64,000 bases of DNA from a virus. The stretch spans positions 113,881-177,880 of the IMG/VR virus record IMGVR_UViG_3300035670_013228; one strand, 5' to 3'. Position 1 is the first letter of the stretch. Each line of letters opens with the position of its first letter. Below the pieces are notes generated by a model. The model searched no databases and was not told the origin of the DNA. It saw only the letters and a program-made list of their open reading frames with translations. Positions 1 to 64,000 of the stretch are shown piece by piece. The translations under genes and the position numbers were made by a program.

Positions 1-523
1 AAAGAGTTAATATGTTCGATTCCAATATTTTTCCAATCTGATACAATCTTGTCGGCAATAACAAGCTTGTCGGCAATAAAAGATCCTAAATGTCCACAGA
101 TACAGACTAGATCACCTCTAACGTATTCTTTTAATAAGGACAAATCTAATCTTGGTTTATGATAGTAAAAATTGGGTCTGTTAGATAAAGAAACAATTTC
201 TATTAAATTCTTCCATCCTCTGTAATTTTTGGCCAAAACCAGTAAATGGCTTAGTTTTTTATTTTCCTTAGTTTGAACAGAAGCATCGTCGGAAGCGATA
301 TATAGCTCACAGCCAATAATAGGCTTGATGCTATTCTTCTTCATTTCTGTATAAAACTTAATAGCTCCAGAAATATTTCCATGATCTGTTAGTGCGCATG
401 ATTTTGCATTAATTTCCAAACATCTATCGGCGATTTGATGAGGTTGAGAAAGTCCATCCAATAGTGAGTAATGAGTCACTAGGAATGGACATGAAGAGGA
501 ACATACGTTCTTCTCATATCCAT
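1..523 (-). CDS. dnaE: DNA polymerase III alpha subunit, 5' part (PHP domain), frame disrupted
   Basis: This is the start of a bacterial-type replicative polymerase; the gene runs off the left edge. An ATG at 523 follows an AAGGAAAGGA ribosome binding site and begins with YVPLHVHS, the first metal-binding strand of the PHP domain. TAG and TGA stops follow at 481-476. The protein resumes one frame back with HYSLLDGLSQPHQ, ALTDHGN and GAIKFYTEMKK, all typical of DnaE PHP domains, and stays open to position 1. Joining HVHS to HYSLLDG gives the expected motif, so about 8 extra bases appear to be present. A GTG at 479 could start the second frame but has no binding site. Family assignment is firm; whether the gene is broken, recoded or misassembled is open. 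Confidence 0.75.
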
Positions 524-575
524 TATATTTTTATCCTTTCCTTTTCTAAAGATCTGTCAACTATTTATAACAAAA

Positions 576-1622
576 CTATTCGGCACTACCCGGAGCTTTG
601 TACTGTCCTACATTATACCCCGGAGCTTGGTATTCGTCAACCACCACATCTATGCCCTTAACCGATATGTCGTGATGAACTTGTTCGCACATTGTCATAT
701 GTTCACCAAGTGGTGTAATCTGATTTTCTCTATATTCTATTATGGGAAGATGATTGGTATTATTAAATGTATTTTTGCCAAAATGACATAATTTTGTACA
801 TTTCCAGCTTTTGTTTAGTTCTGGATTAGTAGTATTTTTTATGGTTTCAAATTTATTCTTTAACATATTTTCAATTTTAGATATATGAGACTTGTCAAAA
901 CAGATCGAAAACATACCACCATCATTAATAAAATATATAGACACTATAACATATTTAGCATCTGGGTATAATTTATGTACAGCATAGTAGTAGAGCATTA
1001 GTTGTGGATCTTCATGTAGTTTTGCCAAGGTTTTTTCCTGACCGGTTGCCCAATCTAATCTCTTGCCGGTTTTATAGTCTATAATTTCTAGTGTATCGTC
1101 ATTGACGCGCGCTATTAGATCCATAGTTCCTTTAATAGCTAAGTACCCATTAATTTGTCCCGTTTTAGTTTGATAATTATATTTAGCCCATTCTTTTTTT
1201 ATTTCTATATCAAAATGCTGTTCTGGTTGTACAATATTTTTATTCCTAGGATCAAATATGCCATCAGAATAATTAAGGGCTTTAAAAATCCATTTTTTGC
1301 ATTCATTATAGTCGGCTGCCGACCACTCATGATGATTAAATTTTGATATGTAATAATCGTATACTTTTTCTATAATTAGATTAATATCATAATTATTAAT
1401 ATCTATTATACCCAATATTTCTGTATCATTATAGTACTGTTGATTATTTTGATCACACAATTTTATATGTGCAAGAATTTCGAAAACTTTGTGACATATA
1501 GTACCTTTATCTGCTTTTTTGTTGGATTTAGATTTTATCCCAAGAACATATTCGAACATATATTGCATAGGACACATGGAGTGTGTTCCGTAACTGGAAC
1601 TTCTTAGATATGTGATAATCAT
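576..1622 (-). CDS. PD-(D/E)XK nuclease, RecB/Cas4-like
   Basis: Predicted DNA exonuclease of the RecB-like PD-(D/E)XK superfamily, 348 residues. The N-terminus has the family pattern of a cysteine (CPMQY) followed by GTICHKVFEIL. The catalytic core is GTMDLIARV (motif D) followed by LEIIDYKTGKR (motif ExK, here IDYKTG), and then QLMLYYYAV, the conserved QL..Y helix. C-terminal cysteines (WKCTKLC) could complete an iron-sulfur or zinc site as in Cas4/AddB relatives, but this is inference. The start overlaps the stop of the dNMP kinase gene as ATGA, so translation is probably coupled. It lies just upstream of dnaE, suggesting a role in recombination or end processing. Confidence 0.8.
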   Translation of the reverse strand: MIITYLRSSSYGTHSMCPMQYMFEYVLGIKSKSNKKADKGTICHKVFEILAHIKLCDQNNQQYYNDTEILGIIDINNYDINLIIEKVYDYYISKFNHHEWSAADYNECKKWIFKALNYSDGIFDPRNKNIVQPEQHFDIEIKKEWAKYNYQTKTGQINGYLAIKGTMDLIARVNDDTLEIIDYKTGKRLDWATGQEKTLAKLHEDPQLMLYYYAVHKLYPDAKYVIVSIYFINDGGMFSICFDKSHISKIENMLKNKFETIKNTTNPELNKSWKCTKLCHFGKNTFNNTNHLPIIEYRENQITPLGEHMTMCEQVHHDISVKGIDVVVDEYQAPGYNVGQYKAPGSAE

Positions 1623-2212
1623 ATAGTTTCTTTTGGTAGAATATTTTTCTGAATAATAATTTTTTTTATGGTCTCAAATTGTTCTCTTACGGTCATATGA
1701 GCATTATTAATGATAAAATCAAATTTATTCCAATTATAATTTATTGCATCTAATATTGTTTCACTACTGTGATCAGAGTTGTGTGGATTTCTATTCAGAC
1801 GTATAATAATACCGTTTTGATTTTTAATAGCTTCTATTTCATTTGGAAATCTACAATCAGATACTATGACAACCTCATGTTTATTTTTCTTTATTTTATT
1901 CATCAAAGCATTAACCCAAACATTATTATTTAATTTTCTAAATAAATCAGTGCCTATTAATTGCATCAGATCTCTAGCGGTCAATTGTTTATTATCCCAA
2001 TAGGCATCAACTAGTTCATTTTTATTATGATCTTCACCATAACATTGAACATAGGATAATCCAAACATATTCATACAGATGTCTTCTTTCAATGGGTCTG
2101 CAAAATTATATATTGCAACATCTGAGTATCCATTGGCCAATAATAATCCTTTTAAAAAATCTGAACAAATAGTTTTGCCGGATTGTTTACGTCCAGATAG
2201 TCCTATGATCAT
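1619..2212 (-). CDS. Deoxynucleoside monophosphate kinase
   Basis: Phosphorylates dNMPs to dNDPs for phage DNA synthesis. The 197-residue protein opens with a P-loop, GLSGRKQSGKT, followed by DPLKEDI and LTARDLMQLIGTDLFR, the substrate-binding segment seen in phage T4 gp1-like kinases. VVIVSDCRFPNEIEAI is the conserved strand with the DxRFxNE signature, and HSSE near the end also fits the family. It overlaps the primase gene and the PD-(D/E)XK nuclease gene by four bases on each side (ATGA). Confidence 0.85.
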   Translation of the reverse strand: MIIGLSGRKQSGKTICSDFLKGLLLANGYSDVAIYNFADPLKEDICMNMFGLSYVQCYGEDHNKNELVDAYWDNKQLTARDLMQLIGTDLFRKLNNNVWVNALMNKIKKNKHEVVIVSDCRFPNEIEAIKNQNGIIIRLNRNPHNSDHSSETILDAINYNWNKFDFIINNAHMTVREQFETIKKIIIQKNILPKETI

Positions 2213-3369
2213 AGTACAATATTCCTAATAAAAGTTTTGATTTGCTGTTCTATCTCAACAGAAGTCATCTCTGCAACGTCACCTTTTGAAATTTCTGGAC
2301 AATATACCTTATAAGTATTTTCGCATTTTTCTTTGATCTGTGACGATGCTTTTTTACCGGCTTCATCGTTGTCCATTAGAAGTATTATAGTCATAGCTCC
2401 GGTTGAATCCAGAATCATTTTTTGCTTATCACTGAGCGAACAACCAAAAATGCCAACGCTGTTATGGATATTATTTTCTTCTAATTTCCATACATTACCA
2501 GGACTCTCTACGAGAATCACAATACCGGTTTCCTGAATATGTTTTTTAGCAAACCATATATTGTATAGAGAGTTTTGACTTTTAAAGTTTAGGCTGTGTT
2601 TCCATTTTGGATATAAATATAGCTTGTCCTCAGATGGACAATTATCTAGCTGGTTATGAAAACACGAACATTTTTGACATTTTTCGAAAATACTTCTTCC
2701 GGAACAACCTATAACGTACTCATGATCTAAATCATAAATAGGAACTACCGTTCTATTATACATTTCTCTGTTTGGGTTAGAGCATAAACCAACATCATAT
2801 TTATCTAGTATAGCTCTGCTGAATCCTCTGTTAAGATAATATTCAGATGGAATATTAAGTAAAGATCGAGCTTTATCTCTATTGATTGTTTTTTCTGTAT
2901 TGGATATGTGATTTTGTATAGCTATTTGACTAACAGCATTTGTAAAAGTATTTTTATTTTTAGATACTTTACATATTTTGATATTACTTAAGTCTTTATT
3001 TAGAAATTTTGATACAAATTGTATAGTATCTTCAAAAGATACCATTTTATCACCATCTTTTGACCAATTATATTTTTGATAGGATAATAATCCTCTGGTA
3101 AATCCTAGAATAGATCCTTTAAACGTTTTTTCACACTGATGTGTTCGACACTTCCAATTTCCTCTATAAGAATCGCCTTCTATATATAGATTTAATGCAC
3201 TACTATTGTCTCCTTGATGTATTGGACACGCCATTGATACCATTTTACCGGCATGTTTATACTTTATATCAAAATAAGATAATAGGTCATCTATATTATC
3301 ACATAATAAGTCACATAATATTTTATATTTATCTTGATCATTGGAACGGGATTTCTTCATCATTTGCAT
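2209..3369 (-). CDS. DnaG-like DNA primase (CHC2 zinc finger and Toprim)
   Basis: Predicted RNA-primer synthase for lagging-strand replication. An N-terminal zinc ribbon is visible: CPIHQGD followed by KCRTHQC, with the fold residues NWKC between. A second cysteine cluster (CQKCSCFHNQLDNC) sits around residue 240. The Toprim core is ILVESPGNVWKL (motif 1 with the catalytic Glu) and LLMDNDEAGKKA (motif DxD). At 386 residues it is short compared with bacterial DnaG and lacks a helicase-binding domain. The chosen ATG has a GGAGG ribosome binding site. It overlaps the helicase gene by 32 bases, so primase and helicase form a replication pair. Confidence 0.85.
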   Translation of the reverse strand: MQMMKKSRSNDQDKYKILCDLLCDNIDDLLSYFDIKYKHAGKMVSMACPIHQGDNSSALNLYIEGDSYRGNWKCRTHQCEKTFKGSILGFTRGLLSYQKYNWSKDGDKMVSFEDTIQFVSKFLNKDLSNIKICKVSKNKNTFTNAVSQIAIQNHISNTEKTINRDKARSLLNIPSEYYLNRGFSRAILDKYDVGLCSNPNREMYNRTVVPIYDLDHEYVIGCSGRSIFEKCQKCSCFHNQLDNCPSEDKLYLYPKWKHSLNFKSQNSLYNIWFAKKHIQETGIVILVESPGNVWKLEENNIHNSVGIFGCSLSDKQKMILDSTGAMTIILLMDNDEAGKKASSQIKEKCENTYKVYCPEISKGDVAEMTSVEIEQQIKTFIRNIVL

Positions 3370-4801
3370 GAATATCCTCCATTATAAATCCATCACTATT
3401 ATTTTTTGTATTTGTTACTAGCTCTAATCTGGTTTTACCTTCTGTAATTTTAGCGCACCAGCCTTTCATATGACAATTGATATAGTCATTATCGTCTAGT
3501 CCTCCACCATGACGACTAATAAGCGGCACAAGTTTTCTATTACCATTTTCTGGACCGTCCTCAGATATCTCTTCTGGAGTTTTTCTTTTAAAGATGCTGA
3601 AATTACTACACAGCCATATAATTCTATCTGAACCACTGGCTGTGTCGGTGCTCTCTTTTGTTATGCCGTCCCTATTTAATTGTATAAATGCCACTATTGG
3701 AATTTTATATTTGGTAGCAAAATTATGTAGCGATGTCATCATAAAACCCAATACTTGGTATTCTTTCATATCCTGAGATATCCCAGCAGAGTCCATTAGT
3801 TTCAGATAATCATAAAAAATTACACAATCTTTAGCTGTTCCGTCATCATTTAAGCCAACATCTTTAATAAGCCATCGTCTCATAATCGAAAGTTGATCTT
3901 CGAATGGCTTACCGGCTATCGATTTATAAAATAATTTTGTTTCTTTTAGATCTTCTACAGCTGCTTTTATTTTTGATAGTTTGTTTGGTGTATCAGAAAA
4001 CTTGCCGGTTTCGATATGATTAATTTCTATTTCTGTCATCATAGCCAAAACTCTGTTCAAATGATCTTCTTTGGACATTTCGGTGTCCATATTTAGTACA
4101 GGAATTTTAAGCTTATTTGCTATGTAAAATCCCATATTATCGGACAAAAGAGTTTTACCAACTTTTGGTCTGGCTGCTATAACATTGATAGTGCCTTTCC
4201 TAAGACCTCCGCCTATAGCCTGATCATAAACAGGAAATCCTGTTGGTATACCGACTTGATCTATTTTGTTCTCTAGTAAGTTATTTATATAATCATCAAG
4301 ATTTGAGCCAATACGTTCCGCATTATTATCAACATCATTTAGAAGATTAGAGAAATCAAAAATACTATCCTCAGCTATACCTAATATAGAACCTATGCTT
4401 TCGTTGCCAGTAACGTCTAATATTTTGTCTTGTGCTTGTTCTAACTGTTGTCTTAATAGTCTAGCTATTTCTAGCTTACGAATTTTTGAAGCAAATTTTC
4501 TAATATTAGAAATATTAACAGGAAAATCTAGTATGGCTTTAAGATGTTGTATTTCCTCTTTTTTCGATAGAATATGAGATAATCCAAGTTCCTCTGCTAC
4601 AGAAAATATCGACGCTACATCGATAGATATTTTTATATCTCTATCCAATAATGTTTTAAGACATTTAAATATAAACTTATTACTATCTACTGTAAAAGAA
4701 GATTCCTGAATAATATCAGAAATATCTAGATACGCATCTTCAGTATATTTACATATTCCTGCCAAAACAGCTCTTTCGGCAGAAGTATCGCATAGGATCA
4801 T
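3338..4801 (-). CDS. dnaB: Replicative DNA helicase, DnaB-like
   Basis: Hexameric 5'-3' replicative helicase. The N-terminal DnaB domain is recognisable from SAERAVLAGI near the start. The RecA-type motor follows: GGLRKGTINVIAARPKVGKTL is split by a Walker A (ARPKVGKT), NMDTEMS is the H1a strand, VIFYDYLKLM is Walker B, and FIQLNRD then GSDRIIWLC match later helicase motifs. I chose the ATG at 4801 because the upstream gene stops at 4803 and AGCAGG precedes it; a longer frame to 4855 would only overlap that gene. Length about 487 residues, normal for the family. Confidence 0.85.
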   Translation of the reverse strand: MILCDTSAERAVLAGICKYTEDAYLDISDIIQESSFTVDSNKFIFKCLKTLLDRDIKISIDVASIFSVAEELGLSHILSKKEEIQHLKAILDFPVNISNIRKFASKIRKLEIARLLRQQLEQAQDKILDVTGNESIGSILGIAEDSIFDFSNLLNDVDNNAERIGSNLDDYINNLLENKIDQVGIPTGFPVYDQAIGGGLRKGTINVIAARPKVGKTLLSDNMGFYIANKLKIPVLNMDTEMSKEDHLNRVLAMMTEIEINHIETGKFSDTPNKLSKIKAAVEDLKETKLFYKSIAGKPFEDQLSIMRRWLIKDVGLNDDGTAKDCVIFYDYLKLMDSAGISQDMKEYQVLGFMMTSLHNFATKYKIPIVAFIQLNRDGITKESTDTASGSDRIIWLCSNFSIFKRKTPEEISEDGPENGNRKLVPLISRHGGGLDDNDYINCHMKGWCAKITEGKTRLELVTNTKNNSDGFIMEDIHANDEEIPFQ

Positions 4802-4802
4802 A

Positions 4803-5183
4803 TCAGCCTGCTCCCTGTGAACATTTATTGCACTTATATCTCTCAACATTATCATGTATCAATGTTGGACTTATGCTTTCTTTTTTACCACAAATTCTAC
4901 ACACAACAGATATTGGCTGAAATTTTCTAACCCTTGGTGTGGGAGCATATTTAGCTAATTTTTTATCAATTTCTACATCGTCTTTATGTAAATTAGCTTC
5001 TGTCATACTATCAAACTTATTAATAGACGATACTCTTGGTTTTTTATCACGAGTTTTTATAGAATAATTTGACTCTGCGATTTTGGGTTCATCATCAGTT
5101 ATACCGCTTGGCACGTCCTTTGTCAACATGCTTTGCAACAAAGAGATCATTTCTTTAATTTGTTCTTGTGATAGATTATCCAT
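4803..5183 (-). CDS. Small zinc-ribbon protein next to the helicase
   Basis: No family recognised. The first 80 residues are polar and low in complexity. The C-terminus holds a zinc ribbon, CRICGKKE then YKCNKCSQG, with 24 residues between the cysteine pairs. It stops two bases before the helicase start and overlaps the preceding gene by eight bases. It could be a helicase loader or a DNA-binding accessory factor by position only. Confidence 0.6.
   Translation of the reverse strand: MDNLSQEQIKEMISLLQSMLTKDVPSGITDDEPKIAESNYSIKTRDKKPRVSSINKFDSMTEANLHKDDVEIDKKLAKYAPTPRVRKFQPISVVCRICGKKESISPTLIHDNVERYKCNKCSQGAG
5098..5126 (-). promoter_or_regulatory. Possible sigma70-type promoter inside a coding region
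   Basis: On the minus strand TTGACA (5126-5121) is followed after 17 bases by TATAAC (5103-5098). It lies within the zinc-ribbon gene and could give extra helicase and primase mRNA. The match is good but may be chance, because the site is inside coding sequence. Confidence 0.3.
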
Positions 5184-5670
5184 GTTTTGACGCCTTAGTT
5201 TTTTGAATAGAAATAAGTATATCCGATAGATTTTTAATAGATGTTGCTATATATGTTAGTCTGTCTGATCTTTGTTTAGCATATTTTTTAATTTTATTTA
5301 ATGCCGATGCCCTATCATTATGCTTGATAGCTTGTGCGGATTTTTCTATATATCCGTAGCCCTTATATGAATTAATATCATCTGCTATAATATCTTTAAT
5401 TGTTTCTTCGGACCAATTATATCTAGCTATTTCTCTATTTAATGTTCTTTGTATATGAAAAGAAAACTGTCCTAATCTATAACTGATTTCACCGCATTGT
5501 TCCGGAGTAAGTTTTTCTAGGACATCTCTATTCATTGTTAAGTATGATTGTAACTCTTGTTCAGGTAAAGCATTCGATAAATACGCTGGTAATCCAATAT
5601 TATTTTCATATTCATCTAAAATAGAATCCCAATGTTCTATTTCTTCTTTTGCTGTTCTACTAGTATTCAT
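5176..5670 (-). CDS. Hypothetical protein, helical
   Basis: Not recognised. 164 residues, mostly predicted helix and charged, with no cysteine pairs, transmembrane segment or P-loop. It overlaps its neighbours by 8 and 11 bases, so it belongs to the replication operon between the helicase-associated zinc-ribbon gene and the Vsr-like nuclease. Position would suit a helicase loader or single-strand binding accessory protein, but nothing in the sequence shows it. Confidence 0.55.
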   Translation of the reverse strand: MNTSRTAKEEIEHWDSILDEYENNIGLPAYLSNALPEQELQSYLTMNRDVLEKLTPEQCGEISYRLGQFSFHIQRTLNREIARYNWSEETIKDIIADDINSYKGYGYIEKSAQAIKHNDRASALNKIKKYAKQRSDRLTYIATSIKNLSDILISIQKTKASKHG

Positions 5671-6070
5671 TTAGTATTCTCTTTTTCCATTCTGGTAATG
5701 ATTCATTATATGGTAACTCTATATATTCTATTTTATTAATACCGCACCATTCTTGCTTATCTTTATCTCTTTTTTTATGTCTTAAAAATCCCATCTTGTC
5801 TTTATGATAAAATCTAGAGAATGCATAATGTTGTTCTCCGTGAACCTCTATACATTTTTTATTTAATGGCAGATAAAAATCTAAGAATAAAATTTCTGTT
5901 TTTCTGATATGAACAGGTATTTCTTCTAATACTTGTAGTGTTGGAAAACAATCTCTAATTAACTGTCTTGCTAGTAAATGATAAGAAGATTTTTGTTCAT
6001 CGTAGCTATTAGAAATACCTCCAATTAATTTCCAGTGATATATATTTCCGTCTAGGTCTTTGACTTGCAT
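5660..6070 (-). CDS. Vsr/PD-(D/E)XK-fold endonuclease
   Basis: Small predicted nuclease of 136 residues. The diagnostic segment is FLDFYLPLNKKCIEVHGEQH: an Asp on one strand, then IEVHGEQHY, followed by WCGINKIEYIELPYNES. This D...ExH pattern and the strand order match the Vsr-like branch of the restriction-endonuclease fold. The gene overlaps recA by 19 bases, so a job in recombination, such as junction or nick cleavage, is likely but inferred. It could also be a homing-type nuclease, although there is no separate DNA-binding domain. Confidence 0.65.
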   Translation of the reverse strand: MQVKDLDGNIYHWKLIGGISNSYDEQKSSYHLLARQLIRDCFPTLQVLEEIPVHIRKTEILFLDFYLPLNKKCIEVHGEQHYAFSRFYHKDKMGFLRHKKRDKDKQEWCGINKIEYIELPYNESLPEWKKRILNEY

Positions 6071-7077
6071 GGTGTACCAATAGTCTCATTTAGTTTTTCG
6101 TATAGTTCGTTATAAACCGTTTCATTCTCTGCTATATATTGTCTAAGTTTTTCTGTTCCTTGATATTTTTGCTTATCTCCTAAGCAACTAATTGTATACC
6201 ATGCTCCGCTTTTATTAATTAGTCCAAAATCTATACACAAAGTTGCCAGCTCCATTGGTTTATCTATACCCTCTCCATACCTTATGAAACTTTTAATAGA
6301 GCCGCCAGGAGGGCCTAAAGCAGAGCATATGGTTTGCCAATCTACTTCCTGACCTATTTGAGGACCATCGGCACCGCTCAACCATGGCTTGAACATCTTA
6401 GCTTTAATTTTGATATCTGTTTGATATGCTATAGCTTGACCACTTTTTTCTTTCCACTCAACATTACCGTATCCAGGATTACCCATTAAATGAGTAATGC
6501 CTATAACTATGTTTTTATTCACAGGTATTACATTCGCTACTTTACGACAAAATTTTGCTAGTAATTTTGCACCGTCTGCTCTTTGCATTTTATCCATTTC
6601 GCTAGTTATCTCAGCTTCTGTGCATAAAGCAGAATAGGAGTCGATTATCATAACAGATCCTGGTTCTTCATTAATAATTCTTTCTGCTATTTGAAGATAC
6701 TCTTCTGCATGTAATATTTTACCCTGTTGACTACCTATAATATTTAGTCTATTACAATCTAAATTTTTTATTCCTTCCAAGTCTCTTTTCTTGATTCTAC
6801 CTTCTATGTTTAGATAGAACACTTCCCTAGGATTTTTTAAGGTTCCTTGATATTCTTCTTTCTGAGCAGTAGCCGCAAAGTCTAATGATGTTACTGTTTT
6901 TCCACACTTAGGATGTCCAGTCAATATAACAAAACTACCTTCTGGTATTCCACCATTTAGTATAATATCTAGAGCAGGACTAACCGGTATGGTGACCAAT
7001 TCTCTGTCTATGATTGAATTAGCAGATAATAGTATATCTGAGCCGAAATCCTTTTTAACATCTTCTTTAATGCTCAT
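6052..7077 (-). CDS. RecA-like recombinase
   Basis: Strand-exchange ATPase of the RecA/UvsX type, 341 residues. The Walker A is GHPKCGKT at residues 54-61, the catalytic-Glu strand is FYLNIEGR, Walker B is SVMIIDSYSAL, and NKNIVIGITHL is the strand carrying the sensor region. GGIPEGSFVILTG before the P-loop is typical RecA. The region after NPGYGNVEWKEKSGQAI resembles the RecA loop 2 and C-terminal strand. It sits between a nuclease and two unknown genes in the recombination block. Confidence 0.85.
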   Translation of the reverse strand: MSIKEDVKKDFGSDILLSANSIIDRELVTIPVSPALDIILNGGIPEGSFVILTGHPKCGKTVTSLDFAATAQKEEYQGTLKNPREVFYLNIEGRIKKRDLEGIKNLDCNRLNIIGSQQGKILHAEEYLQIAERIINEEPGSVMIIDSYSALCTEAEITSEMDKMQRADGAKLLAKFCRKVANVIPVNKNIVIGITHLMGNPGYGNVEWKEKSGQAIAYQTDIKIKAKMFKPWLSGADGPQIGQEVDWQTICSALGPPGGSIKSFIRYGEGIDKPMELATLCIDFGLINKSGAWYTISCLGDKQKYQGTEKLRQYIAENETVYNELYEKLNETIGTPCKSKT

Positions 7078-7499
7078 TCGTCTAGGTCCTTAATTCTGGA
7101 AATAATATTTTTATTTGATTGTATATTTTTGATACCAAAAATTATATCTTCTTTTCTATCAACATGCTTAGTCATGGTCTGATTTTGTTGATCTAGTTTT
7201 GCTTGTTCCTTTACTATCATATCTGGTAGATGCGGCGCTCGCAAAGAATAAATTTTTTGTCCGTCTCTACTCAAAAGAGCAGCTATGATAGCTTTATCTG
7301 AATATTGTTTAAGTAGTTTATTAGCAGAACCTATTTGGTTTCTAAAAAACTTGCTCCATTCTTTACTAATCCAAAACCTATAATGTAGGTCTTGCTTATC
7401 TTTTACTGCTTTTCTTTCACATATTATTTCTGTAATGTATTGTGCAGCAGAGACTAGCTTATCGTTGGAGTATTTAGATATGTACTTCTTTGATACCAT
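7074..7499 (-). CDS. Hypothetical protein upstream of recA
   Basis: Not recognised; 141 basic, helical residues. The pattern RFWISKEWSKFFRNQIGSAN suggests a DNA-associated helical protein. The stop overlaps the recA start (ATGA) and the start overlaps the next gene by 26 bases, so it is cotranscribed with recA. A role as a recombination mediator is only a guess from position. Confidence 0.55.
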   Translation of the reverse strand: MVSKKYISKYSNDKLVSAAQYITEIICERKAVKDKQDLHYRFWISKEWSKFFRNQIGSANKLLKQYSDKAIIAALLSRDGQKIYSLRAPHLPDMIVKEQAKLDQQNQTMTKHVDRKEDIIFGIKNIQSNKNIISRIKDLDE

Positions 7500-7902
7500 C
7501 TTTTTTATGTATTTTCTTTGCGCAATCTAATAGGCTACTATCAAATTTATCGATGAATCCAGATATTTGACATAGATAATCGACACCGGAGGGTACTGGT
7601 ATATGATAAAAGCTTTCGAGTATTTGAGATATCTCTGTAAATTGTCCCATATCATTTACTGCCGACATTTCCATCCTTAGCTCCACATAGATTTCTCTTG
7701 GATAAGTACTAATATGTCTTGGATGTATAGGATCGTCAACAAGAATATTGGGATCATGGAGAAGTCCAGATAGATCTATATTAGGATCTAGTGGTTTGTT
7801 TTTAAGATTATCTTTTAGCTTATCTTTGATTTGTTCTCTAACTTTCTCAAAAACCTTTTGTTCTTCCGGAGACAAATCTAGTTTTATATTTTTATGATCC
7901 AT
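7474..7902 (-). CDS. Hypothetical protein
   Basis: Not recognised. 142 residues; the N-terminal half is a charged helix and the middle is proline rich (DPNILVDDPIHPRHISTYP), followed by a helical C-terminus with two cysteines. Its start overlaps the end of the HTH-protein gene. Part of the recombination operon by position. Confidence 0.5.
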   Translation of the reverse strand: MDHKNIKLDLSPEEQKVFEKVREQIKDKLKDNLKNKPLDPNIDLSGLLHDPNILVDDPIHPRHISTYPREIYVELRMEMSAVNDMGQFTEISQILESFYHIPVPSGVDYLCQISGFIDKFDSSLLDCAKKIHKKDGIKEVHI

Positions 7903-8227
7903 GTGGCCTATATATATGGGTAGAGGGTTTGATACTATTATTCGAATAGTTTAGTTTTTTATTTTCATCATTCATCTCTGAAGCAGCTTTTGTCATAATA
8001 GCTACATTTCTAGTACCAGACTGACTATTTCTGATCATAAGATCCTTTGATGTAATTTTGTTTTCTTTAACAGGGGCTTCTGTAGTTGACTTTGTGGTTG
8101 TATTCTTAATTACGCTAATTATTTGCTTAGAGTCTAATTTAAGTTCTTTTTGTATATCTTCTATGGTTAGATTCTGCGACTGTAACCATAATATAGCATA
8201 TTTTTGCGTTTTAGTAATCCTTGCCAT
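7892..8227 (-). CDS. Small protein with N-terminal helix-turn-helix
   Basis: 111 residues. The N-terminus (YAILWLQSQNLTIEDIQKEL then SKQIISVIK) has the look of a helix-turn-helix that senses or binds DNA. The rest is low complexity and charged, with a conserved-looking RNSQSGTRNVAIMTKAAS segment. No family is recognised. It stops at 7892, overlapping the next gene, and abuts the upstream gene end to start. Confidence 0.5.
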   Translation of the reverse strand: MARITKTQKYAILWLQSQNLTIEDIQKELKLDSKQIISVIKNTTTKSTTEAPVKENKITSKDLMIRNSQSGTRNVAIMTKAASEMNDENKKLNYSNNSIKPSTHIYRPHGS

Positions 8228-8629
8228 TCAATCAACCTCTCTTTCTGCATTATGATAATAAGCTATATTTTTTGAAGTTAAAAATTGTATATAAAAATTA
8301 AAAGCTTTTTCATTGACTGTCTTAAATTTAGTAGATGATTTGCATACACTATCTAAAAAAGTATTAGTTTTTTCTTCTCCGTATATAGAGATAGGATTAT
8401 ATAGTTTACCATTATTGGCAAGTTTGATCATATACTTATATGATCCATCAATTTTTCTATATTTTTTGGCATATACCAGATTATCATCCTGGTTCCTTAA
8501 TGGAATATTATCGAGATATGCTTCTTGAGACCCATCAAGGGTATAAAAAAGGGTTTGATGAGCCCCGGCAGTGTTTTGTTTATCAAAAATACTATTGTTT
8601 GATCGAAAAAAATCCATAATTATGTCCAT
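8228..8629 (-). CDS. Hypothetical protein
   Basis: Not recognised. 133 residues with many aromatic and Lys residues and no obvious motif. The start is uncertain: a second ATG at 8617 has GGA placed nearer to it and would abut the upstream zinc-ribbon gene. Confidence 0.5.
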   Translation of the reverse strand: MDIIMDFFRSNNSIFDKQNTAGAHQTLFYTLDGSQEAYLDNIPLRNQDDNLVYAKKYRKIDGSYKYMIKLANNGKLYNPISIYGEEKTNTFLDSVCKSSTKFKTVNEKAFNFYIQFLTSKNIAYYHNAEREVD

Positions 8630-8964
8630 TTCGGTTTTGGAGGTTTTTTTACTCTAGACATACCTTTAGGTAATGGTTTATCACTTACCGTTTGTTTATA
8701 TTCATTATGTTTATGAGCTAGATATTGTTTATGATCATCGGTCAGTCTATCTCTATTACGATTTGCTAAGTCTCCAACAGTGCGTAATTCCGAGTCATGT
8801 TTTTTAATTGACGAGGATACAGAACATATGTCGTCGTGATAGCTTCGTTCTGTTTTTGACGAATCACAAAATACGCATAATGGGCAATCGGTATAATCGG
8901 ATATATGAAAAAATAATTCAAATTTTTTACTACATTTATTACAATAATATGTATATGTGGGCAT
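8620..8964 (-). CDS. FmdB-like zinc-ribbon protein
   Basis: 114 residues. The N-terminus MPTYTYYCNKCSKKFELF is the signature of FmdB-type zinc ribbons, completed by CPLCVFCDSSK. The remaining 80 residues are charged and unlike known domains, except for a Pro/Lys tail. FmdB-like ribbons occur as small putative regulators in phages and bacteria; the target is unknown. Its start overlaps the HNH gene stop by one base. Confidence 0.65.
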   Translation of the reverse strand: MPTYTYYCNKCSKKFELFFHISDYTDCPLCVFCDSSKTERSYHDDICSVSSSIKKHDSELRTVGDLANRNRDRLTDDHKQYLAHKHNEYKQTVSDKPLPKGMSRVKKPPKPKWT

Positions 8965-9563
8965 TATGGTTTCAGTAAATCAAGATAAGAATCAATATAT
9001 TTCTTCCATTCCTCATAGTCTGTACTACTGTATATAGTAGTTAACTCCTTTGCTAGAGGCAAGTATCTTAATTCATAAAAAGGTTTTGTAGGCGCGGTAA
9101 GTATCTGCATATTAGCTTGTTCGGGTGTTTTATTAGATTTTTTACGATTGCAATTAATGCAAGCAGTAGTTATATTAGACCAATTTGTAGCAGAACTTTT
9201 ATTAGAATAGAACTTACTTTTTGGCACAACATGATCATATGTTAATTCATTATATGAAAATTTTTTTCCACAATACTGACAAGTATAATTATCTCTAATA
9301 AATAGATTTTTTCTAGAAAATTTTAGAGATCGACTATATATATCAAAGTATTTTGATGTTTTTGCCACCATTGGTACAGAGAATGTTCTTCCATTTGTTC
9401 CTTGTATATATTTATCTTTATAGTACTCTATGATTTCGATTTTAAAAGTAGGATTATTTTCGTACTTAATAGACCATACTATAGCTTTTTGCCATCCAAT
9501 AATTCTCAATGGCGAATAGTCTGCATTAAGTAGTAAACATTTACTATTTTCTGCTTTCTTCAT
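8964..9563 (-). CDS. HNH endonuclease
   Basis: 199 residues. The N-terminal LLNADYSPLRIIGWQKAIVW is a typical leader of this bacterial HNH family. The core is CQYCGKKF, DHVVPKSK (catalytic His), then NITTACINCNRKKSNKTPEQ, giving two zinc-binding CxxC pairs around the H-N-H fold. It overlaps phoH by 20 bases. It may be a nuclease for phage DNA processing or host attack; nothing indicates a mobile free-standing homing gene. Confidence 0.8.
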   Translation of the reverse strand: MKKAENSKCLLLNADYSPLRIIGWQKAIVWSIKYENNPTFKIEIIEYYKDKYIQGTNGRTFSVPMVAKTSKYFDIYSRSLKFSRKNLFIRDNYTCQYCGKKFSYNELTYDHVVPKSKFYSNKSSATNWSNITTACINCNRKKSNKTPEQANMQILTAPTKPFYELRYLPLAKELTTIYSSTDYEEWKKYIDSYLDLLKP

Positions 9564-10281
9564 AAATATCTAACTTAGCTAAGATTTTTGCTATTATAGG
9601 ATTGCGAATAATATCATTGTCTGTTAAAGTAGAAATACCAATACCCTCAACATTAGCAAGATTGGTTATCATCTCATAAAAACCACCCTGTAAATGTCTG
9701 GCTAGATCGGATTGTGAAACATCTCCGGTCAATACCATTTTACTGTTTTGTCCAATCCTTGTCAACAACATTTTTAATTGTTCGTACGATGCATTTTGAC
9801 ACTCGTCAGCAACTATAAAACTATCATGAAAATTACGGCCTCTCATAAAACCAAGAGGAACAATCTCAATTTTATTGTTGAGTTTTAGCGTTGTATTTAG
9901 AGCTTGTCCAATAAAATAATTGATTTCGTCTTCTATTGGCAATAGATAGGGAAATAATTTTTCTTCGTATTTACCTGGTAGATATCCTATTTTTTCTCCT
10001 GCTTCAACAACGGGTCTTGTTATGATAATTTTTTTGATTTTGTCTTCTAGCAAATATTCTAACGCTAAACCAACAGCACAATGTGTTTTACCGCTACCAG
10101 CACTACCTTGACAAAAAGTAATAGTATTTTCTACTATAGATCGTATATATTCTTTTTGATTTTCTGTTCTTGGTTTTAATCTATTCCTGGATGATAATCT
10201 TGTATTGTCTTGATTAAGGGGCGAATTTGTGAGATCAATAATTTTTTCTTTTCTAGTGCTACCATTTTTTTTCTTTCTCAA
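9544..10281 (-). CDS. phoH: PhoH-like ATPase
   Basis: 245 residues. Walker A is CQGSAGSGKTHCAV, the adjacent strand is IIITRPVVEAGEKIGYLPG, Walker B is FIVADECQNAS and sensor I is MVLTGDVSQSD. All are hallmarks of PhoH. PhoH proteins are common in large phages and are linked to phosphate stress or RNA metabolism in hosts, but their phage role is unclear. A GTGTATWAT element lies about 46 bases before the start, in the gap to the mazG-like gene. Confidence 0.9.
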   Translation of the reverse strand: MRKKKNGSTRKEKIIDLTNSPLNQDNTRLSSRNRLKPRTENQKEYIRSIVENTITFCQGSAGSGKTHCAVGLALEYLLEDKIKKIIITRPVVEAGEKIGYLPGKYEEKLFPYLLPIEDEINYFIGQALNTTLKLNNKIEIVPLGFMRGRNFHDSFIVADECQNASYEQLKMLLTRIGQNSKMVLTGDVSQSDLARHLQGGFYEMITNLANVEGIGISTLTDNDIIRNPIIAKILAKLDIYEESRK

Positions 10282-10321
10282 GTTATGCCCTTTATAATAA
10301 GTGATATATTAATAATAACAT

Positions 10322-10334
10322 ATTAATATACACC
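10322..10334 (-). promoter_or_regulatory. GTGTATWAT-type element upstream of phoH
   Basis: Minus strand reads GGTGTATATTAAT in the 58-base gap before phoH. The same core recurs before at least eight other genes in this window at a similar distance, which is the reason for calling it a possible phage promoter. Confidence 0.4.
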
Positions 10335-10339
10335 ATATA

Positions 10340-10705
10340 TCATATTACAAATGAGTTAAGGTCAGGAGCTTTCCATCCGTCTGGTTTTAGTACTTTACCA
10401 TCTTCTCTCTTTTTTACTTTTCCTGTAACAGGATCTACTTTAGCGAAATTGGTTTTCATCACTTCATCCCATGCCCCTTGAGCATTGCTGCCTGTGCTGT
10501 TTATAGCTCCTGCTGTAACCACAATGATATCTATTAAAGCATCTAGTATTTCTACTTTATCTTTATTATGTAGAGCCTCTTGTAATTCCGATACTTCTTC
10601 TTTGATAAGAGTATAATACATATCTAGTTGAGATTGATTCCATTCGCAAACTGTTTGGTCACAAGCAACCATAAATTTTGTTTGATCTTCAAATACATTT
10701 CCCAT
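10340..10705 (-). CDS. MazG-like nucleotide pyrophosphohydrolase
   Basis: 121 residues, all-alpha NTP pyrophosphohydrolase. The motif KEEVSELQEAL supplies the ExxE metal site and ILDALIDIIVVTAGA supplies the ExxD-type helix, the two metal-binding helices of the MazG/HisE fold. The tail reads GKVLKPDGWKAPDLN, seen in phage members. It probably hydrolyses (d)NTPs or ppGpp-like nucleotides. A good AGGAG site precedes the ATG. It sits immediately after nrdA, consistent with nucleotide-pool control. Confidence 0.8.
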   Translation of the reverse strand: MGNVFEDQTKFMVACDQTVCEWNQSQLDMYYTLIKEEVSELQEALHNKDKVEILDALIDIIVVTAGAINSTGSNAQGAWDEVMKTNFAKVDPVTGKVKKREDGKVLKPDGWKAPDLNSFVI

Positions 10706-10718
10706 TATATATTCTCCT

Positions 10719-12371
10719 TTAAGATTCGCAATTACTACATGACAAAATATTTCTTGCTAATTCTTGAGCGGGGTTGGCGCTTCGTTGATAATAAAAGGTT
10801 TTAATGCCTAATTTCCACCCTTCTATAAGAAGATCACTAACTTGTTTTGGTGGTATATCTGGACCTATCATTAGATTTAAAGACTGAGACTGATCTATAT
10901 ATTTTTGTCTCTGAGACGCTTGAATAATAATTTCTTTCTGACTAATTTCTCCAAATGTTTTAAATACTTCTTTTTCATTATCGGATAAGAACTTTAGATG
11001 TTGAACAGAACCTCCCTTAACGAGAATACTCTTCCAGACAGTTTCGTCATTTTTATTGTATTTTTTAAGAATTTCTTTTAGATGAGGGTTCTTATATGTG
11101 AATTTTCCTTTTGCTAAATTCTTAACAAAATAATTACTATTCAATGGTTCTATGCTAGGACTTACTTGTCCCAATATAAAACTACTGCTAGTTGTTGGAG
11201 CAATTGCTAGCGTTGTTACATTTCTACGGCCATATCCTTCTAGAATAGGAGCCTCTCCGAATTTTTCTGCTAATTCTCTTGATGCTTTATCTGATCGTTC
11301 TCTAATAGTTTGCCACATATTAGTATTAATTAGTTTAGCTTGCATACTTTCAAAGCTTATCATTTTGCTTTGAAGATATGAATGCCATCCCAATACTCCC
11401 ATACCTAATGCCCTATGATTTAAGGCAAAGTTTCTTGCGCTCTTCATAAAACGAATATTCTCTGTTTTATTTACAAACTCTTGGTTAACGCTATCTAAGA
11501 AGTAGATAAGAGTTTCTATCGCGTCGGTTTGTATAATTTCATCCCAATGAAGTAGATTAAGAGAACTTAGAACACAAACAAAACTATTATTTTCATCTGA
11601 TGCTAGATTAATTTCTGAACATAGATTGCTACTATTTATTTTTATATTTTTGTCTTTATAAGCTTGCGGAGCATTATTGTTTACAGTATCATAAAAGAAT
11701 ATATATGGATATCCACTCTCAAATCGTTTTTGAATAATTTTAGCCCAAATTTTTCTTTTGTGCTTATCTCCTTCTACCATACTATGCATCCACTCATCGG
11801 TTATTGTAACACCAATACTCATATTTTGAATAGGATGACCTTCATTACGAATTTGTAAAAATTCCTCTATATCAGGATGCTCCACCGGCAAGTAGGCCGC
11901 AAAGCTTCCTCTTCGTGCCGATCCTTGACTAATAACATCTGCTACTTTATCGAACAATTCCATAAAGTGAACAGGGCCGCTACTTTCTCCTCCAACACTA
12001 ATACTCGCTCCTCGTGATCTTAATTCTCCGAAATAACCACTAGTACCACCGCCTAATTTGCTCATCATACCAACTTCGGCCACTTTATACAGAATGCTGT
12101 CCATTCTGTCGCTGATATGGGAATTAAAGCAACTAACTGGCAATCCTCGGGAATTACCATAATTAGTCCAAACTGGTGTGGATAATGAGTAAAATCCTAA
12201 ACTCATATACTTTTCAAATTTTTCTGCAAAATTTGGAATACCTAATAATTTTTCAGCATTTTGAGATATATTTTTTATTCTATCTTCTGGAGAAACATCT
12301 TGTTGAAGATATCCTCTTTCTAAGAATAGGCGACTATGTGAATTAAGCCAATAGTATGGTTGGGTCGTCAT
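10719..12371 (-). CDS. nrdA: Ribonucleoside-diphosphate reductase, large subunit
   Basis: Class I NrdA that makes dNDPs from NDPs. The active-site cysteine C81 is in PVSCFNSHIS; C251 and E253 lie in SSNLCSEINL; C266 is the redox partner. The thiyl and substrate loop residues are followed by HRALGMGVLGWHSYLQ, and ATTSSSFILGQVSPSIEP is the conserved substrate strand. The C-terminus ends CSNCES, the shuttle pair. At 550 residues it lacks an N-terminal ATP cone, so it is unlikely to have the usual dATP activity control. It pairs with nrdB 29 bases upstream. Confidence 0.93.
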   Translation of the reverse strand: MTTQPYYWLNSHSRLFLERGYLQQDVSPEDRIKNISQNAEKLLGIPNFAEKFEKYMSLGFYSLSTPVWTNYGNSRGLPVSCFNSHISDRMDSILYKVAEVGMMSKLGGGTSGYFGELRSRGASISVGGESSGPVHFMELFDKVADVISQGSARRGSFAAYLPVEHPDIEEFLQIRNEGHPIQNMSIGVTITDEWMHSMVEGDKHKRKIWAKIIQKRFESGYPYIFFYDTVNNNAPQAYKDKNIKINSSNLCSEINLASDENNSFVCVLSSLNLLHWDEIIQTDAIETLIYFLDSVNQEFVNKTENIRFMKSARNFALNHRALGMGVLGWHSYLQSKMISFESMQAKLINTNMWQTIRERSDKASRELAEKFGEAPILEGYGRRNVTTLAIAPTTSSSFILGQVSPSIEPLNSNYFVKNLAKGKFTYKNPHLKEILKKYNKNDETVWKSILVKGGSVQHLKFLSDNEKEVFKTFGEISQKEIIIQASQRQKYIDQSQSLNLMIGPDIPPKQVSDLLIEGWKLGIKTFYYQRSANPAQELARNILSCSNCES

Positions 12372-12400
12372 TTAAAGTCCTATAAAACCTGTAGCAGTGA

Positions 12401-13372
12401 TTAAAACAAAGCCTCTATGTCGAACGACAGAGCTTTCTTAGAGTATTCTACGGGGCGAGAATGGAAGAAATCGGTCATATTGTTACCAAGAATCTGTTCG
12501 TCGAACCATAATGTTTTTGACAACAATTTTTGATCAATATCAAATACAGGTTCGTATCCTATTTGGCTCAACGATTCATTTAGTCTATTTTTGATGAACT
12601 CTTTAAGAAGATCAGAATTTAGATTTTCTTCTACATAACCATTAACAATCCAGTCAATAATTTCGCATTCGTATTTGACCGCTTCCTTGGATTCGTGAAT
12701 AATTTTATCTTCTAGTTCTTTATCAAACAGTTCTGGATATTCTTGTTTAATGGTGTTGATTATTTTAATACCTATCATAGCATGAAGATTTTCTTCTCTA
12801 CTGGTATATTCAACTTGCTTATTTGTATCTTTAAGTAAATTCAGAAATCTACCAAAATAACTAATAGTATAAAATTGAGAAAACAATGCTATATTCTCAA
12901 CGAATAGAGTAAATAGAATAAGAGAGTAAATAAATTGTTTTTTGTTATCTTGATGGAATTTATGTAAATGCTTACGAAGATAATTAACCCTGCCTTTGAT
13001 AATATCTAATTCTAAGATTTTTTCGAAATTATCATCTATGCCCAAAACTTCTAAAAGTCTTTCATAAGCATCGCCATGAATAACTTCCACATGAGCCATT
13101 GTATATCCTAAATCATTCAGAGATGGATGTGGCAGATTGTCTCCTAGTTTGGCCCAAAATTTCTTCACACTGATTTCTAGTTGGCCTATAGTTGATAGTG
13201 CTCGAATTATTATTTGTTTTTGTTGTTCAGTTAAATTAACCCTGAAATCTTGAGTATCACTACTAAAATTAAATTCTCTGTGTGTCCAAAAGCCATTATG
13301 CATAGCCTCTATGAAGTCTTGTGTCCATGGATAATTATCCGGCTTGCGACTAATTTGCTCATCAAAAATCAT
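12401..13372 (-). CDS. nrdB: Ribonucleoside-diphosphate reductase, small subunit
   Basis: Class I NrdB that houses the metal/radical cofactor. Visible ligands include E66 (GQLEISVKKFW), E96 and H99 (AHVEVIHGDAY), with Y103 four residues on, the place of the radical tyrosine. Later ligands fall in SREENLHAMIG. 323 residues, normal for the family. Its C-terminus (SKKALSFDIEALF) is the acidic-aromatic tail that docks on NrdA. Cotranscribed with nrdA. Confidence 0.93.
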   Translation of the reverse strand: MIFDEQISRKPDNYPWTQDFIEAMHNGFWTHREFNFSSDTQDFRVNLTEQQKQIIIRALSTIGQLEISVKKFWAKLGDNLPHPSLNDLGYTMAHVEVIHGDAYERLLEVLGIDDNFEKILELDIIKGRVNYLRKHLHKFHQDNKKQFIYSLILFTLFVENIALFSQFYTISYFGRFLNLLKDTNKQVEYTSREENLHAMIGIKIINTIKQEYPELFDKELEDKIIHESKEAVKYECEIIDWIVNGYVEENLNSDLLKEFIKNRLNESLSQIGYEPVFDIDQKLLSKTLWFDEQILGNNMTDFFHSRPVEYSKKALSFDIEALF

Positions 13373-13384
13373 AATAAGACTCCG

Positions 13385-13522
13385 TTATTTTTTTAGTAGT
13401 AAAGACATAAACCCCAACATGACCAAACTAGCAAATTCTTTATCGACAGGATTAAAAGTTGGGTCAAAATATATTCTTATCGTATGTATTATAGACACAA
13501 TATAAAATAGGGTAACTATCAT
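13385..13522 (-). CDS. Small hydrophobic protein, 45 residues
   Basis: Short gene in the gap between dCMP deaminase and nrdB. The ATG overlaps the deaminase stop (ATGA), which supports coupled translation. The product starts MIVTLFYIVSIIHTIRIYF, a likely membrane segment, and ends MLGFMSLLLKK, a second hydrophobic stretch with a basic end. No family recognised. It fills an otherwise 146-base gap in a tightly packed operon. Confidence 0.5.
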   Translation of the reverse strand: MIVTLFYIVSIIHTIRIYFDPTFNPVDKEFASLVMLGFMSLLLKK

Positions 13523-13992
13523 AATACACCAATACTTTGTTTCATCCAATCAAGATTTGGTTGTATGTAAAAAATTTTTATACCACTCATTTTCACAAAT
13601 TTATCGAATCTTTCCTTTGCTTTGTTATCAAACAGAACCGTCCCGTGATTATCTATCATATAGACGGTGTCGATGCCTTCTTGCCATAATGCTATAATAC
13701 AATCATTGCAACATTGACCGGTAACATATGCTGTTCCGCCATCTGGTCTTACTACGCAATTACTAAGAGCATTTCTTTCGCTATGTACCATCCAATCGTA
13801 TTTGTCTGGTCTTTCGGTTGGTAACTGGGAATCATCCAGACCACGAGGAAAACCATTATATCCCACGCCTAAAATTCTATTTTGCTTATCTGTAATCACA
13901 CATCCGTGTTGGGTGTGTATATCGTGGCTTCTTTGAGAAACTACTTTGGATAGTCCAAGAAAATAATCTGTCCAGTTTGGTCTGTTTTTCAT
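13519..13992 (-). CDS. Deoxycytidylate (dCMP) deaminase
   Basis: Converts dCMP to dUMP for dTTP synthesis. The zinc site is visible: HSERNAL gives His and the catalytic Glu, and GQCCNDC gives the paired Cys ligands. NWTDYFLGLSKVVSQRS and GVGYNGFPRG are typical of phage dCMP deaminases. I chose ATG 13992, giving 157 residues; the longer frame begins with TTG inside the previous gene and adds residues unlike the family. There is no ribosome binding site at 13992, but a promoter-like sequence ends just before it. Confidence 0.87.
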   Translation of the reverse strand: MKNRPNWTDYFLGLSKVVSQRSHDIHTQHGCVITDKQNRILGVGYNGFPRGLDDSQLPTERPDKYDWMVHSERNALSNCVVRPDGGTAYVTGQCCNDCIIALWQEGIDTVYMIDNHGTVLFDNKAKERFDKFVKMSGIKIFYIQPNLDWMKQSIGVL

Positions 13993-13999
13993 ATAACAT

Positions 14000-14027
14000 A
14001 TGATACCGCAGATCACAACTATGTCAA
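14000..14027 (-). promoter_or_regulatory. Candidate sigma70-type promoter for dCMP deaminase
   Basis: TTGACA (14027-14022), a 16-base spacer and TATCAT (14005-14000) on the minus strand. Initiation would fall near 13993, almost on the ATG at 13992, implying a leaderless mRNA. That would agree with the lack of a ribosome binding site there, but it may be coincidence. Confidence 0.4.
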
Positions 14028-14036
14028 TAGGATCAT

Positions 14037-14867
14037 TTATATTTTTAAAATTGGTTGGTTCATGAAATGATAATGACAAAGATTACCAATATTAGAATAT
14101 TGTATATTTTTATGACTACCGTCTCCTATTTTATAAGCATAAACAGCTTCTATAATTTTTGCTGTATCGTTATCAGACAGTAGATGATATGCTTTGAGAT
14201 TATTATCTATAATTGTTTTTGCTAACATACTCTCGCAATCACATCCCTGTATAGCATCCCAAGGATAATAATGTGGGTGTTTCTTTTTTATTTCTTCATA
14301 AAGAGTTTTTAATCTAATAATTTCAGAATAATCCGGATACCAGTTAGTAATTTTGTTTTTATATATATAGTAGTTAGTTTGTGGATAAAAATAAGATTGG
14401 TTTTTTATATTATCAAATAATTGTTTTTTGCTAACATTATTAAAAGCAGCATATCCTATATTATTAATATAGAAAAAATCATAGTTATTATCTATAATCA
14501 CATCAAAAATACTCATATCCGAAATAATATCATTTGAAAATTTCCAAACATATTTAGTATTTGTTTGTTTAAAATATTCAAATAGAATAAAATCTAGATG
14601 CATAGCACCAAAAATAGGTCCTATGTTTTTATTATATAGGATTTGTATTTTATTTTGATTATATATATTATTTAATTGTTTATTGCAATCGTTTGCTAGT
14701 GATTCATCTGATCCATTAATACTTAATACAATTTTATTAAATTTATTAAGCCATGTTTCATTGAAAATAAAATATTGTATAAATTTTACTAAAGATTCTT
14801 TGTCACTGATATTTCCAACAAAACCAACCGACGAATCAGATATTATATTACTTAATTTAATTTGCAT
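14037..14867 (-). CDS. Putative GT-A-type glycosyltransferase-like protein
   Basis: 276 residues. Weakly resembles a GT-A fold: an N-terminal sheet with NKFNKIVLSINGSDE, then NKNIGPIFGAMHLDFILFEY and YVWKFSNDIISDMSIFD, where the ND pair may stand for the DxD metal motif. The C-terminus has aromatic and His-rich segments (HPHYYPWDAIQGCDCES). It overlaps the next glycosyltransferase gene by 11 bases and opens the glycan cassette. Function is inferred from context and partial motifs. Confidence 0.5.
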   Translation of the reverse strand: MQIKLSNIISDSSVGFVGNISDKESLVKFIQYFIFNETWLNKFNKIVLSINGSDESLANDCNKQLNNIYNQNKIQILYNKNIGPIFGAMHLDFILFEYFKQTNTKYVWKFSNDIISDMSIFDVIIDNNYDFFYINNIGYAAFNNVSKKQLFDNIKNQSYFYPQTNYYIYKNKITNWYPDYSEIIRLKTLYEEIKKKHPHYYPWDAIQGCDCESMLAKTIIDNNLKAYHLLSDNDTAKIIEAVYAYKIGDGSHKNIQYSNIGNLCHYHFMNQPILKI

Positions 14868-15636
14868 TGAGACACTTAGAGTTATCTATTGGGTTGTGTT
14901 GTGCTAGTCTTCCCCATTTATACTTAAAATATAAATGACTATTATATTCATATATTTTAGATTTTTCAATTTGATCAGGCGATTTTGCTGATACTGATAC
15001 AAAATGATAAAAGTGAAGGCTATATATTCTTTGCATTTTAAGACCATTCATTTTACATTTCATAAAAAATTCCCAGTCTGCTACAAAACCGCTAGGAGAA
15101 GGATAATCTTGATCGAAACCTCCACATCTTAGAAAATTTATTTTATTCATAAAAATAGGAAATGTTGAACCGGAATCTTCTATAATATTTTTACTGATTC
15201 TATCAGAATACTCAAGAAAACTATTAAGATCAAAACTTTTAGGATCTCTACCTAAGTCTTTGATGTGAAACTGACTAAATATGCTATTATATGGTTCTAT
15301 TTGATTCGGACTAATAACGCTTTGGGATATGTCTATATCAGATAAAATAATATCCCATTTTTTAGGAAAAACATTATCATCATTAACAATTAAGATAGAA
15401 TCATATTGAGATTCATAAACCCCAATATTAGTTGCTTTGCATGTTCCTACATTCTTGTCAAGAATAATAGGATTAATATATTTTTTATATTTGAGTAGTA
15501 TATCTTTATTAATTTCAAATGTTCCGTCAACTACAACAACAATATTATTTATATTATTTTGTGATTCTATAGCAGATTTTATACATAAATCAAGAGCCGT
15601 TGGAGTATTATATGTAGGTATAATAACACTAATCAT
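14857..15636 (-). CDS. Glycosyltransferase family 2
   Basis: 259 residues with a GT2 nucleotide-binding start, ISVIIPTYNTPTALDLCI, then NIVVVVDGTF and DKNVGTCKATNIGV. The metal motif region is SILIVNDDNVFP (DDN in place of DxD), and GGFDQDYPSPSGFVADWEFFMK is the acceptor and catalytic region with the ED-like motif DWEF. It uses a nucleotide sugar to extend a glycan. Overlaps both neighbours by 8-11 bases. Confidence 0.8.
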   Translation of the reverse strand: MISVIIPTYNTPTALDLCIKSAIESQNNINNIVVVVDGTFEINKDILLKYKKYINPIILDKNVGTCKATNIGVYESQYDSILIVNDDNVFPKKWDIILSDIDISQSVISPNQIEPYNSIFSQFHIKDLGRDPKSFDLNSFLEYSDRISKNIIEDSGSTFPIFMNKINFLRCGGFDQDYPSPSGFVADWEFFMKCKMNGLKMQRIYSLHFYHFVSVSAKSPDQIEKSKIYEYNSHLYFKYKWGRLAQHNPIDNSKCLNAN

Positions 15637-16267
15637 AGAAATTATAATATTCTCCTATTTTAAATTTGGATTTCATGTTGATAGATCCGTGTTCACTAGG
15701 AATATAATTCTTATATTCTATTACTCTAAAATCGATACTAACTCTTGTTTTACCAGTTGTATTTATTTTGTTTCCATGTAAAAGATTTGGCCCGTCCCAC
15801 TGTATAAATTCACCATATTTACAAATCATTGGACTAAAATCATTTTTATCTTCAGAAGATTCTACCCATATGGTATTAGTATCAAAAGCATCTGTAAAAG
15901 GCAGGAAAAAATTTAATTCTTTAACTTTTGCTGCCCAATCGCCATTTCTATACCACTTATCTTTATGGAATTCTCCAACAGCTATATTATTAGGATAACA
16001 AATGCGAAAAGTGGGGATTTTTTGAATAACAATTGAGTTCTCATATAGTGGCCTAATATATTGCTTAATAAATAAATCATACATAGAGGTAAAATCACCA
16101 GTCCTGCTCCATTCATAAAATAATTTATGATGAGGTGTACTTTGATCATTTTCTCTTTTCAGCAGATCAATATCGCTATTGATAGTTGCTAAATCAGCAA
16201 CATTGAAAATTTTAGCTAGACTTGAAGCAAAGTTAAATTCATTTGTATTATACATATATTTATACAT
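15629..16267 (-). CDS. 2OG-Fe(II) oxygenase-like protein
   Basis: 212 residues. The pattern fits a cupin-fold Fe(II)/2-oxoglutarate oxygenase: GEFHKDKWYR gives His-x-Asp, LNFFLPFTDAFDTNTIWVES is the core strand pair, and NLLHGNKINTTGKTRVSIDFR gives the distal His and the Arg that binds 2OG. It resembles StrG-type enzymes near sugar biosynthesis genes. Its place between two glycosyltransferases suggests hydroxylation of a sugar or amino acid side chain. Two in-frame starts (16267 and 16255) are possible. Confidence 0.65.
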   Translation of the reverse strand: MYKYMYNTNEFNFASSLAKIFNVADLATINSDIDLLKRENDQSTPHHKLFYEWSRTGDFTSMYDLFIKQYIRPLYENSIVIQKIPTFRICYPNNIAVGEFHKDKWYRNGDWAAKVKELNFFLPFTDAFDTNTIWVESSEDKNDFSPMICKYGEFIQWDGPNLLHGNKINTTGKTRVSIDFRVIEYKNYIPSEHGSINMKSKFKIGEYYNFYD

Positions 16268-16952
16268 AATTGTTCCAGTTAATTAATGGTGATAAGTATT
16301 GTGTTTCTCCGTGCGTAGAATATCCCGGGATAGGCGAAATTAAAAATTTTTGGTTTTTTGCTAGTTCTAAAAACATTTGAAAGTCATTAGGATGCGTACC
16401 ACTTGTCCATTTTCTCAAAATATATTCATCTTGCTTTAGCGTTTTAACGGTGGTTGCAAAGGTCATGGTAGTAGAATTGGTAATTTTCCAATGACACGAT
16501 TGAGATAAATAGACTCTGGTGTTTTCCGCCCCACCACTACAAAAAGGATTGCCTCCATTAGAAGGATCTATATATTTATCTGGATGGTCATATAGTGTAA
16601 TATAAGGAAATCCTATTGTAAATCCTTCTAATAAAATATTAGAACTTCTAGTTCTATGAAGATAATCGTTTTCAACAAAATAGATATATTCTTCGTCATC
16701 TAATAATAATGCTCTATCTAGAGCTAAATTAAATGTTCCTGCTCCATGACCCACTGCAACTTTTTCGATTTGATCTTTTTTAACATATTCATTAATCATT
16801 TTATATGTATTATCGCTTACATTGTCTGCAATGATGTTGATGTCAGATGGATCAAAATGTTGACAAAAATTATGTAAACAATTTTTATTATTGATATAAG
16901 ATGGTTTGTTTTTTGGATATCCAGTATCACTAATCCTATAGAAAATTTTCAT
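16260..16952 (-). CDS. Putative glycosyltransferase
   Basis: About 231 residues from the ATG at 16952, which overlaps the previous stop as ATGA. YIYFVENDYLHRTRSS is a likely DxD-type metal site, and GHGAGTFNLALDRALLL precedes it as in GT-A proteins. The end contains HPNDFQMFLELA and STHGETQYLSP, seen in similar phage and bacterial proteins of glycan loci. The exact linkage and donor cannot be told. Confidence 0.6.
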   Translation of the reverse strand: MKIFYRISDTGYPKNKPSYINNKNCLHNFCQHFDPSDINIIADNVSDNTYKMINEYVKKDQIEKVAVGHGAGTFNLALDRALLLDDEEYIYFVENDYLHRTRSSNILLEGFTIGFPYITLYDHPDKYIDPSNGGNPFCSGGAENTRVYLSQSCHWKITNSTTMTFATTVKTLKQDEYILRKWTSGTHPNDFQMFLELAKNQKFLISPIPGYSTHGETQYLSPLINWNNYV

Positions 16953-17527
16953 AAAGCTTTTAGTCCATAAAAATATAAGTCGCAATGAGGCTCGGGATTA
17001 TAGAAGAATTGGTAAGAAGCAAAGATTTTATCTATGTCTAGAACAGATCTAATATCATATTCTGTTATATTTCTGTAATAGTTCATCCAGTCTCCCTCTT
17101 CTATATTCGCTGTTAAGGGAGAAGAGAAGGCATCTTTGCCTTCGGACCTAACTGTGCCGTGTTCGGGCCTGCCTGTGGAAGCGCATGTAATAAGCATTAA
17201 TTTACCTGGTTTCAGTAAATCTACCATACGTTGTATAGATTTTTCCCAAAACATATCGTGCTCAAGAGCCTCTGTGCTTATAACAATATCATAAGTTTGG
17301 TCGCTTTGAAACTCATGAGTTTTTGATACTATATCAACATTATTTCCTGGACCAATATCAACACCAGTATAGTTATAATTAAAGAATAAAAAACGATTAT
17401 TTCCATTGATATCTTGAGATCCAAAGTCTATGACATTAATTTTATCAGATAGAGATTTTCCTATAAAATAAGATAAGAAATGCCTTCTAACATTAATTAA
17501 AAATTCTTGTTGAGCATAGTGAGCCAT
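16949..17527 (-). CDS. SAM-dependent methyltransferase (class I)
   Basis: 192 residues. Motif I is NVIDFGSQD, with acidic motif II at YTGVDIGPG, then YDIVISTEALEHDMFWEKS (motif post II) and LLKPGKLMLITCAS (motif III). This is a class I Rossmann methyltransferase of the kind found in O-antigen and glycan clusters. GTVRSEGKDAFSSP could be part of the substrate lid. The next gene starts at the ATGA overlap. Confidence 0.8.
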   Translation of the reverse strand: MAHYAQQEFLINVRRHFLSYFIGKSLSDKINVIDFGSQDINGNNRFLFFNYNYTGVDIGPGNNVDIVSKTHEFQSDQTYDIVISTEALEHDMFWEKSIQRMVDLLKPGKLMLITCASTGRPEHGTVRSEGKDAFSSPLTANIEEGDWMNYYRNITEYDIRSVLDIDKIFASYQFFYNPEPHCDLYFYGLKAL

Positions 17528-17567
17528 ATTAAATTTTTATTTTTCAGTTTAAGGTATGTATAGGTGA

Positions 17568-18266
17568 TTATTCTTTTATAATATAGCATCCTGCCGGTAA
17601 GCCTGAGTTATCATTGGTGTGTTTTTTATTAATGTCTAAAGGCTGATCGGTTACCGGATGGTTAATGAATTCAGGAATATTTCTTTGCCCGAAGAATGTT
17701 TTAATAGCGTCCAAAGTTTCATATAGACACGAATCATCAAATATAATATATCCTCCACATTGAACTTTATCATATAATTCTTCTAAGGTTTCTAATGTGG
17801 CAGAATAGGCGTCTACATCTATTCTTAGTAAAGCTATCTTTTTGATTCCGGAGGTGGGTAAAGTGTCTTTAACAAATCCTTTTAAAAATTTGATTCGATC
17901 TTGATTGCCCAAACCATAATTTTCAAAATTAGTTTTAACTTGCTCTAAACTAATAGCCAATGGACCCACAGCATTATGTGTAAAGTTAGGAGTATGTCTT
18001 TCTTTGTCATACTTATGTTTTGCTGTTGCTAAGGGCTGGAATCCTTCGTATGAATCACATACCCAAATAGTTTTGTTTTCAAATACACGACTTAGAAATA
18101 TGGAAAATCCGCCCCTCCAGACGCCGCATTCAACTATGTCTCCTTCAACTTCGGATATTTTGGAATAATGTTTGAATATTGTTTTAAATTCATCTGGACG
18201 AACCATAGTAATTTTTTTATTGATCAGATCCTTAGCTAGATCTTCGTATTCTTTAATTGTTTTCAT
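17568..18266 (-). CDS. TylF/MycF-family O-methyltransferase
   Basis: 232 residues, the macrocin O-methyltransferase family that methylates sugar hydroxyls. Seen here: EGDIVECGVWRGG (SAM motif I), TIWVCDSYEGF (motif with Asp), IKFLKGFVKDTLP, ALLRIDVDAYSAT (metal-binding Asp residues) and GGYIIFDDSCLYE (metal/catalytic DD). Length matches the family. It is in the glycan cassette, so its target is probably a glycan of the virion or host surface. Confidence 0.88.
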   Translation of the reverse strand: MKTIKEYEDLAKDLINKKITMVRPDEFKTIFKHYSKISEVEGDIVECGVWRGGFSIFLSRVFENKTIWVCDSYEGFQPLATAKHKYDKERHTPNFTHNAVGPLAISLEQVKTNFENYGLGNQDRIKFLKGFVKDTLPTSGIKKIALLRIDVDAYSATLETLEELYDKVQCGGYIIFDDSCLYETLDAIKTFFGQRNIPEFINHPVTDQPLDINKKHTNDNSGLPAGCYIIKE

Positions 18267-18296
18267 ATTTTACTCGACTATATTGTTTATATTTAT

Positions 18297-18902
18297 CTAT
18301 AGAATTTGTTTTGTAAAAAGAATATCAAAACCACTATTTTGTTTTATTGTATAGTTGTGTGATGTTAAATAAGATATTGTTTGTTCAAGTTTTCTACCTT
18401 TAGAAAAAGGGCCGTCGCTATGAACCTGTTCAAAGAATATATTATTAATATCTAAATTGTCAAAATTTATAGACAATAATATATCGCAATCATGTCCTTC
18501 TGTGTCTATATATAGATAATCTATAATGCCTTTTATATTAAACTTATCTATAAAATCATTTAAGGTATAGCAGTCGGCCTCGATTTTCTCTATATTGTTC
18601 TGGTGTCCGTGGGCTAATAAGTGATCATAACTAATAGAGCAATGTTCATCTAAATTATTGGGATTGCGTATATTTTTTTGACAGTATAGAGGTATTTTAC
18701 CAGTAAATGTTGAAATAGCACATTTATAAAAAATAACTTGATTAATAGCGGCGATATTTTTATAGTTTATTTGTAACTTGGCAAAATTATTATCTAGAGG
18801 TTCTATCAGATGAATTGTAGTATTCGCTAATGGTCTGGTGAGAGATTCAGTAACATGATCTTTTCCACCACAAGCACCTATTTGTATTATGTGTTTTTCC
18901 AT
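18297..18902 (-). CDS. FkbM-family methyltransferase
   Basis: 201 residues. IQIGACGGKDHVT is SAM motif I, TIHLIEPLDNNFAKLQ is the acidic strand, and IDYLYIDTEGHDCDILLSI is the diagnostic FkbM segment (LKIDxEGxExxVL in most members). FkbM enzymes O-methylate sugars in many surface polysaccharides. It is separated by about 30 bases from TylF and by 11 bases from the next glycosyltransferase. Confidence 0.88.
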   Translation of the reverse strand: MEKHIIQIGACGGKDHVTESLTRPLANTTIHLIEPLDNNFAKLQINYKNIAAINQVIFYKCAISTFTGKIPLYCQKNIRNPNNLDEHCSISYDHLLAHGHQNNIEKIEADCYTLNDFIDKFNIKGIIDYLYIDTEGHDCDILLSINFDNLDINNIFFEQVHSDGPFSKGRKLEQTISYLTSHNYTIKQNSGFDILFTKQIL

Positions 18903-18913
18903 ATCAAAAATGA

Positions 18914-19546
18914 TTATATATGTTTATAAAATTCGTTTTGTTGTCTTTGTTTTTCTATAGTTTTATGATGTATAATAGATAGATTCGGCTCACTCGGCAA
19001 GATCGCGGAACTTCTATGATTTACAAGTTGTTCATGTACATCTCCGCGCCATTCTATTCCACAGTTGTTTTTGTATATTCTTGGTTGATAGTCGGGCCAA
19101 TTTACCCACCCGTGTTGATTTATTGACCAATTATATTTTTTAATATCCTCGATAGTATAATTATCAACAGTATTAATTCTAGGTACAAAAAATAAATCAT
19201 TATTATTATTTTGTTGTATAATAGTTTTCCATAATTGTAGTGTTTGACTATAGATCATCTCATCTGCATCTAGATTTATAATAAAATTTTTTGTTGCTAA
19301 ATTATTTAAAGTGTTTTTCATACTAGAAAAATTATTTTGAAAATGAAAATTTTTATATATATGACTATATTTTTTACAAATATTTTGTATGTCTAAGAAC
19401 CATTGTTCGTATTGTTCTTCTGGATTTCTATATGTATGAAGTACAATTATTTCATCTTCAATTGTTATCTCTTTAAATAAAAAAGATAAAAGTTTTTCTA
19501 TTTCTAATATTTCATTATAAACACTAATAGTATAAGATATGTTCAT
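18914..19546 (-). CDS. Glycosyltransferase family 2, WaaE-like
   Basis: 210 residues. ISYTISVYNEILEIEKLLSFL and DEIIVLHTYRNPEE form the nucleotide-binding half; KNFIINLDADEMI is the DxD metal site. WPDYQPRIYKNN followed by WRGDVHEQLV is a signature of WaaE/KdtX-like glucosyltransferases. Stop and start with the next gene overlap as ATGA. Confidence 0.8.
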   Translation of the reverse strand: MNISYTISVYNEILEIEKLLSFLFKEITIEDEIIVLHTYRNPEEQYEQWFLDIQNICKKYSHIYKNFHFQNNFSSMKNTLNNLATKNFIINLDADEMIYSQTLQLWKTIIQQNNNNDLFFVPRINTVDNYTIEDIKKYNWSINQHGWVNWPDYQPRIYKNNCGIEWRGDVHEQLVNHRSSAILPSEPNLSIIHHKTIEKQRQQNEFYKHI

Positions 19547-20652
19547 ATATTTGTTATAGTTCCATTATTAATAGTATTTTCATTTGCTATAAATCTTCCT
19601 CTAATAGAACCGTAGTTGATTCCATTTTTTAAAGTAATTCTTTCTCCAACAACAGTACCATAATTAATAAAATTATCTAAGAGAATATTAGGACTAACAA
19701 TGCTACAAGAAGGAGTAAGTACTGTGCTATTATCTTCGTTATCAGCTCCTTCTATTCGTATAGAGTCTGATGGTCCAAGATATTGATTTATTCTGGATCT
19801 ACCGTCATAAGGTAAATTATTTTGATCATTAGATAACGATCCCTGCATCTCAATAACCATTCTTTGTGTTTTTGTTGCTTGTAATCCATTAATAACGTAT
19901 GCGTTAACTATATTTATTTCTGGACTATCAATTAATCCTATAATATTTTGTGAATTAGAAATATTGGCTGTTTTATCAGCTATTACTGATAAATCAAATA
20001 AGTTAAAATTATTAATGTTAACTATATTACCAGAAATCAAGGTATTCTTAAAATCATCGTTATCTCCGTCGTTTAGGGTGATAGTCTTTGTAGATCTTAT
20101 AGATGAATTTAAAAAAACAGAATTATTAATTTCTATATTGCCAACAAAAATATTTGTATCGGATAAGTTTACAGTATTAAATAATGATGTATTATTTATA
20201 TCTTTTTTAGATTGATTAAGACTATTAATACTTCCACTAATATTTGTTAGTGTTGTATTTTTATTAACGCTAATACTAAATGGTTTAATATAGCATGGTC
20301 CACTTATGGTGAGTGTATCACAAGATATTAAGGCTGTAGAAAAACGAGTTTCATCAGCTGGAGATACTATATTTAGTGTTGTGGATGTATTACATATAAG
20401 TTGAGCTATTCGGTTTGATGATCCAGACTTTAAATTTATGGTAAAAGTACCATTAGGGGGTTGATTAACAGTTAAAGAAGCTATCTCATCCAAACAGTTT
20501 AAAGAATTCATATTTAGAGTAAGATTATTGGCGCTTGGTAAATCTGCTAGTAAACAAACAAAATCTTGGTTTCTTCTTGATATAATTTTAGCTGGTTTTG
20601 TGGTAATAACATCTGTCCAGAGATTAGAAATATCGCATAAAGATAAATTCAT
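19543..20652 (-). CDS. Beta-rich repetitive protein, probable virion surface protein
   Basis: 369 residues, rich in Asn, Ser, Thr and Ile, with short repeating strands such as TLNIVSPA, TLTISG, SVFLNSS, TLNDGDND, NIVNIN. The pattern suggests a beta-helix or beta-solenoid, common in phage fibres and adhesins. No family is recognised. It starts inside the stop of a papain-fold protein gene, so it may be part of the same particle. Confidence 0.5.
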   Translation of the reverse strand: MNLSLCDISNLWTDVITTKPAKIISRRNQDFVCLLADLPSANNLTLNMNSLNCLDEIASLTVNQPPNGTFTINLKSGSSNRIAQLICNTSTTLNIVSPADETRFSTALISCDTLTISGPCYIKPFSISVNKNTTLTNISGSINSLNQSKKDINNTSLFNTVNLSDTNIFVGNIEINNSVFLNSSIRSTKTITLNDGDNDDFKNTLISGNIVNINNFNLFDLSVIADKTANISNSQNIIGLIDSPEINIVNAYVINGLQATKTQRMVIEMQGSLSNDQNNLPYDGRSRINQYLGPSDSIRIEGADNEDNSTVLTPSCSIVSPNILLDNFINYGTVVGERITLKNGINYGSIRGRFIANENTINNGTITNI

Positions 20653-22442
20653 GTTGGTGGTGGCCTATAATAAAGTTTTTGCTCTTTTAAAATATCTTTA
20701 ATAGATTCTACAGGATAATATTTTTCATGATCTAGATCTTGTTTTGGAAATCCCTCAGACAAAGAGATAGCGAATAGAAATCCAAATGCAGATTGATATT
20801 TTCTACAATCATAGGGATCGCACCTTCCAACAGAATCCGCTCCACAATTACTACATCCAGCAAAGTCATGAGTAGGAAAATAAGAAATCATACATCTAAG
20901 ATGGCTTTCTGTAACTAAAAAAGCTCCTGTGGGTAATTCTCCCCATTCCGGATGACCGCCACTATTCCACTCTCCAAAAGGACATTGTAACACATATACA
21001 CACTCATTATATAATGTTTTTGTGTCGTCGTAACCTATAATACTATAGGTTTGATAAAAAATACGATCCGGATACGATACGCCCGTAGAATCTCTAGTAT
21101 CTGGGAATCCTACATTAGTCAATAATAATACTCCATATCCATTCCACAATAGATCTTTTACTCTTTTTAACATCCATTCGGAGTCTGTTGTTACATTAGC
21201 ATAACTATCTACACTTGCTTTAAGAATCAGAGAAATAGTTTTAGCTTTATAAATGAACAAATAAGGAAATTCTTGTAATTCGAGAACTCGATTTTTTAGA
21301 AATGTATCTTCAAACATTATTGGTAAATTATATGCAGAACATTGACTTGTAAAATCGGCATATCCATCATAACAAGCTCTTTCTAAGAGTCCGACTTGTT
21401 TTAATCTATCTCCAACTCTACCATTAGCAAAGGTACCATCAAAAATTCCATCATCAGATTTTACCCATAAAGAAAAATCTATTAATCTATTACTTAGTGC
21501 TTTACTTTTATTTTTGAGTGTTGTGCTTAAGGATCTAGCTGCCGATCCGGTTACTCCCTCGGCTTTTAAAACACCTTTTTCTATTACATCAAATAAGCCG
21601 GATTTTTCTGATAATGTTATCATTACGGTGGTATTACAACATTCATTAGCATAATATATAGTCCCTTCTTTGCAACATGGATGATTTGGATCTATTGGTT
21701 CTCCATTTTCTTTTTTTGGACATTCTGAACAACTGGCACATTGTGGATTTTCGGCATTAGGAGGAATACAAGTATGACTTGCTCCCGCAACTCCTTTTGG
21801 AGTAGTTGGAAAACATAACATACCCACATCATTTTCGGCAGCTTCCTCTAGAATGGATCCGTCCTGATCATCGGATGATGCTCCAGATATATCATATGGC
21901 TCATTACTTTTTACCTTATATCCTGGGGCTCTATAAAATTCTGCTACTACAGGATCTACTAGATCTGGACCGCACATCATTAAACAATCTGGTAAAGAAT
22001 TATGAGCAAAATATTCTAAATATTCTGTAGCCATTCTAGCATACCAGTGATTTTGCAAATTATTTGCTATTAAATAACAAGCTCTTGATAAATCACATGT
22101 ATTTCTTACAGAATGAGATGTTCCCGCCCTAACATTGGGTTGTCTCTCTTTGTATGCTTCTATATCCATAGATTGTAAAAATCTAAAAGATAAACATAAT
22201 TTATACTGCCCAGTATCTAGTATTTCGTCTATATGTGGAGCACTTTCGAAACAAGGATATTTTACATGTTTAAAAAATTTGGTTATTCTAAGCCAATTAA
22301 TAGGGGTCCCAGCTCCGACATCATAAAATGGTCCAAGAGGATCGTATACATCATCAAAACTTAACTGACTGTACGGAGATCCTAAATATCTTGTGCAAGG
22401 ATCGTTGGAATATTTTTCGTATAATTCTTTTGGAGTTAGCAT
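20649..22442 (-). CDS. Papain-fold protein with lost catalytic residues
   Basis: About 597 residues from ATG 22442, chosen because its first residues (MLTPKELYEKY) line up with those of the paralog at 25.5-27.4 kb. Two segments align with that C1A-like peptidase: RAGTSHSVRNTCDLSRA and QCPFGEWNSGGHPEW. At the aligned sites the catalytic Cys is Gly, the His is Tyr (QTYSIIGYDD) and the Asn is Cys. Two insertions carry Cys clusters (CASCSECPKK, CCKEGTIYYANECC, CSNCGADSVGRC). It is therefore probably a structural pseudoenzyme, perhaps a tail or spike component. Confidence 0.6.
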   Translation of the reverse strand: MLTPKELYEKYSNDPCTRYLGSPYSQLSFDDVYDPLGPFYDVGAGTPINWLRITKFFKHVKYPCFESAPHIDEILDTGQYKLCLSFRFLQSMDIEAYKERQPNVRAGTSHSVRNTCDLSRACYLIANNLQNHWYARMATEYLEYFAHNSLPDCLMMCGPDLVDPVVAEFYRAPGYKVKSNEPYDISGASSDDQDGSILEEAAENDVGMLCFPTTPKGVAGASHTCIPPNAENPQCASCSECPKKENGEPIDPNHPCCKEGTIYYANECCNTTVMITLSEKSGLFDVIEKGVLKAEGVTGSAARSLSTTLKNKSKALSNRLIDFSLWVKSDDGIFDGTFANGRVGDRLKQVGLLERACYDGYADFTSQCSAYNLPIMFEDTFLKNRVLELQEFPYLFIYKAKTISLILKASVDSYANVTTDSEWMLKRVKDLLWNGYGVLLLTNVGFPDTRDSTGVSYPDRIFYQTYSIIGYDDTKTLYNECVYVLQCPFGEWNSGGHPEWGELPTGAFLVTESHLRCMISYFPTHDFAGCSNCGADSVGRCDPYDCRKYQSAFGFLFAISLSEGFPKQDLDHEKYYPVESIKDILKEQKLYYRPPPT

Positions 22443-22446
22443 AAGA

Positions 22447-23628
22447 TTAAGAGATAATGTTTTCTGTTTTGATAAATAATGGATATATAGTAGCGGACGT
22501 AGAGGAGTACGCATTAGCGGATACGTATTTTATACCATTAATAAAATCTGGTCCTACGTATGTTCTAGTATATTGTACATTACTAATACTTGCATATATA
22601 CATATAGTATTAGAATTATTTGGACTATTAGAATTTAATGTCAATGTTATAGGTTCTCTAATAATAATTGGATCTATACCATTCAAAGCAAAGCCAGGAA
22701 TTCCGTTTCTGTAGATTTCTGAACAATCAGTATCATTAGGACCATTGGTATTTTTTATAGTTATAGGATAAGTATGTATAGTATTAATAAAATTATTACC
22801 TCCTCCACTAATACCAACTTTAAGTTCGAATGTATCAACAACAAAAGACGAGCTAGTTTCTGCAAAATCCTGAGAATTTTGATTAGATAGTTCTAGTTGT
22901 TTTCTCTCATTCGTAAGGCCAGAGGCTGGAACGAATGGAATAGGATCGAACGTTATATTTGATACCTTTAATCCAATGGTACACAACAGTTTCAAACTTT
23001 CATTAGTCTTTGATTGATAAAAATCACTATAGTTAATTGATAATAAATTATATCCGCTAGTCGATGGAGCAAAATTATTATCTAGATTAGATATTATTTC
23101 AGCAGTGGTCTTGGTTTTGGTTTTTTCAGAATTCAGAATAGTATATTTGTGTGGCCATGCGGACTCTATCGTGTATGCTATACCATTACCGTCTAACATA
23201 TTTAGACCAGTAGTAGATATTATTCCGCTATGGAATGGTGGTCCTGTTTTGCCGTAAACAAGCGACGATGCAGTGTTGGAGGCAAAATTTAATTCTATAT
23301 TATTTCCAGCTACACAATTTAAACCTGTGGTGCTAATAGTTTGATTATAAGGAAAATCTGTAGCATAATCATATCTCATTAGATTACCGGTGAGCGGCGA
23401 ATGATTAATAGTTAAAATATTTGCGCCACTATTATAATATGTACTAATTCCAGACTGTGGACTAGTTAATAGATTTAGTCTAACTATATATCTTCTGATT
23501 AAACCTAATGGTACTTTGATATTTTCTGGAAAAGATCCTTCCTCTAAATGACCAGTAACCACAACCATTAGATCTTTATCCAAGATGTATGGAGATAGTG
23601 GTAGATCAGAAATTTTACTATCTGCCAT
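22447..23628 (-). CDS. Phage fibre-like protein
   Basis: 393 residues. It begins MADSKISDLPLSPYILDKDLMVVVTG, closely matching the start of the next gene (MADKKISELTATQSV...). This KISxL leader is common at the N-terminus of phage tail-fibre and virion proteins. The rest is beta-rich with many Ser, Thr and Asn and no enzyme motif. It may anchor to the particle through the shared module and present a variable domain. Confidence 0.6.
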   Translation of the reverse strand: MADSKISDLPLSPYILDKDLMVVVTGHLEEGSFPENIKVPLGLIRRYIVRLNLLTSPQSGISTYYNSGANILTINHSPLTGNLMRYDYATDFPYNQTISTTGLNCVAGNNIELNFASNTASSLVYGKTGPPFHSGIISTTGLNMLDGNGIAYTIESAWPHKYTILNSEKTKTKTTAEIISNLDNNFAPSTSGYNLLSINYSDFYQSKTNESLKLLCTIGLKVSNITFDPIPFVPASGLTNERKQLELSNQNSQDFAETSSSFVVDTFELKVGISGGGNNFINTIHTYPITIKNTNGPNDTDCSEIYRNGIPGFALNGIDPIIIREPITLTLNSNSPNNSNTICIYASISNVQYTRTYVGPDFINGIKYVSANAYSSTSATIYPLFIKTENIIS

Positions 23629-23648
23629 TTTTTATCCTATTTTTATTA

Positions 23649-24443
23649 TTAGATTATTTTTTCCGCTTTAAGCCAACTACCTTTCTTTAGTACTCCGCTT
23701 GTAGCTTGGTCGTTACTATCGGTAGTAAAATCGAACCGTATTGTATCAGCTTCTGAACTATTTGTTTCTACAATAAATTTATTGACCAAGGAAATAGGCA
23801 GGCCAGTGGCGGATGAATGAATAGTTTCTACTGCTAAACCATAGCCACTAATTGATGATGTTGATCCTCTTAAAAGTAAGACTCCTTCATTATCCAAATG
23901 ATAATGATTCCAATTTCCATATATTTGTGTAGGATAATTAACTTCCATAGTACCTGTTACAGCAATAGAGCCTGATATGTTCATATCTACTTCGTTACCA
24001 ACAAATATTGCGCCAAGTTCACATAAGTATTTACTGTTACCGGATAAAGGTATACTTAGATCTGAACTTTGAACCCATAAAGATCCGGTGGCTGGTAAAT
24101 CGGAACTTTGAAATTTAATTATTTGTTGTATTTGTCCACTTACAGTACTAGCAAAATCTGTAATATTTGATGCTGTATGAGTATGGGATGTGTATGCATA
24201 GCCACTAACATTAATATTGACTTTATTCGGTAGTGTTGCGCTGATAGTTGGTACTAGATGTATACCGGTGCCATTAGTAATAAGTTCATCTATATTAACA
24301 ATATTATTTACTAATCCAGATAATGGAAATTTATGTGTGACTAGTGTTGCTCCGGGGGTGCCTACTCCGGTAACAACAACCATCAAATCTCCGCTAGCTA
24401 CACTTTGTGTTGCTGTTAATTCAGATATTTTTTTATCGGCCAT
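23649..24443 (-). CDS. Phage fibre-like protein, paralog of its neighbour
   Basis: 264 residues. The first 50 residues match the fibre-like protein at 22.4-23.6 kb (MADKKISEL, GDLMVVVTG). The middle (SHTHTASNITDFASTVSGQI) is a well-known fibre motif seen in many tail proteins, and SIAVTGTMEV resembles trimeric fibre repeats. Together these support a virion adhesin or tail-fibre role. Confidence 0.7.
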   Translation of the reverse strand: MADKKISELTATQSVASGDLMVVVTGVGTPGATLVTHKFPLSGLVNNIVNIDELITNGTGIHLVPTISATLPNKVNINVSGYAYTSHTHTASNITDFASTVSGQIQQIIKFQSSDLPATGSLWVQSSDLSIPLSGNSKYLCELGAIFVGNEVDMNISGSIAVTGTMEVNYPTQIYGNWNHYHLDNEGVLLLRGSTSSISGYGLAVETIHSSATGLPISLVNKFIVETNSSEADTIRFDFTTDSNDQATSGVLKKGSWLKAEKII

Positions 24444-24454
24444 ATTTTATCCTT

Positions 24455-24703
24455 TCACTTATTTAAAAATTTGTTATATAATATTAAGCTTATAATACCA
24501 CCAGCAACACCCATAAATATACCCGAAGGACTTAGACTATCATAAGTGCCTAAGATATATAGTATAGCTCCACCCATGTAAGAACCAGCAACACCAAGAG
24601 CTATTGTTTGAAAAAATCCAAGTCTTAAATTTATTGGTACAATAGCTTTAGCCAATGACCCCACAAATAAACCATACACTATCCAGATTAAAAGATTAAA
24701 CAT
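24455..24703 (-). CDS. GlsB/YeaQ/YmgE-type small membrane protein
   Basis: 82 residues, three predicted transmembrane segments. The family signature is visible: LFVGSLAKAIVP, then GFFQTIALGVAGSYMGGAIL, where the bacterial family has GxxGxxIGG. Known members are stress-linked inner membrane proteins of unknown activity. In phages it could alter the host envelope; that is inference. It overlaps the next gene by eight bases. Confidence 0.65.
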   Translation of the reverse strand: MFNLLIWIVYGLFVGSLAKAIVPINLRLGFFQTIALGVAGSYMGGAILYILGTYDSLSPSGIFMGVAGGIISLILYNKFLNK

Positions 24704-25085
24704 TTGTTGCCTCCAGAAGCGTTAAAGATTCACTATCATTGAGATTCTTACCAACTTCCATGATGGCATTTTTTAAACTAACTCCATATTGTTTATACTG
24801 TTGTTTACTCAAGTGTTGTTTGATTATTTTATTTAATCTATAATTATTTAGCCAATTATCTTTAATAGTTAAATTTACTATGGTATGTCTAAGATCCAAA
24901 GCTTCGCTCATTTTATCATTTTTGCGTCTTTTGCTTCTACATTCTTGAATAACTCTTATTAAACTAAGTATAACGCCAATCACAATAATTATTGTTATTG
25001 GATCAAAACCATAGTTATTATTTTTAATATTTGCTTTATCTATTACTTTTTGAGCAATATGTTCTAAATTAGGATCTATTTGCAT
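24696..25085 (-). CDS. Small membrane protein
   Basis: 129 residues. One clear transmembrane segment (DPITIIIVIGVILSLIRVI) near residue 30 is followed by a basic patch (CRSKRRKNDK) and a helical cytoplasmic tail. No family recognised. It belongs to a run of small membrane proteins between 24.4 and 29.0 kb that surround the papain-like protease. Confidence 0.55.
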   Translation of the reverse strand: MQIDPNLEHIAQKVIDKANIKNNNYGFDPITIIIVIGVILSLIRVIQECRSKRRKNDKMSEALDLRHTIVNLTIKDNWLNNYRLNKIIKQHLSKQQYKQYGVSLKNAIMEVGKNLNDSESLTLLEATNV

Positions 25086-25097
25086 ATTATATCTCTC

Positions 25098-25328
25098 TTA
25101 GGGTAGGCAATAACCACAATCAACCATTTTGATTCCATCGCCACTCAAATATTTACCACTTCCTTTGCACACCGGACATTCTTTTCTTTTGTATTTTTTA
25201 ACTGGTTCATTGCCAATATTTTTTATTATAGCTCCGGATAAAACAACAGGAGCAGACGAATTACCACTGTATCTGGATGATCCAAATATTATAGCAATAA
25301 ATAATAGTGGTAGTATTAGTTTATTCAT
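25098..25328 (-). CDS. Membrane-anchored or secreted zinc-knuckle protein
   Basis: 76 residues from the ATG at 25328, which overlaps the stop of the short upstream gene. MNKLILPLLFIAIIFGSS is a signal or anchor sequence. The C-terminus has CPVCKGSGKYLSGDG and VDCGYC, a DnaJ-like CxxCxGxG half-knuckle pair. The function is unknown. A longer reading from 25388 would overlap the preceding gene and lacks support. Confidence 0.55.
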   Translation of the reverse strand: MNKLILPLLFIAIIFGSSRYSGNSSAPVVLSGAIIKNIGNEPVKKYKRKECPVCKGSGKYLSGDGIKMVDCGYCLP

Positions 25329-25488
25329 TTCTACCTCTTGGAAATAGTCGTTTGCGTTTTGTTGGTGGTTTGGGAACGATAGAATCATCTGATTCTGTTT
25401 TTGGTACTACTAATTTTATAACAGATAATATAAAGCTTAAAATAATAGATATTAATCTATTTAGCGCTAATTTATCCAGAAATCTCAT
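25321..25488 (-). CDS. Short hydrophobic protein with basic tail, 55 residues
   Basis: Short gene just downstream of the papain-like protease. Product: a hydrophobic stretch (LISIILSFILSVIKLVV) followed by a Pro/Lys/Arg tail (PKPPTKRKRLFPRGRNE). Its stop overlaps the start of the zinc-knuckle gene, a packing seen throughout the window. No ribosome binding site is obvious. It could be a membrane component of lysis or of the particle; no family recognised. Confidence 0.45.
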   Translation of the reverse strand: MRFLDKLALNRLISIILSFILSVIKLVVPKTESDDSIVPKPPTKRKRLFPRGRNE

Positions 25489-25495
25489 ATTGTTC

Positions 25496-27442
25496 TCAGC
25501 TTTCTAAATAATCAAAACCATAGTCTGGTAATTTTTGTAATGGAAATCCATCAAAGTCGCTAAAAGCATATGCTCCGTTGCCTTTTAACATACCAGCTGC
25601 TACATCTGCTTTTATTAAAAATGACCCGTTTGGAATAGTGTCCCATTCAGGATGCCCTCCAGAGTTCCAACTATTCCCACACCAAACAGCCCTTCCGTTT
25701 CTTCTAACATACATAATATGATTAGGAATAGTAGCACAATATATTTTACCATTATAAGGTAATAATATTGGTTTTGTTCCGTTATGTTCTCTTGGTGTTA
25801 GTGAAATTTCTTTTATATTAAGTCTATATTCTTTATGTCTAGTTATATTTTTATGACCATTTTTTTCATTATCTCTACCAATACGATTAATCTCTATTAT
25901 ATCTGCGGCTAATCCTATTTTTAGTATTAGTTCTTGCATATCATCTGCTAGTTTTTTTGAGGATGTATAATAATTAATTTTCCCATTAGACCTAGAACCA
26001 TCTCCTAGCATCATAGCATCAAAAAATATTTTTTGTTGTCTTGATGATAAATTTTTTATATAGTCTGGGATATATTTTTGATGAGCTTTACCATAAATTT
26101 TCAATTTATTATATAAGCTTTTGTCATAAGACACCATATTCGAAGAAAATCTAAATGGTAGCTTATTTATACAATTTTGTATTATTTCTCTTGATTCTTT
26201 TTTATTCTGACTTATACCAACTAATCCATAATATTTAATATCTCCATTAGACATTACTTTTTTATGATTACAAGTATGTCCTTCAGAAATAAAATATCCT
26301 AAAAATTCTAACCATAAGTCCATAGATATAATATTTGAGCCTATTTTTATATTCTCGACTTCTTCTCCTTTCCATTTTGCATTTTTTTTAATATGAATAT
26401 ATTTAGGGCAATTTTGTGATTCTATTAATTGCCAAGAATCAATTCTATCTAAATCAGAATTTAACTTACCAATATACATATTATGATTATCTGTAACCAA
26501 TAAATCTACTCCTCTAAAATGATAATGATTTAAATAGCCATTATAATCATACTCAAATTTTTGTTGAATTTGTTGCCACTCTAAATAATGATTATTGGGA
26601 TTTAATGTTGCTAATATGTCAGTGTCTGTTAAGTTTTTAAATAATTTCCATCCTGTTTTAGTAAGCACTTCAGTATCGTCTGAATAACAACCCCAACTAT
26701 TTTGTACTAAAAACGCTGGTTCACTACCAGTATCATCACAAGCAATCCAGGCCATAGCGTGAGCCCAAGAACCTTGTGGTTTAGCAAAACCCTTATTATC
26801 TCTTTTATTACTAAAACCATACATACTACAAACACTAATACCATAACCATTAGCTAAGGCATCTCGTGCTTCTTCTACTGTTCTTACTAAACTAACAGTT
26901 TTTACTTGATGATCATTAGCTAAATCTATAACTTTATCTGGTAGTCCTCGTCCTCCCCAACCAGCACCTAGCATACCTTGATATTTTGTTAAATCTATAA
27001 CACCCTTATAATCTTTTCTGACTAAAACTCCACCATACTTACTTACAAATTCTGCTGCTCTAGCACAACTCATACCCTGACCACCATGTCCTCTTGCTCC
27101 ATAAATAGCTTCTGTTGCTCCTCTTGCTATCCATGCTTCTCTATTTCTCTTAACATCTATTTCTACAGCACGAGTAACATCTACCGCATTACGGGTAGAG
27201 TGGCTAACACAGTCACTCGTCACCTGACGCTCATTATATGGATTCTTATCAAACTTCAAAACACTTTTGTATGGAGTAGATAGTTTACCCTTGCCTGTCC
27301 CAACTATTCTTTTTGCTCCATCACCAAAATAAGCATATTTAGAAACTTCTAATAAATGATCAAAAATATGCTGTTCCCACAAGCACCCTTGAAATCCATC
27401 CTTATAAAGTTTGTATAATTGTTCTGGTGAGTATCTAGCCAT
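25496..27442 (-). CDS. Papain-like cysteine protease (C1A) interrupted by an intein
   Basis: 648-residue precursor; the spliced protein would have 309 residues. The C1A-like triad is in order: C78 (TSDCVSHSTRN), H228 (SWAHAMAWIACDD) and N248 (FLVQNSWG). The intein occupies residues 252-590 and sits three residues after the catalytic Asn, so splicing is needed to restore QNSWG-SWNSGGHPEW, the papain active-site loop. After splicing it may act as a particle-associated or lysis protease. It is next to small membrane proteins and close to its catalytically dead paralog. Confidence 0.75.
   Translation of the reverse strand: MARYSPEQLYKLYKDGFQGCLWEQHIFDHLLEVSKYAYFGDGAKRIVGTGKGKLSTPYKSVLKFDKNPYNERQVTSDCVSHSTRNAVDVTRAVEIDVKRNREAWIARGATEAIYGARGHGGQGMSCARAAEFVSKYGGVLVRKDYKGVIDLTKYQGMLGAGWGGRGLPDKVIDLANDHQVKTVSLVRTVEEARDALANGYGISVCSMYGFSNKRDNKGFAKPQGSWAHAMAWIACDDTGSEPAFLVQNSWGCYSDDTEVLTKTGWKLFKNLTDTDILATLNPNNHYLEWQQIQQKFEYDYNGYLNHYHFRGVDLLVTDNHNMYIGKLNSDLDRIDSWQLIESQNCPKYIHIKKNAKWKGEEVENIKIGSNIISMDLWLEFLGYFISEGHTCNHKKVMSNGDIKYYGLVGISQNKKESREIIQNCINKLPFRFSSNMVSYDKSLYNKLKIYGKAHQKYIPDYIKNLSSRQQKIFFDAMMLGDGSRSNGKINYYTSSKKLADDMQELILKIGLAADIIEINRIGRDNEKNGHKNITRHKEYRLNIKEISLTPREHNGTKPILLPYNGKIYCATIPNHIMYVRRNGRAVWCGNSWNSGGHPEWDTIPNGSFLIKADVAAGMLKGNGAYAFSDFDGFPLQKLPDYGFDYLES
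25673..26689 (-). mobile_element. Intein with LAGLIDADG homing endonuclease
   Basis: 339 residues within the papain-like protease. Block A begins with C252 (CYSDDTEVLTKTGWK). Block B has VTDNH (T317, H320). Two LAGLIDADG-type motifs appear: LEFLGYFISEGHT (379-390) and FFDAMMLGDGSRS (473-485). Block F is YCATIPNHIMYVRR and block G ends VWCGN, followed by Ser591 as the +1 residue. The residue before the last Asn is Gly, not the usual His. The LAGLIDADG motifs look complete, so the element may still be mobile. Confidence 0.85.
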
Positions 27443-27945
27443 TATTTACTTCCCTCATAAAAAGCCCATGCTAAACCATTAAAAGCTTCAACAGCTTTTT
27501 TTCTAAGTTCAGGATCTAGGGCCACATTATCATCTCCGATATGCTGTACAACAACATAAGTAGCGGCCTGCGTTAGATCAGGATATTTACCCTTAAGATC
27601 AAGATTATAAAAAGCTCCAGCTATTTTATTAGCTTCTCTAATCTCATCAGTATTTTTAATTACTTCATCTTCACCGTCTAGTTCTATTAGTCTTGCCAAG
27701 TCAGAGAATAAACCACTTAATTTCACACCATCAACTGATCGATCAGAACTTCCGGATTTTAGAATTTCGGTTACTTTTTCACAATTATCTTTTAGTGATG
27801 GATCCAACGGCGCTAGTACTAATGGAACATTATTTATTGGATTAGTTGATAGATTATTTTTAATAACTGGTCCAAGTAATCCGTATGCTAGTAATAGTCC
27901 TCCAATAGTTAGAACTATTATATTAGTATTATTTTTAATATTCAT
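27442..27945 (-). CDS. Membrane-anchored hypothetical protein
   Basis: 167 residues. An N-terminal anchor (TNIIVLTIGGLLLAYGLL) is followed by a helical exported or periplasmic domain: acidic, with KVTEILKSGSSDRSVDGVKL and LIELDGEDEVIKNTDEI. No family recognised. It overlaps the papain-like protease start and the next gene, so these three form one unit. Confidence 0.55.
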   Translation of the reverse strand: MNIKNNTNIIVLTIGGLLLAYGLLGPVIKNNLSTNPINNVPLVLAPLDPSLKDNCEKVTEILKSGSSDRSVDGVKLSGLFSDLARLIELDGEDEVIKNTDEIREANKIAGAFYNLDLKGKYPDLTQAATYVVVQHIGDDNVALDPELRKKAVEAFNGLAWAFYEGSK

Positions 27946-28298
27946 TTGTTCTCCTGATCACAAACATTAGGACTAAGATATGGAAATGCACTATCTAAAA
28001 CCTCAACAGCTTTTGGACACCCCATTTTTTCTGCTAAATCCCTAGTATTTTTCCAACTACTAATTAGTTTGAGAAAATCATTATCATTAGTTTTAACTGT
28101 GGTTACAGGCGTAGATGTTACGGCGTCGTTTTTGACCTTATTCACAACGCTATTATAAGTATTAATTATTAGATCTTTTAATGGAGTTAATTTATCCTTG
28201 AACAATACAAATAATACTAAAGCGGCTCCGCCGTAAACCATTAAATCCGTTGTTGATAATCGACTACTAAATTCTTGAAAACTTTCGGCATAATTCAT
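27942..28298 (-). CDS. Membrane-anchored hypothetical protein
   Basis: 118 residues with one N-terminal transmembrane segment (DLMVYGGAALVLFVLF) and a helical C-terminal part with two cysteines. The overall layout (short leader, one membrane span, linker, helical domain) is the same as the neighbour at 27.4-27.9 kb, with which it overlaps by four bases (ATGA). No family recognised. Confidence 0.5.
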   Translation of the reverse strand: MNYAESFQEFSSRLSTTDLMVYGGAALVLFVLFKDKLTPLKDLIINTYNSVVNKVKNDAVTSTPVTTVKTNDNDFLKLISSWKNTRDLAEKMGCPKAVEVLDSAFPYLSPNVCDQENK

Positions 28299-28311
28299 AA
28301 GATTCGTCCTT

Positions 28312-28740
28312 TCAGACTAAATAATTGTTTTGAACTGTTAACTTTGGTTTAAAGACGCCCGCTTCTCTAAAGATTTTAACCATACTATCAATTGTTGAAC
28401 TGACCAAAATCATAAGAAAACTTTTAACATAAGAATGAATGTACCCTTCTATTATGTGAGGTACAACAGGAATGTCAACTGCTAAAAATAAGCTATCGTA
28501 GAATTTACTAATCATGCTCATAGCAAGAGCTTTTTTATCTGGACTACTTAAATCATTTCCTATTATTTCTATAATTTGAATAATACTAGCTATTGCTAAC
28601 TGTAAAATTTTCCATGCTTGATCAATTGCAAATCTTTTAACATCCTTAAATGATTCTTTTGTTCTATTTATCAGTTTTTCTACTTCGTTTAGTATTAGTT
28701 CTTGGCTTTTTGGTTGTTCGGGACTTTCTTGGTTTATCAT
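28312..28740 (-). CDS. Helical protein, possible membrane association
   Basis: 142 residues from ATG 28740, supported by a strong GAGGAG site seven bases upstream; a longer frame begins in the previous gene without such a site. Several amphipathic or hydrophobic helices (AWKILQLAIASIIQIIEIIG, FYDSLFLAVDIPVVPHII). It overlaps the candidate holin gene by 77 bases, in a different frame. It could be a lysis partner or a structural membrane protein; no family recognised. Confidence 0.5.
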   Translation of the reverse strand: MINQESPEQPKSQELILNEVEKLINRTKESFKDVKRFAIDQAWKILQLAIASIIQIIEIIGNDLSSPDKKALAMSMISKFYDSLFLAVDIPVVPHIIEGYIHSYVKSFLMILVSSTIDSMVKIFREAGVFKPKLTVQNNYLV

Positions 28741-29008
28741 CTTTTTTCTCCTCATTAACAACTGGTGGGGTGTTGACAACTTCTGGTTTGATTTCAGCTT
28801 TAATATTTTTTCTACTATTAATATACTTATATAATATTACAAATTGACCACCAATTAGAATACAACTTTCCACAGCATGACTAACAACACTAATAAGTTC
28901 TTCTTTATTAGTATGATCATTAATAATACCGGTTAGATATAATCCACTAAAAATAAAACTAACGAGTGTAAACCAGAACTCGCTTGTGCGGTATCCGGGT
29001 TTGATCAT
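28664..29008 (-). CDS. Candidate holin-like membrane protein
   Basis: 114 residues. YRTSEFWFTLVSFIFSGLYL and a second hydrophobic stretch (VESCILIGGQFVILYKYI) give two membrane spans, followed by a long Lys/Arg-rich tail (SRTTKKPRTNTKRSRK). Two spans plus a positively charged cytosolic tail is the usual architecture of class II phage holins. It sits in a membrane-protein cluster with a protease, compatible with lysis. Holins have little sequence conservation, so this stays tentative. A GTGTATWAT element lies about 31 bases before the ATG. Confidence 0.5.
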   Translation of the reverse strand: MIKPGYRTSEFWFTLVSFIFSGLYLTGIINDHTNKEELISVVSHAVESCILIGGQFVILYKYINSRKNIKAEIKPEVVNTPPVVNEEKKDDKPRKSRTTKKPRTNTKRSRKTDK

Positions 29009-29038
29009 AATTTTTCTCCAAAAATAAATACTATATAA

Positions 29039-29047
29039 TAATACACC
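29039..29047 (-). promoter_or_regulatory. GTGTATWAT-type element upstream of the candidate holin
   Basis: Minus strand reads GGTGTATTATTATATAG. It is centred in the 51-base gap ahead of the candidate holin gene, about 31 bases before its start codon. Same core as the other intergenic elements listed. Confidence 0.4.
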
Positions 29048-29059
29048 ATCTCATTTTTA

Positions 29060-29929
29060 TTATTGTTTATCAAATTTTACGGTTTTTAAAGCTTGGTCAA
29101 ATATATTTTGTATAGAATTTTCTGGTATTCTTGATTTAAAGTATGAGAAAATTTGCTTTATCATTTCGTGGTCTGGATCTTGAGTTAATTCCAACCATCC
29201 AATAAAATAATTCCATATTCTATCTTCAAGTATTAGTGGATATTTTACACCAAGCGGTCTTCCAAATCTATGTACCCATCCAAGTTGTGGCAAGCATATA
29301 TTTTTGCCACCATTTCTTCTAAATTTTTCTGCTATATATCCTTCTTCTCCACCAAATCCTTTAAAGTGTTCACATATTCCCGGCCAGTTTTTCTTTTCAA
29401 AAGAACACAAACCCATACCATGCATTAGTATCTCAAATGGTTTATTAGATTTATATTTTTCATGATCAGTAGCCCATGTTCCGTACATATCTCCGCTCCA
29501 ATTAGGATCAAAATGAGTAGAAAAATTTTTTAGATCATCATAAATCAACGGACCTTGTATCAAGTTCTTACAATCCGTATTTTCTGCATAATAATTTAAT
29601 AATGAATTAATAGCATCTTTAACTAATAAAATATGACAATCAATAATAAGAATATATTTTCCAATAGCGTGTTTTACTATTTCATATTTGTTAAAACTAG
29701 AATTTTTATCTGTTTTTGGTAAATATTTTCCCAGTTGATTTAATCCGTTTTCAACAAATTTTTTTGTAACTTTCCCGCTTTCGCTATTTGAATTATTGTC
29801 TAATATAATATATTCTACAGAATCTGTGTTACAGATTTCATGATACATTCTTAAACTTTGTATTGTAAAAAATACTCCATCATAATCATCGTATGTTGCC
29901 ATGCCAATTGTTAATAATTTTTGATTCAT
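29060..29929 (-). CDS. Glycosyltransferase family 2
   Basis: 289 residues. LLTIGMATYDDYDGVFFTIQSL and YIILDNNSNSESG are the nucleotide-binding start, KYILIIDCHILLVKDAIN is the DxH metal-binding motif as in polypeptide GalNAc-transferase-like enzymes, and GFGGEEGYIAEKFRRNG is the acceptor-side catalytic segment. Follows the second glycan-modification group, next to a sulfotransferase. Confidence 0.8.
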   Translation of the reverse strand: MNQKLLTIGMATYDDYDGVFFTIQSLRMYHEICNTDSVEYIILDNNSNSESGKVTKKFVENGLNQLGKYLPKTDKNSSFNKYEIVKHAIGKYILIIDCHILLVKDAINSLLNYYAENTDCKNLIQGPLIYDDLKNFSTHFDPNWSGDMYGTWATDHEKYKSNKPFEILMHGMGLCSFEKKNWPGICEHFKGFGGEEGYIAEKFRRNGGKNICLPQLGWVHRFGRPLGVKYPLILEDRIWNYFIGWLELTQDPDHEMIKQIFSYFKSRIPENSIQNIFDQALKTVKFDKQ

Positions 29930-29932
29930 AAA

Positions 29933-30427
29933 TTATCTTTTATTTAAATATGGATATTCTACATTCGGTATAGATTTATTTAAATAATTACACAATTTAT
30001 CCCACTTGTTCGTGTCATTAAGATATAATACTAATAAATCATTTGGTCTATTTTTGAAATAGTTCGTTACAAAATCGTGATAATTGTCGTATGCGTCTAG
30101 AAATTTGTTTCTGTCAAAAACTATAGTTTTGTATAATATCGCCCTGCCCTCTAGTAACCAAAGAGGATCGTTGTGATTACGAACCAAAGATGCGGCGCTG
30201 TCTATCCAATTGTATTTGTCTCTGGTTGTAAGTATAAACTTGCTATTAGGATAAAAAATGTCTAGTATGGGAAATCTTGCGGCAACAGGAGTATCTGTGC
30301 TAGCATCATAATTTTCTATGTCGTGATAACTCATAGGAAGATGCTTGGCGGAATAGCCTAATATTCTCAACGCTTCTGTTAGCGATGTTGTACCTGTTCG
30401 TGTTAGTCCGATACCAAATATTTTCAT
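29933..30427 (-). CDS. Sulfotransferase-family protein
   Basis: About 164 residues from ATG 30427, which forms ATGA with the previous stop. Its start, FGIGLTRTGTTSLTEALRIL, is the 5'-phosphosulfate loop that binds PAPS. FILTTRDKYNWIDSAASLV is the 3'-phosphate-binding segment with a conserved RD and Ser. The family transfers sulfate from PAPS to carbohydrates. Sulfation of a glycan made by its neighbours is a sensible inference. Confidence 0.8.
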   Translation of the reverse strand: MKIFGIGLTRTGTTSLTEALRILGYSAKHLPMSYHDIENYDASTDTPVAARFPILDIFYPNSKFILTTRDKYNWIDSAASLVRNHNDPLWLLEGRAILYKTIVFDRNKFLDAYDNYHDFVTNYFKNRPNDLLVLYLNDTNKWDKLCNYLNKSIPNVEYPYLNKR

Positions 30428-30999
30428 ACCAACTTGGAACCTTCTGGCACACAAAATCCAAACATAAACATTATTCTTGGAGATTCTCCATGACACTGGT
30501 CTACGCTGTGGTAAAGATCCGTTACAAGGTATGCCATCAAGTCTCCGGGATTCATTTGATAAGTTTTGTCTTGTACATGAATTAATCCGCCACTTTCTGG
30601 TACGCTTGAAAGTATATTGAATCTTGCTCCGCTCAAACCTTCTCCAACACTAGGATCTTTATGTTTATAAACATCTCCATCGTTATAGGTTACACTAACA
30701 ACCACTCCATCTTTGCCGTGACCGTCAATAACTGGAGCATCAGATATTTTAGCAAAATCATTCTTGAGTCTTTTTTGGATAGTGTATACAGTTTCGCAAT
30801 AATTTATGTTTGTACTCATTCTGTTGGTGAGTCGTGTTTTTACTCTTGTAAATTCTTTAGTGTCCCAATTTCCACTCACGCCATCGACAAATTGGTTCTC
30901 TTCTACGGCTTCCATGGCCCACTTTGTTAATAAATCGCACTCTTCCTTGGTTGCGTAATTTCTTACTACAACAACCTGACCGTCGTATTGTATTTCCAT
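30424..30999 (-). CDS. 2OG-Fe(II) oxygenase (prolyl 4-hydroxylase-like)
   Basis: About 191 residues from ATG 30999. The double-stranded beta-helix core has YKHKDPS (His-x-Asp iron ligands), then ARFNILSSVPESGGLIHVQDK, GDLMAYLVTDLYHSVDQC (distal His) and SPRIMFMFGF (Arg for 2-oxoglutarate). The likely substrate is a protein or peptide-like amino acid. It lies between a sulfotransferase and a fibre-like protein, so it may hydroxylate a virion protein. Confidence 0.75.
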   Translation of the reverse strand: MEIQYDGQVVVVRNYATKEECDLLTKWAMEAVEENQFVDGVSGNWDTKEFTRVKTRLTNRMSTNINYCETVYTIQKRLKNDFAKISDAPVIDGHGKDGVVVSVTYNDGDVYKHKDPSVGEGLSGARFNILSSVPESGGLIHVQDKTYQMNPGDLMAYLVTDLYHSVDQCHGESPRIMFMFGFCVPEGSKLV

Positions 31000-31000
31000 A

Positions 31001-32101
31001 TTAATGCTCCAGAAATAAACAGTTAACATCGCTACTATCGCTCGGGCCAAAAACATAACCCAGCGGCACATTACCATTCATCAATCGTCTTGGAAGTCGT
31101 GAGTTGCTGAACAAGTAAATATCTCGTAATCTGCCTAGCGTGTGATTAGAGGCATATGATCTAAAAACTATTGGTACTTTTACCAATCGTCCAGATCTTG
31201 TAAATAAAGACAATGAAGATACAAGACCGGAGATATCTGACCAAAAGTTTCTTGCTTGATTTGCGTCATTATACCAAGTTAGTGGAATAATTCTCATGGA
31301 ACTTGAAGTATTTGGCTGAAATATAACGCTTTTTATTGATGATAGTTGATTTGTATTAAGAGCTATACTAGTACTATTTTGTTTTACACTTTCTAACCAA
31401 TTACTACTAAAAGTGTTGATAATAGTACCATATAATTTACCATCACTCTCACTGTCCAGTGTTGTGTCGGGACTTTCAGGATCAATTATTGCTCCTGCAA
31501 GTAGGAAATAATTTTGTGAACCCACAAACGCCACCGCCAAACAATCACTTGACTCATAAACATAAACGCTTCCTGTGAATCCTGAACTGGTTGTAACTAA
31601 AGTTTTATAATATCCGTAAAAAGAACCACTAGTAAAAGGATTAACAGCGGTCCAGTGAGAATAATTTCCGGGGTTTTTTATGATGGTGGAAAAAATTGAT
31701 AGATGACCACCGTTTGCCTTGTAAGATCCCAAAACCCAATAACTCCCCCCTTTACCGCTGCTAAAACCATCTTCTCCAGTTGCTATTGTTGGTAGTCTGC
31801 TTGCTCCGTTGGGAAGTGATGTTGCTGCATTAGCAGCAGTATCTATCCCAGCAGTATCCGCACACAACACTATTTTGTTGTTTATGGTGCGCACAGAAGG
31901 ATCAATATGTAATACTCTGGTTGTGCCGCTAGAAACAAGGTTATATGTTCCGGCGGAACCACTACCGGGAGTTCTTGCTGAACCATCAGGATAGGTCGTG
32001 CCTAATCCCAAATTATATATTCCGTCTATAATTGTTGTTGTGGTTGCTGCACTACAAGATACAACTCCCAAATATCTCCATTGTGTTTTTGGTAAACTCA
32101 T
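31001..32101 (-). CDS. Probable virion structural protein
   Basis: 366 residues, rich in Gly, Ser, Thr and Asn. Contains stretches such as GTYPDGSARTPGSGSAGTYN and SSGTTRVLHI, typical of fibres. No enzymatic motif, signal peptide or transmembrane segment. Overlaps a short fibre-module gene by four bases (ATGA). Assignment as virion protein rests on composition and neighbours. Confidence 0.5.
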   Translation of the reverse strand: MSLPKTQWRYLGVVSCSAATTTTIIDGIYNLGLGTTYPDGSARTPGSGSAGTYNLVSSGTTRVLHIDPSVRTINNKIVLCADTAGIDTAANAATSLPNGASRLPTIATGEDGFSSGKGGSYWVLGSYKANGGHLSIFSTIIKNPGNYSHWTAVNPFTSGSFYGYYKTLVTTSSGFTGSVYVYESSDCLAVAFVGSQNYFLLAGAIIDPESPDTTLDSESDGKLYGTIINTFSSNWLESVKQNSTSIALNTNQLSSIKSVIFQPNTSSSMRIIPLTWYNDANQARNFWSDISGLVSSLSLFTRSGRLVKVPIVFRSYASNHTLGRLRDIYLFSNSRLPRRLMNGNVPLGYVFGPSDSSDVNCLFLEH

Positions 32102-32298
32102 GATAATACTCCTGTAGAAGTTATGTGTTCTGAAAATGTAGTCATAAGATTATCTCCCAATCCAGCCTGTGTATAATAGTTGGAAGATAAAATCTTGGGC
32201 GAATTAGGCTCATAAAAAGAGTTAGGATAGTTTCCACCTAATATGTAACTATTAATATCTTTTAACTTAAACAAACCATTGCTATTATTTTTATTCAT
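32098..32298 (-). CDS. Short protein carrying a fibre-type N-terminal module
   Basis: 66 residues. MNKNNSNGLFKLKDINSYILGGNYPNSF matches the start of the larger protein at 32.9-34.5 kb (NGIYSLNAINDAIIQGQYPGS) in spacing and key residues NG..xL..IN..I..GxYPxS. This module occurs at the N-terminus of many phage fibre proteins. On its own it may be a truncated fibre or a small attachment subunit. Overlaps both neighbours. Confidence 0.5.
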   Translation of the reverse strand: MNKNNSNGLFKLKDINSYILGGNYPNSFYEPNSPKILSSNYYTQAGLGDNLMTTFSEHITSTGVLS

Positions 32299-32848
32299 TC
32301 TTTAACCTCTCATAAAGAGATATATCATCGGCAAAATAAGCTTGAACTCTAACTAATTCTTCGGGGGTTAATGTTGGCTTGTTCTGTTCGCCATTTAATT
32401 CTGGTAGGGGCAAATCTAGACCAAGATAAGCGGCGCAATCATTTAGTTGAGTTTCAAAAAGAAAATATTTAGCCAAAGGAGCATCTAGTAGCCCCATGCT
32501 TTTTAGTGTCCAAACATGAACATTATCCATATGACTATCCAAAACTTCTGTGGGACTTTTCATTAATCTAGCACATGAACTAGCGAATCTTTCCACAGGA
32601 TTTCGTACCATCACAGCAAATTCTTTGGTTAAAAACTCTTTTGGTTCGTGACTCATATCAATAATGTTGGGCAGATTCATTACTGGATGCCATCTATCCT
32701 CTGTATTTACAAACGGCCAATTACCGCCGTCTTGAGGCAATTCTGGATAGTATTTGCTTAGTATGCTTTTGAATAGAGCATGACTACCACTTCGTGTTAC
32801 CAGAGCCACACCCACATTACCATTGTGCCATAAAACGCCTTTGCTCAT
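32291..32848 (-). CDS. Sulfotransferase-like protein
   Basis: 185 residues. VALVTRSGSHALFKSIL is the PAPS 5'-loop and AVMVRNPVERFASSCARLM the 3'-phosphate segment with RNP and Ser. This is a second sulfotransferase distinct in sequence from the one at 30 kb. It sits between two fibre-like genes, so a virion or fibre glycan is a likely target, though not shown. Confidence 0.75.
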   Translation of the reverse strand: MSKGVLWHNGNVGVALVTRSGSHALFKSILSKYYPELPQDGGNWPFVNTEDRWHPVMNLPNIIDMSHEPKEFLTKEFAVMVRNPVERFASSCARLMKSPTEVLDSHMDNVHVWTLKSMGLLDAPLAKYFLFETQLNDCAAYLGLDLPLPELNGEQNKPTLTPEELVRVQAYFADDISLYERLKNE

Positions 32849-32865
32849 AATATTCTCCTTTTTAG

Positions 32866-34533
32866 TTAACTATTTAAAATGTATGATAATTGTTCTGTTG
32901 GTACTGTTACGCTTGTTAATCCGGGTTTGTTGTTAATAATAAATTCATCTATATATCCAGAATAGTAGTTTAGGTTTTGAAATCTCCAAAATATAGGATA
33001 ATTATATGATAATAAAGTACCATAAGCTTCATTAGCTCCATATCGAGGAGTAATACCAATAACCATTGTGCTATTCTCTGCGGCAAGATTGCTAGATGAT
33101 GATCCTGTTGCTACTTGATTTCCATTTAAGAAAAGTCTAAGAGTATTATTATTTCTAGATACATGTATATGATGCCAAGTATTAGCACTTACCAAGTTGT
33201 TAGCGCTTCGTATAGTAGTATTACCTATAGTAAATGCTACTGATCCATTGTTGGGATTTTGAAATCCGCTCTTAGTACTATATGTTCCACCACCAACTCT
33301 AAGATATGAAGAATAAGCAGTAGTAACAAAATTAGGATTGATTTGCGCAAAATCATTGATAAAAAATATAGGACATTCGCTAACAACTGAAGGTTTGATC
33401 CAAACGCTAATGTTAAAATCACCAGTAATAGATTTAGGATCCATTAGTATTTGTTGATATGAATTGTTTAAATATAATGATGAAGATCCAAACTTTTTAT
33501 CATTAGAAACTACTGTCGTGTTGCTGAATATATATTCGTTTCGTTCTGTTAAATCTTTTTGTCCTCCTCCAACAGTATCTAAAACTTCATTTTCAAAATT
33601 ATTATAGAATAGTATGCTTGGCGTTGGTTCACTTGCAAATTCTGTGTCTGGTGGCGTAAAATTAGAAGTATATTTTGCAATATTATTTGTAAACATTACT
33701 TCATCGCCAAAAAAAGTATTACTACCCGTTACACCCGTAAATAGAGATACATTGCTATAATTTATATTAGATGTTTTTAAATATCCTCTTTGCGTATTTC
33801 TGCCATCTTCAGACCAATTAAGTAAGTTCCTTACGGGGTAATTACTACTTGAAGTATCAATAGAAGTATTAGGAACAAAGTTTAAAATATTAACACCATC
33901 TAAAAATACTCTATAAGTATTATTTTGTTTTACTAATGCGATATGTTGCCAAACATTAGTGTTTAATGCAGAAGATGATTCTGAACTTATATTTGAGGTT
34001 ATATTCAGACTGCTGCCAGGACTGCTAATACTTCTATTAATTCTTAATTTACCATTGCTTCCAAAGTATAAAGCAATATAATTTCCACTACCAAAATCAC
34101 TATCGGCTATAACAAAAATATTTCCAGTACCACCAAGCGCTGTCAGATATATCCAGCCTTCGATTGTAAAGTTGTTATCTCCTATGTTAATAGGTTCACC
34201 ACGCATAAATATACCATCATTGTTTCTATAACTAGAAACATTATTATTACTATAACACGAAGATCCAAACTTAGATCTAGTATTTACAACTGATCCGTCC
34301 CCCGTGGTTCCTGTCTTTGTACTGAATCTTGATGTTGCAAACCAACGTCTTTTATTAACACTATTATAGTATGTTCTTGATCCATTACTTTCTTCAAACT
34401 TTAATAAAAATTCAACAACAGGATCTCCTTCAACAATATCTTGTAATGAACCGGGATATTGACCTTGTATAATAGCATCATTAATAGCATTTAACGAATA
34501 AATACCATTAGCACCTTTTTTTGAACTATTCAT
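32866..34533 (-). CDS. Fibre protein with two LamG-like domains
   Basis: 555 residues. The N-terminal module NGIYSLNAINDAIIQGQYPGS is shared with the short protein at 32.1 kb. Two concanavalin-like jelly-roll domains follow: FTIEGWIYLTALGGTGNIFV with WQHIALVKQNNTYRVFLDG in the first, and FNISVWIKPSVVSECPIFF with WHHIHVSRNNNTLRLFLNG in the second. LamG domains bind glycans or proteins; this is a good candidate for a receptor-binding or decoration protein. Confidence 0.75.
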   Translation of the reverse strand: MNSSKKGANGIYSLNAINDAIIQGQYPGSLQDIVEGDPVVEFLLKFEESNGSRTYYNSVNKRRWFATSRFSTKTGTTGDGSVVNTRSKFGSSCYSNNNVSSYRNNDGIFMRGEPINIGDNNFTIEGWIYLTALGGTGNIFVIADSDFGSGNYIALYFGSNGKLRINRSISSPGSSLNITSNISSESSSALNTNVWQHIALVKQNNTYRVFLDGVNILNFVPNTSIDTSSSNYPVRNLLNWSEDGRNTQRGYLKTSNINYSNVSLFTGVTGSNTFFGDEVMFTNNIAKYTSNFTPPDTEFASEPTPSILFYNNFENEVLDTVGGGQKDLTERNEYIFSNTTVVSNDKKFGSSSLYLNNSYQQILMDPKSITGDFNISVWIKPSVVSECPIFFINDFAQINPNFVTTAYSSYLRVGGGTYSTKSGFQNPNNGSVAFTIGNTTIRSANNLVSANTWHHIHVSRNNNTLRLFLNGNQVATGSSSSNLAAENSTMVIGITPRYGANEAYGTLLSYNYPIFWRFQNLNYYSGYIDEFIINNKPGLTSVTVPTEQLSYILNS

Positions 34534-34892
34534 TAACTAATCCTTTCATAACTAACAAAACCACTCAAATCACCACTAACACTGGCGGTTAGTCGTAAAC
34601 TCTGATTTTCAGTAATATAGATGGGAGTTTCAACAGTCACAATATTAACAGTACCACCAGCACCAACATTTAATCCTTTGGTAAGATAACTCAAAACCTC
34701 TGATCCGCTGTATACATCAGCAGTTACTGATGCTGTATTTGTTCCATCAATATTACTTACATAAAGACTATTTATTTTTAAAACTTGATTACTTGAACAA
34801 GTTACTATACCACTAGCAGTAGTAGGAATATCAGCTATACTAGCATTTTCGCCCAATACCGTTGTTAAACTTTTAAGATTTACGTTAGCCAT
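34533..34892 (-). CDS. Small beta-rich virion-type protein
   Basis: 119 residues. Starts MANVNLKSLTTVLGENASIADIP and is beta-rich with Ser/Thr/Val (TASVTADVYSGSEVLSYL, SLRLTASVSGDLSG). Resembles small phage tail or decoration proteins in composition; no firm family. Overlaps the LamG protein by one base. Confidence 0.5.
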   Translation of the reverse strand: MANVNLKSLTTVLGENASIADIPTTASGIVTCSSNQVLKINSLYVSNIDGTNTASVTADVYSGSEVLSYLTKGLNVGAGGTVNIVTVETPIYITENQSLRLTASVSGDLSGFVSYERIS

Positions 34893-34905
34893 ACTTTTCT
34901 CCTTT

Positions 34906-36000
34906 TTATAATAGATCGTATTCTAAATCGTATATGTCATTATTAATACTATCAATGTAGGTCAAATCTAAAATTTTGTAAACATAACTAAATGTTGCTG
35001 GCGGTAATGTTGTTGTTGTTGTTGTTGTTGGTTCTGGAGTTGTGGTGGTAGTTGTTGGCGCTGGCGTGGTTGTGGTCGAAACTACCGTTGCTGATTCTTG
35101 AGCTATTTGATTTGCTATATTAGATATTGTTGTGGTTTTGTTTTCTGTTACACTTCCAATATTTTCTAATATTTTTTTTGTAAAAACTATAGAAGAAAAT
35201 GTATTACCTTTTGAGAATTCTTCTATATCTTTATTTATTATTGACGTTGTATTATTAGAAATAATATCAATTTCATTTGTTTGTTCTTGTGTTAATTGTT
35301 GATTGTTATTTAAGTTAAGAACTTGTTTTTTAGACTCAACTAAGATAGTATTAGTTTTTTGATTAAAAAATTCTGTTGGATTTAATCTTATAGTATTATC
35401 TTCTATAATTGTTTTAGCAATTGATGAAAAAACATTACTTTCGGTAGTTTCTAATGCTGTTTTTGCAATCAAAACAACAGAAGATAATTTTCTATTTGTT
35501 TCGTATGCATTATTTATTGTATTAGAAAACGTAAATTCATCGTTTCCATTTGGATTAATATAATTTGTTAGATCAAATCCAAAAAGATTTTGAATACGAT
35601 TAATAGGATTATTTTCTCCAAGTCTAACAATTTCATTATAAATAGTAGAAATAGCAGAAAATATAATTCTATTATTAATTTTGTTTGAATTATAAAGATA
35701 TGTATATCTAAACTCTATGGGTTGATTTGTTTCTGTGTCTATTGATAAATTATTGCTATTAACTACAAAATAATCAGGACTTAATTGTATAATTTGATTA
35801 ATTTCATTTTGTGATAAAATCAAATTACTTCCACTAACGGTTTTACTAAATCCTATTGAATTATTATTTTTTACCATTCCAAATGTAAAATTAGAAATCG
35901 TGGATCCTTCAATCAAAATAGATGGAGTACTAGTCCTTCTAACTTTAGCAACTCCGTTTACCATTAATAATTTATTAGTATTAATTTTAAATGATGTCAT
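34906..36000 (-). CDS. Large beta-rich protein with Thr/Pro linker
   Basis: 364 residues. The first ~20 residues (FKINTNKLLMVNGVAKVRR) match those of the FGE-like lectin at 36.4-37.4 kb, so the two share an N-terminal attachment module. A Thr/Pro-rich linker of roughly 25 residues precedes a C-terminal domain. A GTGTATWAT element lies about 40 bases before the ATG. Probable fibre or spike. Confidence 0.5.
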   Translation of the reverse strand: MTSFKINTNKLLMVNGVAKVRRTSTPSILIEGSTISNFTFGMVKNNNSIGFSKTVSGSNLILSQNEINQIIQLSPDYFVVNSNNLSIDTETNQPIEFRYTYLYNSNKINNRIIFSAISTIYNEIVRLGENNPINRIQNLFGFDLTNYINPNGNDEFTFSNTINNAYETNRKLSSVVLIAKTALETTESNVFSSIAKTIIEDNTIRLNPTEFFNQKTNTILVESKKQVLNLNNNQQLTQEQTNEIDIISNNTTSIINKDIEEFSKGNTFSSIVFTKKILENIGSVTENKTTTISNIANQIAQESATVVSTTTTPAPTTTTTTPEPTTTTTTTLPPATFSYVYKILDLTYIDSINNDIYDLEYDLL

Positions 36001-36020
36001 AATTTAAATCTTAGAGAGTT
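36001..36020. repeat. Direct repeat, copy 1
   Basis: AATTTAAATCTTAGAGAGTT. A near-identical copy (G for the first A) lies at 36181-36200. Each copy ends a short reading frame and just precedes an ATG on the minus strand (36000 and 36180), consistent with duplication of a gene end. Confidence 0.7.
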
Positions 36021-36180
36021 ACTCAACCTGTTATGCTGTATTATACACTACTACATTTGTATATTTTTTTAATTTTCATTGTACCGTTATTATTGAATAT
36101 TTTATTAACTTTGACCTTAAACTTTGCTAATATTTCTGATATAGTTGTAAACCATCAGTTACAATACAATTATGTGACAT
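36011..36180 (-). pseudogene. Degenerate duplicate of a small fibre-region gene
   Basis: Between the two 20-base repeats the minus strand carries MSHNCIVTDGLQLYQKY then a stop, and in another frame SEILAKFKVKVNKIFNNNG, ending YSITG-stop-VTL-stop, close to the YYTIGSGTL end of the intact gene at 36.2 kb. Frame breaks and internal stops suggest a decayed copy. It also contains a GTGTATWAT element (about 36040-36050) and so may serve as promoter DNA for the next gene. Confidence 0.4.
36040..36050 (-). promoter_or_regulatory. GTGTATWAT-type element upstream of the Thr/Pro-linker protein
   Basis: Minus strand reads AGTGTATAATAC, about 40 bases before the ATG at 36000. The core equals the elements before the DUF1501 and the 51.6 kb membrane-protein genes. 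Confidence 0.4.
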
Positions 36181-36200
36181 GATTTAAATCTTAGAGAGTT
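36181..36200. repeat. Direct repeat, copy 2
   Basis: GATTTAAATCTTAGAGAGTT, the second copy of the element at 36001-36020. It covers the stop codon of the small gene at 36191-36394. Confidence 0.7.
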
Positions 36201-36394
36201 CCTGAGCCTATTGTATAGTATGTTATATCATCAAATCGTTCATCATATTTATTTTCAATATCAGCAATAACTGGTTTATTATAAACGTTAGAATTTTGAT
36301 ATTGAAAACTATTTGTAAAAGGAGACGGGGCCACTACAAGAGTGCCATGTTTGATAGATGTGCCGCTTTTTGCTAAAGTTATATCGTTTGCCAT
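36191..36394 (-). CDS. Small protein of the fibre region
   Basis: 67 residues (MANDITLAKSGTSIKHGT...). No family recognised. The last residues and the following 20-base repeat are mirrored by the decayed copy next to it. MANDITL and the small size resemble phage decoration subunits; this is tentative. Confidence 0.45.
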   Translation of the reverse strand: MANDITLAKSGTSIKHGTLVVAPSPFTNSFQYQNSNVYNKPVIADIENKYDERFDDITYYTIGSGTL

Positions 36395-36406
36395 ATTATA
36401 CCCTTT

Positions 36407-37375
36407 CTAACAAGAATAATTTGAAGCTACTGGACCGTTACCATTAGAATCTGCTGCTACACAAGTTGGATCTGTATCGCTTTGAGTAGCATAAACCCAG
36501 TATCCAGCATTAGTTCCGCCGCCTTTGTAATATGCCGCCTTGTGCCATTCATTTTCGGTGGGTAAATGATATTTAGCATCATTATTACTGGGTACAGCAT
36601 TTCCAGTAGTTCTTCCGTCTGGAATAGTGTATGCTCCACTTTCGGTACTGCCATTGCCTTTTCCGTTATGTAGCCAGTTGCAATATCGGGCACAGTCAAA
36701 CCAACTTACATAAGTTACTGGCTTGTTTCCCATGTTATTTTTAACACTATAAGTGTAACTACCACTAGAGCCGCTTCTAGTTATTCCGCCCCTAGCATGG
36801 ATATTCATATCGGTATTGTATAAATTGTAAGTGTCTATTGCTGCTACAGCATTTAAAAATTCAACATATTCACAGTTGGTAACAAGATATTGAGCTATAA
36901 CATACTCATAATTCACACCGCCATACCCAGTGCTGTGATTAGAGTTGTTAATATCATTAACAAGGGCAAAGTGTGGTAGATTTAAAGGATTAAGGGTAAC
37001 AAAACGACTTGATAGACGAAAACCGAGGCTGTCGTACTCGGCCGACGGGGCGAACGTGCTCCTGCTGGAGGACGACAAGTAGTACGCGATGTTGATCCAG
37101 GAGCCGCCCCGAAGCCCACGAGATGAACCTGTTGTATTATTTAAATCATTCCACTCATAAACTTGTCCACTTTGATCATATGTTCCATAAGCAGATGGTC
37201 CTCCATTAGAGCCAACCGTGGTAACATTACCGTCTTGGCCGTCCCAATCAGCACAAGAGTTAAAATTAGCACTATTAGGACCAGCACTAAAAGGCCCGGT
37301 AACATATGCTTGTTTTCTAACTTTAGCTACTCCATTTTGATATTTTAATTTGTTAGTATTAATTTTGAATAACAT
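36407..37375 (-). CDS. FGE-sulfatase-type C-type-lectin protein with a variable region
   Basis: 322 residues. Residues 3-21 are the FKINTNKL..NGVAKVRK attachment module. Residues ~30-123 hold the C-terminal half of a formylglycine-generating-enzyme-like domain (YGTYDQSGQVYEWND, SRGLRGGSW, LGFRLSSR). Residues ~135-322 hold the N-terminal half (YEYVIAQYLVTNCEYVEFL, KPVTYVSWFDCARYCNWLH, YHLPTENEWHKAAYYKGG). The order is therefore inverted relative to normal FGE, as in a circular permutation. Residues 87-118 carry the variable-region-like, GC-rich codons described separately. The protein is a likely surface adhesin, not a sulfatase modifier. Confidence 0.75.
   Translation of the reverse strand: MLFKINTNKLKYQNGVAKVRKQAYVTGPFSAGPNSANFNSCADWDGQDGNVTTVGSNGGPSAYGTYDQSGQVYEWNDLNNTTGSSRGLRGGSWINIAYYLSSSSRSTFAPSAEYDSLGFRLSSRFVTLNPLNLPHFALVNDINNSNHSTGYGGVNYEYVIAQYLVTNCEYVEFLNAVAAIDTYNLYNTDMNIHARGGITRSGSSGSYTYSVKNNMGNKPVTYVSWFDCARYCNWLHNGKGNGSTESGAYTIPDGRTTGNAVPSNNDAKYHLPTENEWHKAAYYKGGGTNAGYWVYATQSDTDPTCVAADSNGNGPVASNYSC
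37022..37117 (-). other. Diversity-generating-retroelement-type variable region
   Basis: A stretch of about 96 bases is roughly two-thirds GC by my count, in a gene and window that are AT-rich. On the coding strand it encodes RGGSWINIAYYLSSSSRS and continues to LGFRL. Eleven codons are of the form NNC (ATC, AAC, ATC, TAC, TAC, AGC, AGC, TTC, TAC, GAC, AGC), the products expected from AAC template codons through adenine mutagenesis. The flanks match variable regions of FGE-type lectins. No template repeat or reverse transcriptase is in the window. Confidence 0.7.
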
Positions 37376-37695
37376 TATGTTCTTTCTATTCTCTCTTCTA
37401 ATGCTTCTAGTGTTTTCCCTAATGTAACTAATTGAATTTTTAGTTCGTTCATAACTTCTGTGTTTCGTTGTAGTGCAGAAGCGAACGCTGCTTGACTTTC
37501 TTTATTAGCTGCTAATCTTTCCATAATAAATTGACGATCTTGAGAATACGGACTTTGAGTTTCTATCATATGTAAAACATCATTTTTTGTGGCCATATTT
37601 TTTCCTACAGTTACCCAAAATCCTATAAGCGTTACCACTATTCCGAAACTTGTGGTTGCTACTACTTGCCAAAAATCGATAAGATTTTCATTCAT
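37375..37695 (-). CDS. Membrane-anchored coiled-coil protein
   Basis: 106 residues. One N-terminal membrane segment (ATTSFGIVVTLIGFWVTVG) and a long C-terminal coiled coil (QAAFASALQRNTEVMNELKI, LGKTLEALEERIERT). No family recognised; the layout is common in phage lysis-region or tail-tube-associated proteins. Its start overlaps nothing; a terminator lies about 20 bases upstream of its ATG. Confidence 0.55.
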   Translation of the reverse strand: MNENLIDFWQVVATTSFGIVVTLIGFWVTVGKNMATKNDVLHMIETQSPYSQDRQFIMERLAANKESQAAFASALQRNTEVMNELKIQLVTLGKTLEALEERIERT

Positions 37696-37713
37696 GATAA
37701 AATGTCTCCATAA

Positions 37714-37748
37714 GAAAAAAGCCAGAGATGCCTAAACACCTCTGGCTC
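37714..37748 (-). terminator. Rho-independent terminator after the 37.8-38.4 kb gene
   Basis: Minus strand: AGAGCCAGAG, loop, CTCTGGCTTTTTT. A stem of at least seven bases with a T-run of six. It lies 31 bases after the stop of the structural protein gene and before the coiled-coil gene. A GTGTATWAT element lies just upstream of it (37757-37766), so transcription from that element would meet this terminator first. Confidence 0.8.
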
Positions 37749-37756
37749 TCTATAAA

Positions 37757-37766
37757 AATATACACC
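37757..37766 (-). promoter_or_regulatory. GTGTATWAT-type element before the terminator
   Basis: Minus strand reads GGTGTATATT. It lies between the stop of the 37.8 kb gene and the terminator, about 62 bases before the next ATG. With the terminator in between, it may be an attenuated start or a chance match. Confidence 0.3.
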
Positions 37767-37778
37767 TAACTTATATTA

Positions 37779-38354
37779 TCAAGTAGTTTTAGCAGGATAA
37801 TCTACGGACACTGGTGAAGGTTGGCCGAGTTTATAGGTTAATTCGCCAGGGACACTTCGTGTAGGAGTTGCCGCTTCATCTGTTGAAGTAGACGAGGTTG
37901 TATCATTAGCAATATCCCAGAAAGCATCAACAGCAGTTGTTGGAGTTGTGCTCCATGTACCACTGTAAATATTCCAATAACCGGCTCTAATAGCAGTTGT
38001 TGTTCTTGTTGTTCTAACTTTTTCTTGACGATGAATACTACGTCTTGAACTTAGATCAGAAGCACCACTGCGTAAAAAAGTATTACTCTCAGAACCAGCA
38101 AGAGTTGTTGTGAACTTAACTGCTACTGGTCTATTATTATTGTAGGCAAAAGTACCTCCGGAAAGAGCAGGATCAGCATAATCTGCCGTAGCATCCGAGA
38201 CTACTGTTGATCCAAACACTGTTTGATTATTTGCACCTAGTGCTCTGTTTGCTAAAAGTGTAGCAGAAGCGCCTACGTTGATAGCGACGCCGCCATTGTT
38301 TACTGTGCTAGATGCTGTAACAGCCGATGAACCATCTGTTTGTACTGTGGCCAT
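37779..38354 (-). CDS. Probable virion structural protein
   Basis: 191 residues. Starts MATVQTDGSSAVTASSTVNN, Ala/Thr/Ser-rich with beta-type patterns and ends with basic and polar segments. No enzyme motif. It is followed by the only strong rho-independent terminator in the fibre region, which suggests high expression, as for structural proteins. Function is inferred. Confidence 0.5.
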   Translation of the reverse strand: MATVQTDGSSAVTASSTVNNGGVAINVGASATLLANRALGANNQTVFGSTVVSDATADYADPALSGGTFAYNNNRPVAVKFTTTLAGSESNTFLRSGASDLSSRRSIHRQEKVRTTRTTTAIRAGYWNIYSGTWSTTPTTAVDAFWDIANDTTSSTSTDEAATPTRSVPGELTYKLGQPSPVSVDYPAKTT

Positions 38355-38390
38355 AAATATTCTCCATAAATAAAGTGTATTATTACTTTA

Positions 38391-38403
38391 ATTAGTATAC
38401 CCC
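38391..38403 (-). promoter_or_regulatory. GTGTATWAT-like element upstream of the 37.8 kb gene
   Basis: Minus strand reads GGGGTATACTAAT, a degenerate form (GGGTATACTAAT) of the recurrent core. It lies about 37 bases before the ATG at 38354. A plus-strand copy, GTGTATTATTA, is also present at 38375-38385. Confidence 0.3.
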
Positions 38404-38416
38404 AAATTAGATTTTA

Positions 38417-39079
38417 TTATGTTTTTTTCATTTTGTGAAAAATTTTTTCTAGAGTATGAATATTTGTGGTTTTATAGCTATTAATATTAGGATTTGACAA
38501 TATTAAATTAATATGTTCATCGGTCCATGCTTGTCCATTAACAATAACATTCATATTAGGATTTTTTTTAATAATCATCATAGCCACAAGGATATTGTCA
38601 GAAATATTATCTAATGAATAGCTACTAGATGGGTAAATATTAATAATATTTTTTGTATACAATATAGCTGCAATTTTTTGTAAAACATCCAGGGTATATA
38701 GTTTATATTCAAGAATATATCTAATATCTATATTATTTGTAGAACATAACAACTTTATTTTATCTACTTCTAGTCTAAATCTATCATACTTTCGATTGCA
38801 TAAAAAATAATTAGGACATATAATTTCAATATTGTCTATTCCATCATCTATTGCTGTTCTGACGGCGTGTTCTCTAGATAAGGTATCAGAAAGACCAAAC
38901 GGATAATCTATTATGGTACTAAGCCGTATGTATTGTGGTATTATTTTTTTAACATTTTTGACATATTGAGGTAATACAGAAATGATTGCTGGCATATACT
39001 TAATAGCTATATCAATATTTTCTTGGGTTTCTTTTTCATTACTATCTATATCATAGAAACCATATTCTAAATATTGCAT
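38417..39079 (-). CDS. DeoC-like TIM-barrel protein
   Basis: 220 residues. Resembles deoxyribose-phosphate aldolase: STIIDYPFGLSDTLSREHAV, AIDDGIDNIEIIC, and ILEYKLYTLDVLQKI match DeoC strands and helices. Where DeoC has the KTSTGF active-site strand with the Schiff-base Lys, this protein reads YPSSSYSLD. It may be an inactive relative or an enzyme of another kind. No neighbouring nucleoside genes. Confidence 0.6.
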   Translation of the reverse strand: MQYLEYGFYDIDSNEKETQENIDIAIKYMPAIISVLPQYVKNVKKIIPQYIRLSTIIDYPFGLSDTLSREHAVRTAIDDGIDNIEIICPNYFLCNRKYDRFRLEVDKIKLLCSTNNIDIRYILEYKLYTLDVLQKIAAILYTKNIINIYPSSSYSLDNISDNILVAMMIIKKNPNMNVIVNGQAWTDEHINLILSNPNINSYKTTNIHTLEKIFHKMKKT

Positions 39080-39081
39080 AA

Positions 39082-39750
39082 TTATTTTTTTTTGTTTTTA
39101 AGAGTATCTATATTTGGAAATCGTTTACTACCTAATACACCGTCAGCAAATCCATAACTCACAGCCTCATGGGAATCTAGTATCCAATCGCTTTTATTTG
39201 CTAATTGAGAAAGTATGTGTTTTTTAGCAATCATTTTATTCCAGTTTTTTTCTTTAGCTATTGGACTATTAGAGCATTTGTCTGCAAAAATATCTATCAT
39301 TTTATTCGATTCTTTTTCGCTCCATTGTAAACTGCTCATTGCTGCTTTGTGATCGTGATCTAAGGTTAAAGACCCGTAATGAATTAATACATGAGTATTT
39401 GGCATTAAAATTCTATAGTGAGCCGCCTGAAAAATAATACTACTAGCTGATTCAACTTTAGCATAAGCTAGAATATATATCTTGGACTTTGAATATTTTA
39501 TAGTATCATATATACCCAAACCATCTTCCCATACTCCTCCTGGTAAATGCATATGAACAAGAATAGGTTCTGATCCAAGTATGTTTAGATATCTTACATT
39601 CTTTTCAAAGACTACTGCTGTTTTGTAGTCCACGCCGCCTTCTTCTTCAAAGTCCATATTAGAGTGGAGATATATCTCTCTTTGTTTAGTGTCTATACAC
39701 ATAGTATGTATATTATATAAATCAGATTCGGAATTATTGATCATGCTCAT
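39082..39750 (-). CDS. ClpP-like serine protease
   Basis: 222 residues. AYAKVESASSIIF holds the catalytic Ser (ClpP pattern GxAASxG), and MPNTHVLIHYGS the His. ILVHMHLPGGVWEDGLGIYD matches the ClpP loop before the active site. The C-terminal part ends VSYGFADGVLG, as in ClpP. Phages use such proteases in prohead maturation or host takeover. Its neighbours here do not settle which. Confidence 0.75.
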   Translation of the reverse strand: MSMINNSESDLYNIHTMCIDTKQREIYLHSNMDFEEEGGVDYKTAVVFEKNVRYLNILGSEPILVHMHLPGGVWEDGLGIYDTIKYSKSKIYILAYAKVESASSIIFQAAHYRILMPNTHVLIHYGSLTLDHDHKAAMSSLQWSEKESNKMIDIFADKCSNSPIAKEKNWNKMIAKKHILSQLANKSDWILDSHEAVSYGFADGVLGSKRFPNIDTLKNKKK

Positions 39751-39753
39751 AAT

Positions 39754-40194
39754 TTATATCTCTAAAAAAGATAATACTTCTTTACTAATTGAATTCATTA
39801 CAGTTGGAGCATCAAAAAGTTTGCCTATTCCTATTCTAAATCTATATCTGGTAAAGACATCTAATGTTTCTACACCATCTGTCAATTCAATAATAGAAGC
39901 AACATGCGTTGTGATATTGAAATTTGTGTGTCCTATCCAAAAGTTAAAAATTTTATTAGATGAAGTATTTTCTGTATAAGGTATTATTCCCATAGGAGTT
40001 ACAATAACCTTAGTTGGTCTTTCATAAAAATTGTGTTTTGTATTATTTTTATTATTAGGAATATTTTTTTCATAATCATCATTTTCATCATCATAAAATT
40101 CAGGTTCAAATATTTTTATATCTTCTATGTCATCCTCTCCTAACGGATCAGACCATTTTTGCCACACTATATTAGGATTCGAATAGTTGCTCAT
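39754..40194 (-). CDS. Hypothetical conserved-looking phage protein
   Basis: 146 residues. An acidic N-terminus (EDDIEDIKIFEPEFYDDEND) is followed by a beta-rich part with VIVTPMGIIPYTENTSS and FNFWIGHTNFNITT. No motif or family recognised. Upstream of the ClpP-like gene, with a four-base gap to it. Confidence 0.5.
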   Translation of the reverse strand: MSNYSNPNIVWQKWSDPLGEDDIEDIKIFEPEFYDDENDDYEKNIPNNKNNTKHNFYERPTKVIVTPMGIIPYTENTSSNKIFNFWIGHTNFNITTHVASIIELTDGVETLDVFTRYRFRIGIGKLFDAPTVMNSISKEVLSFLEI

Positions 40195-40228
40195 GTTTTA
40201 TGATAAATACAATATAGATTAGAGCAAA

Positions 40229-40621
40229 TTATTGATAGTGCTTAAAAACTTCCGTTGGAGATACCATAGGCAAATAATTAGAAAGATCCTCTTTTTTCTG
40301 TAGTTTTTCTATATTAATAAGCTCTATTAAAACATTATGTACAAAAAGACTATCAAAAGGATTTTGTTTATTATGTTTTTTTAGAGTATTAATTGTTTCT
40401 TTTTCTAGGAATCCATTATTTAAAGCGTGTATAGCAATTGCGTAGAAATAAGCAACATCTTTAATTTTATCAGAATTTTCTTCATTGAAAATCGGCCATT
40501 CACATACTATATCTACTTTTCCATCATAGGATATTAAAAAATTTATAGCAGATATGTAGTCTTTCTTTTGGGGGGTCTGGTTCTTTTTATTCCAGAATAT
40601 TTGTTTTATCAAATTAAGCAT
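40229..40621 (-). CDS. Hypothetical protein
   Basis: 130 residues, helical, basic at the start (FWNKKNQTPQKKDY) and with hydrophobic helices later. No family recognised. Ends before a 34-base gap; its start overlaps the sigma-factor stop. Confidence 0.45.
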   Translation of the reverse strand: MLNLIKQIFWNKKNQTPQKKDYISAINFLISYDGKVDIVCEWPIFNEENSDKIKDVAYFYAIAIHALNNGFLEKETINTLKKHNKQNPFDSLFVHNVLIELINIEKLQKKEDLSNYLPMVSPTEVFKHYQ

Positions 40622-41204
40622 ATGATTTAATCTTATTTAAGCCCTTTTGAATATTTTGTCTAATAGCTTCTCTTGTTACTCCATATTCTTTACCTATTTC
40701 AACTAAAGTTTTATTTTCAAAGTAATACTTATATATTTGATTTCTTTGTTTATCAGATAAAATATTACTATTTAATAGTTTTTGGATATCTTCCTTTAAA
40801 TTATCTGATTCTTCTTTGCAAGATACTATTTCATATGGATCAGAAACGGATCTGTCAGGAATGTTTGAAGCATATGTGTTTAGTTCATCTTTAGACATCG
40901 AATCTATAGACAGTTTTGAATACTGATTTTTTTTCTTATATTTGCTAGATATATATGTTTTTATGGCCCATATACCACACTGATTTCTATAAGAATAACG
41001 AGTTTTAGACTGTCCTTCGTGGCCTTTTCTATTTGCATCCCATTTCCAATCTGCCATCATGATTGCAGATGCTATATCAGATATTGCATCATCATTAGAT
41101 AATAATTCTTTTCTAAGACCAATATAGAATGTTGGTGCAAATTTAGAAATAATTTTTTTTGCAAGATTAGTATATACCTCTAGAGTCTCAAATTGTTGTT
41201 CCAT
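40614..41204 (-). CDS. RNA polymerase sigma factor, phage type
   Basis: About 196 residues from ATG 41204, with AGGACAAAGGACA just upstream. A region-2-like helix bundle includes ISDIASAIMMADWKWDANRK, SYRNQCGIWAIKTYI. Region 4 has LSDKQRNQIYKYYFENKT then EIGKEYGVTREAIRQNIQKG, a clear helix-turn-helix for the -35 or operator. It is too short for a full sigma-70. It is a candidate to recognise the GTGTATWAT elements found before several genes here. No such element is seen before this gene itself. Confidence 0.75.
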   Translation of the reverse strand: MEQQFETLEVYTNLAKKIISKFAPTFYIGLRKELLSNDDAISDIASAIMMADWKWDANRKGHEGQSKTRYSYRNQCGIWAIKTYISSKYKKKNQYSKLSIDSMSKDELNTYASNIPDRSVSDPYEIVSCKEESDNLKEDIQKLLNSNILSDKQRNQIYKYYFENKTLVEIGKEYGVTREAIRQNIQKGLNKIKSYA

Positions 41205-41242
41205 TGTCCTTTGTCCTTTTAAAGAAATAAATTCGAAATTAA

Positions 41243-42067
41243 TTAATATTTTCCACCGCACGAACAGGCCATAATATTATTTCCACACTTATTACAAACA
41301 CCATTTGTGGACTTGGTAAGTTTTTTCCACTGTTGTTTATCTGGTCTGTCCGAATCCCCGGGTTTTGCTGGTTTATAATTTTTACCCTCTCTTTGTTTTT
41401 TTCTACGAATATTTTCCCACAAGCCCGGTTTATTCGTCGCCCAACTAGTATCGTCATTCTGAGGTACAAACCTGACAAAATCATGAATAGTTCTCATGTA
41501 GTCCTCGGTGATAGCTATTTTACCCTGAATCCAGCTTTCTGTCAAGTTTTCTTTGACATGAGGATCTGAATCTATAGATCGTAATATTTCTAGAGCATGA
41601 GTTGCTATTGCATTTAATGATCCAATATTCATAACTAAAAAATCTTGTTTATATTCGGATAGTTCATCTTGATCTTCATTTTCTTCTTCGTCTTCTTCAT
41701 CCATCTCTGGTTGAGCATTTAAATCCATGAATGGATCTTTCATGGTTGCTAACTGAACCTCTGTTTTGGTTAATTCTGTACCAATTGTCCAAGTTTTTCC
41801 CTCATTAGTTGTTTTGTAAGAAATAACATTACCTATATTATCTGGTAAAGATTTAATTGCTGTTACAATACCTTCGCTCATATAGTGAATACAATCCGGA
41901 TTGATATTTCTAACCATATTACCGATACTAAATGAACATTTGGCTTTAGATGTTTTGTTAATACCTAGTCTGTCTTTTGTTGCTTCCGGTAGAGCCGCGA
42001 CAAATGCCTGTTCTTTACGTTGGGCTGCTTCAGATATTGAAGATAATATTTCTTTAAATCTTTCCAT
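41243..42067 (-). CDS. Phage protein with C-terminal zinc ribbon
   Basis: 274 residues. The middle (LWENIRRKKQREGKNYKPAK and PGDSDRPDKQQWKKL) matches a motif common in large-phage head or scaffold-associated proteins. C-terminal CNKCGNNIMACSCGG looks like a zinc knuckle. An acidic stretch of Glu and Asp (~122-137) is low complexity. Function is not known. Confidence 0.55.
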   Translation of the reverse strand: MERFKEILSSISEAAQRKEQAFVAALPEATKDRLGINKTSKAKCSFSIGNMVRNINPDCIHYMSEGIVTAIKSLPDNIGNVISYKTTNEGKTWTIGTELTKTEVQLATMKDPFMDLNAQPEMDEEDEEENEDQDELSEYKQDFLVMNIGSLNAIATHALEILRSIDSDPHVKENLTESWIQGKIAITEDYMRTIHDFVRFVPQNDDTSWATNKPGLWENIRRKKQREGKNYKPAKPGDSDRPDKQQWKKLTKSTNGVCNKCGNNIMACSCGGKY

Positions 42068-42086
42068 GATAGCCTCTCATATTTTA

Positions 42087-42791
42087 CTAAAAGTATTTAT
42101 TATCGAACTCTTTGATTAAAGGATACACCCTTTGAACAAAATCTATACTAGCTCTGTTATCACTATTAAAATGTACCCCTTGTAAGATTCTAGCCAAGCC
42201 ACACTGATCGACAAGGGACCATATATAATTTGAGTCTTCTGGACGCTGTTCAGATAAAATACAGGCCGCTAATGCCGCATATGCTGTGTGTCCGGAAGGA
42301 TATGATGGTGTATGGTGTGTTTTTGTTTGTATAACATCAAGCTTAACATTATAAAAATCGGCTAATTGGAATGGTCGTGCTCTATTATAGAAATATTTAA
42401 GATCTTTAATCATTTGTCTTAAATAAATATATAAATTAGAAAAATTTTCATATGAAAATTTAATATTATATTTGTTTATATACGGTAAAAATAATTTAAT
42501 TGGATTTTTATCAACCAGATATATTAAATCTATTTCTTTGTGAATTCTGTTATTGGCTAACGATATAACTTGGGTTAATTCATTGGTAGTTTTTTGACTA
42601 CTATTTAATGGAGGATTTTTTATCATTGACCAAAAATCAATATTTAATTTATTAGATAAATTAGATTTATATTTTGTAAAAACTAGAGTAGGATTATAAA
42701 CTATTTTATCAATATTTTTAGAAATTATAATTTGTTGTATAGATGATAAAAGTTTCACAATATTTACCAATACATTATGTTGGATCGGCAA
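42087..42791 (-). CDS. PAP2-superfamily acid phosphatase
   Basis: Up to 234 residues. The PAP2 triple motif is visible: KYFYNRARP (KxxxxxxRP), PSYPSGHTAYAA (PSGH) and ARILQGVHFNSD (in place of SRxxxxxHxxxD; the first residue is Ala). It hydrolyses phosphomonoesters or lipid phosphates. The start is uncertain: there is no ATG near the front and the codon used in the listed start is TTG; alternative TTG 42770 or GTG 42758 would avoid overlap with the ferritin-like gene. No signal peptide is obvious. Confidence 0.75.
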   Translation of the reverse strand: MPIQHNVLVNIVKLLSSIQQIIISKNIDKIVYNPTLVFTKYKSNLSNKLNIDFWSMIKNPPLNSSQKTTNELTQVISLANNRIHKEIDLIYLVDKNPIKLFLPYINKYNIKFSYENFSNLYIYLRQMIKDLKYFYNRARPFQLADFYNVKLDVIQTKTHHTPSYPSGHTAYAALAACILSEQRPEDSNYIWSLVDQCGLARILQGVHFNSDNRASIDFVQRVYPLIKEFDNKYF

Positions 42792-43344
42792 TTAGTGTTA
42801 AGAAATTTTCTAATCCCATCTGTTCTATTAGTTTTAAATAAGACTCGTATAATTCAATACCATCCTCACTACCTTTTAGTAATGGTATCATCATATTTGC
42901 TGTTATTTCATCTCCAACGGATCTAGCTTTTACTATGGTTGCTCTTTCAGCAGCGGCGGCTTCTTTGACCGAGTCTAAATTATATTTAATCATAGCAACA
43001 ATATCGTGTCTTGTCCATGATTTCGGATTAACAGATAGAGGCTGATAATCTACATCAAAAAATTCTAATCTTTTTAGATTAATAGCAGAGTGTTCGTGCT
43101 CTTGATCAGCATCTGCTTTAATAATAGCGGCTAGTTTTTTATAACCCCATCTTTCAAGATGAATAGCCTGAGCTGTTAAAGAAGTAGTTTGTTGCCAGTG
43201 TATATTTAATGATTTTTTTAAAAGCTCTATTACGGTATCGCTAGAATATCCAGAAGCTTCTTCTGAAATAACTTTGGTGTCCATACTATTATTTGCCTCA
43301 TATTTAGATAATAGATCGTCGATTGCTTGATCTTTATTGGTCAT
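42775..43344 (-). CDS. Ferritin-like (bacterioferritin/DPS-type) protein
   Basis: 189 residues, four-helix bundle. LERWGYKKLAAIIKADADQE is a bacterioferritin-type helix; EHEHS and ERATIV supply candidate metal ligands, and ELYESYLKLIEQMG is the last helix. At the site equal to the first ligand Glu a Gln is seen, so diiron chemistry may be altered. It could store iron or protect DNA. Overlaps PAP2 and the next gene closely. Confidence 0.7.
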   Translation of the reverse strand: MTNKDQAIDDLLSKYEANNSMDTKVISEEASGYSSDTVIELLKKSLNIHWQQTTSLTAQAIHLERWGYKKLAAIIKADADQEHEHSAINLKRLEFFDVDYQPLSVNPKSWTRHDIVAMIKYNLDSVKEAAAAERATIVKARSVGDEITANMMIPLLKGSEDGIELYESYLKLIEQMGLENFLTLIADPT

Positions 43345-43348
43345 AAAA

Positions 43349-43870
43349 TCACCATGCTTTACAAGACCAATATCTAGCTTTCCATTTTGGACCAGGATTA
43401 TCGCAATTGTGTCTTGCTCTAAAGCTTTTTCGTCTTTCGGGTATATTTTTCTTAATTTTCATGTTTGGATCGCCAAAATTAACCTTCACCACATTTCCCT
43501 TTTCGTTCTTCACATAAACACTAAATTTTTTAGGCCCATCCGGTGTTCTAAAAGGTTTATTTAATGTTACTTTACGACCACCCTTTTCTGCTGCAATGAG
43601 AATACCTTCTTCGGAGTATACGTTGGTATCTGTTGATAATTGTATTTCTACAACAAATTCGTCCCACTCGTCGTCCCATGAGCAATTTGATGCTAATAAA
43701 TTATTTTCAAATTGATCTAAAATAGAGGCTTTATTTTTTCTTGTTTGTCCTAAACATATGGCTAATCTTTGTTGTGTATTTTTATAGTCTTTTTTCATTG
43801 TCTCGTCTCCCATGCAACGAGCAGTGAATTTTTGTTTATCCTCATTGGGCTTTGGAGATGGTATTGGCAT
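43349..43870 (-). CDS. Phage DUF6321-like protein
   Basis: 173 residues. N-terminus MPIPSPKPNEDKQKFTARCMG, followed by NTQQRLAICLGQTRKNK, resembles the prohead-associated proteins of many large phages, and the C-terminus RKSFRARHNCDNPGPKWK-like ending with ARYWSCKAW is the DUF6321 signature. Role unproven but often head related. A GTGTATWAT element lies about 43 bases before the ATG. Confidence 0.65.
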   Translation of the reverse strand: MPIPSPKPNEDKQKFTARCMGDETMKKDYKNTQQRLAICLGQTRKNKASILDQFENNLLASNCSWDDEWDEFVVEIQLSTDTNVYSEEGILIAAEKGGRKVTLNKPFRTPDGPKKFSVYVKNEKGNVVKVNFGDPNMKIKKNIPERRKSFRARHNCDNPGPKWKARYWSCKAW

Positions 43871-43912
43871 AGTAAATCTTTCTGGTTGAATTAGAGTATT
43901 TCCTATAAAAAT

Positions 43913-43923
43913 ATTAATACACC
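43913..43923 (-). promoter_or_regulatory. GTGTATWAT-type element upstream of the DUF6321-like gene
   Basis: Minus strand GGTGTATTAAT, in the 61-base gap before the ATG at 43870. Confidence 0.4.
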
Positions 43924-43931
43924 AAAATATA

Positions 43932-44987
43932 TTATTCGGCTATTACCGACAGAAGACGATTCGATGAGTTTAACCAACTAAAATTTTTAGCTGTTTCAAC
44001 ACCATTTATATTGGTACTAATAGAATTAGTATATACAAATTTCATGTAATCTATAATTTGATCTTTATGAGAGTCTCCTATTTTAGCCCAATTACCATTA
44101 CCAAAAAACCACATTCCGTCAAACGCTTGTTCGGTTTCATTAATATCGACCAAAAAGCTATTATCAGTATTGCAATAGTCTTTATGAGCTGAATAATTTG
44201 TTACAATAACAGGCTTATTCATGGACAGTGTCTCTAATAATTCTAGATTCCATCCTTCTCCTCTAGAAATGTAAATACCACAATCACTATAAGAAATAAT
44301 TTCTGCAATAGCTTTATGATTAGGTAGTCTAGGAAAAATTTTTATTTTTTTTCTAAGATTAGAGGATTCCACTAAAGATATCCATTGATTTTCTTGATCT
44401 TTATTAAGAAATGGATTATGGGTTACCATCCACAGCTCTACATCGTCCTTATCTGTAAAAGCTTTATTGAAACATTCAATAATAATATCATGAGATTTCC
44501 TTTTTTCCCACTTACCTATTGTGAGAAAAACATATTTATCCGTTTTATTTTGTAGAGAATGATCAAAAATAGATCTGTCAACTCCAAGAGGTACAATCTT
44601 TATAGGTTTATTTATATTATTTTTTAGTAGTACATTTTTAGCCCATTCGGATGATACAATAATTTCATCAGGAAAATTTAAATGATATATTTCTTTTTGA
44701 TTAAGAGTATCTACTTCAAAAAAGGGAAAAGCAAAATATTTTCCATCTCCTATTCGATTAAGTAAATCGAACTGATGCCAGATTTTAACGCACGGACTGT
44801 CGTATGGTATGATGTGACTATAACTGATACAATTATTAAGTATAGATGCTTGTTCTTGAGATTCTACATTAGGATGTCCTATCGGACTTAATCCTATATT
44901 GTGATTGCTAGCTAAAGATAAAAGTATATTTAGACCAGCATATCCATATCCTGTCGATCCTATTGGCGTATTGAGATGTATATTCAT
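43932..44987 (-). CDS. Glycosyltransferase, GT4/GT1-type
   Basis: 351 residues. N-terminal sugar-acceptor domain starts GSTGYGYAGLNILLSLASN. The C-terminal donor domain has IVPLGVDRSIF, VFLTIGKWEKRKSHDIIIE, EWMVTH-type strand (VELWMVTHN) and GIYISRGEGWNLELLETLSMNKPVIV, the E-x7-E motif that binds the nucleotide sugar. A retaining GT-B fold glycosyltransferase. Not in the main cassettes; it could glycosylate phage DNA or a surface. Confidence 0.8.
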   Translation of the reverse strand: MNIHLNTPIGSTGYGYAGLNILLSLASNHNIGLSPIGHPNVESQEQASILNNCISYSHIIPYDSPCVKIWHQFDLLNRIGDGKYFAFPFFEVDTLNQKEIYHLNFPDEIIVSSEWAKNVLLKNNINKPIKIVPLGVDRSIFDHSLQNKTDKYVFLTIGKWEKRKSHDIIIECFNKAFTDKDDVELWMVTHNPFLNKDQENQWISLVESSNLRKKIKIFPRLPNHKAIAEIISYSDCGIYISRGEGWNLELLETLSMNKPVIVTNYSAHKDYCNTDNSFLVDINETEQAFDGMWFFGNGNWAKIGDSHKDQIIDYMKFVYTNSISTNINGVETAKNFSWLNSSNRLLSVIAE

Positions 44988-46108
44988 AATGTTTTATCGA
45001 AATGTGTTCTGTTGACTCTTATAAATTCTGCACACTTTGACAGATCTTTAAGGGATGAAGAACCAACATATGCACAAGCGCTTCTTATTCCTCCTGTTAT
45101 ATCCGAAATAATATTAGAAACACAACCTTTATATGGAACAGTTAATACTCTGCCTTCGCTAGCGCGATAGTTTTTGACCCCTCCATATTTTTCTTGTGCT
45201 TTGTGTGAACTCATACCATAAAATTTTAATGTCTTTTTTCTTTTATCTGATGGATAATAGCCAGGATCATTTGGTTGCCACCATTCTCTAACTACTTCTC
45301 TGTCGTTATTAATAATTGCGCAACGATACTCGTATTCCCACTCTCCTTCGCATTGATCTGTTCCAGCGAGCATACCTCCAAGCATCACAAAGTCAGCATT
45401 TGCCGCAAAAGCCTTTACAACATCCGATGGTGTTCTACACCCGCCGTCCGCACAGATCAATCCTAGTCGCCTGTCTTCGTTTTTTAAACCATGAGCAGCG
45501 TGTGAGCATTCTGCTATGGCAGACAGTTGGGGGAAACCCACACCCGTTTTTAGTCGAGTTGTACAAGCAGAACCTGGACCTATGCCGACTTTTACTATAT
45601 CAACACCACCATGCAGAATTAACTCTTGAACCATTTCTGGAGTACATACATTACCCGCCATTATAATTGGACTACTACCAAATTCGTGTCTTATTCTATT
45701 GCAGAAATTAACGAAATCATCAGTATATCCATTAGCAACATCTATACAAATATTTGGTATTTGATTTAAAATATTATATATATGATGTACTTTAACTATG
45801 TCTTCTTCTTTAATGCCTATGCTAATCCATTGATAATTACTATCAAATATATTTTTGTAACTATCAATATTATAGTGTTTATGAAGACATGTTATCATAT
45901 GTTGTCTGGCTAATACGGATGACATATCAAAAGTCCCGGTTGTGTCCATATTAGCAGCAATAATCGGCACTCCACTCCAAGATCGACTAGAATGGTAAAA
46001 GGAAAATTTTCTTTCAAGAATAACTTCTTGTCTAGATGCGGCTCTGGATCTTTGAGGAACCAAGAGAACATCATCAAAATCTAATTTTATCTGTTCATTT
46101 ATTTTCAT
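44984..46108 (-). CDS. guaC: GMP reductase
   Basis: 374 residues. [13 protein letters not shown] is the family start, [10 protein letters not shown]-type strand ([11 protein letters not shown]) follows, and the active loop is [20 protein letters not shown] with C182 and T184. [29 protein letters not shown] binds the phosphate. GTD and [13 protein letters not shown] are also conserved. Converts GMP to IMP with NADPH. It would rebalance purine pools during infection. Confidence 0.9.
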
Positions 46109-46547
46109 TTTTATTTTTTTCTAATTGTTTATATAGATAAGAATCTTCAATGTTCAGTGTGATCTCCTCATCTTTTTCAATATTTTTGTATGCTATAATT
46201 TTACCGTAAAAGTGTTCAAAATTAATATCTAAGAAGGCATTATAAAATTCATTGGGTACAGCATAGTTATATAATCCTCCATATCCCATAGGAAAATAAA
46301 TAACATAACCATGTTTTTGGCATTCTGCACATTTACATGAGTCGTTTATTAATGCATAGTTTATTATGGTTTGATCAAATTGATAGTTAGTTCTAAAATG
46401 TAGTGGTAGTATCGGAAAGACTTCTATCACTGATTGACTAGATATAGCTTCTCTTGCCAAAACTCCTCTACCATGAATATAAGATTTAGATATATATATT
46501 TTAGAACAATCGTATTCTATATAGGGTATTTGTTGTTGTTGAGTCAT
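46095..46547 (-). CDS. SET-domain protein
   Basis: 150 residues. IYISKSYIHGRGVLARE is the SET N-terminal strand (IxGrGvfA); IIAYKNIEKDEEITLNI is the C-terminal GxEL...Y-like part, and the central YGGLYNYAVPNEF corresponds to the SET active-site NHxxxPN region (NYAVPN). SET proteins methylate lysine or, in bacteria, ribosomal proteins or histone-like proteins. Target unknown. Overlaps GMP reductase by 14 bases and the next gene by four. Confidence 0.75.
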   Translation of the reverse strand: MTQQQQIPYIEYDCSKIYISKSYIHGRGVLAREAISSQSVIEVFPILPLHFRTNYQFDQTIINYALINDSCKCAECQKHGYVIYFPMGYGGLYNYAVPNEFYNAFLDINFEHFYGKIIAYKNIEKDEEITLNIEDSYLYKQLEKNKNENK

Positions 46548-47074
46548 ATATTAAAAAAACACCATCTTTTATGGTGATCTATAGTGTAAGTATTATTGAT
46601 ATAGTTAAGATATGTTGTGAGTTCATCCCAATTACTAAATATAAATTCATGTGGAATAGTACCAAATAGCCAATCCGGAGCATGATTTTTACCTTGTTCT
46701 ATTTTAATAAGAATTGGTTTTTTTTGTCTGTTGGCCCAAAATATTTCTTCAAGAGTGCCGCACGGATGAGTATTTAGATCCAGATTAACTATTAGAAAAT
46801 CGCTTATGTCTACCATTCTCAAATCAACAGATCTTATTTCCCTCATTATTTCAGATAATTCGTTATATTTACCTTCTTTTTTAAGAATCTGTTTTTTCTT
46901 TGCTACAACTGTATCTTCCATACCAAGATTGGTAGGTTTATTCAAAGGATTGAATACCTGAATTCCATACATTTCTAATATAGGCGTGATAAAATTTCTC
47001 CATCCGCCGCCCCTATCCGGAACTCTATCAACAGCACCGGCCAAGTAACATCTTTGATTTTTAAGTCTATTCAT
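46544..47074 (-). CDS. Nucleoside 2-deoxyribosyltransferase-like protein
   Basis: 176 residues. CYLAGAVDRV, GGGWRNFITPILEMYG, VFNP and MREIRSVDLRMVDISDFLIV are the conserved strands. Also CGTLEEIFWANRQKKPILI with the catalytic Glu in TLEEI. Could be a nucleoside hydrolase/transferase or a related enzyme. Adjacent to SET and macro proteins. Confidence 0.75.
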   Translation of the reverse strand: MNRLKNQRCYLAGAVDRVPDRGGGWRNFITPILEMYGIQVFNPLNKPTNLGMEDTVVAKKKQILKKEGKYNELSEIMREIRSVDLRMVDISDFLIVNLDLNTHPCGTLEEIFWANRQKKPILIKIEQGKNHAPDWLFGTIPHEFIFSNWDELTTYLNYINNTYTIDHHKRWCFFNI

Positions 47075-47198
47075 GATTTATATATACAAAAAAGTTTTCC
47101 TTACATTTTGTCTTTGATGATGAGTAATAATCTTGTCTCCAGGTTCTAAGTCCTCTAAGACACCCAGCAATCATGCAAAAAAGAAATACAAAATACAT
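47067..47198 (-). CDS. Short hydrophobic protein, 43 residues (tentative)
   Basis: Fills most of the 130-base gap between the deoxyribosyltransferase-like and macro-domain genes. MYFVFLFCMIAGCLRGLRTW starts with a hydrophobic stretch with cysteines, followed by basic and aromatic residues. The stop overlaps the next start. There is no clear ribosome binding site, so it may not be translated. Confidence 0.3.
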   Translation of the reverse strand: MYFVFLFCMIAGCLRGLRTWRQDYYSSSKTKCKENFFVYINHE

Positions 47199-47204
47199 AA
47201 TAAG

Positions 47205-47750
47205 TTATTTTACATAAATATAAACATTGTTTATATCTAACCATATATCTTCTATTAGTTTTGATATCAGATTCCAGTCTCCACCAGAAGAACCGCATCC
47301 AAATTTTGGACAATGTAATTCTACTGAAGTATTTTCATTATTATTTTTAAAGTTTTTTATATAGTTTTTAACCATAGACATAGAATAAACTAATGCAGCA
47401 TAGTTTATTGGTCTAGGATTTTTCACGCTTCTTAGTCCATTTTGGGCTATCATATTAGCAAAAATAATCTTATGCCTATATAAAGGTTCCGTATAAGTTT
47501 CTACAAATTGTGTGTTTCCTAATTTTTGAGAACCGATAGACATATGATAATTTTCTTTAACTATTGGATAGTATTTAGTAATATATCCTGCAAAAGATCC
47601 GGCAAATATATTATTATTGCTACAAATATGAGGAACAATTACAGAACAACCCTTTTCTCTCATCGAGATTCTCTGTTTGATACTATCAAAAATATTTTGT
47701 TTGTTCATGAAACTTAAAACAAACTTTCGATTATTTATTAATGTAGACAT
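47205..47750 (-). CDS. Macro-domain protein (ADP-ribose-1''-phosphate phosphatase-like)
   Basis: 181 residues. IVPHICSNNNIFAGSFAGYI is the ADP-ribose loop; LGNTQFVETYTEPL, IIFANMIAQNGL, and LHCPKFGCGSSGGDWNLISK with the GxGxxGGDW motif near the C-terminus match the Poa1-like subfamily. It should bind or hydrolyse ADP-ribose derivatives. In a phage this could remove ADP-ribosyl marks or signals of host defence. Follows the short tentative gene. Confidence 0.8.
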   Translation of the reverse strand: MSTLINNRKFVLSFMNKQNIFDSIKQRISMREKGCSVIVPHICSNNNIFAGSFAGYITKYYPIVKENYHMSIGSQKLGNTQFVETYTEPLYRHKIIFANMIAQNGLRSVKNPRPINYAALVYSMSMVKNYIKNFKNNNENTSVELHCPKFGCGSSGGDWNLISKLIEDIWLDINNVYIYVK

Positions 47751-47751
47751 T

Positions 47752-48012
47752 TTACACTATTTTTTTCCATTTTCCTAAAGGACACTCCTGATCAGCCCAC
47801 GCCAGTTTATTTAGAAAAATTTTTCTATTATTAACATAGCATCCGCACATCATGCATGTTTGATCTTTTGAATTATACATATCGCAGGAGTTGTGACATA
47901 TATTGTATCTATAAAGAATTTGTTCGTGAGAACTTTTGGGGAACCCAGAATAAATATGAAATATTAAAGATTTAAGAAATGTTTTTATTCTTTGTATCGA
48001 AATTTTTCTCAT
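47752..48012 (-). CDS. Small cysteine-rich protein
   Basis: 86 residues. YNICHNSCDMYNSKDQTCMM, CGCYVNNRK and DQECPLGKWKK form the CxxxC...CxxCGC...CPLGKW pattern of small zinc-binding phage proteins. No further function is known. Overlaps the preceding gene by 41 bases in another frame. Confidence 0.65.
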   Translation of the reverse strand: MRKISIQRIKTFLKSLIFHIYSGFPKSSHEQILYRYNICHNSCDMYNSKDQTCMMCGCYVNNRKIFLNKLAWADQECPLGKWKKIV

Positions 48013-48241
48013 CTTTAAACTCTTTTAGTAAAAGTATGTTTCCGTCTTTATCTCTGTAGTAAAGATCTATTGTTTCCGTCATTGTGTTATTGTCGAACCA
48101 GTACGATAGTCCATCACTAATACTAATTGCCATTTTTTTAATATTATCTTTTGTTTTTCTGTAGTCAGATGATAATACATATTTATTATTTTTGATCTGA
48201 AAAACATCTCCTGGAGCAATTTCCTCAATGTATTTCGTCAT
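47972..48241 (-). CDS. Hypothetical protein
   Basis: 89 residues. Possible beta-barrel start (IAPGDVFQIKNNKYVLSSDY). No family recognised. Overlaps neighbours on both sides, so it is part of the operon that begins at the promoter near 48.4 kb. Confidence 0.5.
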   Translation of the reverse strand: MTKYIEEIAPGDVFQIKNNKYVLSSDYRKTKDNIKKMAISISDGLSYWFDNNTMTETIDLYYRDKDGNILLLKEFKDEKNFDTKNKNIS

Positions 48242-48413
48242 TATCTACTTCCCAATTATCCAGCTCTTGTTCTTGCAAAAGCTGCTTTTGTTTTTTAAAA
48301 GCTTTTTTCAATTTGTGTTCGTCGTAATCAGAAAAATAGTTCTTGTCGTTATTTTTTTTGAACTTTTTCTTGTTAAAATTGCTTCTTCTATTTTCTTTTC
48401 TATCAAAATCCAT
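48225..48413 (-). CDS. Small highly charged protein
   Basis: 62 residues, rich in Lys, Asn and Asp (RSNFNKKKFKKNNDKNYFSD). First gene of a minus-strand operon; a perfect-spacing promoter ends 24 bases upstream of the ATG. Might be a nucleic-acid-binding or inhibitory peptide; not recognised. Confidence 0.45.
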   Translation of the reverse strand: MDFDRKENRRSNFNKKKFKKNNDKNYFSDYDEHKLKKAFKKQKQLLQEQELDNWEVDNDEIH

Positions 48414-48436
48414 AAATACCTTTCTGTCACATAACT

Positions 48437-48465
48437 ATGATACTAAACGATCATCAACCTGTCAA
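48437..48465 (-). promoter_or_regulatory. Sigma70-type promoter for the 48.4 kb operon
   Basis: TTGACA (48465-48460), 17-base spacer, TATCAT (48442-48437), initiating around 48430, upstream of the charged-protein gene. Consensus -35, correct spacer. One of four strong minus-strand promoters in the window. Confidence 0.75.
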
Positions 48466-48480
48466 GTGATAATTTTGGGC

Positions 48481-48509
48481 TTGACACGCCATAGATTTCT
48501 CACTATAAC
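48481..48509 (+). promoter_or_regulatory. Plus-strand promoter-like sequence, divergent
   Basis: TTGACA (48481-48486), 17-base spacer, TATAAC (48504-48509) on the plus strand. Its -35 pairs with that of the leftward promoter as the inverted repeat TGTCAAG/CTTGACA. No plus-strand gene lies downstream; it would read into the 3' end of the subtilisin gene as antisense RNA. Confidence 0.4.
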
Positions 48510-48526
48510 TTATGCAGAGGTTTGAT

Positions 48527-49471
48527 TTAATTAATTGGTTGAATAATACCATATCCTTGATATTCCTTAGTACTTGGGTATCTATTGTCCATCATTGGTA
48601 TTGAGTACTGTTTTAGAAGATTTACATAGTCATCCTTTGATTCTAGTTTATATTTCTTGTGTTTTATATTATAGCTTAATACTAAAGATGCTATTCCAAC
48701 AGCAAACGGATTACTCATACTTGTACCACTCATTATCGAATACCTGTTTCCTGGAACACATCCAAGAATATTGTCTCCTGGTGCAAGAAAATCTAATTCT
48801 TCTCCACTGCATGAGAATGGTGTTCTCTTAAAATTTTCGTCTATTGCTCCAATGGCTATTGTATTTGTATATTTTGCAGGATACATTATCCCTAATCCAG
48901 GACCACTGTTCCCGGCTGCACAAAATATTATCTTGTTTTTGGATACTGCATAGTTTATTGCTTTTTCTATATCTTTACTAGAATGACTAGATCCGAGACT
49001 CATAGTGATAAAGTTAACCTCAAAAACATCTGCCGCATAATATATACCGTCCACTACGGACCTAACCGAACCGCCACCTGAATCACTTAATACTTTGACT
49101 GGTAAAATTTTTGTCTTTGGAGCAACCCCGACTATTCCTCTAGAGTTATTAATCGCTGCTATTGTTGACGAAACATGTGTTCCATGCCCATTTTTATCTA
49201 TTGGTCTGTCTTTTAGATCTATAAAATTTTTACCATCTAATAAATTATCAGATAGATCAGCATGACTCAAATCACATCCTGTATCCAAAACAGCACAAAC
49301 AACACCTTCTCCAGAACTTTGATTCCATGATTTTTCTATATTAAATTTTTTTATTTCCCATCCTAAGGTCTGAGGATCATTCGGAGATAGACCATATACT
49401 GGTTCCGAAATATATGGCAATAATCCTATTTTATTTTTATTGAACCATTTCTGAAACATTTTATTTATCAT
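48527..49471 (-). CDS. Subtilisin-like serine protease (S8)
   Basis: 314 residues. Catalytic D63 (VCAVLDTGCDL), H96 (NGHGTHVSST) and S251 (SGTSMSNPFAVG), with oxyanion N188 (AAGNSGPG). No signal peptide is visible; an N-terminal segment of ~50 residues may be a propeptide. It overlaps the trypsin-like gene by 11 bases, so both proteases are made from one message. Its job may be lysis, host protein degradation or particle processing. Confidence 0.9.
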   Translation of the reverse strand: MINKMFQKWFNKNKIGLLPYISEPVYGLSPNDPQTLGWEIKKFNIEKSWNQSSGEGVVCAVLDTGCDLSHADLSDNLLDGKNFIDLKDRPIDKNGHGTHVSSTIAAINNSRGIVGVAPKTKILPVKVLSDSGGGSVRSVVDGIYYAADVFEVNFITMSLGSSHSSKDIEKAINYAVSKNKIIFCAAGNSGPGLGIMYPAKYTNTIAIGAIDENFKRTPFSCSGEELDFLAPGDNILGCVPGNRYSIMSGTSMSNPFAVGIASLVLSYNIKHKKYKLESKDDYVNLLKQYSIPMMDNRYPSTKEYQGYGIIQPIN

Positions 49472-50222
49472 CTGTTAATTGAAAAGCTGTATCTATAATC
49501 CAATCTTTATATACACTAACTCTTGTATGAACCGTGACTGCTCCGTATTTAGACTTTCCCTTGTTGGGTTTATCTTCTACCACACCAGAATGTATTCCTG
49601 CGAGATCATTTCCTATAAAAAGTCCTCCTCCGCTATCCCCAGGAGCAATAATAAACTCTAATTCTGTTTTGCCGGTTTTTACAGATGGCGAACAAAATAA
49701 CAAATACTCGTTTACTGCATCAATAATATTAGATCCTGCTCTTTTTTTACTTTCTTTATTAGATATTATCCCTGTAATAAATGTACCAGTAGCACCGTAC
49801 CCTGCCAAAGAACATACGGATCCGTTTTCTCTGTCGTTTTTATATATATCTGGATACCAATCCAGTCCTATGTCGCCAGAAACCAAACACATTGCTATAT
49901 CGTGTTTACCAAATTTTTCATAATCATAATCTTTATGAACTACTATTTTTTTAACGGGTAATAATTTTGTATTAAAAATTACAACAGAAGTTTTATTATT
50001 ATGAAATATATGAGCAGCTGTTATAATTATATTACTTTTATACGCTACTACAGATCCAGAATACGGAGTATCATCCTGTTTCCTACCTATTATTTGACCG
50101 ACATAAGGAAATTTTGATCCATATTCTATATATTTATCATCAGGCGTAGAAGGATCTATTGTTCCGGAAAAAGATAATGTTCCATAAATCATTAATAATA
50201 TCATTAATAATATTTTTATCAT
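49461..50222 (-). CDS. Trypsin-like serine protease (S1) with signal peptide
   Basis: 253 residues. MIKILLMILLMIYGTLSFSG is a signal peptide. The triad is H71 (IITAAHIF), D108 (HDIAM) and S197 (PGDSGGGLF). Extra features: SGSVVAYK at the start of the domain and SLAGYGATG. It should act outside the cytoplasm. The upstream gap holds a GTGTATWAT-like element about 27 bases before the ATG. Confidence 0.88.
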   Translation of the reverse strand: MIKILLMILLMIYGTLSFSGTIDPSTPDDKYIEYGSKFPYVGQIIGRKQDDTPYSGSVVAYKSNIIITAAHIFHNNKTSVVIFNTKLLPVKKIVVHKDYDYEKFGKHDIAMCLVSGDIGLDWYPDIYKNDRENGSVCSLAGYGATGTFITGIISNKESKKRAGSNIIDAVNEYLLFCSPSVKTGKTELEFIIAPGDSGGGLFIGNDLAGIHSGVVEDKPNKGKSKYGAVTVHTRVSVYKDWIIDTAFQLTDDK

Positions 50223-50248
50223 AAAATTGACTTTTTATGTTTAAAAAA

Positions 50249-50257
50249 TTATGCACC
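50249..50257 (-). promoter_or_regulatory. GTGTATWAT-like element upstream of the trypsin-like gene
   Basis: Minus strand GGTGCATAAT, one mismatch from the core, about 27 bases before the ATG. The flanks are AT-rich. Confidence 0.35.
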
Positions 50258-50287
50258 ATTTTAATAATATATTTTATTGAATAGTAT

Positions 50288-51292
50288 TTAGTCCAGTATA
50301 CTGGCCGCTATCAAACAACCTTTGGCTACTGCATGTAAAGGATCTTTTGAATGCGTAACACTATCTATAGGTAATGGAAAATTATTTTCTAACAATTTTT
50401 CATGTAATTTTTCAATATAACCCTGTGCTTGAGATGTACCTCCAGCAACAACTATTTTAATTGGATTTTTAAACTTAGGTAAAGATTTATGATTTAATAA
50501 AGCTACAGATAATTGTTTTGCTGTATACTCTATTAATCTTTCATAGTACGATGAAACCGCACTCAACACAGGATTTTCGTTAGGTTCTCCTACTTTAAAA
50601 TTTCCTTCTTCTTTCTCGACTTGAACAACACTGTCCGGTTCACCAGTTGCAATAGCACTCATACGGTCTATCCAATCGCCTGACTTAGTTGTACTAAAAA
50701 CAACCGTTGGCTCTCCGTTTAACATAACACAAACATTTGTCATTCCCGCCCCACAACTTACGCCTATTCCCGTATAGTCACACTCTTCTAGTTCAGCATA
50801 ACATAACGCTTCGGCCTCATTCACTGATCGTGCATCATAACCAACTTCTGACAATATTGTTTTGACTACATCTTCATGATATCCAACGTCAAAATCATCG
50901 TCTTCTTGATCGACAGGCTGTGCAGGGACGCAGAACACTATTTTTTCATTTTCTTCTTTTGATTGTCCTACTACTTCTTTTAAAATATATGCTAGAATTC
51001 TTTTTGCATCTTTTTCTTTAACCGATACTACTCCTCTAAACATCGGTCTCCGCGCTGTTTCATTTCTTTCTACTGCTTTTTCGATAGCGTCTTTTCCTAA
51101 TATAATAAAAGATCCGTCGCTATCTTTAATAAAGATCTTACCCTTTAGACCTTTTTCTATCATTTTATTAGCTACTGGCGTCGATGGTTTTATCACATAA
51201 AAAGCATCTCTAAAATCCTTGAAAGATATACCTTCATTATTTTGACTAGCCATAACTATATAAGAAGTACCAACGTCAAGACCCTTACTCAT
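50288..51292 (-). CDS. Actin/Hsp70-superfamily ATPase
   Basis: 334 residues with the ASKHA fold: phosphate 1 GLDVGTSYIVMA, phosphate 2 GIGVSCGAGMTNV, and adenosine motif IVVAGGTSQAQG. The connecting helices include IVFCVPAQPV. The protein lacks the typical Hsp70 substrate domain, so it may be a filament-forming phage cytoskeletal protein (ParM/PhuZ-like role) or a chaperone-type ATPase. No partner gene is recognisable. Confidence 0.75.
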   Translation of the reverse strand: MSKGLDVGTSYIVMASQNNEGISFKDFRDAFYVIKPSTPVANKMIEKGLKGKIFIKDSDGSFIILGKDAIEKAVERNETARRPMFRGVVSVKEKDAKRILAYILKEVVGQSKEENEKIVFCVPAQPVDQEDDDFDVGYHEDVVKTILSEVGYDARSVNEAEALCYAELEECDYTGIGVSCGAGMTNVCVMLNGEPTVVFSTTKSGDWIDRMSAIATGEPDSVVQVEKEEGNFKVGEPNENPVLSAVSSYYERLIEYTAKQLSVALLNHKSLPKFKNPIKIVVAGGTSQAQGYIEKLHEKLLENNFPLPIDSVTHSKDPLHAVAKGCLIAASILD

Positions 51293-51296
51293 ATTT

Positions 51297-51593
51297 TTAT
51301 CCTTTCATATTTTTTAATTTATTTATTGATGATTCTAAATTATCTGTTGTGTTTTTAGTTTCACCAAGACTAGTATATTTTTTTTCTAGATTATCCGTAC
51401 TTATTTTTGTAACTATTTTTTTTTCATCTATATTTATCGAGTTTTGATTTGTATGGTTTGTTGAATTTTTATGTGGCCTGATTGAATATTCTATATTAGA
51501 ATTATTATTACTTTTAATTAAATATCCAATAAAAAAAGAAACTATATTTAGTAAACATAATAGTATAAATATTTGACTATTAAAATCAATCAT
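51297..51593 (-). CDS. Membrane-anchored hypothetical protein
   Basis: About 98 residues from ATG 51593 (an ATG at 51611 is also possible). FILLCLLNIVSFFIGYLI is one membrane span, followed by a charged linker and a coiled C-terminus. It precedes the actin-like gene by four bases; membrane anchoring of that ATPase is an idea only. A GTGTATWAT element lies about 30 bases before the ATG. Confidence 0.5.
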   Translation of the reverse strand: MIDFNSQIFILLCLLNIVSFFIGYLIKSNNNSNIEYSIRPHKNSTNHTNQNSINIDEKKIVTKISTDNLEKKYTSLGETKNTTDNLESSINKLKNMKG

Positions 51594-51622
51594 ATTTTTT
51601 CTCAATAACATGTTTACTTTTT

Positions 51623-51632
51623 ATAATACACT
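51623..51632 (-). promoter_or_regulatory. GTGTATWAT-type element at 51.6 kb
   Basis: Minus strand AGTGTATTAT, about 30 bases before the preferred ATG at 51593, in the gap before the membrane-anchored protein gene. Confidence 0.4.
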
Positions 51633-51633
51633 A

Positions 51634-52908
51634 TTATATTAGTATCTCTTTGATTATATTTCCATTATCAATAATTTTAACAGGTCTATTTCCTGGAGCT
51701 ATTAGATGTTTATTATGATCAATGCCTAATAGATTATATAGTGTGGCGCCCCAGTCCTCTACGCCCACCGGATCGTCCTGTGGTTCGCTTGCTGTGTCGT
51801 TGCTGGAGCCGTATACCAGCCCTTTTTTAATTCCTCCGCCTGCCATGACTATAGAAAAAACACGCGGCCAATGATCGCGCCCAGCGGTTGGATTTATTTT
51901 TGGAGTACGACCAAATTCTGTGGCAACACAAACCAGCGTTGAATCTAATAGACCTTTTTCATCTAGATCATTTATTAGTGCAGAAAAAGCTTTGTCGAAA
52001 GATGGCAACTGACTACCTATATTTAGTGCTATATTATCGTGATGATCCCATCCGCCATAAGTTACGTTCACGAATCTGACCCCGGCTTCTACCAATCTTC
52101 TGCTTAGTAGTAATCTCATTCCAGCAGCAGTTTTACCATAAATTTCTTTGGTCTTATCGTCTTCTTTGTTAATATCGAATGCTTGTATAGCCTGAGACGA
52201 ATTCATAATATCATAAGCATTTTGATAAAAAGAATTCATAGAATCCAAAGAGTCCGACTTTTGCCTAACATTGAACTCTTTGTTGACTATTTCTAGCATC
52301 GCTTTTCTTTTATCAAATCTATTTATAGATATTCCATCTGGTAGTGTTAAATCTCTAACTTTAAAGTTTGGATCTTCTGGATTTCCACCAAGACTAAATG
52401 ATGAATAACTGTGACTAAGATATCCGGCACCAGCAAATTCGTTGGGTACATTAGGTACTGTTATATATGGAGGTAAATTATTCCTGACTCCTAATTGTTG
52501 ACTGACTACTGATCCTAAACTCGGATACTGAATGGCTGGACTAGGACGATATCCAGTAAACATATTATTAGTTCCACGCTCATGTGCTGTTTCACTATGA
52601 GTCATGGATCTGATAATGCTAATTTTGTTCGCTATTTTTGCAGTTTCTGTTAGGTATTGACTAAAAAATATTCCAGGAATACTGGTTGATATACTATTCA
52701 AAGGACCCCTATAATCAACCGGACTATTAGGTTTTGGATCAAAGGTTTCTTGATGAGCATATCCGCCCGGTAGATAAATATAAATCACTGACTGTGCTTT
52801 TGCTTCCTTCACAGAAGGTTCTTCTGCTCTTAATTTTAGGTAGTCTCCAAGATTTAATCCTAGATATCCTAAAACACCTGTGTTGATAAAGCCTCTTCTG
52901 TTAAACAT
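51634..52908 (-). CDS. DUF1501 protein with twin-arginine signal
   Basis: 424 residues from ATG 52908, which has AAAGGATG upstream. The N-terminus MFNRRGFINTGVLGYLGL looks like a Tat signal (RRGF). Family marks include YIYLPGGYAHQETFDPKPN, HSETAHERGTNNMFTGYRP, PYITVPN and TEFGRTPKINPTAGRDHWPR. DUF1501 proteins are sulfatase-fold relatives found in large numbers in Planctomycetota. In a phage it is unusual and probably captured from a host. No obvious catalytic Cys/Ser formylglycine motif is seen. Confidence 0.85.
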   Translation of the reverse strand: MFNRRGFINTGVLGYLGLNLGDYLKLRAEEPSVKEAKAQSVIYIYLPGGYAHQETFDPKPNSPVDYRGPLNSISTSIPGIFFSQYLTETAKIANKISIIRSMTHSETAHERGTNNMFTGYRPSPAIQYPSLGSVVSQQLGVRNNLPPYITVPNVPNEFAGAGYLSHSYSSFSLGGNPEDPNFKVRDLTLPDGISINRFDKRKAMLEIVNKEFNVRQKSDSLDSMNSFYQNAYDIMNSSQAIQAFDINKEDDKTKEIYGKTAAGMRLLLSRRLVEAGVRFVNVTYGGWDHHDNIALNIGSQLPSFDKAFSALINDLDEKGLLDSTLVCVATEFGRTPKINPTAGRDHWPRVFSIVMAGGGIKKGLVYGSSNDTASEPQDDPVGVEDWGATLYNLLGIDHNKHLIAPGNRPVKIIDNGNIIKEILI

Positions 52909-52930
52909 AAAACATCCTTTTCTGGTTATA

Positions 52931-52939
52931 TTATACACT
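52931..52939 (-). promoter_or_regulatory. GTGTATWAT-type element upstream of the DUF1501 gene
   Basis: Minus strand AGTGTATAA, about 23 bases before the ATG and just after the terminator stem. The site also contains two TATAAT-like hexamers, so a -10 of the host polymerase is an alternative reading. Confidence 0.4.
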
Positions 52940-52943
52940 ATTA

Positions 52944-52974
52944 TAGCAAAATAGGTGGGACAAGCCCACCTATC
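52944..52974 (-). terminator. Probable terminator after ruvB
   Basis: Minus strand ATAGGTGGG, loop CTTGT, CCCACCTATTTT. A nine-base stem with a short T-run. It lies 37 bases after the ruvB stop codon. Confidence 0.65.
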
Positions 52975-53010
52975 TTGATTTAAATTAATTGTCTAATTTA
53001 GATACTATTA

Positions 53011-53910
53011 TTAGTTAGTATAGTTTCCTATCACTCTGCCCTTTTGGGTTCGTGATATAAACTTTTTTCTAACTAAATACGGCTCTATACTATTTTCAAT
53101 AGTTTCTACAGCAATACCAGTAAGAGAAGATATCGCTTTTAAGCCTAATGGATTACCCTTGCTACTTAATAGTAAATTCAAATACATTCTGTCATAAGCA
53201 TCCAATCCGTCTTTATCAATACCTTGAATACTAAAAATCTCATCTATAGATTCTGTAGAATTTGGATGACAGGTCTTGTAGTTTTTATACCACTGTAATC
53301 TAGAGTTTAGAATTCTAGGAGTTCCTTTGCTTCTTTTAGCGATCTCAACAAGATCAGTCTCATCAATAGAAATAGAGAGTTTATCACAGTTCGATCTTGC
53401 TAGTTTAGCTAAATCAGTATCGTTATAAAAACTAAGATGTTCTTTGATACTGAATCTATCATAAAATGGTTGACTTAAACTACCACCACTAGTTGTTGCT
53501 CCTACCAAAGTAAAAGCTGGAAGATCAATAGTTTCTGGTTTTTTCTCTAGAGTAATAGTTAATACAAAGTCTTCCATAACAGGATACAAAAATTCTTCAA
53601 CAAGTTTTGGTAGCCTGTGAATTTCATCAATAAATAGAACTGATCGTGGTGCAATTCCCATAAGATATGGAATAATATTTTTAACACTTCTGAGATTTGC
53701 CGCGTTGGTTGTGTACAGATTCACGTTCAATTCGTTGGCGATAGCACTCGCTATGGTAGTTTTGCCAAGGCCCGGTGGCCCATCTATTAAAGTATGTGGC
53801 ATCACGGTTGATGTTTTTAAACAGCCCGTCACGCTGACTTTTAGCCTGTTAATCACATCATCTTGCCCAAGAATTTCGCTAAATTTAGTTGGCCTTATAC
53901 CTTTAGACAT
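53011..53910 (-). CDS. ruvB: RuvB-like Holliday junction helicase
   Basis: 299 residues. IRPTKFSEILGQDDVINRLK matches RuvB's start, Walker A is DGPPGLGKTT (43-52), Walker B is LFIDEIHRL, sensor 1 LVGATTSGG, arginine finger region FYDRFSIKEHL, and the C-terminal winged helix includes GNPLGLKAISSLTGIAVETI. It branch-migrates Holliday junctions with a RuvA-type partner. Rare in phages. Overlaps the next gene by eight bases. Confidence 0.88.
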   Translation of the reverse strand: MSKGIRPTKFSEILGQDDVINRLKVSVTGCLKTSTVMPHTLIDGPPGLGKTTIASAIANELNVNLYTTNAANLRSVKNIIPYLMGIAPRSVLFIDEIHRLPKLVEEFLYPVMEDFVLTITLEKKPETIDLPAFTLVGATTSGGSLSQPFYDRFSIKEHLSFYNDTDLAKLARSNCDKLSISIDETDLVEIAKRSKGTPRILNSRLQWYKNYKTCHPNSTESIDEIFSIQGIDKDGLDAYDRMYLNLLLSSKGNPLGLKAISSLTGIAVETIENSIEPYLVRKKFISRTQKGRVIGNYTN

Positions 53911-54328
53911 TTTTTATCTCCAATGATTTTAATGATAACTCAATAAGTTGTACGGCATTATCGGTTTGATTAATTAGATACGTTTTAGTTAGTATGTCTT
54001 TAGCCTCTTGATTTTCAATGCCATACTGAACCAGTATTTTAACACATTTGTTTAACAAGTCAACCGGAATTCTTAATTCAGATTTATTGTGTTCTATTGC
54101 ATCCTCGTTTGCGTTGGGCTTTTTCTTTACTTTAGATTGATTGCTATATTTGATTTTTATGTTGTCTATTGTTTTTGGCCTAAACACTGTTCCACAATCA
54201 CAAACGATCTTGAAATTTTTGGTCTTGACTTCTCGTAAAAATAACCAATGATTAGCACCACAATTTTCAGACGGACATCTATATAGAAAAGAAGCATCAA
54301 CCTCAATCGGTTTCAGGTGTTTCATCAT
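53903..54328 (-). CDS. Zinc-ribbon protein with possible RuvA domain III-like end
   Basis: 141 residues. N-terminus has CPSENCGANHW and CDCGTVF, a zinc ribbon. The C-terminal helices (DLLNKCVKILVQYGIENQEA) have the A..AL..LGY..QEA pattern of RuvA domain III, the part that binds RuvB. Overlaps ruvB by eight bases. A RuvB-partner role is an inference worth testing. Confidence 0.45.
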   Translation of the reverse strand: MMKHLKPIEVDASFLYRCPSENCGANHWLFLREVKTKNFKIVCDCGTVFRPKTIDNIKIKYSNQSKVKKKPNANEDAIEHNKSELRIPVDLLNKCVKILVQYGIENQEAKDILTKTYLINQTDNAVQLIELSLKSLEIKNV

Positions 54329-54719
54329 CTTTTATCCAGAAAACAAAATCATTGATCTGTTCATCATAAGCGGACTCTATCATGCCCTTACTTGCTAATG
54401 ATGATAGCATATTACTAACTAGTCGTCCATTCATTTCTTCTATAATTTGTGAAAATATTTTTTCATCAATTAAGTATCTTGACTCATTTGTGATTTTATG
54501 TTTTTGTTCTTTAGCCAGACTCTTAACTATGACCAGAGATTCTTGCTGAGTTAAAATTTGATCCATCTCCTCCAAATCATCTTGACTAATTTCTGTAATA
54601 AGTTTTGTAAACTCGTCAGGATCATCTCCTATGCTTTTATCGAAACCATTGAATACAAGTTTTCTGGCCGACCTTGTAAACTCTTCTAAATCATCTATAA
54701 TATAGTTTTGTTTACCCAT
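54303..54719 (-). CDS. Hypothetical helical protein
   Basis: 138 residues, acidic and helical. SRYLIDEKIFSQIIEEMNGRLVSNML and MIESAYDEQINDFVFWIKDD. No family. Its stop overlaps the zinc-ribbon gene by 26 bases. Confidence 0.5.
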   Translation of the reverse strand: MGKQNYIIDDLEEFTRSARKLVFNGFDKSIGDDPDEFTKLITEISQDDLEEMDQILTQQESLVIVKSLAKEQKHKITNESRYLIDEKIFSQIIEEMNGRLVSNMLSSLASKGMIESAYDEQINDFVFWIKDDETPETD

Positions 54720-54733
54720 GTCTTTCTCCGTAT

Positions 54734-55126
54734 TTAGTTTAGGATATCAAATAATCCTTTGTAGTAATGTGGTTGTAATACAAAATGAACAGCATGACTT
54801 TGAATGTGGTTTAAGTATTCTCTTGCTAATCCAGCGTTAACAAAATATTCTTTTTTCCATATGGGTTGTTTCTGATAGTTACTCCCCAAATACTGGAAGT
54901 TTTTAGGCTTCTCAGTATTGGAGAAATAACTATTCACAGGAAATGACTTTTTGGGAAAATTAACATACCAAACATTTGATGATCCTTCGACTATATCATT
55001 TAGAGTATCATATAGCATTTTACCCCAAGCGTCCCAAGCGGCGGGATCAAACTTGAAATAGTGCTTATATTTGTCTTGAGCATCATCATAATCATGCTCA
55101 TCGTTATAGTCATCATCTTCGTGCAT
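54734..55126 (-). CDS. Hypothetical protein
   Basis: 130 residues. Acidic His-rich start (MHEDDDYNDEHDYDDAQD), followed by aromatic stretches (YFKFDPAAWDAWGKMLYDTL, KPKNFQYLGSNYQKQPIWKK). No family recognised. Between the HTH protein and the recombination genes. Confidence 0.5.
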   Translation of the reverse strand: MHEDDDYNDEHDYDDAQDKYKHYFKFDPAAWDAWGKMLYDTLNDIVEGSSNVWYVNFPKKSFPVNSYFSNTEKPKNFQYLGSNYQKQPIWKKEYFVNAGLAREYLNHIQSHAVHFVLQPHYYKGLFDILN

Positions 55127-55131
55127 ACTAC

Positions 55132-55389
55132 TTACCTATAACTGTATCTATTTTGATTGGCTACATTTTTACGATTGCGTCCTCTACGACCCTTAAATCC
55201 TAGTCTCTTTATGAGATTATTAATCGTTTGGCGACTAAGATAGTACTTATTACCATAAAAGGTATTATTTTCAAAATGATAGTAAAGACCTTTTGCTGAT
55301 CCTAGTTCACTCATCAATTCAATAAACTTTTTCTTAGCTTCTTCATTAGCTAATAAAAGCTGTAAAAGAGGATTAATGTGTCTACCCAT
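55132..55389 (-). CDS. Putative helix-turn-helix protein
   Basis: About 85 residues from ATG 55389, chosen for the AAGGAGAAAA site. YLSRQTINNLIKRLGFKGRRG suggests a helix-turn-helix with a basic C-terminus (RGRNRKNVANQNRYSYR). Probably DNA-binding. A large hairpin lies between it and the upstream primase gene. Confidence 0.55.
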   Translation of the reverse strand: MGRHINPLLQLLLANEEAKKKFIELMSELGSAKGLYYHFENNTFYGNKYYLSRQTINNLIKRLGFKGRRGRNRKNVANQNRYSYR

Positions 55390-55418
55390 TTGTTTTCTCC
55401 TTGTTTTATTATAAGGTT

Positions 55419-55455
55419 GTGTCAAAGGGTATAGAGTCTCCTATACCCCTGACAC
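55419..55455. repeat. Long inverted repeat (possible terminator or processing hairpin)
   Basis: GTGTCA, two bases, GGGTATAG, loop AGTCTC, CTATACCC, one base, TGACAC. Two stacked stems of 6 and 8 bp. There is no T-run, so it is not a typical rho-independent terminator; RNA processing or mRNA stability is as likely. Between the primase gene and the helix-turn-helix gene. Confidence 0.55.
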
Positions 55456-55462
55456 GGAACCC

Positions 55463-56605
55463 TCATCCAATACAAAACTTGTCACTAAGTTGATTAGCCA
55501 AATCTTTTGCCGCACTACTAAGGAAACGATTATTACTAAAATAGAGAGGCGTTGAGACTTGATTAAGGAACTCTACAACGGTCTTTAAAAGTTTGGTCTG
55601 CTGACCATCAAGGTTTATATCCTCGTCAGGCAGAGCGTCCTTTAACTCCGTAGACCCATTCTCATCGTCCATCAGAGTATCGTCATCATTCGGATGGACC
55701 GGCACTGGATCGCCATAAGTCTTATACATTTTAGTTTTCTGGAAATAAACAGCCTTCTGATTATTAAGATCCTCTGTGCTGTTTGTATAAGTCATCTGGT
55801 TGAGAATATCAGCAGCAACATTAACTGATACTGGAACACCAGTAATATCAGACTGCTTATAAGCCTTAGCATAACCCTTATACCATTCGTCGCTACATTT
55901 CTCAGGAATTATCTGTAGAGTAGCGGGTTGACCAGTAAGAGCAGACTTTAGATCGGCAACATTAATTGGTTGACCAGTACTACCATAAAGAATACTGGTA
56001 AAATAAGGAGCCTTCTTTTCCCATTCCTTACGCCACCAAGTATATGGTACACGATAAATCTGATTGGGCTTAATCGCCCTTGGATCGCCATCAAAATAGT
56101 TTACCAACTTCTTTTGAAGGCCATTCCAGAAAGTTTTGTTGCTTCCAACAATTTTACGACTAGCATCATCAAAAATCCAGTAACACTGATAGCCATTACG
56201 AGTATCAACTACCCAACTAGGCTTAACTGGAAAATCATTGATCTTTTTGAGGAATTGCTTTTTCTTAGTCATAACAACGCTGGGCTTAAAATACTTTCCG
56301 TCGCTATCACGACCAGCATCCATATCACAAAAGCAACAAGTAAATTGCTTGATAGCATATAGTTTACGTCCACCATTTACATAAAAATAAACATCTGAGT
56401 GGTTTGAGATATTAGCCTGTAGAGCATCTTCAAGATCGCTAGTATGACTCATACTGCTAATCTTCTTACGAGGATTACCGTTATAAACAAAGATGTTGTT
56501 CTGTCTAAAAGAACTCAAAAACCTATGCTGTTCTGCTGCGTATCCATTAGCATGAGCATTATTATTCTTATCGAAAGGATTAAATCCAATATTATCGCTA
56601 AACAT
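55463..56605 (-). CDS. Archaeo-eukaryotic primase-like protein
   Basis: 380 residues from ATG 56605 (AAGGAA upstream); a longer reading to 56698 would run through a tRNA-like element. FCDMDAGRDSDGKYFKPS supplies the DxD metal residues, SWVVDTRNGYQCYWIFDD is the RepB/AEP SGxGxHxYW-like strand, and DPRAIKPNQIYRVPYT is the conserved C-terminal segment. It is a second primase besides the DnaG-like one. May prime recombination-dependent replication. Confidence 0.6.
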   Translation of the reverse strand: MFSDNIGFNPFDKNNNAHANGYAAEQHRFLSSFRQNNIFVYNGNPRKKISSMSHTSDLEDALQANISNHSDVYFYVNGGRKLYAIKQFTCCFCDMDAGRDSDGKYFKPSVVMTKKKQFLKKINDFPVKPSWVVDTRNGYQCYWIFDDASRKIVGSNKTFWNGLQKKLVNYFDGDPRAIKPNQIYRVPYTWWRKEWEKKAPYFTSILYGSTGQPINVADLKSALTGQPATLQIIPEKCSDEWYKGYAKAYKQSDITGVPVSVNVAADILNQMTYTNSTEDLNNQKAVYFQKTKMYKTYGDPVPVHPNDDDTLMDDENGSTELKDALPDEDINLDGQQTKLLKTVVEFLNQVSTPLYFSNNRFLSSAAKDLANQLSDKFCIG

Positions 56606-56671
56606 TTTAGTATTCCTTATTTTCCTGTAAACCTTGTTGGGAGAGGCACCATACCTATCATAGTCAACAAA

Positions 56672-56717
56672 AGAGTGTTGGCGGGATCGAACCGCCATAG
56701 CCCAAATTGCTCACTCC
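56672..56717 (-). other. tRNA-like element lacking the anticodon arm
   Basis: Minus strand: GGAGTG (56717-56712) pairs with CACTCT (56677-56672); AGC-AATTTGG-GCT forms a D-arm-like hairpin; GGCGG-TTCGATC-CCGCC is a perfect T-arm. No anticodon or variable arm. It is 46 bases long and lies between rIIB and the primase. It could be a decayed tRNA or a functional tRNA mimic. Confidence 0.55.
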
Positions 56718-56724
56718 GTTTTTA

Positions 56725-57576
56725 TCAAACATAATCCTGATCAGGATCATAGTCTTCATCTTCATCTTCATACTGATTCCAATAATCATCATCATACTCG
56801 TCATATAACTGCTCTTCATCGTCATCATAAGAGTCTTCGCTAAACTCAGCCTTGTAAAGAGGCTTTAGTAGTTCGCCTTGATATTCACCAACAACTTCAT
56901 ATCGACAAGTACGAAGTTTCTCATGATTACAATCACTAGGAACGCTGACAACATCCTTTGGATTGATCTTGACAATCATAATATGATCGCCACTATCAGC
57001 ACTACCATAATTAGCCACATAGTTCAAAGCACCAGCATGAAGTCCCTGAGAGCAACCAACACTACGATTGTCGTCAACCTTAGCCCTATTCATTTGGCAA
57101 ACTTGTCCAACATGATTATCAAATGTGCCAGCATACTTATCCATATAATCGCTGCGAACAGCCTTGTATGCTAGAAAATGACCATCCTCAGTTATTGGCA
57201 GATGTTCATGCTCCAAGAAATCATACAGTTCCTTTTGGCTCTGCATACTAGGATTTTCCATAAGATTATTCAAGAAGTTTACAAGAGGCTGAAACGGTAA
57301 TCCCTTACTCATAAACTCTAGAATACGCTTACTAATGCTACCATGAACTTCTTCGCCATCAAAAAGCACCTTGCCGTTCTTGACTTCAACCAGACCATCA
57401 CTAAATGATGATACTGCCTTTTCAATATCCACCAGATCTAGCAACTCATCATTTGTTGCTGTTGGTAGAGCCTCAAGAATCAACTTGTAATTAATATGAT
57501 CTGGAATAACTTGATAAGCCTTATTATTCAAGATCAGTGTCAAATTACCATCAACCCACATAAACGGAACGCTCAT
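56725..57576 (-). CDS. rIIB-like protein
   Basis: 283 residues. Matches the phage T4 rIIB family: VPFMWVDGNLTLILN at the start, KRILEFMSKGLPFQPLVNFL, then EHEHLPITEDGHFLAYKAV, and CSQGLHAGALNYVANYGSAD. The tail is a long Asp/Glu/Tyr stretch. rIIB works with rIIA. Function in T4 is linked to lysis timing and resistance to host exclusion. Next gene, rIIA, starts 28 bases upstream. Confidence 0.8.
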   Translation of the reverse strand: MSVPFMWVDGNLTLILNNKAYQVIPDHINYKLILEALPTATNDELLDLVDIEKAVSSFSDGLVEVKNGKVLFDGEEVHGSISKRILEFMSKGLPFQPLVNFLNNLMENPSMQSQKELYDFLEHEHLPITEDGHFLAYKAVRSDYMDKYAGTFDNHVGQVCQMNRAKVDDNRSVGCSQGLHAGALNYVANYGSADSGDHIMIVKINPKDVVSVPSDCNHEKLRTCRYEVVGEYQGELLKPLYKAEFSEDSYDDDEEQLYDEYDDDYWNQYEDEDEDYDPDQDYV

Positions 57577-57604
57577 TTTAATTTCTCCTCTTTTCCTGTG
57601 AAAT

Positions 57605-60259
57605 TTATTTGATCAAAACACCTAGACTATTTCGTAACTGTTCAATACCGTTGTCATCAATAGTTATAAACCATGCTGGCGGACTATAGTAACGATTATG
57701 ATGTACTCTAAGTGGATTAGAGGAACCAATTCCGTTTAATCCCGCATCAGCACCGTTTGATTCCAACGTACTGCTCACAATATACTTGAGCATCGGCACC
57801 TTGTCAACCTCCGCTTTAAACTTTTTTCTAAGATCACTACTTTTCGTTATCGACTCACAAAAATCTTTGGATTCTTGAGAAATTGATACTATCTTAGATG
57901 TATAATCTTCGCTATACATAGTATTGATCTCGCTCTTTAAGATATTAAACTCTTGAGTTTGTTTACGAATCTTCTCAGGATCAATACCATTCATATTATG
58001 CTTTGCTAATATTTTTGCCATAGCAGCAAAGTATTCTGACTTCTTACAAAACTTCATATCAAAACTATTATGGATAACATGAGCAAAAAAGTAATGAATC
58101 ATCCATTGATCGACCAGATTACAAAGTTCCGATCCGTCAATATACTTATGATAATCAATACCAAAAATGTTTAGAATAGCAACCGCTACTTGTCTATCTG
58201 TACGAATTCTGTAATAACCATAAGTATCATTCTTCTCGTCTGTATTATACTGTTCAGTACAGTAGTCTACAATATTCTTATATGAACCAACTTCTCCGCA
58301 GAGTTTACTCATCATACTCTTTAATTTAGGCTTGATCCAAGCATTGAAATCAATAAGATTCAAATCTTTGATCTTACTAACAGCACTCTGCTTGATAGCA
58401 AGAATATTCTTGTCTTTCAATAGATTGTGAAGAGTATGATTTTTATCTTTAATGATTTTGTTAAGATAAGCGATAGATGGAAATCCTTCCACCGAAGCAT
58501 ATCTAATAATAGGAATATAAATTGTTTCGTCTTGATCCTCAATAGTTTCGTAGGTATCTTCGTCTACTTCTCTAAGAAGATCAGAATCATTTATTCCATT
58601 ACCAGATAGCACTAGTTTATCGTTAGCGTCTGGACAATCACGAATAATAAAAACCTCACCAGCACTAATCTTACCAAAAGAAACACTGCTCTTGCGTGGT
58701 CCCTTGCTAAGTAGACTACGATAATCAGAAACATTAACTATATTGGTTTCTCCACCAATATCACTAATGATATCATCAAAACCCTCTGTAGAATCTTCTG
58801 GATGATCACTATCCACCATAAGATAAGCAAAGCAATCATTCTGATTACAATATTTTGTCACAATCTTTTTGGCGGTTTCAGCACCCTTAATATCGCAGCG
58901 GAAAAAGATCATTTTACCACTCTTTTTAGTTCCGCTCCAATAGTATTGAGGAACTCCCTTGAGTGTTTCGTTATGAATTTTATCTGTTAGATAAACCATA
59001 CGACGAGAGCGATATCCGGCTGTTCTAAAATTAAAAACATATAACTGCTTATTTTTCTTGAACTTGTATTCAAGATCTTTGCCACTAGTTAATTCGTGGG
59101 TCTTTCCAGACTGATCAGTCCATGATGCACCAGCGGTCCATCCACCAGCAAGATCGCTTAGATTATAATAAGTCTGATAAGCATCTACCAGATTAGTACA
59201 CTGAGTAATCTTTTGGGTCATATCTTCTTTGAGTTGAAGATAAATATCTTGGGTTCTTTCACGCAAAACTTTAAGAACATTCTTTGTATACTGTAAGCCT
59301 TCACGACTCACATCCATTTCTAATTCACCAATATCAAAATTGATTTCAAGATACAAGCCAGACCCTAGAACCTCCTTGACTAGGTTCTTCCAGTTATCCA
59401 CATCCACCTTTTTGAAGGTACGATTCCATCTCTGGATAGCGTCATTGGAAGCGTCTTTTTCTGCTTCTCCAATAATCTTTGAACTATCAACAGGATAAGC
59501 AATATTACCCATGATAGCAACAATACCACTATCAGCATTGTTGTACGCTGAAGGATATTGATCATTATTATTTGCTAGCCTACCAATCCTCCATCCCTTA
59601 CCATCAATAACAAAATTGGTATAAGAGTACGAATGATCGGAAAGATTCTCCCCAAAACCACCCTCAATAATGGGCTTCATTTTGAAGTAATGGAAAATTC
59701 TTTTTGCTTTGGTAGTAAACTCGCCAAAATCACACTGTTTAACAGCAAAACTAATTTCAAGACCATTGGCTTCCTTAGTTGGACTAATATCGAACAGATT
59801 AAGACTAGGAACACCATTCTCGTCCATAGCCGCAATATAAGAATACTTAGTTCCGTTATAGTAAGATACTGTGCTAAAACTCTTGGTATAAGCAAACGGA
59901 CTCTTACTACCTAATCCAAGACAACCAACAAAATCATTACTATCGTTCTTGTTGCTTGCACCATAAGTGGTATACAGTTCCTCCATATCCTGCTGACTAA
60001 GACCCGTGCCATAATCGCGCACAGTAAAAGATGGAACCGCTTGTGTTGGCAGAATAACCTTAAAAGGATTCTTATTACCAGCAGCAACGTGAGCATCATA
60101 AGCATTTGTGCTTAGTTCACGAATAACCGCCATTACCTTATCGGAATACAGAGAGTCCGACAAGATTTTAAACATTTTGCTCGTTTGAGCAATAGTAAAT
60201 TGATTACTGCTTTCCAAGCCCCTACTATGAATTTCAACCGTTCGATCTGCAAGTTTCAT
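57605..60259 (-). CDS. rIIA-like GHKL ATPase
   Basis: 884 residues. The N-terminal GHKL fold has the N-box ELSTNAYDAH (E48, N52), G1 VRDYGTGLS (D82) and G2 GCLGLGSKSPFAY, as in T4 rIIA. The following 700 residues are unique and large. A perfect promoter precedes it (TTGACA-17-TATACT). With rIIB it forms the rII unit, which in T4 affects membrane integrity and protection against superinfection or exclusion. Confidence 0.85.
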   Translation of the reverse strand: MKLADRTVEIHSRGLESSNQFTIAQTSKMFKILSDSLYSDKVMAVIRELSTNAYDAHVAAGNKNPFKVILPTQAVPSFTVRDYGTGLSQQDMEELYTTYGASNKNDSNDFVGCLGLGSKSPFAYTKSFSTVSYYNGTKYSYIAAMDENGVPSLNLFDISPTKEANGLEISFAVKQCDFGEFTTKAKRIFHYFKMKPIIEGGFGENLSDHSYSYTNFVIDGKGWRIGRLANNNDQYPSAYNNADSGIVAIMGNIAYPVDSSKIIGEAEKDASNDAIQRWNRTFKKVDVDNWKNLVKEVLGSGLYLEINFDIGELEMDVSREGLQYTKNVLKVLRERTQDIYLQLKEDMTQKITQCTNLVDAYQTYYNLSDLAGGWTAGASWTDQSGKTHELTSGKDLEYKFKKNKQLYVFNFRTAGYRSRRMVYLTDKIHNETLKGVPQYYWSGTKKSGKMIFFRCDIKGAETAKKIVTKYCNQNDCFAYLMVDSDHPEDSTEGFDDIISDIGGETNIVNVSDYRSLLSKGPRKSSVSFGKISAGEVFIIRDCPDANDKLVLSGNGINDSDLLREVDEDTYETIEDQDETIYIPIIRYASVEGFPSIAYLNKIIKDKNHTLHNLLKDKNILAIKQSAVSKIKDLNLIDFNAWIKPKLKSMMSKLCGEVGSYKNIVDYCTEQYNTDEKNDTYGYYRIRTDRQVAVAILNIFGIDYHKYIDGSELCNLVDQWMIHYFFAHVIHNSFDMKFCKKSEYFAAMAKILAKHNMNGIDPEKIRKQTQEFNILKSEINTMYSEDYTSKIVSISQESKDFCESITKSSDLRKKFKAEVDKVPMLKYIVSSTLESNGADAGLNGIGSSNPLRVHHNRYYSPPAWFITIDDNGIEQLRNSLGVLIK

Positions 60260-60294
60260 CGTTTAAGTCTCCAAGTTTCCTGTGTGATACGCCA

Positions 60295-60323
60295 AGTATA
60301 TCATCGACAATCGTGGTTGTCAA
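60295..60323 (-). promoter_or_regulatory. Strong sigma70-type promoter upstream of rIIA
   Basis: TTGACA (60323-60318), 17-base spacer, TATACT (60300-60295), then a GGAG binding site before the rIIA ATG. Best match in the window; typical of an early promoter. Confidence 0.85.
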
Positions 60324-60330
60324 GCGTTAA

Positions 60331-60636
60331 TCAAAAAGTTTCGTCGTTGTCGTTGTTTTCTTCTCCATAAGACTCGTAATCCTCTGAAACATAATTATTT
60401 TCGTTATATGGCATCCACTCATCAGTATCGTCATATTCTATTTCTTCATCGTCTGGTTCATCTAGAATAATTTCAAATTCTTTCACCTTGTCTGCTATCT
60501 CATCTAATCTTCTATTAATAAGTTTAACAACTTTTTTTAGTTCTGATAAGTCTCTATTATTAGTTTCTTCTATTTTTAGAATCTGTTTATCTAGTTGTAG
60601 AATTTCTTTTAGTATTCTTTCTATATCTTTCGACAT
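60331..60636 (-). CDS. Acidic coiled-coil protein
   Basis: 101 residues from ATG 60636. Helix KDIERILKEILQLDKQILKI and LKKVVKLINRRLDEIADKVK, followed by an acidic tail (DDEEIEYDDTDEWMPYNENN). No family recognised. A GTGTATWAT element lies about 30 bases before the ATG. Confidence 0.5.
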   Translation of the reverse strand: MSKDIERILKEILQLDKQILKIEETNNRDLSELKKVVKLINRRLDEIADKVKEFEIILDEPDDEEIEYDDTDEWMPYNENNYVSEDYESYGEENNDNDETF

Positions 60637-60665
60637 ATTTTTTCCTATTAGATAGTTGTAATATC

Positions 60666-60674
60666 TAATACACC
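60666..60674 (-). promoter_or_regulatory. GTGTATWAT-type element at 60.7 kb
   Basis: Minus strand GGTGTATTAGATATT, about 30 bases before the ATG of the coiled-coil gene. Confidence 0.4.
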
Positions 60675-60683
60675 GTTTTGGTA

Positions 60684-61013
60684 TCAAAAATGTCTTTTAT
60701 TAAAATTAGAATACTCTTTTATGTCGCCATATTCCCTAATTTTTGTATCCTCATAAGGAGCGGCTACTCTTCTGTAGAACTCTTGCTTTATATTCTCTAG
60801 AACACCAGTGATCATTGCTATTTTTGCATATGATTCTCTGCCCATCAAAGATGCAATGATTCTGGAAAATGAATAATTAATATCTCCAAGTATAAATGAA
60901 AAATCTTCGTTAGTCATATTTCTGTTTGTGGACTTTGTAATATCTAAACAAGCAATCATTTTATCGATGCAAATATCCAACTCTTTTCTCATATCTTCTT
61001 TAATATATGGCAT
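60684..61013 (-). CDS. DUF6899-like small protein
   Basis: 109 residues from ATG 61013. MPYIKEDMRKELDICIDKMI resembles small phage DUF6899 proteins (MPYI..E.R start). Helical. INYSFSRIIASLMGRESYAK in the middle. No function known. Confidence 0.6.
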   Translation of the reverse strand: MPYIKEDMRKELDICIDKMIACLDITKSTNRNMTNEDFSFILGDINYSFSRIIASLMGRESYAKIAMITGVLENIKQEFYRRVAAPYEDTKIREYGDIKEYSNFNKRHF

Positions 61014-61533
61014 CTGGTTCCTCACATTTACAAAAATATTCGTAACAATAGTAACATTGTGGACCCGGTTTTCCCAATCCCCAAGCGTCACTAGCAGGAT
61101 CAAAACTTTCTAGTCCAGTATCGATACAAACCAATTTATCATTAATTAAGCCTATATTATATTGATGACAATCCCAAAAATCTAAATTAGTATGATGCTT
61201 GATATCCTCAACCAAGTCTTGTATTTTTTCCAGAAAATGAGTATATTTTTTACTCCATCTTGTAATTGGTTCTGTGGTCAAATACTCAGCAATTTCTGTT
61301 ACAAAACCATACGAACTATACAAGGATATATCTTTGATTGGTAATTTAACCACATCAGTATATGCTATTGGAGATAGTCCGTATTTACTAAGTAGTTGTT
61401 GAAAAAATAATGCGGCCTTAGCATCTTTTTCGGATTTAAATTCTTTGAATCCTTTATTGGTTTCGTCGAGTAAAGGATAAAAGTTACAATATCCTCCCTC
61501 ATCAAACCATTCACTATCAATAGTATAATTCAT
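61000..61533 (-). CDS. Protein with kinase-like fold
   Basis: 177 residues. LDFWDCHQYNIGLINDKLVC, then IDTGLESFD, matches the catalytic-loop region (xDxHxxN...D) of atypical kinases, but the N-terminal lobe is not clearly complete. C-terminal CYYCYEYFCKCEE is a zinc-like cluster. Could phosphorylate host proteins or be a pseudokinase. Confidence 0.55.
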   Translation of the reverse strand: MNYTIDSEWFDEGGYCNFYPLLDETNKGFKEFKSEKDAKAALFFQQLLSKYGLSPIAYTDVVKLPIKDISLYSSYGFVTEIAEYLTTEPITRWSKKYTHFLEKIQDLVEDIKHHTNLDFWDCHQYNIGLINDKLVCIDTGLESFDPASDAWGLGKPGPQCYYCYEYFCKCEEPDAIY

Positions 61534-61534
61534 A

Positions 61535-61849
61535 TCAATACGATATCACCGTAGGATACTCTCCTGTAATATTATACAAAAAATCTTTTGCTTTTTTAAG
61601 ATCAAAAAACTCTGCGATAAATACTAAAGAAGGACTAGGATTATTTTCTCTTTTTTCACCATATATTCTATAAAATGGATCATCTATTGCTTTGTATGAA
61701 TTTTCTAGAAAATCAGCAACATTTCTTATTTCATCAATATATGTTCCACCATCATAATCATTATATTCTCGTACTGTCATTAAAATAAAATAACTAATGG
61801 GAGATTTAGTATTATGATTAGGAACTCTAGCACTACAAAGAGTATTCAT
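61535..61849 (-). CDS. Hypothetical protein
   Basis: 104 residues from ATG 61849. NYDxYDGGTY-like segment (YNDYDGGTYIDEIRNVADFL) and AEFFDLKKAKDFLYNITGE. No family recognised. Follows the preceding gene by one base. Confidence 0.5.
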   Translation of the reverse strand: MNTLCSARVPNHNTKSPISYFILMTVREYNDYDGGTYIDEIRNVADFLENSYKAIDDPFYRIYGEKRENNPSPSLVFIAEFFDLKKAKDFLYNITGEYPTVISY

Positions 61850-61850
61850 A

Positions 61851-62087
61851 TTAATTACTACGATATAATGGAATAATTGTTGACTGATCAATGTATGGAT
61901 TATTTTGAAGTCTAAGATCGTATATATCGCCTCTATTATTAGTTCTTGCCCATGCAACTGGATCTATGCTGAATTTTGAACGAAGTCTTTTAAGTTCATC
62001 TTTAGCATTATTAATCCAGAATAAATCTGCCCCAGAAACTAATGCAAAATCAATTAATGTATCGAGCGGATAGGAATTTTTATCCAT
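61851..62087 (-). CDS. Hypothetical protein
   Basis: 78 residues. LDTLIDFALVSGADLFWINNA and ARTNNRGDIYDLRLQNNPYI. No family recognised. Follows tRNA-Leu by 22 bases. Confidence 0.5.
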   Translation of the reverse strand: MDKNSYPLDTLIDFALVSGADLFWINNAKDELKRLRSKFSIDPVAWARTNNRGDIYDLRLQNNPYIDQSTIIPLYRSN

Positions 62088-62109
62088 AATAATTCACTTT
62101 CTGTAGTAT

Positions 62110-62191
62110 GAGATTGGAGGGAGTCGAACCCTCACGCCTATTAGGCAATAGATTTTGAGTCTATCGTGTATTCCAGTTCCACCACAATCTC
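62110..62191 (-). tRNA. tRNA-Leu (anticodon CAA)
   Basis: 82 bases. Acceptor GAGATTG/CAATCTC; D-arm with GTG/CAC and loop GGAA; anticodon arm with loop CTCAAAA, so anticodon CAA reading UUG; a long variable arm GCC-TAATA-GGC as in class II tRNA; T-arm GAGGG-TTCGACT-CCCTC. CCA is not encoded. It would supply the UUG codon, which the AT-rich genome uses often. Confidence 0.93.
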
Positions 62192-62196
62192 GGTTT

Positions 62197-62222
62197 CCAG
62201 CAACTTAAATAAAAATTGCTGG
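62197..62222. repeat. Hairpin between tRNA-Leu and the HTH gene
   Basis: CCAGCAA, 12-base AT-rich loop, TTGCTGG. On the plus strand it is followed by AGTTTTT. Because neighbouring genes run on the minus strand, it may mark the mRNA 3' side of the HTH gene or guide tRNA processing. Confidence 0.45.
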
Positions 62223-62234
62223 AGTTTTTGAACA

Positions 62235-62519
62235 TCAGTTGCCAGAATGAGCAGCCTTTAGTCTACGAGCAGTTTCGGCCATAGCCTCAACATTATCGAC
62301 AGTACGAACAGGCTTTGCTCTTTGCATCTCTGGAAGATCAATACCCTTTTCAGCAAGAACCTTTTTAACACGACCAAATCTACTCATTGTACTAGCCAAC
62401 TTTTGTCCAGTTTTACTAGCAATCTCAGCATATGTATTACTCGAATAAACTGCCTCTAGAAAAGCGTCATCACTGCAACGAACGCGAGTCTGCTTGATCG
62501 AAGTACTAACCTCTGCCAT
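62235..62519 (-). CDS. Small helix-turn-helix protein
   Basis: 94 residues. SNTYAEIASKTGQKLASTMS and FGRVKKVLAEKGIDLPEM give a helix-turn-helix like those in many phages that pair AEIASKxG with an RxxxVKKxL helix. Probable DNA-binding regulator or packaging accessory. A consensus promoter lies 84 bases upstream. Confidence 0.6.
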   Translation of the reverse strand: MAEVSTSIKQTRVRCSDDAFLEAVYSSNTYAEIASKTGQKLASTMSRFGRVKKVLAEKGIDLPEMQRAKPVRTVDNVEAMAETARRLKAAHSGN

Positions 62520-62602
62520 AATTATCCTCCAAACATTCTTTAATAAGCCAAACGAACTTGGGCTTAGTCACCTGACCAATACAACCCTTGCTCGTTCCTA
62601 TC

Positions 62603-62631
62603 ATTCTACTCCTTAGTATCGGTTCTGTCAA
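62603..62631 (-). promoter_or_regulatory. Sigma70-type promoter upstream of the HTH gene
   Basis: TTGACA (62631-62626), 17-base spacer, TAGAAT (62608-62603). A leader of about 75 bases follows before the ATG. The 157-base gap holds no other clear feature. Confidence 0.7.
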
Positions 62632-62676
62632 TGGCTCAACTTGAAAAATTCTTTTTTAGGGACCATCGCGCTAATC

Positions 62677-63555
62677 TTATTTATCGATAAAAATATTATC
62701 GAATTCTTCCTTCAAAAATGCTCTTATTTTTGCTGCGTTTGGGCTACTTTTTAGATTTTCATATAGTTTTTCTTGACTAGAATTTCTAAAATTTTCTATC
62801 TCCATTCCTTCACCGAAAGTTTTTTCCGCTTCTATCAAAAGAAATTTAATAGTATTTTTAAATTGAGGATATGTTTTCCAATACTCGTTATCATGTTCCT
62901 TAACGGCCATAGCAAAACAAATAGCATAAATACTAAAATCCAAACACCCGCTAACAGCATCAACTCTTTCATTTAGAATACCATTATTATAATCTTCAAC
63001 CGCACTTTTACTTCCTAATATATAAGAATTCCATTCGTCAATAATATATGATGGCATATCATTCCAATCCACAATATTTTTAACAAAGTAGAGATTATAT
63101 CTGTATGATCTTAAGTCTGGTGGAATATATTTAGTAACTAAATGCATACTAATATTAGATTCTTCCAATACTATACAGCGAGAATTTAAAACATAAAAAA
63201 CATTTAATTTTTTACTCAATGCTTTACTATATAAATTTCTAAGATGAGATGTTATACCATGAGAAGTTTCATGTACATTGATTCTTCTACTATCTTGATC
63301 ACCGTATGGTTTTTCAAAACTATGTGTTAATACATCTCCGTATATTGTATTTTCTTCAATTTTACGATACTTATCAACCTCCGTAAATACTAATCCGCTT
63401 TTTTCTTTTGGTTTTGGTTTATTTTCTGGAATAGTTTTAGGTTTATCATCCGGCATAATAACCACAATAGTATTGTCTGGTTGATTATTTTCATAGTAGT
63501 AATAACCCAGTGCCGAACTTATAACTATTAGGGATAATATTTGTTTAGTTGTCAT
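62677..63555 (-). CDS. Membrane-anchored HExxH protein (putative metalloprotease)
   Basis: 292 residues from ATG 63555. LSLIVISSALGYYYY is an N-terminal anchor; a Pro/Lys linker follows. NVHETSHGI (H95, E96, H99) is the zinc HExxH site. The third ligand is not certain. DEWNSYILGSKSAVEDY has a candidate Glu. Exported, so possibly a lysis or host-surface protease; alternatively only structurally related. Confidence 0.6.
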   Translation of the reverse strand: MTTKQILSLIVISSALGYYYYENNQPDNTIVVIMPDDKPKTIPENKPKPKEKSGLVFTEVDKYRKIEENTIYGDVLTHSFEKPYGDQDSRRINVHETSHGITSHLRNLYSKALSKKLNVFYVLNSRCIVLEESNISMHLVTKYIPPDLRSYRYNLYFVKNIVDWNDMPSYIIDEWNSYILGSKSAVEDYNNGILNERVDAVSGCLDFSIYAICFAMAVKEHDNEYWKTYPQFKNTIKFLLIEAEKTFGEGMEIENFRNSSQEKLYENLKSSPNAAKIRAFLKEEFDNIFIDK

Positions 63556-64000
63556 GATTAATAGATTGTAGCCAATCCATGTAGTTATCATATATGTATC
63601 CTGCCTTTCTTGATTTCTCTATGTTCCTAGTCCCTGAACAATCTATAACCACAGATGTTGGTATAACATTGTACTTAAATTCTTTTGCTAATTTTTTATT
63701 ATCGTCTATATCTAGGAGACAAATAACAAACTTGTCTTTAATTTTTAGTTTATCAAAATCATTTTCTAAAATTGTACAATACTTGCACCATATACTTTTT
63801 AATATAACTAATAATAATCTTTTTTCTTTTTTTGCAATCTCTAGCGCCTCCTTATAGTCTATATAAACTATTGATTCCTTTGGAGTATTAACTACTGGTA
63901 CTACTATAGATACTGGAATATCTTTCCTAGTAGTATGTTTTGATGTATAAAAAAACACAAAACCTAAAATTAGAATTGCTACTAAATATTTATTAATCAT
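63545..64000 (-). CDS. Membrane-anchored thioredoxin-like protein
   Basis: 151 residues. The N-terminal segment VAILILGFVFFYTS is a membrane anchor. The thioredoxin fold shows LLLVILKSIWCKYC (WCxxC at 71-75), YNVIPTSVVID (cis-Pro) and GYIYDNYMDWL. Probably a periplasm-side thiol-disulfide protein. The ATG is at the window edge, so a longer N-terminus cannot be excluded. Overlaps the metalloprotease gene. Confidence 0.78.
   Translation of the reverse strand: MINKYLVAILILGFVFFYTSKHTTRKDIPVSIVVPVVNTPKESIVYIDYKEALEIAKKEKRLLLVILKSIWCKYCTILENDFDKLKIKDKFVICLLDIDDNKKLAKEFKYNVIPTSVVIDCSGTRNIEKSRKAGYIYDNYMDWLQSINHDN

Follow-up and report, generated by a model that had tools for sequence, protein, structure and literature searches.

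A diversity-generating retroelement (DGR) located off the phage, likely on the chromosome of a Planctomycetota host, has probably acted in trans to rewrite the variable region (VR) of a circularly permuted FGE/C-type-lectin phage protein. A broader proposal, on which confidence is evenly poised, is that Planctomycetota phages maintain lectin genes as landing pads, in which the VR is diversified by a DGR on the host chromosome. Such an arrangement would be cross-genome and RT-less (RT, reverse transcriptase), and would extend to two or more phage lineages, of which one has a permuted FGE lectin. The phage is represented by a linear IMG/VR record of 177,880 bp, GC 0.327 over its whole length, and the stretch analysed, here called the window, is its bases 113881-177880 (64,000 nucleotides). 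The features of concern, in window coordinates, are:

36407..37375, minus strand: target gene; the 322-aa phage protein that it encodes has an FGE/C-type-lectin domain in circularly permuted form, at residues about 29-322
36995..37291, minus strand: first-placed half, corresponding to the C-terminal part of the FGE fold and containing the VR; its matches are to the C-terminal ends of TvpA 2y3c, SUMF2 1y4j and the planctomycete protein L158
36410..36967, minus strand: N-terminal half of the FGE fold, placed second; residues 157-292 correspond to Pfam profile 36-131, and residues 266-307 to L158 4-48
37016..37111, minus strand: VR, 96 bp, GC-rich, running CGG GGC GGC ... GGT TTT CGT, with NNC codons
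37016..37024, minus strand: GGTTTTCGT, the VR 3′ end and candidate initiation-of-mutagenic-homing (IMH) end, also in DGR template repeats (TRs)

The original prediction, made from the letters of the window, was of a GC-rich island of about 96 bases in an AT-rich gene, and such an island is there: the VR has a GC of 0.62, compared with 0.327 for the record, and a GC3 of 0.81, while its flanks have GC 0.40/0.36 and GC3 0.20/0.28. The length of 96 bp stands, but the placing at 37022-37117 does not, as codon columns give 37016-37111, a shift of 6 bases. The top 90-bp segment of the VR (GC 0.66, z 4.7) ranks second in the 177,880-bp record, first rank belonging to a collagen-like Gly-Pro repeat. 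A further short GC-rich island (0.62; G000 99443-99532, the same as L006 1943-2032) is in a large phage gene and, by eye, is not DGR-like. All eleven of the NNC codons that had been counted are present (ATC AAC ATC TAC TAC AGC AGC TTC TAC GAC AGC), and two GCC and one CTC codons fit the same pattern. The end GGTTTTCGT is shared with the TRs of an unrelated viral contig, L033, and of the planctomycete locus L158, with GGTTTTCGC in the planctomycete loci L172/L173. When a BPP-1-type downstream hairpin was sought past the VR, only an 8-nt A+T inverted repeat was found, at 36945-36963, about 50 bases beyond it.

The proposal that this is a DGR-type VR in an FGE-type domain, i.e., one with the C-type lectin fold, is upheld by that codon pattern, by the Pfam FGE-sulfatase match of the 322-aa protein (7.9e-21), and by matches to FGE and to TvpA (2y3c), the latter being among the best in both profile and fold comparisons. 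These matches and a confident structural model put the VR in a ligand-binding-type fold, and, by analogy with known DGR targets and from its fold, the protein may have a surface-recognition role. A search of GenBank phages with the protein gave no relatives, and Foldseek of the permuted-lectin model against viral structures gave no match.

The FGE domain is circularly permuted, and on this three tests agree. The part with RGGSW...GFRL, usually near the C-terminus of FGE, precedes the Pfam match to the front of the profile (residues 157-292); in the family profile it is the N-terminal part that aligns with the C-terminal ends of SUMF2 and TvpA, and the later part with an earlier part of FGE. 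In BLAST against planctomycete L158, residues 61-140 of the window protein pair with L158 84-158 and residues 266-307 with L158 4-48. AlphaFold2, given 60 relatives, returned a confident single domain (pLDDT 96.2, pTM 0.94; with 14 sequences the pLDDT was 33), of which sequential Foldseek against TvpA/FGE aligned only about 104-112 columns. The canonical order, N-terminal half first, is thus reversed in the target protein and, since the C-terminal half comes first, the VR is internal. The relatives in IMG/VR (77 loci examined of 167 matched) are collinear with the window protein, so the permuted order is common to the phage family; many of them have Thr-Pro linkers or several FGE modules. An extreme is a 3,062-aa phage protein (L020 3399-12587; L074 10001-10867) with several permuted FGE modules and AT-rich VRs, on a contig where a GC-rich VR lies in a separate gene stretch; of the several VRs there, perhaps only one has been served by the retroelement recently.

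Could the variation be no more than that of a hypervariable loop under diversifying selection, GC-rich through codon or amino-acid bias, with no retroelement involved? That many AT-rich VRs of the family are hypervariable too is what such a loop would give. However, in eight phages, the window's and seven others, codon columns have abrupt VR edges, at CGG and CGT, and between those edges the usual pattern of divergence is reversed. Differences per site at codon positions 1/2/3 are 0.45/0.46/0.14 in the VR and 0.23/0.21/0.44 in the flanks (chi-square p about 1e-82, the pairs being non-independent). For the window phage compared with the others, third positions differ at 0.088 in the VR and 0.418 in the flanks, and positions 1-2 do the opposite. 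Because of this reversal, chance is ruled out for the VR, and the same reversal rejects composition bias as its source; assembly chimera was likewise rejected, as the same in-frame island is in many independent contigs. Conservation of third positions inside and their strong divergence outside, together with an adenine bias relative to TRs (below) and the association of a particular end with GC-rich VRs, make a loop without a retroelement highly improbable. Across the family, column entropy is 3.07 bits in the VR and 1.53 elsewhere (p 3e-12).

The GC of the VR is graded in the family: about a dozen members are GC-rich (0.55-0.66), some intermediate, and most AT-rich like their own genomes. The GC-rich ones have a common frame, CGG GGC GGC nnC TGG nnC nnC nnC GCG nnC nnC TTG TCG TCC TCC nnC AGG nnC ACG nnC nnC CCG TCG nnC GAG nnC nnC nnC nnC GGT TTT CGT, with some codon insertions, and GGTTTTCGT, like GGTTTTCG, occurs in 10 of the 12 GC-rich VRs and 3 of the 34 AT-rich ones. 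On these sequence patterns, the GC-rich VRs seem to have been overwritten fairly recently by one common GC-rich, AAC-rich template, and older imports would have drifted toward the base composition of the phage. Two template adenines behave differently from the rest: those of AGG and GAG are still A in 8/8 and 7/8 phages respectively (window 37016-37111 and aligned relatives), whereas of the adenines elsewhere in the inferred template the window VR retains only about 40%. Selection for Arg/Glu, or local protection, are the alternatives offered. Near-identical contigs, including ones from different samples, mostly carry one and the same VR, and so give no sign of recent activity.

If a retroelement is involved, where are its template and its RT? 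A complete DGR cassette has an RT in the same genome and, also there, a TR that matches the VR except at adenines, and on this phage neither was found. An exhaustive scan of the 177,880-bp record yielded no TR, 25 family records had no TR-like copy at up to 3 mismatches, and no RVT_1/RT was present in 39 family records (the window's and 38 related, some of 200-230 kb; 4.77 Mb, partly near-duplicates), though the same search detects the RT of the DGR contig G016. The expectation of an RT and TR within the phage genome was therefore not borne out, for TR in the 177.9-kb record and for RT in the record and its relatives. The original prediction had taken the lack of both nearby as evidence against it and, read literally, that lack is what was found. 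Yet Planctomycetota chromosomes hold homologous TR-plus-RT cassettes, and VR frames are common to diverged phages, and both suggest a DGR that acts from another genome, not an absent one.

The record is linear and possibly incomplete, and family contigs reach 230 kb, so is a DGR of the phage's own in an unsampled part of its genome the answer, or a TR and RT on some other mobile element, such as a plasmid, a satellite or a second phage infecting the same cell? A complete-looking DGR does exist on an unrelated viral contig (L033/G016; L033 8160-8242, L055), with a TR ending ATCGGTTTTCGT, an RT (6.8e-20) and the same 3′ end as the window-phage VR. Nevertheless, the RT-free 4.77 Mb and the 25 records without a TR-like copy count against such a source, and the closest RT relatives examined in IMG/VR have no TR as close as those of Planctomycetota. 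With GenBank phages and plasmids also giving no TR-like match, a source of that kind is quite improbable.

The original prediction that the template came from a different, GC-rich genome fared better, being supported by adenine-type mismatches and by the match of the inferred template to Planctomycetota TRs. Planctomycetota genomes were scanned for AAC-rich templates, and DGRs of the same class were found in three. In L158 the TR is RGGSWNNNANNLSASNRNNNDPSNENNNIGFRL, and next to it are a seemingly frameshifted RT and a VR gene of FGE PEP-CTERM-like type; in L172 it is RGGNWNNNSNNLSSSNRNDNNPANENNNNGFRV, with an RT; and in L173 it is RGGNWNNNSNNLSSSNRNNNNPTNENNNIGFRV, with an RT, the target, L175, being on another contig. 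The L158 RT is split over frames (about 613-1453), and yet its own VR has adenine-type changes relative to its own TR. The template deduced from the phage VRs finds its best match, 73/83, in these TRs among all the DNA examined. Compared with the three, which are related and not identical to that template, the window VR has 55-62% of adenines mismatched and 16-20% of other bases (p 2e-5 to 1e-4), and 11-13 non-A sites differ from the nearest TRs. That the Planctomycetota DGRs are taken as real is because of RT motifs and the adenine bias between their own VRs and TRs: 19/29 A sites and 3/54 non-A sites differ in L158, and 6/16 and 0/38 in G890. The RT has GLPIGNLTSQ/YLDD motifs and matches PDB 8ub7 (4.7e-44). 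Searches of the phage family, IMG/VR and GTDB species genomes found no exact donor, meaning a TR that agrees with the VR at every non-A site; in the latter two, exact inferred-TR patterns led only to family VRs or chance matches, except for the L033 contig. Searches of the order and class to which one of the TR-bearing genomes belongs, and of the family of another, brought no closer TR.

How might a template on another genome reach a phage gene? The RT of a host, or other resident, DGR would copy a GC-rich, AAC-rich TR with adenine-specific errors, and during infection the mutated cDNA would take the place of the matching VR in the phage lectin gene. Common ends, CGGGGCGGC on the 5′ side and GGTTTTCGT on the 3′ side, would guide the replacement, about 13 codons would end with changed residues, the others being kept, and the phage would contribute the landing pad only. 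Retrohoming in trans, the identity of the host and ligand binding are thus all put forward conditionally. Counted against the in-trans reading are the AT-rich VRs of most family members and the almost invariable keeping of the AGG/GAG adenines, as well as the donor TR that the searches did not find, the indirect nature of the host evidence, the single VR of most near-identical contigs and the possible incompleteness of the records.

Other AT-rich phage contigs with GC-rich FGE VRs (L037, L038, L039/L048, L053) came from a pattern search whose remaining matches were mostly chance. In this second lineage the FGE order is canonical in the genes examined (L037, L039), the VRs have a sister template, CGC GGC GGC .. 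TTG CAG TCG TCC .. CGC, and the contigs have no RT, which speaks for the in-trans reading. With the planctomycete target L175 the L037 protein shares 48% identity, and so genes have moved. Such movement is one reason to consider ordinary recombination with the VRs of host DGR targets, by which the phage would take up, as DNA, diversity made in the host, retrohoming into the phage gene playing no part. Homologous VRs do occur in the FGE targets of host genomes (L158, L175), and the codon pattern and GC contrast would be the same. However, the VR edges coincide with TR-type borders in eight phages, the permuted, AT-rich flanks give little homology beyond the VR, and no examined phage VR is identical to a host VR. 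Recombination is the main rival and, with TR-type borders arguing against it, is rather unlikely. Rewriting in trans is the preferred reading.

As to the host, a phage gene at window 51634-52908 (minus strand) encodes a DUF1501 protein (8.5e-111) without a match among GenBank phages; among plasmids its top match comes from Singulisphaera, a planctomycete. This is a modest hint at a Planctomycetota host. A subtilase gene and a trypsin-like protease gene are adjacent (window 48527-50222, minus strand). The proteins of the target gene and of the adjoining gene (window 34906-36000 and 36407-37375, both minus strand) have in common the motif FKINTNKL..NGVAKVR in their N-terminal parts, which may anchor both to the virion or to a partner; no third copy of the motif was seen in the record.

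One survey of DGRs called for an imperfect repeat within 20 kb of an RT (PMC8144416) and another for an RT plus repeats (PMC12629997). Since such surveys begin from an RT and a nearby repeat, RT-less targets are invisible to them. The GC contrast provides a simple search handle: in AT-rich genomes, a lectin patch rich in GC and in NNC codons. In the literature searched, largely without subscription papers, neither a phage target served by the DGR of another genome nor a permuted FGE target was found, and novelty is provisionally claimed for both. An FGE lectin that is permuted and has its VR inside is a new architecture among DGR targets, and this virus may borrow its host's diversity generator.

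In the DGR of Bordetella phage BPP-1 the VR of the Mtd tail fibre is in a C-type-lectin fold, varies in adenine fashion and has a fixed 3′ end; the TR and RT adjoin it on the phage, and it is at the C-terminus of the protein. The window phage is alike in the fold, the adenine-type variation and the fixed 3′-side end, and unlike in having its VR inside a permuted domain and in that no TR or RT was found on it. With Treponema denticola TvpA and other FGE-type DGR targets it shares the FGE/C-type-lectin fold and RGG...GFR borders, but TvpA is a cellular protein of canonical order and the window protein a circularly permuted one of a phage. The Planctomycetota chromosomal DGRs (L158, L172, L173/L175), with TR layout RGGxWNNNxNNLSxSNRNxNxPxNENNNxGFR, likewise have FGE-type targets; they differ in that those targets are host genes of canonical order and in that the TRs are related, not identical, to the phage-inferred template. 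A DGR acting in trans inside one genome is described for Thiohalocapsa PB-PSB1 (PMC10907252), and VRs remote from the RT and TR of the same phage in others (PMC8008677, PMC12629997). There, as proposed here, the VR is away from the RT and the TR is elsewhere; but in those cases VR, TR and RT are in one genome, whereas here the VR is in a virus and the TR and RT would be in its host.
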